Source: a virus
DNA length: 20,428 nucleotides
Virus record (IMG/VR): IMGVR_UViG_3300037189_007598
Coordinates: 1-20,428 of that record
Direction: 5' to 3' (one strand)
Shown here: positions 1 through 20,428 of the stretch, piece by piece
Position numbering within the stretch: position 1 is the first letter of the stretch
Layout of the letters: each line of letters starts with the position of its first letter
Notes under the pieces: generated by a model
The model's input: the letters and a program-made list of their open reading frames with translations, nothing else
Told to the model about the DNA's origin: nothing
Databases searched by the model: none
Position numbers and translations under genes: made by a program

Positions 1-428
1 GAAATGCTTCCAGTAAACGGCAAATAACAATCCGTGCTGGCAATTCCGCCAATGGCTCCTTTGGCTCGAACGCTTGTCGTAAATGGCGGCTGGTTAGCAG
101 CCGTACCTTGCGTTGCATCGCCATTACCAGTTTGGTCATACCACGTCTTGCGGAATGCCTGCGTTCCACCTCCGGCAGCGGCAGCGGCAGCGGCAGCAGT
201 CAAATCATAGTCCCCATTAGCCAAGTAGTTGATCGTTGCTTCCGGCGAGCCAGTTCCATTGCCTCTTAAAATGTCAGCCGCCCCCGTATAAGACGCCAGC
301 AACCTGCGCTGAGAATAGACTCGGTTGAGAGTAGCCCCCTGCGCAACCAGCGTATCCAAATCTCCCACAAACGGCGCTCCCGCCGCCCCATTCCCAGGTC
401 CACAACCCATCAGCATCATGCCACTCAT
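1..428 (-). CDS. Adhesin/fibre protein, arabinofuranosidase-B-like N-terminal region (3' end outside window)
   Basis: The reading frame opens with ATG at 428 and runs off the left edge after 142 codons. The start follows a purine run (AAGGGGGGGG) placed as a ribosome binding site, and an in-frame TGA lies further upstream. Visible motifs are VYSQRRLLASYTGAADI and, after an Ala8 stretch encoded by alternating GCT/GCC, FRKTWYDQTGNGDATQ followed by QPPF. The order 'YS-RRL-SYTG ... TWYDQ-GNG-DATQ ... QP' is that of the catalytic-domain fold of alpha-L-arabinofuranosidase B, which also occurs in phage tail proteins as a lectin-like module. I infer a carbohydrate-binding or receptor-binding virion protein. 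Enzymatic activity cannot be judged because the C-terminus is missing. It lies downstream of the fibre-like gene, as expected for a late adhesin. Confidence 0.6.
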   Translation of the reverse strand, partial: MSGMMLMGCGPGNGAAGAPFVGDLDTLVAQGATLNRVYSQRRLLASYTGAADILRGNGTGSPEATINYLANGDYDLTAAAAAAAAGGGTQAFRKTWYDQTGNGDATQGTAANQPPFTTSVRAKGAIGGIASTDCYLPFTGSI

Positions 429-482
429 GACACCCCCCCCTTCATCAGCGTTGTCAGTCTCAGCATCATCCTCAATCTCAGT

Positions 483-512
483 GTACGTTGTTCACGCTTT
501 AGCGTGTTTCGG
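483..512. repeat. Interspersed hairpin repeat, CACGC-TTTA-GCGTG type
   Basis: Plus-strand GTACGTTGTT is followed by a perfect 5-bp stem with TTTA loop (CACGC-TTTA-GCGTG) and then TTTCGG. Related copies lie at 9740 (variant), 12662 (broken stem) and, with different stem bases, in the 4107-4180 tandem. It sits in the gap between the fibre-like gene and the adhesin gene. Confidence 0.7.
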
Positions 513-546
513 ATTCTCAGTTCATCACGTCAGCTAGTTCCAGTAT

Positions 547-576
547 CCCATTTTTCTGCCTACCCATCTTTCTGCC
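547..576. repeat. Dispersed repeat, CCCATCTTTCTGCC type (two half-units)
   Basis: Two consecutive half-units, CCCATTTTTCTGCC and CCCATCTTTCTGCC, are separated by TA. The same motif recurs in gaps near 2361, 6655, 10464, 13841, 14957, 17755, 18025 and 19205. Its position just after the stop codon of the 595-2331 gene is typical for the family in this window. Confidence 0.7.
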
Positions 577-594
577 TTCAGTCAGTATCAGTCC

Positions 595-2331
595 TCAGTT
601 ACTCACCCCCTTGATCACCGCAAAGCTCACCACAATCGCCTCACTCAAACTCCCCCCACTTAAGTTCCTCACCGAGATCCTAAAACTCCCCGCCCCCAGG
701 TTATTCGCATGCACCGCATACGCACCCGCCGTGCCGGCACTGCTGTGATTCACCACCACCACATCCGTCGCCGCCACCGTCGTATTCGTCACCACAAAGC
801 TCACCGTCGTCATGTCCGCCAGCGCCGCATTGTTCATCGTGATCTGCCCCGTCGTTTTGCTCAGCGTCACCCCCGTGCTTTTGCTCGTCGCCTGCGTCAC
901 CGTGCCGCCTGCACCCGTCGCATAGCCAATGCCCGCCGTGCCGCTGCTGCTCACCGCACCCGTCACCGCCACACTCGTCCCCGTCGCCACACCCAGCACC
1001 GGCGCCGTCATCGTCGGACTCGTCAGCGTCTTATTCGTCAGCGTCTGCGTTCCACCCACCGTGACCACACTCGCCGCATTTGTGCCCGCCGTGGTAATCC
1101 TCAAATCCCCGGTGCCCAGCGTCAAGATCCCACTGCTATGCGTCAGCACCGTATTGCCATTGGCAAAGTTGATCACCCCACCACTGTTCAAAAACAAATC
1201 CGACCACTCCAGCGAAGCCGACCCCAGCGCACCGCCATCATCCGTCGCCGGAGTGATCCCACTCGCAAACGTGTGCGCACTCCCGCCAAAGGTATTCACC
1301 CCCGTGCTCGTCTTAAACGTGCCACTGCTCCCAGAAAAATCCAAGTTCCCACTGGCCGCCGTCGCCCCATTGATCACCGGTGCCGTCAGCGTCTTATTCG
1401 TCAGCGTGCTCGTGCTGCCCACCGTGATCACACTCGCCGCATTCGTGCCGGCCGTGGTAATCCTCAGCTCTCCAGTCCCCAGGGTCAGGATGCCACTGCT
1501 ATGCGTCAGCACCACATTCCCGTTGCTGTAGTTCAGCACCGCACCACTCGCCAAAAACAAGTCTGACCACCCCAGCGAGCTCGAACCCAGCGCACCGCCG
1601 TCATCCGTCGCCGCAGTGATCCCACTCGCAAACGTGTGCGAGCTCCCGCCAAACACATTCGCGCCCGTGCTGCTCTTAAACGCCCCCGTGCTCGCACTGA
1701 AATCATTGGCCGTGCTCCCACTCGCCGTCAGCCCCGCGCCCAGCACCGCACTCGTCAGCGTTTTATTCGTCAGCGTCTGCGTCGCCCCAATCGTCACCAC
1801 ACTCGCCGCATTCGTGCCCGCCGTGGTAATCCTCAGCTCACCCGTGCCCATCGTCAGGATGCCCGTGCTATGCGTCAGCACCACATTGCCACCATAGAAA
1901 TTGATCACCGCACCATCGCTCAGAAACAAATCCGACCACCCTAGCGAGTTCGACCCCAGTGCCCCCACGTTATCCGTCGCAGGCGTGATGCTGCTCGCAA
2001 ACGTATGCGCACTCCCACCAAACGTGTTCGCGCCCGTGCTCGTCAGAAACGCCCCCGTGCTTCCACTGAAATTGTTGCTCGCACTCCCGCTCGCCGTCAG
2101 GCCCGTGCTGATCACCGGCGTCGTCAGCGTCGGCGTCGTCAGGGCAGGGGACCCCACAAACAGATTGCTGATCGTGATCTTTTTATCTGTGCCCGAGTCA
2201 TTGATCGGAATCTCCTCCGTCCCCGCCGGAGTCGTCTTCGCACTCCGCCCCGTCACCGTCGCAGAATACCCATCACCCACCACCGCCAGCAGCAGCAGCC
2301 CCATCACCATCAGTTTCATGTTCGTCTTCAT
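595..2331 (-). CDS. Tail-fibre-like repeat protein with N-terminal signal peptide
   Basis: The 578-residue protein starts with a Sec-type signal: MKTNMK, a hydrophobic core (LMVMGLLLLAVV) and a likely cleavage site after GYSA near residue 24. The next segment (GTEEIPINDSGTDKKITISNL) and the linkers ALTTPTLTTPVI and TLTNKTLTS are typical of phage tail-fibre proteins. Three imperfect units of about 120 residues follow, each with FGGSAHTFAS, ATDxxGALGSxSLxWSDLFL, VVLTHSSGILTLGTG and LRITTAGTNAASV. The C-terminal part, about 130 residues, is non-repetitive and beta-rich in appearance. Unit-to-unit similarity at DNA level points to recent internal duplication. Phage fibres normally lack signal peptides, so export of this product or a lipoprotein-like surface role is an alternative. 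It lies between the decoration-like gene and the truncated adhesin. Confidence 0.65.
   Translation of the reverse strand: MKTNMKLMVMGLLLLAVVGDGYSATVTGRSAKTTPAGTEEIPINDSGTDKKITISNLFVGSPALTTPTLTTPVISTGLTASGSASNNFSGSTGAFLTSTGANTFGGSAHTFASSITPATDNVGALGSNSLGWSDLFLSDGAVINFYGGNVVLTHSTGILTMGTGELRITTAGTNAASVVTIGATQTLTNKTLTSAVLGAGLTASGSTANDFSASTGAFKSSTGANVFGGSSHTFASGITAATDDGGALGSSSLGWSDLFLASGAVLNYSNGNVVLTHSSGILTLGTGELRITTAGTNAASVITVGSTSTLTNKTLTAPVINGATAASGNLDFSGSSGTFKTSTGVNTFGGSAHTFASGITPATDDGGALGSASLEWSDLFLNSGGVINFANGNTVLTHSSGILTLGTGDLRITTAGTNAASVVTVGGTQTLTNKTLTSPTMTAPVLGVATGTSVAVTGAVSSSGTAGIGYATGAGGTVTQATSKSTGVTLSKTTGQITMNNAALADMTTVSFVVTNTTVAATDVVVVNHSSAGTAGAYAVHANNLGAGSFRISVRNLSGGSLSEAIVVSFAVIKGVSN
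1020..2110 (-). repeat. Three long internal repeats within the fibre-like gene
   Basis: Three consecutive units of roughly 360 bp encode the same motif series (FGGS-HTFAS, GALGS-SL-WSDLFL, LTHSSGIL, ELRITTAGTNAAS, TLTNKTLT). Unit borders are approximate and were judged from the translated motifs. Divergence between units is modest, with recurring blocks such as CACACTCGCCGCATT visible around 1071, 1430 and 1800 on the plus strand. Confidence 0.75.
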
Positions 2332-2360
2332 AAAATAAAATTTCTCAGTTCTTAGTTCTT

Positions 2361-2388
2361 ATATTTCTGCCTACCCATCTTTTTGCCA
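2361..2388. repeat. Dispersed repeat, CCCATCTTT family
   Basis: The motif TTTCTGCCTACCCATCTTT lies in the 80-bp gap before the fibre-like gene, next to a CAGTTCTTAGTTCTTA tract of the AGTTCTC-like family. This is the same pairing of repeat families seen in other gaps of the window. Confidence 0.6.
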
Positions 2389-2411
2389 ACCTTCCGGCCT
2401 CCAAGTCCCCA

Positions 2412-2852
2412 TCACAGCAGATCAAAACAATCTGCCGGCACCTCAATGTAATTCACAATCACCCCGCACGCACTGCTCGTACTCACCGTCACATTCAGCG
2501 CCTGGTTCACATCCAGCGTCTGCAGCCAGCCCGCCGTATTAAACGGCAGCACCATGCCACCATTCGCCGCATTGCTAAACGCACAGCTGATCGCATCCGA
2601 CCCCGACTTAAACGTCACCGTTCCCGCCGTGCCTCCGTGCAGCATCACCAGATTCAGCACCCGAAACAGCAGCCCCGCATCCGCCGGAATCAACTCCGTC
2701 GTCGCATTGCTCGCCGCATCCACAAACGCACGCTTCACCTGCGCAAACGTCCCGTTCGGCAGCGCCAACTTCGCGATCATCGGCGACGTACTCAGCGCCT
2801 CCCCCGGCTCCGTCAGCACATACTGTTTTCCAATTGGATTCACTCTAGCCAT
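2412..2852 (-). CDS. Small virion protein, decoration or fibre-like (146 aa)
   Basis: The protein is 146 residues, rich in Ala, Gly, Thr and Val, with few charges after residue 60. The C-terminal half (VTFKSGSDAI, GGMVLPFNTAGWLQT, ALNVTVSTSSACGVIVNYIEV) has the alternating pattern of a beta-sandwich domain found in many phage head-decoration and fibre proteins. No specific family was recognised. The start at 2852 follows the preceding stop by four bases and lies behind GAAGGAGGGAGA, a strong ribosome binding site inside the upstream gene's last codons. It is thus translated with the connector genes. A role in capsid decoration or tail tip is inferred only from fold appearance and position. 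Confidence 0.55.
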   Translation of the reverse strand: MARVNPIGKQYVLTEPGEALSTSPMIAKLALPNGTFAQVKRAFVDAASNATTELIPADAGLLFRVLNLVMLHGGTAGTVTFKSGSDAISCAFSNAANGGMVLPFNTAGWLQTLDVNQALNVTVSTSSACGVIVNYIEVPADCFDLL

Positions 2853-2856
2853 AAAA

Positions 2857-3057
2857 TCAATCTCCCTCCTTCTCAGGGTTCACTGTCTTGCCCGCCCGTT
2901 TCGGCTTCAGCCGTTCCGCCAGCTCCAGCAGCGTCACCGCCACCCCCGGCAGATCCTTCGCCGGAATCTCATGCATCCGCAGGCACGCCTGGCGCACCGC
3001 CTCATCCGCCTGCACCTCCAAATTTCCCGCATTCAAATATTGAAAAGTTTGTCCCAT
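2857..3057 (-). CDS. Unknown small protein in head-completion cluster (66 aa)
   Basis: The 66-residue product has a hydrophilic, mostly helical sequence (LEVQADEAVRQACLRMHEI, VTLLELAERLKPKRAG) and no signal or membrane segment. The start at 3057 is preceded by AACTGAGGTGATTTCTTT, in which GAGGTGA is a near-perfect Shine-Dalgarno overlapping the previous stop. Its 3' end in turn supplies the ribosome binding site for the next gene. I do not recognise a family. The context between connector and decoration-like genes suggests a virion or assembly accessory. Confidence 0.65.
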   Translation of the reverse strand: MGQTFQYLNAGNLEVQADEAVRQACLRMHEIPAKDLPGVAVTLLELAERLKPKRAGKTVNPEKEGD

Positions 3058-3069
3058 AAAGAAATCACC

Positions 3070-3669
3070 TCAGTTGTAAGCAACCTTTCTCCACCAGCAC
3101 CGCTGCACTCGCTGGAACTCCTCCGCATGGATCTCCTCCAGCTTCTCCTTACCCTTCTGCTCGTAGTACTCGCTCGTCTCGTTCTGCCCCGTGCTGCGCA
3201 GATACTCCGCCCGCGCCAGGTGCACCACCGCAGGCGCAATACTTGCCACCACCAGCAGCGACGTACTCGCCGCATCCGTAAACACCGACACCGCTGGCAG
3301 CCACAGCGCAAACACAGTCCCCAGTTCACTCTGCACCTGGATCCCGTCCGCACTCGTCACCGCCTGCAGCGCATACGCCACACTGTTCACCGGCCTCGGG
3401 TCCTCACTAAACAACAAAAACTTCCGCGCCTCACCCATCGCCGAGTACGCAATCAATCCATTCGTTGGCGTCAGCGGCCCATCCGCCCACGCATCCTCCC
3501 ACTCATTGCTGGTGTACGCCTCCTGATACGCCGTGTTCAGGCACCGCAGCAGTTGCGCCGTCAGCATAGCCGACACCCCACTCGCGTTGATCGCCGTGTC
3601 CGGCTCCTGCCCGCACGCGCGCGCCAGATCCCAAAACAGGTCCTTCACGCTCAGCTTCGTCCGACTCAT
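3070..3669 (-). CDS. Head-tail connector/adaptor-like protein (199 aa)
   Basis: The 199-residue protein begins MSRTKLSVKDLFWDLARACG and contains LNTAYQEAYTSNEWEDAW, a central beta-like region with GDARKFLLFSED-type spacing (here GEARKFLLFSEDPRPV), and a long C-terminal helix (YLRSTGQNETSEYYEQKGKE). Short helical start, beta middle and C-terminal helix are typical of phage adaptor or 'head-tail connector' proteins encoded after the capsid gene. The assignment rests on architecture and position, not on a clear signature. Its ATG overlaps the preceding gene's stop by four bases (ATGA), so the two are translationally coupled. Confidence 0.5.
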   Translation of the reverse strand: MSRTKLSVKDLFWDLARACGQEPDTAINASGVSAMLTAQLLRCLNTAYQEAYTSNEWEDAWADGPLTPTNGLIAYSAMGEARKFLLFSEDPRPVNSVAYALQAVTSADGIQVQSELGTVFALWLPAVSVFTDAASTSLLVVASIAPAVVHLARAEYLRSTGQNETSEYYEQKGKEKLEEIHAEEFQRVQRCWWRKVAYN

Positions 3670-4103
3670 GCCGCCAGCAGCCCTCCATATTTAGAGCCCG
3701 GCACAATGATACTCGCCGCCCGCTTCGCCTCCTTATGCACCAGCTCTGGATGCTTCTTCTTGAACCACGTCACAAACTCCGGGCAGCTCCAGCACTCATA
3801 GCCCTGGCTATCTAGCGCGATCCCCGACCTCGCCGCCTGCATCCGAAACTCCGCCGGGTATTGGTGATACAATATCACCGGGATACTCACATCCGGAATC
3901 AGTCCCGTTTCATTCTCCGCCACCCGTTCCACCCCATGCAGCCTCTCCGCAATCGCGTCTAGGTCAGTCAGCAGCCGCGTCTCATGCGCATCCCCCCCCG
4001 CACGCAAATGCTTCCGCATCGCGTCCATCACCACGCCATCACCGATCTCATCGGCAATCGCATTGATCGCATCCCCCGCACTGCCATCATTCTCCCAAAG
4101 CAT
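3666..4103 (-). CDS. Unknown head-cluster protein (145 aa)
   Basis: The 145-residue product has an acidic, helical N-terminal half (INAIADEIGDGVVMDAMRKH, LLTDLDAIAERLHGVERVAE) and a compact C-terminal half with YECWSCPEFVTWFKKKHPE, where two Cys residues flank a Trp-Ser. I do not recognise the family. It directly follows the major capsid gene and overlaps the connector-like gene by ATGA, so a head-completion or structural role is likely by position. The start at 4103 lies immediately downstream of a tandem 37-bp hairpin repeat. GAAGAAACG just before the ATG is a weak ribosome binding site. Confidence 0.55.
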   Translation of the reverse strand: MLWENDGSAGDAINAIADEIGDGVVMDAMRKHLRAGGDAHETRLLTDLDAIAERLHGVERVAENETGLIPDVSIPVILYHQYPAEFRMQAARSGIALDSQGYECWSCPEFVTWFKKKHPELVHKEAKRAASIIVPGSKYGGLLAA

Positions 4104-4106
4104 CGT

Positions 4107-4180
4107 TTCTTCGTAGTGTAGTCCCGCCTTTAGGCGGTTCCGGTTCTTCGTAGTGTAGTCCCGCCTTTAGGCGGTTCCGG
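4107..4180. repeat. Perfect tandem 37-bp hairpin repeat (two copies)
   Basis: Two identical 37-bp units occupy 4107-4143 and 4144-4180. Each holds CCGCC-TTTA-GGCGG, a perfect 5-bp stem with TTTA loop, followed by TTCCGG. The layout matches the CACGC-TTTA-GCGTG element at 483-512 but with different, still complementary, stem bases. The tandem ends three bases before the start codon of the 4103 gene. Confidence 0.9.
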
Positions 4181-4251
4181 TCACCCATCACTCCCTCAAA
4201 CAAACGGCAGGGCCAGCCCTCCAGCCCCACCGCAAACTCTACCACGCCACC

Positions 4252-5265
4252 TCAGGCCGTAGCGCCCGTGATGATCTTCCCATTTGCACCCGGATTCAGG
4301 CACTTCAGCAGCCAGATCACATCGATCACACGCTCATCGATCTGCGTGCTCACGTTTTCCGTGCCCACCTTCACGCCCTGCGCATACGCCTTCTTCCACA
4401 GGTCCGGGCTCAGCAGCGCAAAGTGCACCGTGCTGTCCATGTCAAAGCTGGTGCTCAGCTCCACACTGCCGTTGCTGCTCTTGTACAGCGTCACCTCACG
4501 GTCAATCGTGCCCTGCTTCTGATTGAAGCGACTCACCGGATACGCCGTGCTGGTCAGCGTCTTGTCCGTTTTGCTCATGCTGTCAAACGCATCGCGCATC
4601 TCCGGCGTGCACAGACCCATGAACCGCATCCCCGTCTTGCGACGGGTCTTCGCCACGCTGGTAATCAGCGCCGCAATCTCCGACTCCGTCACATCGCTGG
4701 CCAGCGTCTTGCTCACCAGAATGCTCCCCGTCGGCGTGCGATACGCCGACGTCGGCGTGGTGTCGGTATCGGTGAAACGTCCGTTCGCATTGCTCAACCA
4801 GCGCATTGCACCGCGTCCTTTGCTCGCCGTCGCACCGGCACTCGGCGCCACTGCTTCGTCATCCGACAAAGCAAAAAATTCCACATCCGAATACACCACC
4901 TTGGTAAAGTCCATGATGTTCGCCGCCAGCGGATCGCCCTCGTTGTACTGCGCGCCCATCAGCTTCATTTCCTTCGTCACCGCCACCGGCCTCCACTGCT
5001 TGATGAAGCGACCCTTCAGCATCGCCTTGTTCGCCAGGTTATTCTGGTAGTCGTTGGACGTCGGCTTGTAACCTTCGATCACGCCGTCCTTGGAACGCGA
5101 GCTAAAGGTTTTGAGTTGCCACTCTGGAGTCGTTTCCAGCGGTGCTGGATCGGCTCCCACCGAGCTGGTAAAAGGGGTTTCCAAAGCAATGACTTCCGTC
5201 ACTCCCTTGCGCACATCGCGCTCCGTGAAAGTAGCGCTCCGACCGGTTGTTGCTGCTGCAGGCAT
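4252..5265 (-). CDS. Major capsid protein, SU10-like (DUF5309-type)
   Basis: The 337-residue protein shows the expected order for the SU10-type HK97-fold capsid family: an N-terminal TPFTSSVG segment, TTPEWQLKTF, a G-YKPTSNDYQNN region with KGRFIKQWRPVAVTKEMK, FFALSDDEAV, GAMRWLSNANGR, ITSVAKTRRKTGMRFMGLC, and a C-terminal VTLYKSSNGSVELSTSF followed by SPDLWKKAYAQG. Length agrees with the family. It lies between the acidic scaffold candidate and the head-completion genes, the usual capsid position. ATG at 5265 follows an AT-rich leader, and no strong Shine-Dalgarno is visible. It forms the shell around the packaged genome. Confidence 0.78.
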   Translation of the reverse strand: MPAAATTGRSATFTERDVRKGVTEVIALETPFTSSVGADPAPLETTPEWQLKTFSSRSKDGVIEGYKPTSNDYQNNLANKAMLKGRFIKQWRPVAVTKEMKLMGAQYNEGDPLAANIMDFTKVVYSDVEFFALSDDEAVAPSAGATASKGRGAMRWLSNANGRFTDTDTTPTSAYRTPTGSILVSKTLASDVTESEIAALITSVAKTRRKTGMRFMGLCTPEMRDAFDSMSKTDKTLTSTAYPVSRFNQKQGTIDREVTLYKSSNGSVELSTSFDMDSTVHFALLSPDLWKKAYAQGVKVGTENVSTQIDERVIDVIWLLKCLNPGANGKIITGATA

Positions 5266-5379
5266 ATCGTTAAAAAAGTAAAAAGTTGATTCTTAAAAGT
5301 TGTCAGGCTCGCAGCCACGCTGCCGCCCTTGGTTCATGTCCGTCTATTCCAGTCCCGTTGTCTTTCTGTCCAAGTGCCC

Positions 5380-6525
5380 TCAAGCCACCTCGTCCATCAG
5401 CTCCTCCACATCCACACTCTGGCCCGGCATCTTCACCCGGTCCCAGCTCTGCTTCCTGGCATCGCCGTTTGTCGCTTTCACCGGCGGCACACTCAGCCGG
5501 GTCAGCGCAGGTTTCGGCGTAGGTTTCCCGTTCGCCTCTTTCGCAGGGCTCGCCTTCGGCTTCGTCAGCTCGACCCTGGTATAACGTGCCACGCCATCGC
5601 GCTCCTCACGTTCCATCAGTTCAGCCCTCACCAGCCTTGCCAGCATCTTGTCCTGATCCGCCTGCGTGCGGAAATTCAACAGCTTTGGCAGCAACACTTT
5701 CGCTTCCGCCTCCTCCACCGTTCCCGGCGTGAAGACTTTCGGATACGCCTTTCGTGCTTCCGCACGATCAGCGCGAAACTTCTCCAGAAACACCCGCCTC
5801 GTCGGCAGCGCCTCCAGCATCGTCTCCGCATGCTCCAGATTATTCACCACCGCATCCACATCCAGCTCACGCTCCACTCCCCCCGTCAGTTCCTTCGGCG
5901 GTATCCCACCTTGCGGATTCCTTCGGCACCAAGCTTTCACCTGGCGGAAATAGTTTTCGTGCGCTTCCAGTTGTTCCGCGTTTGTCACGGCTGCCAGCGG
6001 ATCACTCTCCGCCTTCACCGCCACCGGTTCATCCTGGCGCTGCTCCTGCTTCCCTTTCAGGTCCGCAAGTTCCAGTTTTAGTTTCAGCTCATTGGCCCGC
6101 GCCTCATCCCGCTGCGCTAGCAGCTTGTTGAAACGCTTCACCGCTTTCGGTTTCAGCCCTTCAGGTGCCTCATCCTCAGTCTCCGGCTTTGCATCGCCTT
6201 CTCCCTCAGACTCCTCACCATCGTTCGTGGTTGCCTCAGACTCAGCCTCATCACCCTCAGCGGCCGCCATCGCGTCCCCTTCAGATTCCTCAGCCCCATC
6301 CTCAGCTCCTGCTGTTGCTTCACCGTCCTCATTCGTTTCGGACCCTCCCGCATCCGGGTCCACCGGTCCGGCCATCAGATCCTCCACGTCAAACGACGCA
6401 GAAGCCAGAAGCTCCGCACTCAGTCCCGTCACACGATCAGTACTCCGCGCCCGTCCTTCGCCCGATGAAGCATCAGCATCAGAACCAGCGCCCGCTGTGG
6501 CAGTAGCAGCAATTTTGTCAGCCAT
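5380..6525 (-). CDS. Scaffold-like acidic coiled-coil protein (381 aa)
   Basis: The 381-residue protein has a low-complexity N-terminal third that is strongly acidic (many Glu/Asp/Gly/Ala blocks such as GEATAGAEDGAEESEGD). A charged coiled-coil region follows (LLAQRDEARANELKLKLEL), then an alpha-helical C-terminal half ending VDVEELMDEVA. This composition and its position between the portal region and the capsid gene are those of phage scaffolding proteins, which are internal to the procapsid. A fused protease was looked for; no catalytic motif is visible. ATG at 6525 was preferred because the 16-residue extension to 6573 runs into spacer sequence. It is the first gene after a leftward terminator, so it probably has its own promoter. 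Confidence 0.6.
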   Translation of the reverse strand: MADKIAATATAGAGSDADASSGEGRARSTDRVTGLSAELLASASFDVEDLMAGPVDPDAGGSETNEDGEATAGAEDGAEESEGDAMAAAEGDEAESEATTNDGEESEGEGDAKPETEDEAPEGLKPKAVKRFNKLLAQRDEARANELKLKLELADLKGKQEQRQDEPVAVKAESDPLAAVTNAEQLEAHENYFRQVKAWCRRNPQGGIPPKELTGGVERELDVDAVVNNLEHAETMLEALPTRRVFLEKFRADRAEARKAYPKVFTPGTVEEAEAKVLLPKLLNFRTQADQDKMLARLVRAELMEREERDGVARYTRVELTKPKASPAKEANGKPTPKPALTRLSVPPVKATNGDARKQSWDRVKMPGQSVDVEELMDEVA

Positions 6526-6616
6526 ATGCCCCCAATCACAGCACACCTCCGGCCCCAGCCCAACCCTCCCCACTTCCTAATCTGCCCGGATCTGCCCAAA
6601 TCTGACTAATCCTTCC

Positions 6617-6654
6617 AAAATAAAACACCCAGAGCACTCTCATGCCCTGGGTGT
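6617..6654 (-). terminator. Leftward intrinsic terminator
   Basis: On the minus strand a 12-bp stem (arms 6643-6654 and 6625-6636, one G-U pair, loop of 6) is followed by TTTTATTTT. The stem core is ACACCCAG/CTGGGTGT. It lies after the 6710-7048 gene and before the scaffold candidate, so it separates portal-region transcription from the capsid operon. Confidence 0.8.
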
Positions 6655-6678
6655 CCCCCATCTTTCTGCCGGCATCCG
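6655..6678. repeat. Dispersed repeat, CCCATCTTTCTGCCGGC type
   Basis: A single half-unit, CCCCATCTTTCTGCCGGC, abuts the terminator stem on its upstream side. It is followed by ATCCGG, matching the TCCGG tail of the copies at 10464 and 17755. Confidence 0.65.
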
Positions 6679-6709
6679 GTTCCGGCCATTCCCTTGCCAA
6701 AATCACCGT

Positions 6710-7048
6710 TCACTTCCCCTCCCCAAACCACCGCCTCAACTCCCCATCCACGCACCCCCCCCGCTCCAGCTCCACCAGCACCCGCATCACATCCGCCGCA
6801 CACGCCGCCGCCCCCGCCTCATACGCCGTCTGCCCTCCCGGCAGGTTCGACTTATCCTCCACCGCCCGCACATTCATCGCCCGCTGACACGCCAGCACCT
6901 GCCCCACCGCCCGATACATCACGTCCCCCTTCTGACTCCTCAGCGCATCCCCCACCTCCTTCCACCGCAGCCTCTCCCCAAACTCCTCATGCACATCCAC
7001 CACCACCACCCTCTTGCGGCCCATGATCAAATCCAAAAGCTTTTTCAT
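6710..7048 (-). CDS. Unknown protein between portal and scaffold (112 aa)
   Basis: The 112-residue protein has a basic start (MKKLLDLIMGRKRVVVVDVHEEF), a helical middle (VMYRAVGQVLACQRAMNV) and a helix with AAACAADVMRVLVELERGG. There is no membrane segment or recognised motif. Its place between portal and scaffold candidate suggests a small head-assembly factor. It is the last gene before the terminator at 6617-6654. The leader of 190 bp contains AGTTCTC and GTTTGCAG repeats and no obvious Shine-Dalgarno. Confidence 0.55.
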   Translation of the reverse strand: MKKLLDLIMGRKRVVVVDVHEEFGERLRWKEVGDALRSQKGDVMYRAVGQVLACQRAMNVRAVEDKSNLPGGQTAYEAGAAACAADVMRVLVELERGGCVDGELRRWFGEGK

Positions 7049-7052
7049 ACAC

Positions 7053-7098
7053 GATTGCAGTTGTTTGCAGTTGTTGACGATTGTTTGCAGTCGTTGCC
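7053..7098. repeat. GTTTGCAG-type iterated repeat
   Basis: Four degenerate copies of TTGTTTGCAG / GTTGACG lie directly upstream of the 7048 start. The same units precede B-type repeats at 12583, 13718 and 16634. Confidence 0.6.
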
Positions 7099-7132
7099 CA
7101 GAGCTCAGAGCATGCGCACCGCGTTCATCAAT

Positions 7133-7186
7133 TTTCAGTTTTCAATTTTCAGTTCTCAGTTCTCAGTTCTCAGTTCTCAGTCTCCG
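7133..7186. repeat. AGTTCTC tandem heptamer tract
   Basis: Four perfect heptamers (AGTTCTC) fill 7151-7178, preceded by diverged TTTTCAG/TTTTCAA copies. Degenerate versions occur near 590, 2345, 10438, 13001 and 18842, always in gaps. Here the tract lies just after the portal stop codon. Confidence 0.8.
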
Positions 7187-7240
7187 GCCTCCGTCAAACC
7201 ACCGTCAACCATTGTCAACGGCGCAGCCCTTCAGCCATTG

Positions 7241-9478
7241 TCATCGCGGCGTCCCGCCGCCCTCCACCATCGCCTCCACCATCCCCACCGGCTTCCCGCC
7301 CTCCTCCCACGGTGCCTCCGGCTTCTGCCCCGTCTGCCCCGTAAACACATTCTGCTGTTTCTGCACAATCTCCTGCTGCAGCCCCTTCACGTGCTCCATC
7401 AGGCTCGCGTAAATCATCGGATTCCCCTGCAGCATTGGCACCGTCTGCGGATTCCCCAGCCACCGCTGCAGCACCTGCCACCTCAGGCTCGCCCCATTCA
7501 CCCGGCCCGTCACATACTGGCCCGATAGAATCGCCGCGATCACCGCCTGCTCATCTTTCTCGATCTCACCGCTCGCCTCCTCGCCTGGCATGATGATGTT
7601 CTCACTCAGCACCGGATCAAAGATCCGCGTGATCAGTTCCACCACTTTGCCGAAATCAATCCGCCCGCTCCGGTCCAGCCCCGCCATCGTCGTCATGTAG
7701 TCTGCCAGCTCCAGCGCCGTCTTCTGGTTCAGCGCCATTGCGCTAAACTCCACCGTCACATCCGCCGTCCCCTCCAGATCCTCTGCCGTCGCCGCCACAC
7801 TCACCGGCCGCCCCGCGATCCGGCTTGCCGTCACCTCATCCACATAGGCCTGCACATGCAGCCAGATGATTCGAATCAGCTCCTCAAAACTCAGCACCGC
7901 ACTCTCCGCCAGGTCTTCTTGGAACAACCGCTTTGCATCCGCATCCGAATTCACTGCGCGCATGAAAAACCGATTCACATTCTCCCGCGTCATCTCCATT
8001 GCCCGCAGCGCCCCCGCATCCACCCCCGGCACCTGCAAAAACCGACTCTGCGTCCCGCTCGTCCCCGTGTTCCGTTTCACCGGCAGCTCCGCCCCCGGCG
8101 CAATCCGCGAGCCATCACCCATCGCCCGCTCATACGGCGGAAACGCCGCCAGCTCCGCCATCGCCATCGTCGCATCCGTGCCCTTCTTCAGAAACACCTG
8201 ATCCGTCAGCACCATCTCTGGAATCCCCCGGCTCTGCATCATCATCGCCGCCGGTTCCCGCGCCTCCGCCACAAACGGCAGCTCCCCCACCTCGCAACAC
8301 TCATGCTTGCCCAGCATGTCCCCCACATGCGCATGCACCATCGTCTGGTACACCGCCGGAATCCCCGCCTCATTCACCGCCAGCCGCCACACCGTCAGCA
8401 CCTGATACATCGGCGCCCGCTGATTCGTCTGCGTATCAAACTTAAACCCCACCCCCACGCCATTGAGCAGCCACGTCGGCAGCATCGCTCCCGGCGCCAG
8501 CAGCTCACTCAACCCCTTGTTGCCCTGCGTCAGCACCGCATCTCGCCAGGCATCACTGCACCCCTCCTGCTCGCACCGCATCCGCAGCCCCACCTCATCC
8601 AGCCACTCCAGCGCAAACCACCAGCTACATTTCCCATCCGGGCCCAGATCCACCGCATGCCCGCAGTCCACCCACGGAATCCGCGCCTTCACCACCGGCA
8701 TCCCCCCCGCCGTCTTCGGCGCGTAGTACGTCACCACCTCCTGCCCCTTCTTCAATCCGTTCACCACCTTCACCGCCTCACTCTTCGGCATCGTCCCATC
8801 CGCCAGCAAAATCAGCTCCACCGCACCCGCACCCCCCATCCCCAGCCGCTCCTCCACCAGCCGCGCCGATTCCTCCGCAATCGCCTGCTGCAGCTCCGGC
8901 CCCGGCGCACTCCCATCCGGCCCCGCATTCTCCACCATCATCCGCTGCGCCACCGCACTCACCACCCTCGCACGCGTCATCTCCTGCGGCTTCAGCACCT
9001 TCTCCGCACGCCAGTCCACCTGCAAAATCCCATACCCAATCTCCTCCACACACGTACAAAACAACTTCTGCGCCGCCTTCATCGCACGCCTAGTCCGGCC
9101 CCGATAATACTTAAGCACATCATTCCACTGCCGCGCCTTCCCACTGTCCTCGATCTCATTCTCCGGCCCAATCTGCACCGTCCCATTCCGGATCGCACTC
9201 ATCCGCAGCCGCACATGATCCGTCACAATCTCATCCGCCAGCGGCACCTTGCTGTCCAAGCTGTTGTCCCACGGAAACACATCCAACCCATGCCGCATCC
9301 CATCCGCACTCTGGTTCGCCCACAAGCACCGACGCGTCATATGCGCCAGCTCGATCTTCTCAAACACCCCCAACTGCTGCGCCGTGTTCACCGCATCCCG
9401 GATCTCCTGGATGATTTGCGCCGCCTCCGGCTTCTCCCTCGGCTCAAGTTTTGCAATTCGATCTGACATCATAAACAT
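7241..9478 (-). CDS. Phage portal protein (745 aa)
   Basis: The 745-residue length matches the large portals of podovirus-like phages. N-terminal features include LDVFPWDNSLDSKVPLADEI, a 'PW-dN-SD-k-PLadei' segment typical of portal-type proteins, and TDHVRLRMSAIRNGTVQIGP. Long helices follow, including a C-terminal stretch (LMEHVKGLQQEIVQKQQNVF) consistent with the stem or barrel region. The portal forms the ring through which DNA enters the head and to which the terminase docks. The terminase lies two genes upstream and the scaffold and capsid genes downstream, which fits. ATG at 9478 follows CTGAGGGAAAC, a good ribosome binding site; ATGs three and four codons in are alternatives. Confidence 0.75.
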   Translation of the reverse strand: MFMMSDRIAKLEPREKPEAAQIIQEIRDAVNTAQQLGVFEKIELAHMTRRCLWANQSADGMRHGLDVFPWDNSLDSKVPLADEIVTDHVRLRMSAIRNGTVQIGPENEIEDSGKARQWNDVLKYYRGRTRRAMKAAQKLFCTCVEEIGYGILQVDWRAEKVLKPQEMTRARVVSAVAQRMMVENAGPDGSAPGPELQQAIAEESARLVEERLGMGGAGAVELILLADGTMPKSEAVKVVNGLKKGQEVVTYYAPKTAGGMPVVKARIPWVDCGHAVDLGPDGKCSWWFALEWLDEVGLRMRCEQEGCSDAWRDAVLTQGNKGLSELLAPGAMLPTWLLNGVGVGFKFDTQTNQRAPMYQVLTVWRLAVNEAGIPAVYQTMVHAHVGDMLGKHECCEVGELPFVAEAREPAAMMMQSRGIPEMVLTDQVFLKKGTDATMAMAELAAFPPYERAMGDGSRIAPGAELPVKRNTGTSGTQSRFLQVPGVDAGALRAMEMTRENVNRFFMRAVNSDADAKRLFQEDLAESAVLSFEELIRIIWLHVQAYVDEVTASRIAGRPVSVAATAEDLEGTADVTVEFSAMALNQKTALELADYMTTMAGLDRSGRIDFGKVVELITRIFDPVLSENIIMPGEEASGEIEKDEQAVIAAILSGQYVTGRVNGASLRWQVLQRWLGNPQTVPMLQGNPMIYASLMEHVKGLQQEIVQKQQNVFTGQTGQKPEAPWEEGGKPVGMVEAMVEGGGTPR

Positions 9479-9504
9479 GTTTCCCTCAGTTTGTAACTTA
9501 CAGC

Positions 9505-9714
9505 CTATTCCCCATCCACCGGACCCACCAGCTCACGCACCTTTTTCGCACAGTAAAGAGCCCGTTTCTTTTTCGGAAAGTATCGCCTCTTCAGCACCGG
9601 CTCCTCACCCTGCGTCCACAGACCCAGCGTGTACTTCCCGTTCGAACCCATGCAGGCCTCAATCATCTGCACAACCTCCGTATAAGTCAACCACCGCGTT
9701 CCCTTCGCCTTCAT
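9505..9714 (-). CDS. Unknown basic small protein (69 aa)
   Basis: The 69-residue product starts MKAKGTRWLTYTEVVQMIEA and ends with KRRYFPKKKRALYCAKKVRE and GPVDGE. It is strongly basic in its second half. The ATG at 9714 was chosen over an upstream start because GGAGG lies four bases before it. No family was recognised. It could bind nucleic acid, judging only by charge. It lies between a 210-residue unknown and the portal. Confidence 0.6.
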   Translation of the reverse strand: MKAKGTRWLTYTEVVQMIEACMGSNGKYTLGLWTQGEEPVLKRRYFPKKKRALYCAKKVRELVGPVDGE

Positions 9715-9739
9715 AAGTCCTCCGTTGTTTGTTGTTCCC

Positions 9740-9773
9740 GTACGTTGTTCACGGTTCGCTTCGCGGCTTCGCA
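9740..9773. repeat. Variant of the GTACGTTGTT hairpin repeat with expanded loop
   Basis: GTACGTTGTTCACG is followed not by TTTA but by about 15 bases containing a direct repeat of CTTCGC, then GCGTGTTCC. The outer arms CACG/CGTG can still pair. It fills part of the 83-bp gap before the 9714 start. Confidence 0.5.
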
Positions 9774-9797
9774 GCAGCGTGTTCCAGGCACCTTTCG

Positions 9798-10430
9798 TCA
9801 ATAAGCCCACTTGGCATCCCCAAGGATCTCGTCCGAGTCACACCACCATTCGTCCCACTGACTATTTGAAGCCACACTCCAATCCGGAATATCCGCCGCC
9901 GCATCTTTCCCAGTCAGCGAAACCGGCAGCCACTTGATCCGATTGTTAGGATAGATCGCAATCTGCCCGTTGCTCAGCTTGATCACATTGCCTTCCTTGT
10001 GCTCCTCCAGCAGCTCAGCATCACCCACATCCATGATGCCGCTCGCTTGACCTTCAGGCAGATAATCAATCGTGAACCAGTAGTGTCCGCCCATGGGTGC
10101 ATTCCCTCGGCCCAGGTTGACCAGCACCGGCACGTCTGAGAGTTGATCTTTGCGCCACACTTCAATCGACCCCGACAAGCATTCCCACATCTGCACTTTG
10201 TGCAGCGGCAGCACTTGATATTTGTCCTCCGGCTCAACCCAGTAAAGGCACTGCGGCGGCACCTTGTCGTAACAAGCGGCATATTTTTCCACCCAGACCT
10301 GAAAACACAGCGGGCGATTGCGCATGGCTCGCACAGAAACCAGCCACGCAGTTTCAAATTGGTCCACAGCACCGCCAAAAGCGTCGCAACGAATAAAGAC
10401 TTTAGTTTTCGGCACATTCACATTTCTCAT
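9798..10430 (-). CDS. Unknown phage protein (210 aa)
   Basis: The 210-residue protein is Trp-rich (11 or so Trp) and acidic towards the C-terminus (WDEWWCDSDEILGDAKW). The first 50 residues (KTKVFIRCDAFGGAVDQFET, FQVWVEKYAACYDKVPP) look like a beta-alpha fold. There is no signal, membrane segment or known motif that I recognise. Located between large terminase and portal, it may be a structural or DNA-processing accessory, but function is unknown. The ATG at 10430 lies behind an A-rich leader without clear Shine-Dalgarno. Confidence 0.6.
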   Translation of the reverse strand: MRNVNVPKTKVFIRCDAFGGAVDQFETAWLVSVRAMRNRPLCFQVWVEKYAACYDKVPPQCLYWVEPEDKYQVLPLHKVQMWECLSGSIEVWRKDQLSDVPVLVNLGRGNAPMGGHYWFTIDYLPEGQASGIMDVGDAELLEEHKEGNVIKLSNGQIAIYPNNRIKWLPVSLTGKDAAADIPDWSVASNSQWDEWWCDSDEILGDAKWAY

Positions 10431-10463
10431 AAATCAATTCTCAGTTTTTAGTTTTTTTGTTGT

Positions 10464-10500
10464 CCCATCTTTTACCGCCCATCTTTCTGCCGGCTTCCGG
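10464..10500. repeat. Dispersed double repeat, CCCATCTTTTACCGCCCATC type
   Basis: Full two-half form: CCCATCTTTTACCGCC then CATCTTTCTGCCGGC with a TTCCGG tail. It lies in the gap between the large terminase and the 210-residue protein, beside a CAGTTTTTAGTTTTTTT tract. Confidence 0.75.
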
Positions 10501-10540
10501 CGTCATGCCTTAGCCCCATCCATTGCGGGATCGGCGTCCA

Positions 10541-12559
10541 CTAAAAGCCCCGCCCCCGCCTCCCGCTCTTTCCCGCCCGCGCCTCATGCTCCGGCCCCGC
10601 ATTTAGCAAAATTCGCAGCGTATCAATCGGGTCTTTATACGCACTCCCACTCGCCCCCGGCACACTGAACCCCGGATAATTCTGCAGCGCCCCAATCAAG
10701 TTCGTACACCGCTCCGCAATCCGAATCTTCGGCCCCCGCCCCAACTGCGGATTCACCTCCATCCAGCCCGTCTTCGCATCGATGCTCGTGTTCTCCCGGT
10801 CCCACATCAGCATGCTGTTAATGTTCTGCTCACCCTCCAGCACACTGTTCGTCGCCGCATTCCCGCCCGCCTGGCTAAAATACAAATCGTTCTCTTCCAG
10901 CCACTCAATGATCGTCTTGCTCCCCTCCTGATTCTCCACCTCCGTGTTCGTACTCCGACTGTCCGAAATCCGCCGACCATACACATCGATCATGGTATTC
11001 TCCACCAGCCCCATCATTGACGTTACCCCCTGCTCCCGCGCCAGCTTCGCCTCAATCCGCCGGATCTCCGACGCCCGAAACCCATAGCCACACGGCCACT
11101 GCTTCTGCGCCGGTCCTTTCTCCCCCAGCCCACTCTTGCCCCCGTTCCGCGCCCACAAACAATCCTCCCCCGTGTACATCGCCGCCCCCGGCACCACCAC
11201 CGCATCACTCACCTGCGGATACTCATGCGCGATAATCAAGTCCCCCGGCCCCAGGTGATTCCACGCCTCGCCCAGCACAAAGCCCCATAGCTGAAACCAC
11301 GCCCGACCCCCGCTCGCGTTCGGGTCCTGGCTCATCCACCACGTCCCCAGCTCCGCAGGCGGCAGCCACCCCGGCACCGGCCGCACATGCACCTGCACAT
11401 GAAAATTCGGAAACGGACTGTCCGCCGTCCCCTCCGCCACCCCGTAGCACTTCCACAGCTTCTGCGCCCGCGTGCTTCCCATCTCCGTCCGCTTCATCCC
11501 CGCCCAGTTGCCCCCCAGCGGATTCTCCCACGCATACAACCACTTCACCCGCTTCGTCACATCCTTGCAGTGCACCAAGCACGGCAGCCGCTCCCCACCC
11601 ACCACCTCACCCGCATCATTGCGCCTCGGCAACAGTTCCGCATCCGCCTCAATCTCCCGCATCACCGTCCCCTCATCCATAAAATAACGCACCGTATCCG
11701 TGTAACCATCGCGAAACGTGTACGTCACCAAATGCACCGCCACCAGCAGCCGACCAATCAACTCCCTCGGAAACCACATCTCCCCATCCTGCGCCTTCGC
11801 CGCCTGCAGCTCACGCCATTTCGGTCCCATCTCATGCGTCCGCTCCGCCGCCGTCAGCAGTCGATTTTTCACCGCCTTCAGCACCACCACCGGCACCGCC
11901 TCATCACTCCACGCCGTCGTCGGCCTCGGCCCTTCCAGCTTGCCCACCTCCTGCGCCCACGTCTTGAACCGACACACCGCCCCCGTTTGCACCGCACACT
12001 CATTGTTCGTAAACCCCCCCGCCGCATCATAACCCATCTTTTGACTCGCCAGCTTCTTCATCCGACCACTCTCCGTCTTGTACTCCAGCGGCTGCCAGAA
12101 CCTCACCGCACTCTCCACCACCTCCGCCGATTTGTTATCATCAAAGCTAAACGTCCAAAACGTCCGCTGATGCTCCGGCCAGTCCAGCTCACACTGCTCC
12201 ATCGCCAGCGTCAGAAACCGCGCCACCATCTGGCTCTTGCCCGCCCCGTTCGACCCTGCCACCAAAAACTCCACCGGAATCCCCAGGTTCGCCAGCCGCA
12301 GATCCAGCAGCTCCCACAGCACATCATCCCAGCTCCTGAAAAACCACCCATGCGTATAGGGATCTTCCGCCGCCTTTCGAATCTCCTCCTCTCGCGCCTC
12401 CACCGCCGCCACCGCTTCCTCCTCCCCCAGCGCCATCAACTCCTCCACCGTCAGCGCCTCTCGCATCCCATGCGGCCGCTGCGTCCCCGCCAGCTCCTCA
12501 TACGCCAGCCGCTCAATCTCCGCCTCATCCAGCTCATCCAGCTCATCATGCTCAATCAT
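10541..12559 (-). CDS. terL: Terminase large subunit (672 aa)
   Basis: The ATPase has a Walker A motif AGSNGAGKS at residues 101-109 and a Walker B-like TTAWSDEA at 214-221 (Asp-Glu catalytic pair). The C-terminal nuclease part begins near WWMSQDPNA (Asp412) and continues with LVENTMIDVYGRRISDSRS. It cuts concatemers and drives DNA through the portal. The acidic N-terminus (HDELDELDEAEIE) is unusual. The ATG at 12559 follows GGGAGGATGTGGT, a strong ribosome binding site, and was preferred over a TTG five codons upstream. The site lies inside a 15-codon leader ORF whose stop overlaps this ATG (ATGA). A candidate small subunit lies two genes upstream. The C-terminus is Arg/Gly-rich (RAGKSGRRGRGF). 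Confidence 0.82.
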   Translation of the reverse strand: MIEHDELDELDEAEIERLAYEELAGTQRPHGMREALTVEELMALGEEEAVAAVEAREEEIRKAAEDPYTHGWFFRSWDDVLWELLDLRLANLGIPVEFLVAGSNGAGKSQMVARFLTLAMEQCELDWPEHQRTFWTFSFDDNKSAEVVESAVRFWQPLEYKTESGRMKKLASQKMGYDAAGGFTNNECAVQTGAVCRFKTWAQEVGKLEGPRPTTAWSDEAVPVVVLKAVKNRLLTAAERTHEMGPKWRELQAAKAQDGEMWFPRELIGRLLVAVHLVTYTFRDGYTDTVRYFMDEGTVMREIEADAELLPRRNDAGEVVGGERLPCLVHCKDVTKRVKWLYAWENPLGGNWAGMKRTEMGSTRAQKLWKCYGVAEGTADSPFPNFHVQVHVRPVPGWLPPAELGTWWMSQDPNASGGRAWFQLWGFVLGEAWNHLGPGDLIIAHEYPQVSDAVVVPGAAMYTGEDCLWARNGGKSGLGEKGPAQKQWPCGYGFRASEIRRIEAKLAREQGVTSMMGLVENTMIDVYGRRISDSRSTNTEVENQEGSKTIIEWLEENDLYFSQAGGNAATNSVLEGEQNINSMLMWDRENTSIDAKTGWMEVNPQLGRGPKIRIAERCTNLIGALQNYPGFSVPGASGSAYKDPIDTLRILLNAGPEHEARAGKSGRRGRGF

Positions 12560-12603
12560 ACCACATCCTCCCAAAATTTGCTATCGTTTGCCATTGTTTG
12601 CAT
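12556..12603 (-). CDS. Leader peptide MQTMANDSKFWEDVV overlapping terminase start
   Basis: A 15-codon ORF starts at 12603 and ends in TGA that overlaps the terminase ATG (ATGA). The terminase ribosome binding site GGAGG sits in its Trp-Glu-Asp codons. A near-identical peptide (MANDGKFWEDVV) ends upstream of the 13694 gene. Translation is not proved; the alternative is a conserved non-coding start cassette. Confidence 0.4.
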   Translation of the reverse strand: MQTMANDSKFWEDVV

Positions 12604-12653
12604 TGTTTGCAGTCGCCCCACCCAAGGTCACAGGGTCTCCCGACCCCGTTCCG
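12583..12653. repeat. Compound leader cassette (iterated GTTTGC + CCAAGGTCAC...CCCCGTTCCG)
   Basis: Tandem GTTTGCCATT, GTTTGCATT and GTTTGCAG units are followed by CCCAAGGTCACAGGGTCTCC and CGACCCCGTTCCG. The same two-part arrangement recurs at 13718-13773 and 16634-16692, each time upstream of a gene whose start overlaps a leader ORF. Confidence 0.75.
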
Positions 12654-12661
12654 ACCTCCCC

Positions 12662-12691
12662 GTACGTTGTTCACGCTTTAGAATGTTCCGG
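12662..12691. repeat. GTACGTTGTT hairpin repeat with decayed stem
   Basis: GTACGTTGTT-CACGC-TTTA-GAATG-TTCCGG: the left half is identical to the copy at 483-512, but the right stem arm no longer pairs. The repeat continues into GCTTTGGTCTCTCCCC. It abuts the compound cassette upstream of the terminase. Confidence 0.65.
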
Positions 12692-12733
12692 CTTTGGTCT
12701 CTCCCCAAAGATCCATACTTGGCAAGTCCGTTT

Positions 12734-12988
12734 TCACCGCAGTATTAAAAATACCGCTAGCGCCCCCAGGCCCGCGCCCAGGAAAAATGTTGTCAATACC
12801 AGCCAATACCAGTGCCTCCACGTCGCACCAATCACCTCCGGTTTTGTTCCCAAGATTCTATAAGAATCTGTCGTCTGACGCCGGCAAGGCACAGGCAGGT
12901 ATCCCTCAGCTAACAGCGCGTCACAGCATAATTCAAATTCACTCATCGGCACAGTCACAATAGGTTTTAAGTTTTTTCCGTTGTTCAT
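12734..12988 (-). CDS. Small membrane protein with C-terminal TM helix (84 aa)
   Basis: The first 58 residues are soluble (PMSEFELCCDALLAEGYLPV, PCRRQTTDSYRILGTKPE). Then WRHWYWLVLTTFFLGAGLGA leads into ALAVFLILR, one transmembrane helix ending at the C-terminus. This is the topology of tail-anchored proteins. It sits between the candidate small terminase and the large terminase. A holin- or spanin-like role, superinfection exclusion, or a morphogenesis role are possible, with nothing decisive. The ATG at 12988 follows an AT-rich AGTTCCC-type repeat and lacks a clear ribosome binding site. Confidence 0.6.
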   Translation of the reverse strand: MNNGKNLKPIVTVPMSEFELCCDALLAEGYLPVPCRRQTTDSYRILGTKPEVIGATWRHWYWLVLTTFFLGAGLGALAVFLILR

Positions 12989-13049
12989 AAATTTACAATT
13001 CCCAGTTTTCAGTTCCCAGTTTTCAATCTCCGATCATTCCCTTGCTCCT

Positions 13050-13694
13050 TCATTCCCTTGCCAAATTCTCCCCTTCCTTTTCCCCCACCGCTTCCACCAC
13101 CCCCACCTCCTCCGTCACCTTCTCCGGCAGCACCTCCACCACCGGCCCCACCTCGCGCACCTTCACCTTCTCCCGCGCTTTCTGCCGAAACTTCTCAAAC
13201 GCCGACACCCCTCCCTCCTGCACCTTCCCACTGATCCGCGTCGGCCCCCCACTGTGCAACTGCAGCACCTCATTGATGGACTTCACCGCGATCGACACAC
13301 TCCCCAGGTGCTTTGTCTCATCCGCCCCACACGCCTCGATCATCTCCCGCGCCTTCACAATCCCCTCACTCACCGTCGCCAGTCCCTCCGCCACAATGAT
13401 CGCCTTCCGCTCCTCCGCCGGAATCTTCCGCCGGATCAATCCCCGAATGATGCTGTGCAGCGCCTTCTTCTCCTCCGTCGTGTTCCGCCCACACAGCGGC
13501 CCCGCCAAATCCGCAATCGCCGTCACACTCACCACACCCCCCCGATACAATCCCACCATGAACTCCGCCACCTCCCGGTGATCCCGTTCAAACCGTTCCC
13601 CCGTATGCACCCGCCACGCCATCACCACCGGTGCCTCCTCCACCTCCAGCCCCAGCTCCGTCCTCATCATCAGTCCCTCATCATTCGCATTCAT
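13050..13694 (-). CDS. Candidate small terminase subunit / HTH DNA-binding protein (214 aa)
   Basis: The 214-residue protein has an N-terminal helical region with an HTH-like order (HREVAEFMVGLYRGG, VVSVTAIADLAGPLCG). A helical oligomerisation-like region follows (VAEGLATVSEGIVKAREMIE) and then LGSVSIAVKSINEVLQLHSG with GPTRISG, a layout seen in small terminases and related packaging regulators. The C-terminus is a charged Glu/Val tail. Position upstream of the large terminase supports packaging. A transcription regulator is the main alternative. ATG at 13694 follows GGGAGGATGTGGT, identical to the terminase leader, and overlaps a leader ORF stop. Confidence 0.45.
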   Translation of the reverse strand: MNANDEGLMMRTELGLEVEEAPVVMAWRVHTGERFERDHREVAEFMVGLYRGGVVSVTAIADLAGPLCGRNTTEEKKALHSIIRGLIRRKIPAEERKAIIVAEGLATVSEGIVKAREMIEACGADETKHLGSVSIAVKSINEVLQLHSGGPTRISGKVQEGGVSAFEKFRQKAREKVKVREVGPVVEVLPEKVTEEVGVVEAVGEKEGENLARE

Positions 13695-13795
13695 ACCACA
13701 TCCTCCCAGAATTTACCATCGTTTGCCATCGCCCACACCCCCAAGGTCACGGAGTCTCCCGACCCCGTTCCGGTTCTTCCTTCGTCAACCCTCAT
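13691..13795 (-). CDS. Leader ORF ending MANDGKFWEDVV, overlapping next start
   Basis: The 34-codon frame starts at 13795, reads through the CCGGAACGGGGTCGGGAG-type repeat (giving GTGSGDSVTLG) and ends MANDGKFWEDVV with TGA overlapping the ATG of the 13694 gene. The last 12 residues match the terminase leader except Gly/Ser. A shorter translation from the ATG of MAND is equally possible. Coding is inferred, not proved. Confidence 0.35.
   Translation of the reverse strand: MRVDEGRTGTGSGDSVTLGVWAMANDGKFWEDVV
13718..13773. repeat. Compound leader cassette, second copy
   Basis: ATCGTTTGCCATCG is followed by CCCCAAGGTCACGGAGTCTC and CCGACCCCGTTCCGG. It has fewer GTTTGC units than the copy upstream of the terminase. 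It forms most of the 34-codon leader ORF of the 13694 gene. Confidence 0.75.
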
Positions 13796-13845
13796 TTCGG
13801 CAAAGGAATAAAGGAGCAAAGGAATCCCAAAATCAGATTCCCCAT
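13792..13845 (-). CDS. Bridging mini-ORF MGNLILGFLCSFIPLPK
   Basis: A 17-codon hydrophobic ORF starts just beyond the stop of the 13849 gene and ends in TGA that overlaps the ATG of the next mini-ORF (ATGA). With it, the whole 154-bp gap is spanned by two consecutive overlapped ORFs. There is no Shine-Dalgarno, and chance is a serious alternative. Confidence 0.2.
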   Translation of the reverse strand: MGNLILGFLCSFIPLPK

Positions 13846-13848
13846 TTT

Positions 13849-14259
13849 TTACTGCCCATTTTTCTGCCAGCCCTCCTCTGCCGCCTTCTTCCCCAGCACC
13901 ACCTCCAAATCCCGCGCACACTCCCCAAACACCACCCGCAGCCCCGGTGCCCCATTCCAGCTCCGCCACCGTCCCGGCAGCTCCGCCACCTCCCGCAGCC
14001 GCCCCTCCAGCTCCGCCAGCTTCTCCCGCCACACCGCCTCAATCCTCACCACCTGCAGCCCATGACTCTCCTGCCGCTCAATCAACCGCCCATTCAGCTC
14101 CTCAATCAACCGCCCCGCATGCTCCTCCCACGTCACCATCTCCAGCGTTAACCCATGCACCGGGCATCGGCACAGCAGCGTCGGGTACTCACCCACCACC
14201 TCAAAATCACACTCCCGACACTTCCCCAACCTAGGCACAAATAATCGATTCGCATTCAT
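13849..14259 (-). CDS. Zinc-ribbon protein with coiled coil (136 aa)
   Basis: The N-terminus carries a treble Cys arrangement, C14-x2-C17 and C30-x-C32-P-x-H35 (KCRECDFEVV, LLCRCPVHG), which fits a zinc ribbon. A charged helix follows (EEHAGRLIEELNGRLIERQE, VWREKLAELEGRLREVAEL). The last residues, EEGWQKNGQ, are encoded by a CCCATTTTTCTGCCAGC dispersed repeat that also provides the TAA. It lies between the sigma factor and the candidate small terminase. Function is unknown; a regulatory or nucleic-acid-binding role is plausible. Its ATG overlaps the stop of a 19-codon mini-ORF (TGATG). Confidence 0.6.
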   Translation of the reverse strand: MNANRLFVPRLGKCRECDFEVVGEYPTLLCRCPVHGLTLEMVTWEEHAGRLIEELNGRLIERQESHGLQVVRIEAVWREKLAELEGRLREVAELPGRWRSWNGAPGLRVVFGECARDLEVVLGKKAAEEGWQKNGQ

Positions 14260-14318
14260 CAGTTCGTTTTCTTGTTTTGTTTTTGTTCCCTGTCCCCAAT
14301 CATTCTACCCCCCATCAT
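14259..14318 (-). CDS. Bridging mini-ORF MMGGRMIGDREQKQNKKTN
   Basis: A 19-codon ORF begins one base after the sigma-factor TAA and ends in TGA that shares its A with the ATG of the zinc-ribbon gene (TGATG). It fills the entire gap. The Lys/Asn/Gln-rich end comes from an A-rich spacer. Short overlapping frames of this kind can arise by chance. Confidence 0.3.
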   Translation of the reverse strand: MMGGRMIGDREQKQNKKTN

Positions 14319-14319
14319 T

Positions 14320-14931
14320 TTACCTTCCTCCCATCATCACCCCCAGCCGTTTCCTCAAAATCCTCAACCCCCGGCTCTCAATCTGCCGCACCCGCTCCCG
14401 CGTCAGCCCCAGCCCCAGCACCTCATTCACCTCCCGAAACGTCGGCACCCCCCATGAAAACCGCTGCCGGATCACACTTCGCATCGGCTCTTTCAATCCA
14501 TCCACGGCCGCCCACAGCCGCTCCTGCTCATCCTCCCCCGCCGCCTCCTCATCCACCTCCGCAGGCGCTGCCAGCACATCCGCCAAGCAGAACACATGCC
14601 CGCCCCCATCATTCCCGCCCGACCCCAACGGCTCGTCCAACCCACTCACAAACACCCGCACCCCCTCACGCGCCCGTTTCACCGGCACACGCACCAAATC
14701 CCGCCGGTACTCAATCCAGCGCAGCACACGGCTCTTGATGCACCAGCACGCATACGTACTGAACTTTGCACCCGCACTCTCCACAAATCGCTCCGCCGCA
14801 TACAACAACCCCAGCCGCCCTTCCTGCGCCGCATCCTCCACATCCCGCTCCATCACCATCCGCCGCACCACATGCTGCACCACATGCTGCACCAGCCCCT
14901 CATTCTCCATCAAGATCCGTTCCGCATTCAT
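14320..14931 (-). CDS. Sigma-70 family RNA polymerase sigma factor
   Basis: The product is 203 residues from the ATG at 14931. Sigma region 2 is clear: VEDAAQEGRLGLLYAAERF at about 31-49, then AKFSTYACWCIKSRVLRWI at 55-73 (core-binding and -10 recognition). Region 4.2 lies near the C-terminus as LTRERVRQIESRGLRILRKR (176-195), close to the consensus of primary sigma factors and contacting the -35 element. Region 3 is replaced by a short acidic linker. It would redirect host RNA polymerase, probably to phage genes, and sits just after the helicase. ATGs at 14934 and, through a repeat, 14961 (MGEQKNLEL) are alternative starts. The final GVMMGGR lies next to repeat-like ATGATGGG sequence. Confidence 0.85.
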   Translation of the reverse strand: MNAERILMENEGLVQHVVQHVVRRMVMERDVEDAAQEGRLGLLYAAERFVESAGAKFSTYACWCIKSRVLRWIEYRRDLVRVPVKRAREGVRVFVSGLDEPLGSGGNDGGGHVFCLADVLAAPAEVDEEAAGEDEQERLWAAVDGLKEPMRSVIRQRFSWGVPTFREVNEVLGLGLTRERVRQIESRGLRILRKRLGVMMGGR

Positions 14932-14956
14932 CATCAGTTCTAAGTTTTTTTGTTCT

Positions 14957-14994
14957 CCCATCTTTCACCGCCCATTTTTCTGCCGGCCCTCCGG
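14957..14994. repeat. Dispersed double repeat in helicase-sigma gap
   Basis: Full form: CCCATCTTTCACCGCC, CATTTTTCTGCCGGCC and CTCCGG tail. On the minus strand it supplies the ATGGGAG that opens the longer possible reading of the sigma factor. Confidence 0.75.
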
Positions 14995-15024
14995 CACATC
15001 ATCCTACCATCTTCTAGCACCCCC

Positions 15025-16614
15025 TCAAAACCCACCCAGCACCACCTGCTTAAACTTCGGGTTATTGCTGTACATCTTCAGCGTCCTCCCCTGAAACCGC
15101 TGCAAGTTCATCCGATACCGCAGCACAATATCATCCGGCGTCGCCCCATTCCGGTTCTTCGTGATGATAAACCGCGCATGCTCCTCGTAGTCCCGCTGAT
15201 ACGCATACACCTCGGCCGGCAACCCGCGCCCATCGTGCCACGCCTCCGGAAAATCCCGCCGGTACATATCCGTCACCTGCTGCCACCGCTCCTGCGTCTC
15301 CTCATTCAGCGCCGCCCACGGCCGCACCACCACTGGCCGATGAATAAACGCCACCATCGTCGGGTACTCAATCATCTCCCCCGCACCCTTCACATCCCCA
15401 TTCCCCGGCGCCTTGTTCCGCTCCTGCTTTTCCCGACCCTCTTTTGTCAACTGCACAAACAGCACAATCGTGATCCCCAGCGTTCGCCTCAACTCATGCA
15501 GCGTCTCCATGATCTCAATCTGCCCCCGCACCTTGTCTCCCTTCCCCTCCTTCGTGCTCGGCCTCAACTGCCCAAAGTGATCAATGAACACCACCTTCAC
15601 CCCATGCCGCCGCACCATCATCGTCACCCGCGCCCGAAACTCATCGCAGTCGCAAAAACTCGAATCATCCCAAAAAATCGGCGCCGCCGCAAAATCCTTC
15701 TGCGCCTGCGCGATCGCCCCCAGCGCCTCCCGCGCCAGGTGCCCATTCCGACTCACCGAAATATCCACCCCCGCCCGACCCAGCACCAACCGGTGCCCCC
15801 AGCCCACCTTCCCCATCTCCAGCGGAAACACCCCACACGCCACCCCCTGATCCACCGCCATACTCTCCAGCAAACTCACCGCCGCCCCCGTCTTACCCAT
15901 CCCCGGAAAACCCCCAATCATCAGCAGCTCACCCTGCCCATCCGGATTCAACCCATGAAACGTCCGGTCCACATCCACCCAGCCCGTCCGCACCCCCAGC
16001 ACCTTGCCCCGATTATCACAAATCGTCTGAAACGCATCCAGCCACTCCCCCACCATCTCCTTCGAATCCACAATCCGCGCCCCCGTCCCTTTCCCCTGGA
16101 ACGCATCCAGCACCTGAAACGTCCGACTCTCCGCCCGACTCAGCAGCCCCCCCACCGTCTCCTCATCCCCATGATCTTGATGCGCAAACGCCTCATGCAA
16201 ATTCAGCGTACTCGCATGAATGCTTTGCCTCAGCATCCACTTGTCCCGCACAATCTGCGTGTAATACGGATAATGTGAAGCAATCGGCACAAACCCAAAC
16301 AACTCCGACACCGCCGCCGCACCCCCGGCCTGGTCTAGCAACCCCCGATCCCGCAGCAAATGCGTCAAACTCGGCGGATCAAACGGCAACCCCTTCTGCT
16401 CACACTCAATCATCAGCTCATACATCAGCCGATTCCCCGGATGATAAAACGCCTCCGGCGGCAGCACCATCCGCGTCTCCACCACCCGCTCCGCCGGCTC
16501 CTGCAGCAAGCAGCTCAGCACCCCCTTTTCCGCCTCATCACTAAACGGCATCGGCTGATTCAGCTTCGGCAGCAGCTCCTCCGTCGTCACCCCCTTTTCT
16601 TTTCGCTCACTCAT
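15025..16614 (-). CDS. dnaB: DnaB-type replicative helicase (529 aa)
   Basis: The N-terminal domain begins with PMPFSDEAEKGVLSCLLQEP (21-40), the primase-interacting DnaB start. The RecA-like domain has Walker A GGFPGMGKT at 234-242, a FPLEM segment at 263-267, Walker B VVFIDHFGQL at 341-350, IVLFVQLTKE near 383-392 with Gln388, and the late KNRNG motif in RFIITKNRNGATPDD. Length is slightly above the usual 450-480 residues, mainly from a loop with ERNKAPGNGDVKGAGEMIEY and a following insertion. It unwinds DNA at the phage fork, probably loaded by the DUF1376 protein next door. The ATG at 16614 overlaps the stop of a 10-codon leader (ATGA), and AGGATATGATCTGGT provides a distant ribosome binding site. 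Confidence 0.88.
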   Translation of the reverse strand: MSERKEKGVTTEELLPKLNQPMPFSDEAEKGVLSCLLQEPAERVVETRMVLPPEAFYHPGNRLMYELMIECEQKGLPFDPPSLTHLLRDRGLLDQAGGAAAVSELFGFVPIASHYPYYTQIVRDKWMLRQSIHASTLNLHEAFAHQDHGDEETVGGLLSRAESRTFQVLDAFQGKGTGARIVDSKEMVGEWLDAFQTICDNRGKVLGVRTGWVDVDRTFHGLNPDGQGELLMIGGFPGMGKTGAAVSLLESMAVDQGVACGVFPLEMGKVGWGHRLVLGRAGVDISVSRNGHLAREALGAIAQAQKDFAAAPIFWDDSSFCDCDEFRARVTMMVRRHGVKVVFIDHFGQLRPSTKEGKGDKVRGQIEIMETLHELRRTLGITIVLFVQLTKEGREKQERNKAPGNGDVKGAGEMIEYPTMVAFIHRPVVVRPWAALNEETQERWQQVTDMYRRDFPEAWHDGRGLPAEVYAYQRDYEEHARFIITKNRNGATPDDIVLRYRMNLQRFQGRTLKMYSNNPKFKQVVLGGF

Positions 16615-16643
16615 ACCAGATCATATCCTTTCACAGTTTGCAT
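16611..16643 (-). CDS. Leader peptide MQTVKGYDLV overlapping helicase start
   Basis: A 10-codon ORF ends in TGA that overlaps the helicase ATG (ATGA). Its start MQT and end D-[LV]-V are shared with the terminase leader MQTMANDSKFWEDVV. The AGGA of the helicase ribosome binding site is inside it. Expression is not proved. Confidence 0.35.
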   Translation of the reverse strand: MQTVKGYDLV

Positions 16644-16692
16644 TGTTTGCAGTCGCCTACCCAAGGTCACGGAGTCTCCCGACCCCGTTCCG
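16634..16692. repeat. Compound leader cassette, third copy
   Basis: GTTTGCATT and GTTTGCAG are followed by CCCAAGGTCACGGAGTCTCC and CGACCCCGTTCCG. The repeat overlaps the end of the DUF1376 gene and gives it its last residues (ERGRETP) and TGA stop. Confidence 0.8.
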
Positions 16693-17695
16693 CTTCCGGT
16701 TCCGGCTCCCCCTCTCGCCCCAGCCACTCCCGCACCTCCGCCTGCTGTCCCTCACCCAGCATCGCCCACGGCACCCTCTCCCCATACAGCGCCACCACCG
16801 CCCCATCCCATCCCACCGGCGCACCCGTCTCCCGCACCACTCCCGTTACCTCAATCATAGCACCCGCACCCCCTCTTTTTTTTTCCGACCCCTCACGTCC
16901 CAGGCCCGATCTTTCCTCCGACACCCTTTCCGTAAACAGCCCCGCCCAATTGTTCGCCATGCTCGCCTCCACGCTTGCCTGCACCAGCTTCGCCGGAAAC
17001 CGCTGCTGCTGCCTCACCAGCACTTCCCAGCCCTTTGACTTGTAGCCCTCCCGCCGCTCCCGTTTGTACTCCCACCACTCCGTCAGCGACTCCCGATACC
17101 CCTCCGGCAGATCCCCCGGAAACTCCGGTCCCCCCCTTTTTTTCGCCAGCCCCATCAGGCCAGGAATCACCGTGTCACCCACTGCAGCTCCAACGTTCTC
17201 GCCGGATATCTCCTCCGGCAAAACGCCATCGGCATCCACCCCCGGCGGCAACGCCGCCCCCTCCGTACTTGGTTGTTGGTTCTTGGTTGGTGGTTGTTGG
17301 TTGTTGGAACGCGCGCGCGAAGCATTGCCTTCGCATCCCGCCCGCAATGCATCTGCATCTGCATCTGCATTGCTCGCCCCATGCCAACGCTTGTTGGCTG
17401 CATCCCTCGTTTTATCGCTTTTCCCCTGATACTCAATGAGTTCCTCCATCACCCGCTTATTGACCCATCCGTCTGCTGCCAAAACCCAGAACTCCTCCAG
17501 CACCCGACCCACCGCCAACTTTTCCGCAGAACTGCGTACGCCCAGCAGCCTCATCAGCACCTTCTCCTCCCCCGGCAGCGCCCGTTCCCGATCATACGCC
17601 AGGTCCAACAGCAGCGTAAACGCCCCATGCTCCAGCATCGACAAATGCCGCGTCTTCTTCGCATAATCCCCTAGGTGTCTCCAATACTTATGCAT
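16667..17695 (-). CDS. DUF1376 (YdaU-type) replication protein (342 aa)
   Basis: The first 95 residues match the DUF1376 pattern: YWRHLGDYAKKTRHLSMLEH, GAFTLLLDLAYDRERALPG, then KVLMRLLGV. These proteins are phage replication factors next to helicases, with a winged-helix-like domain. The C-terminal part (YKSKGWEVLVRQQQRFPAKL followed by SVEASMANNWAGLF) is the usual 'short helical patch' of the family. The linker at about residues 108-150 is repeat-made: ADADADA from GCATCT units and NNQQPPTKNQQPSTE from a TTGGTTGTTGG tract. The last residues, AERGRETP, come from a dispersed repeat. The start at 17695 overlaps a 9-codon leader ORF (TGATG). It lies directly upstream of the helicase. Confidence 0.75.
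   Translation of the reverse strand: MHKYWRHLGDYAKKTRHLSMLEHGAFTLLLDLAYDRERALPGEEKVLMRLLGVRSSAEKLAVGRVLEEFWVLAADGWVNKRVMEELIEYQGKSDKTRDAANKRWHGASNADADADALRAGCEGNASRARSNNQQPPTKNQQPSTEGAALPPGVDADGVLPEEISGENVGAAVGDTVIPGLMGLAKKRGGPEFPGDLPEGYRESLTEWWEYKRERREGYKSKGWEVLVRQQQRFPAKLVQASVEASMANNWAGLFTERVSEERSGLGREGSEKKRGGAGAMIEVTGVVRETGAPVGWDGAVVALYGERVPWAMLGEGQQAEVREWLGREGEPEPEAERGRETP
17269..17307. repeat. In-frame TTGGTTGTTGG repeat in DUF1376 linker
   Basis: Interrupted TTGG/TTGTTGG units encode Asn/Gln/Pro/Thr residues (NNQQPPTKNQQP) on the minus strand. It is the only gap-type repeat found deep inside a gene, and it respects the frame. A separate GCATCT triplicate at 17349-17370 encodes alternating Ala-Asp nearby. 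Confidence 0.75.
17349..17370. repeat. GCATCT hexamer repeat in DUF1376 linker
   Basis: Three GCATCT units plus GCAT encode alternating Ala and Asp on the minus strand. The hexamer length preserves the frame when copy number changes. Confidence 0.75.
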
Positions 17696-17724
17696 CAGAC
17701 CAATCCCCCATTTCTCTCAGCCAT
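17695..17724 (-). CDS. Leader peptide MAERNGGLV overlapping DUF1376 start
   Basis: A 9-codon ORF begins right after the TTTGAACTTT repeat and ends in TGA sharing its A with the ATG of the DUF1376 gene. The position after TTTGAACTTTT mirrors the start of the 17997 gene. It ends in Leu-Val, like the helicase leader. Coding is uncertain. Confidence 0.3.
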   Translation of the reverse strand: MAERNGGLV

Positions 17725-17790
17725 AAAAGTTCAAAGTTCAAAGTTCAAAATCCCTCATCTTTCACCGCCCATCTTTCTGCCGGCCTCCGG
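17724..17790. repeat. Composite repeat: AAAGTTC tract plus CCCATCTTT double unit
   Basis: Three AAAGTTC heptamers (17724-17750) are followed by CATCTTTCACCGCC and CATCTTTCTGCCGGC with a CTCCGG tail. The second part lies inside the 3' end of the 17755 gene. Confidence 0.8.
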
Positions 17791-17997
17791 TTCAGGCACC
17801 CCATTCCGCGCCACCTGCACCTCCGCCGCCACCAGCGCCCGTTTCAGCACCCGCACCGCCAAATGCGCCGACTTCCGCCCCGTCATCGTCGCCTCATCCC
17901 CCACCGGCAGCTCAATCGTCACCACCGGCCAGATCCCACCCCCCGCACGCCGTTCCCCCACCACCACACACAAAGCATTTTCATTCATCTCACCCAT
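17755..17997 (-). CDS. Unknown small protein with repeat-derived C-terminus (80 aa)
   Basis: The 80-residue product starts MGEMNENALCVVVGERRAGG and continues WPVVTIELPVGDEATMTGRK and AVRVLKRALVAAEVQ, an apparent beta-beta-alpha layout. Its final EPEAGRKMGGER and TGA are written by the CCCATCTTTCTGCCGGC repeat, so the original gene end has been replaced or extended. No family was recognised. It lies between an HTH-like protein and the DUF1376 gene. Confidence 0.55.
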   Translation of the reverse strand: MGEMNENALCVVVGERRAGGGIWPVVTIELPVGDEATMTGRKSAHLAVRVLKRALVAAEVQVARNGVPEPEAGRKMGGER

Positions 17998-18058
17998 AAA
18001 AGTTCAAAGTTTAAAGTTCAAAATCCCCATCTTTTACCGCCCATCTTTTACCAGCCCC
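17998..18058. repeat. Composite repeat: AAAGTTC tract plus CCCATCTTTTACC double unit
   Basis: AAAGTTCAAAGTTTAAAGTTC is truncated here to positions 17998-18023, followed by two CCCATCTTTTACC units. The order of the two families is the same as at 17724-17790. It fills most of the gap between the HTH-like gene and the 17997 start. Confidence 0.8.
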
Positions 18059-18079
18059 TGGTATCCGCTCCACCCAGGC

Positions 18080-18307
18080 TCAAAGCGTCCCCTCCAAATC
18101 AAACCCCAGCTCCTGCGCCCACCGCCTCAGCACCTTCCGCGTCGTCCTCAGCCGCTTCAACATCACCGCCGCCGAATACCCCGCCCGCCGCTGACACTTA
18201 AACGTCCGCAGCACCTTCAGCCGATCCACCGCATCCACCCGCCGCTTCTGCGCATGCACCGACCTCGTCTTATCCTTCTGCACATCCACCCAATTTCGCT
18301 CACTCAT
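18080..18307 (-). CDS. HTH-like small basic protein (75 aa)
   Basis: The 75-residue product is very basic (VHAQKRRVDAVDRLKVLRTF) and its middle (RRAGYSAAVMLKRLRTTRKV followed by LRRWAQELGFDLEG) has the helix-turn-helix look of a small DNA-binding domain. It may regulate phage transcription or bind DNA at replication genes that follow. The evidence is composition and helix spacing only. ATG at 18307 was preferred over the TTG at 18310. It lies behind TTTGAACTTTG repeat sequence and has no clear Shine-Dalgarno. Confidence 0.5.
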   Translation of the reverse strand: MSERNWVDVQKDKTRSVHAQKRRVDAVDRLKVLRTFKCQRRAGYSAAVMLKRLRTTRKVLRRWAQELGFDLEGTL

Positions 18308-18352
18308 CAAAGTTCAAAGTTTAAAGTTCAAAGTTCAAAATCCCCATCTATT
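18308..18352. repeat. AAAGTTC tract with single CCCATCT unit
   Basis: AAAGTTC heptamers (four, one with TTTAAAG) are followed by CCCCATCTATTTGCC. It fills the whole 49-bp gap between the 18357 stop and the 18307 start. Confidence 0.8.
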
Positions 18353-18356
18353 TGCC

Positions 18357-18821
18357 TCACTCCGGCTCCTGCAGTTCCCACCGCTTTAACAAACCCGCCA
18401 GCGCCTTCAGCGACGGATGCCTCTCAAAGCCTGGCACCAGCTCCCTATCATCACACGTCACCCGGGCATGCGCGCGCAGCCACAAACGCCCCCTGACCGC
18501 CCCGCCGATCTCCAAACGCACCCCCATTTGATGCGCGATCAAAACGGCATTTGTCAGCCCCATGCAGTCAAACGTACTCAGCGTCCCAAGCATCCGCGTC
18601 TCCACCCCCTTAGGCCCGCACGGCCTGATCTTGTCCATCAAATGATGGTAGCCCCCTCGAAGCACCGCCAGCGCATAGCTCGCCAGCAGCTGCTCATCCG
18701 TCCATCCTTTCCCGTGGTAGGCCATACTTTCCCGCGCCTCCTCAATCATTCCCCTCAGCGCCGCATGCCGTTCTGGATACACCTTTTCCTGTCCCGTCAG
18801 TTCATTATTCGAATCACTCAT
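18357..18821 (-). CDS. Unknown protein (154 aa)
   Basis: The 154-residue soluble protein has a helical N-terminal half (PERHAALRGMIEEARESMAY, LLASYALAVLRGGYHHLMDK) and a C-terminal half with TLSTFDCMGLTNAVLIAHQM and LWLRAHARVTCDDRELVPGF. I do not recognise it. Its start at 18821 overlaps the stop of a 15-codon mini-ORF (ATGA). It belongs to the early accessory block upstream of the replication genes. Confidence 0.6.
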   Translation of the reverse strand: MSDSNNELTGQEKVYPERHAALRGMIEEARESMAYHGKGWTDEQLLASYALAVLRGGYHHLMDKIRPCGPKGVETRMLGTLSTFDCMGLTNAVLIAHQMGVRLEIGGAVRGRLWLRAHARVTCDDRELVPGFERHPSLKALAGLLKRWELQEPE

Positions 18822-18865
18822 AGTCTCAGATAATTTAAAATTTTCAGTTCCCCGTTCTCAGTCAT
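18818..18865 (-). CDS. Bridging mini-ORF MTENGELKILNYLRL
   Basis: A 15-codon ORF starts immediately after the TGA of the 18866 gene and ends in TGA overlapping the next ATG (ATGA), so it exactly spans the 44-bp gap. It has no ribosome binding site of its own; it could be a reinitiation bridge or coincidence. Confidence 0.3.
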   Translation of the reverse strand: MTENGELKILNYLRL

Positions 18866-19180
18866 TCAATGTTCAAAGTTCTCCTCCGCCCTCTCCCCAC
18901 TCGCCCGCATCTTCCCATCCAGCACCCGCCGCTCCTCGCCGCGCCACGGCAGCGCCAGCATCGGCCCCCGGCTCACCATCCCCAGCACCTCATTCATCCC
19001 CAGCCGCACCGCCAGCAGCTCCCCCGCCGGCAGATCCCGCACCACAGCCAACGTCTCCGTCACCCGCGCACACGCCCGCCTCAACAACACCCGCTGCATC
19101 TCCACCGTCAGGCCAGCGTCAGACAGCCCCTGGTCACACAGCCCCGCCCCACTAAAATAACTGTTCGCCAAAATCTTCAT
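18866..19180 (-). CDS. Unknown helical protein (104 aa)
   Basis: The 104-residue product starts MKILANSYFSGAGLCDQGLS and is mostly helical (VEMQRVLLRRACARVTETLA, GELLAVRLGMNEVLGMV). The C-terminus (RASGERAEENFEH) runs into a TTTGAAC-type repeat. ATG at 19180 was chosen; an in-frame ATG at 19210 (MGNLELEIFV) lies inside a dispersed repeat and would add 10 repeat-derived residues. No family was recognised. Confidence 0.55.
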   Translation of the reverse strand: MKILANSYFSGAGLCDQGLSDAGLTVEMQRVLLRRACARVTETLAVVRDLPAGELLAVRLGMNEVLGMVSRGPMLALPWRGEERRVLDGKMRASGERAEENFEH

Positions 19181-19204
19181 CACAAAAATTTCCAGTTCTA
19201 AATT

Positions 19205-19232
19205 CCCCATCTTTCACCGCCCATTTTTTTGC
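19205..19232. repeat. Dispersed double repeat, CCCATCTTTCACCGCC type
   Basis: CCCATCTTTCACCGCC is followed by CATTTTTTTGC, a diverged second half. It supplies the alternative upstream ATG of the 18866-19180 gene. Confidence 0.7.
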
Positions 19233-19282
19233 ATCACTTGGCGGCCATTCACCGCCTCGTGCATGGGCGACATTTCCTTTGG

Positions 19283-19352
19283 GTTTGGCTTAAGCTTTTC
19301 CCAGCTTCTGGGTGGAGGTTTGGCTTAAGCTTTTCCCAGCTTCTGGGTGGAG
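19283..19352. repeat. Perfect 35-bp tandem duplication with CCCAG-CTT-CTGGG hairpin
   Basis: Two identical 35-bp units (19283-19317, 19318-19352) each hold CCCAGCTTCTGGG, a 5-bp stem with a CTT loop, and TTAAGCTTTT. The right copy encodes the C-terminus STQKLGKA and TAA of the 19325 gene; the left copy lies beyond its stop. Confidence 0.9.
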
Positions 19353-19690
19353 TCTTCGCGCTCTGCCTTTTTGCGCAGCATCTTTGCAACTCCCTGCTGC
19401 GCGATTCGCAGTGCCTGCACCGCCTTCCGTCCCCCCGCGATCCGCAACGCCGCATTCATCACATCCCCCTTCACCCCCGTCGAACCACACTCCAGCCCCG
19501 CGAAGAAGTTCCCCGCCCGCAGCACCAGCTCCTCCAGCTCCCGGATCTCCCGGCCCATCGTCTCCATCATCTTCCGATCCGGCGACAATGCCGACACCAG
19601 CACAAAGCCCTTCACCCCAGGACACCCCGGCTCATAACAATCCACGCAGCTGCTCAGCAAGCACTGCGGACAACGTCGGTTATCAGTCAT
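19325..19690 (-). CDS. Cys-rich (zinc-binding-like) protein with helical body (121 aa)
   Basis: The N-terminus MTDNRRCPQCLLSSCVDCYE carries C7-x2-C10 and C15-x2-C18 plus C23, a zinc-binding pattern. Then comes a helical body (MMETMGREIRELEELVLRAG, KAVQALRIAQQGVAKMLRKK). The last residues STQKLGKA and the TAA are encoded by a tandemly duplicated 35-bp repeat. The ATG at 19690 was preferred over GTG at 19753, because that extension would read through the hairpin at 19735-19762. Function is unknown; a nucleic-acid or regulatory role is possible from the Cys pattern. Confidence 0.55.
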   Translation of the reverse strand: MTDNRRCPQCLLSSCVDCYEPGCPGVKGFVLVSALSPDRKMMETMGREIRELEELVLRAGNFFAGLECGSTGVKGDVMNAALRIAGGRKAVQALRIAQQGVAKMLRKKAEREDSTQKLGKA

Positions 19691-19734
19691 AATCGTTTGT
19701 AGTAACGCCGTCTCTCCGGCTGTCCGACCCATCA

Positions 19735-19779
19735 CCCCGGGCGGTCCACACACCGCCCGGGGGCCTTTTTCTTTTTTTT
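19735..19779 (+). terminator. Rightward-facing intrinsic terminator
   Basis: An 11-bp perfect stem (CCCCGGGCGGT / ACCGCCCGGGG, loop CCACAC) is followed on the plus strand by CCTTTTTCTTTTTTTT. Read on the minus strand there is no T-tract after the stem, so it should stop rightward transcripts. No rightward gene is visible before it. Confidence 0.7.
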
Positions 19780-20428
19780 CAGTTCACAAACGGACACCTC
19801 CCTAGGTCCGCCAAAATCGTCCGCTTCAAGGAGCCTAGTTTGCTCTCATCCTGCTTCCACGGCTCATGTAGCGCCACCACCCACCAGCGTTCACCCCGCC
19901 ATAGCTGCGGGTTCAACGTCGCATGCAGCGCCTGGTGGCAGCACAACTTCAGCGGCCCCGGAATCACCTCCTCAAGACCCACCACCGCCCGCGTTCCAGT
20001 TCCCCCGTTGGCCGGTTGCCCGTCCCTCGTTGACCTCCAAAACGCCGCCACCGTGCCGCTTTGCTGGTAAGGCTCCAGCAAAGCCGCAAAATACCGCGCC
20101 TGATCCGCATCGTCGCCGTCGCCGGAGCCGTAGCCGTAGCCGTCGCCGTCGCCGGAGCCGTAGCCGTCGCCGTAGCCGTAGCCGTAGCCGTAGCCGTAGC
20201 CGTCGCCGTAGCCGTAGCCGTCGCCGGAGCCGTAGCCGTAGCCGGAGCCGTCGCCGTAGCCGTAGCCGTCGCCGGAGCCGGAGCCGGAGCCGGAGCCGTA
20301 GCCGTCGCCGTCGCCGTCGCCGTAGCCGTCGCCGTAGCCGTCGCCGGAGCCGTCGCCGGAGCCGGAGCCGGAGCCGTAGCCGGAGCCGGAGCCGTAGCCG
20401 GAGCCGGAGCCGGAGCCGGAGCCGTAGC
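19779..20428 (-). CDS. Gly-X repeat protein with conserved C-terminal domain (5' end outside window)
   Basis: The frame enters at the right edge and ends at the TGA at 19779. Its first 105 or so visible residues are Gly alternating with Tyr, Ser or Asp (53 X positions, 20 Tyr, 18 Ser, 15 Asp), all Gly being GGC. A globular C-terminal domain of about 110 residues follows: DDADQARYFAALLEPYQQSG, GLEEVIPGPLKLCCHQALHA, TLNPQLWRGERWWVVALHE and LGSLKRTILADLGRCPF. The 'LKLC-xx-ALHAT-xP-xxWxGxRxWxVAL' order resembles small domains of unknown function found in phage-associated proteins, but I cannot name it with confidence. No signal peptide can be seen because the start is missing. An annotation beginning at the internal ATG-like start near 20081 would miss the repeat. 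Confidence 0.7.
   Translation of the reverse strand, partial: YGSGSGSGSGYGSGSGYGSGSGSGDGSGDGYGDGYGDGDGDGYGSGSGSGSGDGYGYGDGSGYGYGSGDGYGYGDGYGYGYGYGYGDGYGSGDGDGYGYGSGDGDDADQARYFAALLEPYQQSGTVAAFWRSTRDGQPANGGTGTRAVVGLEEVIPGPLKLCCHQALHATLNPQLWRGERWWVVALHEPWKQDESKLGSLKRTILADLGRCPFVN
20112..20428 (-). repeat. Hexanucleotide array GGC-TAC / GGC-TCC / GGC-GAC (about 53 units)
   Basis: Every hexamer is GGC plus one of TAC, TCC or GAC on the minus strand; no other codon occurs. Order is irregular. Ser units dominate at the protein's N-terminal side (20340-20428), Tyr units at 20160-20220. The array runs off the window edge, so true length is unknown. Confidence 0.95.

Follow-up and report, generated by a model that had tools for sequence, protein, structure and literature searches.

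Two near-identical leader ORFs overlapping the starts of the large terminase (TerL) gene and of the gene at 13694 are just the 3'-terminal part of a longer element, which occurs three times in the 20,428-nucleotide stretch analysed here (the window, a viral record). We consider it likely that the leaders make up the 3' portion of a 5'-UTR cassette that is derived from dispersed repeats and carried in three copies by a probable Verrucomicrobia phage. Its parts would be a REP-like hairpin of the host, the GCAAACNATN microrepeat and an 18-nt Shine-Dalgarno/start-codon segment, the last of these in the TerL and TerS-like copies.

Cassette copies in the window

The 39-nt ORFs MANDSKFWEDVV (12556–12594, minus strand) and MANDGKFWEDVV (13691–13729, minus strand) end in ATGA at the TerL and TerS-like gene starts, respectively. 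At the DNA level, the TerL start (ATG 12559) is preceded by ATGGCAAACGATAGCAAATTTTGGGAGGATGTGGTATGA (12594–12556, minus strand) and ATG 13694 of the TerS-like gene by ATGGCAAACGATGGTAAATTCTGGGAGGATGTGGTATGA (13729–13691, minus strand). The first-pass annotation had reported three differences over the 39 bases, a TGA overlapping the next ATG and a ribosome-binding site within the Trp-Glu-Asp codons, and the sequence reads as it stated: AGC/GGT accounts for two of the differing positions and the silent TTT/TTC for one, the TGA of each leader overlaps the downstream ATG, and GGGAGG lies within the Trp-Glu-Asp codons of both. Since dinucleotide shuffles give an expectation of 0 matches, the similarity of the two leaders is not due to chance. 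Being copies of a single sequence, they do not count as two independent observations. An in-frame ATG 9 nt upstream of the MANDSKFWEDVV start gives MQTMANDSKFWEDVV, and the MANDGKFWEDVV frame is open upstream, with its first ATG further 5' (34 codons).

The same annotation called the two downstream genes packaging genes, a description that holds in part. The window TerL (10541–12559, minus strand; downstream of copy 1) has no PHROG match and no significant Pfam match; it aligns at 29% identity with a prophage protein that scores above the cut-off for Terminase_6N, so that its probable identity as a terminase comes through homology. The TerS-like gene (13050–13694, minus strand) can be called TerS by position only. 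Its product is about 30% identical to that of the gene preceding TerL in relatives, which were recovered by their position beside TerL, a pattern search having found none.

Shortly upstream of each leader stands a conserved stretch, GGAACGGGGTCGGGAGACYCYGTGACCTTGGG, with three copies in the window, the third of them before dnaB. This block is as well conserved upstream of both leaders as the leaders themselves and lies outside the leader ORF. Every copy folds as an 8-bp hairpin, ACGGGGTC-GGGA-GACYCYGT, with a GGGA loop, and the differences between copies retain pairing via G-U pairs. On the minus strand, copy 1 (TerL; ACGGGGTC-GGGA-GACCCTGT) occupies 12630–12649, copy 2 (TerS-like; ACGGGGTC-GGGA-GACTCCGT) 13749–13768, and copy 3 (DnaB; ACGGGGTC-GGGA-GACTCCGT), which the first-pass annotation missed, 16669–16688.

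Between the hairpin and the Shine-Dalgarno sequence lies the GCAAACNATN (GCAAAC) microrepeat, which reads GCAAACAATGCAAACAATGGCAAACGATAGCAAA before TerL (12577–12610, minus strand) and is also dispersed in Verrucomicrobia genomes. It underlies the MAND residues of the leader peptides. Before the gene for the DnaB-like replicative helicase (15025–16614, minus strand; downstream of copy 3), the microrepeat GCAAACAATGCAAAC and the ORF MQTVKGYDLV together span 16611–16650 on the minus strand, the ORF (16643–16611) overlapping the DnaB ATG at 16614. This peptide is unrelated to MAND(S/G)KFWEDVV; the hairpin and microrepeat are shared with the other copies. A search of the window against Rfam returned no match, no tRNAs were found in the window, and the phage and plasmid collections searched gave no match.

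Other repeats are present in the window as well. Another intergenic motif, GCCGGCAGAAARATGGGCGGYRAAAGATG, is dispersed in front of several phage genes (10441–10494, 14934–14987, 17731–17784, 18005–18052, 19185–19232 and 13818–13871); it occurs seven times in the prophage region of genome G291 and also in viral contigs L003 and L004, and is absent elsewhere in G291 at up to three mismatches. Short tandem repeats of the GAACTGAGAACTGAAAACTG and TTGAACTTTGAACTTT types are located at or near gene starts (2326–2368, 7123–7179, 12983–13025, 17709–17754, 17982–18027 and 18292–18337), and a tandem CCGCCTAAAGGCGGGACTACACTACGAAGAA repeat (4104–4181) precedes the 4103 gene. The window end (20043–20428) carries an imperfect 6-nt-based repeat of the GGAGCC/GTAGCC type with spacings of 12 and 18, possibly the coding repeats of a truncated gene.

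The cassette in a prophage and its parts in Verrucomicrobia genomes

The block also occurs in a prophage on contig C63 of G291; it is absent from every other genome among the 48 searched in the genus. The proteins of this prophage and of the window phage are far diverged (DnaB 38%, TerL 26% in the best segment, portal 23% and MCP 26% identical), TerL being about 29% identical. Many short stretches nevertheless match at 77–100% DNA identity. Matches that are mostly intergenic number 55 of 74, against an intergenic share of 9.6% of the region. The prophage TerL gene, whose product matches Terminase_6N, is preceded by the hairpin, the microrepeat and GCAAACGATGGTAAACTCTGGGAGGATGTGGTATGA, which agrees with the window TerS copy at 35 of 36 bases. 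Here the position of the leader ATG reads ACT; the frame stays open (TANDGKLWEDVV), and an in-frame GTG precedes the ACT by one codon. From GCAAACGAT to the TGA, three copies are identical save for the Ser/Gly and Phe/Leu codons.

Hairpins are found within prophage coding sequence too. The TerL gene has an in-frame insert of about 45–50 residues in which a second repeat accompanies a hairpin copy, and the portal gene contains two more in-frame hairpin copies; in L085, the in-frame copies are at 3274 and 3331 (portal gene) and 5435 (TerL gene). A repeat related to CCGCCTAAAGGCGGGACTACACTACGAAGAA is part of the TerL insert. It appears that these elements have entered coding as well as untranslated DNA of the phages.

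Closer relatives of either terminase lack the block. Fifteen viral contigs carry a TerL 71–74% identical to that of the window; in the 14 that include the upstream region, this region differs and the leader block is absent from it. Two contigs with a TerL 65–70% identical to that of the prophage have neither the block nor the in-frame TerL insert. Since terminase relatives at 65–74% identity are without the block, it was probably acquired recently, as judged from these comparisons. Two further candidates were discarded: exact matches to the Shine-Dalgarno segment in three viral contigs (two distinct contexts) are unrelated and near chance expectation, and one GACTGCAAACAATGCAAAC match among viral contigs falls within a protein-coding gene that belongs to an unrelated phage.

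A scan of the genomes of 84,980 bacterial and archaeal species with the 22-base hairpin pattern matched only two Verrucomicrobia MAGs. An extended pattern matched 11 of 39 genomes of one genus at up to 29 places per genome (reversed control, 0). At three or fewer mismatches, 17 places were counted in G001, 29 in G291 and 10 in G316, the reversed control again giving 0. Among 289 genomes sampled from the phylum, a match at two mismatches was confined to the centre genome, G001. The hairpins of host genomes occur in both orientations. The microrepeat is likewise dispersed in G291 (25 places vs. 0 in the control), where its period in intergenic DNA is about 10 nt, a spacing ill-suited to a coding frame. 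Both the hairpin and the microrepeat are noncoding repeats dispersed in the genomes of Verrucomicrobia. In G001, G291 and G316 the hairpins adjoin a Y1_Tnp (RAYT-like) gene, on both sides of it in G291; the three neighbourhoods are one orthologous locus, a single observation preserved in three genomes. The location of the hairpins by a RAYT-like transposase gene suggests a REP-like element.

Outside the prophage, host DNA did not yield the complete cassette with its Shine-Dalgarno segment, and we infer both its assembly and its spread. The shared repeats and the related prophage point to Verrucomicrobia as the probable host of the window phage.

Start cassette, leader peptide or regulatory site

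According to the explanation that we prefer, the same cassette would have come to stand before far-diverged genes through the insertion of repeats and through recombination among phages of one host lineage. Its working role would be to supply an efficient ribosome-binding site, while the hairpin may insulate or stabilise the 5' end. The leader peptide would then be an incidental reading of the microrepeat and the Shine-Dalgarno segment, and is probably incidental. A conserved non-coding start cassette had been offered in the first-pass annotation as the alternative to a peptide, and the data favour it over the peptide reading. A wider generalisation can be put forward tentatively, and is in our opinion rather unlikely: hairpin, microrepeat and Shine-Dalgarno start would make up a portable 5'-UTR module that diverged Verrucomicrobia phages exchange and recruit to packaging and replication genes, with expression signals spreading separately from the genes under their control.

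The peptide reading favoured in the first-pass annotation, now weakened, holds that an ORF of 12–15 codons is translated, opening the region and allowing re-initiation at the ATGA of TerL, TerS and DnaB. All three window cassettes do contain an ATG-started ORF of at least 10 codons ending exactly in ATGA, and the Shine-Dalgarno segment lies inside the leader ORF. However, shuffled upstream sequence yields such ORFs in 8–10% of cases per site, the copies are not independent, and ATGA starts are frequent in the window (11 of the 23 listed gene starts). No frameshift or stop inside the leader, which that annotation had named as evidence against the peptide, was found: all four copies keep an open frame, a GTG start being available in the prophage copy. 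Against this, ACT replaces the leader ATG in the prophage copy and the DnaB-copy peptide is unrelated. Among the codon differences between copies, three of four are nonsynonymous, a comparison of little power with only four copies, three of which share a genome. No strong Shine-Dalgarno sequence for the leader itself is visible by eye. The idea that structure hides the downstream Shine-Dalgarno sequence was rejected, as the predicted pairing does not occlude it consistently (mean unpaired probability of 0.44–0.60). Taken together, translational coupling through a leader peptide seems improbable to us.

It is highly unlikely that the hairpin is a regulatory site, either an operator or a phage-sigma promoter element co-regulating TerL, TerS and DnaB: three hairpin copies do stand at similar distances before three phage genes and the phage encodes a sigma-70-family factor (14320–14961), but the same hairpin occurs in both orientations in host genomes and inside the prophage TerL and portal coding sequences, so an invasive repeat fits better than a dedicated operator.

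Known systems and significance

REP elements associated with RAYT transposases are palindromes tagged with GTAG or CGTC (PMC3733652), and REP-type repeats have been reported to be abundant in the verrucomicrobium O. terrae (PMC3733652). The hairpins described here are similarly short (20–40 nt), palindromic, multicopy, present in both orientations and sometimes in tandem, with copies beside a Y1_Tnp gene. They differ from REP elements in that the phage copies have no conserved GTAG/CGTC tag: the window copies read GTGACC after the stem, and many host copies read CCCCGTC, with CGT belonging to the stem. They also differ in being located inside phage 5' UTRs and phage genes, and their mobilisation by the RAYT is putative.

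In coupled phage gene pairs, as here, the TGA of the upstream frame overlaps the next ATG and the Shine-Dalgarno sequence lies inside the upstream frame; in the relative L008, TerS itself appears, as read from the sequence, to end in ATGA at the TerL start. The upstream frame of the cassette, however, is a short ORF made by a repeat and not a conserved gene. Attenuator leader peptides of the trp/erm type share with the cassette a short ORF before a gene, but the leaders of the window have no run of regulatory codons and their start codon is not conserved.

A short ORF in front of a phage gene is easily mistaken for a regulatory peptide; in this case conservation is better explained by the spread of a repeat. 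If confirmed, these data would mean that host REP-like repeats invade phage genomes, entering untranslated leaders as well as the coding sequences of terminase and portal genes, and that shared intergenic repeats tie uncultured phages to a Verrucomicrobia host lineage.

Follow-up and report, generated by a model that had tools for sequence, protein, structure and literature searches.

Viruses of Verrucomicrobia include a group with a common kit of short dispersed repeats in the gaps between genes, and in places these repeats make up the C-terminal residues of a viral protein or one of its inner loops. The window analyzed here is a stretch of 20,428 nucleotides, IMG/VR record IMGVR_UViG_3300037189_007598 (features are given in its coordinates and lie on the minus strand except where noted). 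The best explanation is that the window represents a mosaic lineage of Verrucomicrobiaceae phages in which the gene junctions are filled by several very short repeat families, and that these families are small and mobile and are tolerated where they fall at junctions, in tails or in loops; we put the probability of this reading as a whole at about 0.6. The repeats are variants of established types (REP, Rickettsia palindromic elements and heptad repeats), here met in phages.

The initial annotation held that dispersed repeats encode the C-termini and stop codons of several genes. Codon by codon, the last residues and the stop indeed lie inside repeat copies for four of these, named here by their first position, and three families (R7, R1 and R2) are involved, as had been claimed. 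Gene 19325 (19325..19690) ends with the seven residues TQKLGKA and the stop within an R7 copy (19322..19350; hairpin CCCAG-AAG-CTGGG) that matches at 29/29 bases. The tail of gene 17755 (17755..17997), EPEAGRKMGGER, and its stop are encoded by an R1 copy (17754-17781) together with its 5' extension GAACCGGAGGCC (17754..17793 overall). Gene 16667 (16667..17695), a DUF1376/primosomal gene, terminates as ERGRETP plus stop in an R2 copy (16660..16692; REP-like hairpin ACGGGGTC-GGGA-GACTCCGT; 32/33 bases matched), and gene 13849 (13849..14259) as QKNGQ plus stop in R1 (13841..13868), read in a frame different from that used in gene 17755. Of the tails as first proposed, the initial residue of STQKLGKA, the initial residue of AERGRETP and the first two residues of GWQKNGQ fall just outside the repeats as bounded here. 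Additionally, gene 13050, absent from the original list, ends with ARE and a stop encoded by a fourth family, R5 (13034..13062, plus strand, opposite to the gene).

Repeat-free homologues of gene 16667 stop before the repeat tail or end unlike it (5/5), the repeat-free homologue of gene 17755 (1/1, in phage contig L087) has a different tail, and the repeat-coded tail of gene 13050 is missing from its repeat-free homologue (1/1). Thus, the repeats wrote the ends of these three genes. For genes 13849 and 19325, no usable homologues were found in viral contigs. The fifth proposed case, gene 18866, is rejected: an R4a heptad-like match with two mismatches (16/18; 18864..18881) covers its end (NFEH), and the repeat-free homologues in L087 and L005 have similar tails, DTFEP and DTFLPHE, respectively, so that this end is inherited coding sequence and not an inserted repeat.

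The repeats are 24-33 nt long, and their patterns yield 30 matches in the window vs 3 in the reversed sequence, all 3 of which are R4a. There are no matches in five relatives that encode homologues of window genes (L005, L087, L081, L135 and L146). R4 consists of tandem heptads, and R1 and R5 are short repeats of other kinds. Further R1 copies lie upstream of gene 18866 (19206..19233, where its ATGGG offers an alternative upstream start), between the helicase and sigma-factor genes (14957..14984, its ATGGG being an alternative start at 14961) and, as a consensus copy, after the terminase gene (10464..10491); a variant accompanied by R4a heptads separates genes 18080 and 17755 (18002..18053). 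R4a heptads (AACTTTG) also occupy the gap between genes 18357 and 18080 (18305..18336) and precede gene 16667 (17729..17746), and R4b heptads (AACTGAG) follow the portal gene (7145..7176). Intergenic copies of other families include R5 at 13799..13827, R2 upstream of gene 13050 (13740..13772), R2 plus R6 between gene 12734 and the terminase gene (12621..12685), R6 at 483..506 (hairpin CACGC-TAAA-GCGTG) and a second R7 copy (19287..19315) identical to that at 19322..19350. Two identical R3 copies (hairpin CCGCC-TAAA-GGCGG) follow the capsid gene (4109..4178). The stems of R3 and R6 vary on both sides, as CCGCC/GGCGG and CCGGC/GCCGG in the former and CACGC/GCGTG and CGGGC/GCCCG in the latter.

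None of the 28 merged copies lies inside a gene of the window, against 83% expected under random placement. Given this placement at junctions, the 6 overlaps with stop codons are close to the expected 4.94 (P = 0.37), which rules out stop codons as special targets and amounts to junction filling, and start codons are overlapped less often than expected (1 vs 4.95; P = 0.028). The interpretation originally attached to the tails, that repeats at gene ends serve as tail-plus-stop modules, is partly supported, in that repeats wrote the ends of genes 16667, 17755 and 13050. Dedicated modules are not supported, given the plain junction filling at stops, the reading of R1 in different frames and the presence of the same families in open frames inside the terminase, the portal protein and a giant protein of related phages.

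The R2 hairpin is REP-like and goes with a host RAYT, a single-strand transposase. Its core flanks 4/4 RAYT orthologues (at least 84% identity) vs 0/26 other RAYTs. The hairpin has an 8-pair stem and a GGGA loop (-15.6 kcal/mol, z -2.18), and 24 of 28 copies, picked by similarity to the consensus, are fully paired over the 8 positions. R2 lacks GTAG; at that place, the reverse strand carries a conserved CCAAGGTS. The exact R2 pattern occurs in 3 of 68 genomes of the host family (12 copies), short of the high host copy number of REPs, and because of this rarity we call R2 REP-like and do not file it as a REP. Structurally, R3 and R6 resemble REPs, and in 30 RAYT loci and 20 regions neither R3 nor R6 nor R7 was found beside a RAYT; in contig L201, the R3-like copies lie at least 3.7 kb from its RAYT.

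R3 and R1 are also rare in the 68 host family genomes, with R3 in 6 and R1, allowing up to 3 mismatches, in 5; exact R1 occurs in a single genome (1/68), and within it in C63 alone. This rarity does not support ordinary abundant host repeats and makes a host source thin. C63 is a region of a Verrucomicrobiaceae MAG that resembles a prophage. Its terminase carries SPDRLKAGLQYSETDRLKAGLQYSETDRTGSGDPVTLG (R3+R3+R2) and its portal protein two R2 peptides, all in frame and absent from the aligned proteins of L005, L034, L081, L087 and the window. Furthermore, another phage contig encodes a 2,531-aa ORF with nine repeat-coded peptides. The window and C63 have many repeat stretches in common at 83-97% identity, and their alignable proteins are 21-51% identical. 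In viral contigs, the R3 pattern was found in 11 stretches on 5 contigs and the exact 28-nt R2 pattern in none; among 50,697 records of cultured phages, nothing matched the R3 pair, the R1-R5-R2 junction or the terminase protein.

These observations are consistent with copies that land, or are kept, mainly between genes because gene interiors would not tolerate them. Where a copy comes to lie a few codons upstream of an old stop, the reading frame would enter it and end at the first stop met, giving the protein a different tail; within a variable loop or linker, an open-frame copy would be translated as an internal peptide. A RAYT may mobilize R2 in trans into phage DNA, and the ways in which R1, R4 and R5 would move are presumed; these three families have no known mover, which counts against mobile repeats, as do the missing GTAG of R2, the lack of a RAYT found beside R3, R6 or R7 and the rarity of the repeats in hosts. 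Insertion events, target-site duplications and polymorphic sites were likewise not observed. The repeat-coded tails are probably tolerated by-products without function. More tentatively, and at a level where we would not expect to be right, a shared, strand-biased kit of host-transposase-mobilized (REP-like) and heptad repeats might copy onto replicating phage DNA, separate ATGA-coupled genes and steadily rewrite tails, loops and linkers, those of core proteins included. At matching junctions, repeat-free relatives have ATGA overlaps vs repeat-bearing spacers in the window.

Alternatively, the repeats could be shared homologous stretches that let phages exchange genes one at a time, marking the borders of imported genes, with the tails as recombination scars. 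The best matches of window genes do come from different phages (helicase, L005, 74%; terminase, L034, 67%; g9798, L146, 73%; capsid, L087, 56%; g18357, L006, 51%; g18080, C63, 51%). Moreover, genes 18357 and 18080 sit between homologues that are directly adjacent in L087 (ATGA), as gene 12734 does between homologues adjacent in L034, with repeats in the surrounding junctions in both cases. However, repeats are also present at junctions where no gene has evidently been gained and within the terminase and portal protein, 28-33 nt is little sequence for homologous recombination to act on, and recombinant pairs were not observed, so we regard gene exchange as possible rather than probable.

Mobile repeats face a further difficulty in their orientation: in three phages, 63/63 non-R5 copies have the same direction as the genes, and free insertion into junctions is not by itself an explanation for this. 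The shared direction would be explained if the repeats were selected junction signals that act at the transcript level, serving as stops, spacers, leaders or sites of RNA processing. Each R4 unit supplies a TGA, as read from the sequence, so that every reading frame meets a stop in this direction but not in the other, and in hosts 4/4 R1 copies with a called neighbor come after the end of a gene whose direction they share (uncorrected codon table). Comparable TAACTGA heptads of Beggiatoaceae are described as lying mostly just before start codons, with some over upstream stops (MacGregor 2015; passages of PMC4679880). However, all genes of these phages are on one strand, so that a replication strand bias would look alike, stops are overlapped about as often as junction filling would produce by chance, and the copies inside the terminase and portal protein would have no such role. 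A promoter or intrinsic terminator is not supported either, because the gene strand of the repeats holds no sigma-70 promoter-like or intrinsic-terminator-like site, a weak argument given that the phage itself encodes a sigma factor. On balance, we consider junction signals unlikely. Ancestral protein tails whose repeat likeness is coincidence or low complexity, true for gene 18866, are highly improbable in general, being refuted for genes 16667, 17755 and 13050 by their homologues and at odds with the R2 match in gene 16667 and the R7 match in gene 19325.

Short repeats are usually treated as extragenic and bacterial. Here, several families occur together in tightly packed phage genomes, where they altered protein ends and added peptides to terminase and portal proteins, a direct and testable case of new coding sequence made in viruses by small mobile DNA. 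They also raise the prospect of phage DNA being acted on by a host RAYT, and the repeats may explain how operons of overlapping genes turn into separable modules in mosaic phages.

Among known systems, the mobile regulatory cassettes of T4-type phages are dispersed intergenic elements tied to module shuffling, with a promoter and a stem-loop within the element; no sigma-70-like promoter was found in the repeats described here, which is weak evidence in a phage equipped with a sigma factor of its own. R4 is of the same type as the Beggiatoaceae heptads but consists of AACTTTG and AACTGAG units, resides in a phage, is mixed with hairpin repeats, and its sole apparent stop overlap (gene 18866) is not an insertion. 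REPs are described as small palindromes of 20-50 nt that follow a tetranucleotide and are mostly intergenic (passages of PMC8266576). Like REP/RAYT pairs, R2 is a 20-50 nt hairpin adjoining one clade of RAYT genes; unlike them, it lies both at junctions and inside genes of phages, has few host copies and lacks GTAG, the usual REP tetranucleotide. For R3, the other strand shows GTAG two bases ahead of the stem as well as a TTTA loop resembling that of a Marinomonas REP (same passages), but no cognate RAYT was found. In literature search results and passages, largely of open-access papers, no REP or RAYT elements were described within phage genes. Finally, Rickettsia palindromic elements are families of repeats inserted in frame in unrelated protein genes (passages of PMC10969869), and the C63 repeat peptides are similarly in frame in protein genes and absent from homologues. 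Whereas those elements are ~150 bp long and reside in bacterial genes of Rickettsia, the repeats described here measure 24-33 bp, occur in phage genes from another phylum and often provide the C-terminus and the stop.

A codon-by-codon check places the stop codon and last residues of four window genes within copies of short dispersed repeats, as the initial annotation had claimed: gene 19325 within R7, genes 17755 and 13849 within R1, and gene 16667 within R2; the end of gene 13050 likewise lies within R5. Under our working names, the families, given on the coding strand, are R1 (GGCAGAAAGATGGGCGGTAAAAGATGGG), R2 (CGGAACGGGGTCGGGAGACCCCGTGACCTTGGG), R3 (GGAACCGCCTAAAGGCGGGACTACACTACGAAG), R4a (heptad AACTTTG), R4b (heptad AACTGAG), R5 (GGATTCCTTTGCTCCTTTATTCCTTTGCC), R6 (CACGCTAAAGCGTGAACAACGTAC) and R7 (CCACCCAGAAGCTGGGAAAAGCTTAAGCC).

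The window is a virus record of 20,428 bases, itself a fragment, with every called gene on the minus strand; the encoded proteins include a DnaB helicase, a sigma factor, a DUF1376 primosomal protein and homologues of terminase and portal. Relatives were retrieved via the helicase (L005) and by aligning terminases (L034, L087, L081 and others) or portals (L135, L146 and others); a further one, C63, is a prophage-like region in a Verrucomicrobiaceae MAG with terminase, DnaB, DUF1376 and DNA methylase Pfam domains, which may be a decaying prophage. An ungapped scan yielded 30 repeat matches in the window versus 3 when its sequence was reversed; the C63 stretches L026 and L027 gave 9 and 21, L006 14, L007 15 and L034 one, with none in L005, L087, L081, L135 or L146. 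R4 matches at 3-4 mismatches may be due to chance. All 63 merged non-R5 copies (26 in the window, 25 in C63, 12 in L007) are oriented in the direction of the genes, and R5 occurs in both orientations. At the record's end (20043-20428), a hexamer-based tandem repeat of the GCCGTAGCCGGAGCC type codes for a long Gly-Ser/Asp-Tyr stretch, and a strong terminator-like hairpin with a T-run (19735-19762, + strand) is directed opposite to all genes.

The comparison with homologues proposed in the initial annotation found, for genes 16667 and 17755, proteins without the repeat-derived tail. The 16667 homologues of L005, L081 and L135 end in REWLKEEAA, RAWLDSRKEKGGELV and RAWLREHGKEAA, respectively, the C63 counterpart continues with other sequence, and in L087 divergence sets in earlier; the R2 tail is absent from all of these. 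In L087, the 17755 homologue finishes with a different tail, VGQANADHLKLLLTNDDAA. The 13050 homologue in L034 is a shorter protein, and most of the window gene's extension is not repeat because only the last three codons and the stop lie in R5. For 18866, claimed as a weaker case, a repeat-made NFEH tail is ruled out: the L087 and L005 homologues, which contain no repeat there, terminate in DTFEP and DTFLPHE, respectively, so that NFEH is inherited.

No viral homologue was found for genes 13849 and 19325. In C63, a remote relative of 13849 (33% across 63 residues; L027 10151-10705) is interrupted by an in-frame TAG, either because it is decaying or because the gene is split; the second part stops ~16 nt short of an R1-like copy. 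C63 has R1-coded tails of its own, DPEPGAGRKMGGEKWGTEEGGGELR at 60014-60292 and, in a different frame, GRQKDGR at 54852-55133. By eye, the sigma factor gene end, VMMGGR plus stop, adjoins an R1-like run, GGTAAAATGATGGGGGG (window 14320-14350), possibly a further repeat-made end.

None of 28 repeat copies lies inside a window gene, against 83% expected. When each copy was slid over its own junction, 4.94 stop overlaps were expected versus 6 observed, including 18866 and 13050 (P = 0.37). Start overlaps were fewer than expected (1 vs 4.95, P = 0.028), a figure that hinges on the chosen start codons, with R1 carrying alternative ATGs at 14961 and 19210. This distribution fits repeats that occupy junctions and last codons that are tolerant. 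At 14961 and 19210, R1 supplies an ATGGG that is in frame with, and upstream of, the probable start of the sigma factor gene and of 18866, respectively; repeats could thus add N-termini too.

In L005, L081, L135, L087 and L034, homologous genes overlap the next gene by ATGA. The 18866 and 17755 homologues are neighbours in L087, with 18357 and 18080 between them in the window; the 13050 homologue abuts the terminase in L034, with 12734 between them in the window. Repeats lie in the junctions flanking these extra genes, and the best matches of window genes are spread over different phages, in support of a second process in which exchange takes place at repeats.

In-frame copies within genes are found in relatives. 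The C63 terminase carries R3+R3+R2 in a variable region and the C63 portal two R2 copies, both with the frame intact; the predicted peptides are absent from the terminases of L005, L034 and the window and from the portals of L005, L081, L087 and the window. An R3 search retrieved IMGVR_UViG_3300006805_000034, with a 2,531-aa phage ORF (L293 3063-10658) predicted to contain nine in-frame repeat-coded peptides from R3, R6 and R5; these apparently lie in linkers, and a Pfam search of the ORF gave no match. Within gene 16667, a heptad-like repeat (window 17260-17330) codes for NNQQPPTKNQQPSTE in a linker, similar to a TTNNQQPATT stretch in L135.

R2, R3 and R6 fold into hairpins, with stem changes on both sides in R3 and R6; R1, R4 and R5 fold no better than shuffles, and R7 not clearly better. 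In the host-family genome G001, R2 copies flank on both sides a gene for RAYT, the REP-associated single-strand transposase (C81:18486-19130). Among 30 RAYT loci ordered by similarity, the R2 core adjoins RAYT in all four with at least 84% identity (G001, G054, G041, G027) and in 0 of the remaining 26. Across 68 family genomes, R2 occurs in 3 (exact pattern), R3 in 6 (≤2 mismatches) and R1 in 5 (≤3 mismatches).

Within the portions of the literature covered by our search, no description of these elements combined in phages was found. REPs were described earlier (PMC8266576), REPINs adjoin RAYT genes (PMC3116915), Rickettsia genes carry RPE in frame (PMC10969869) and heptads overlap stops (PMC4679880); each part of the phage repeat kit has a bacterial precedent.
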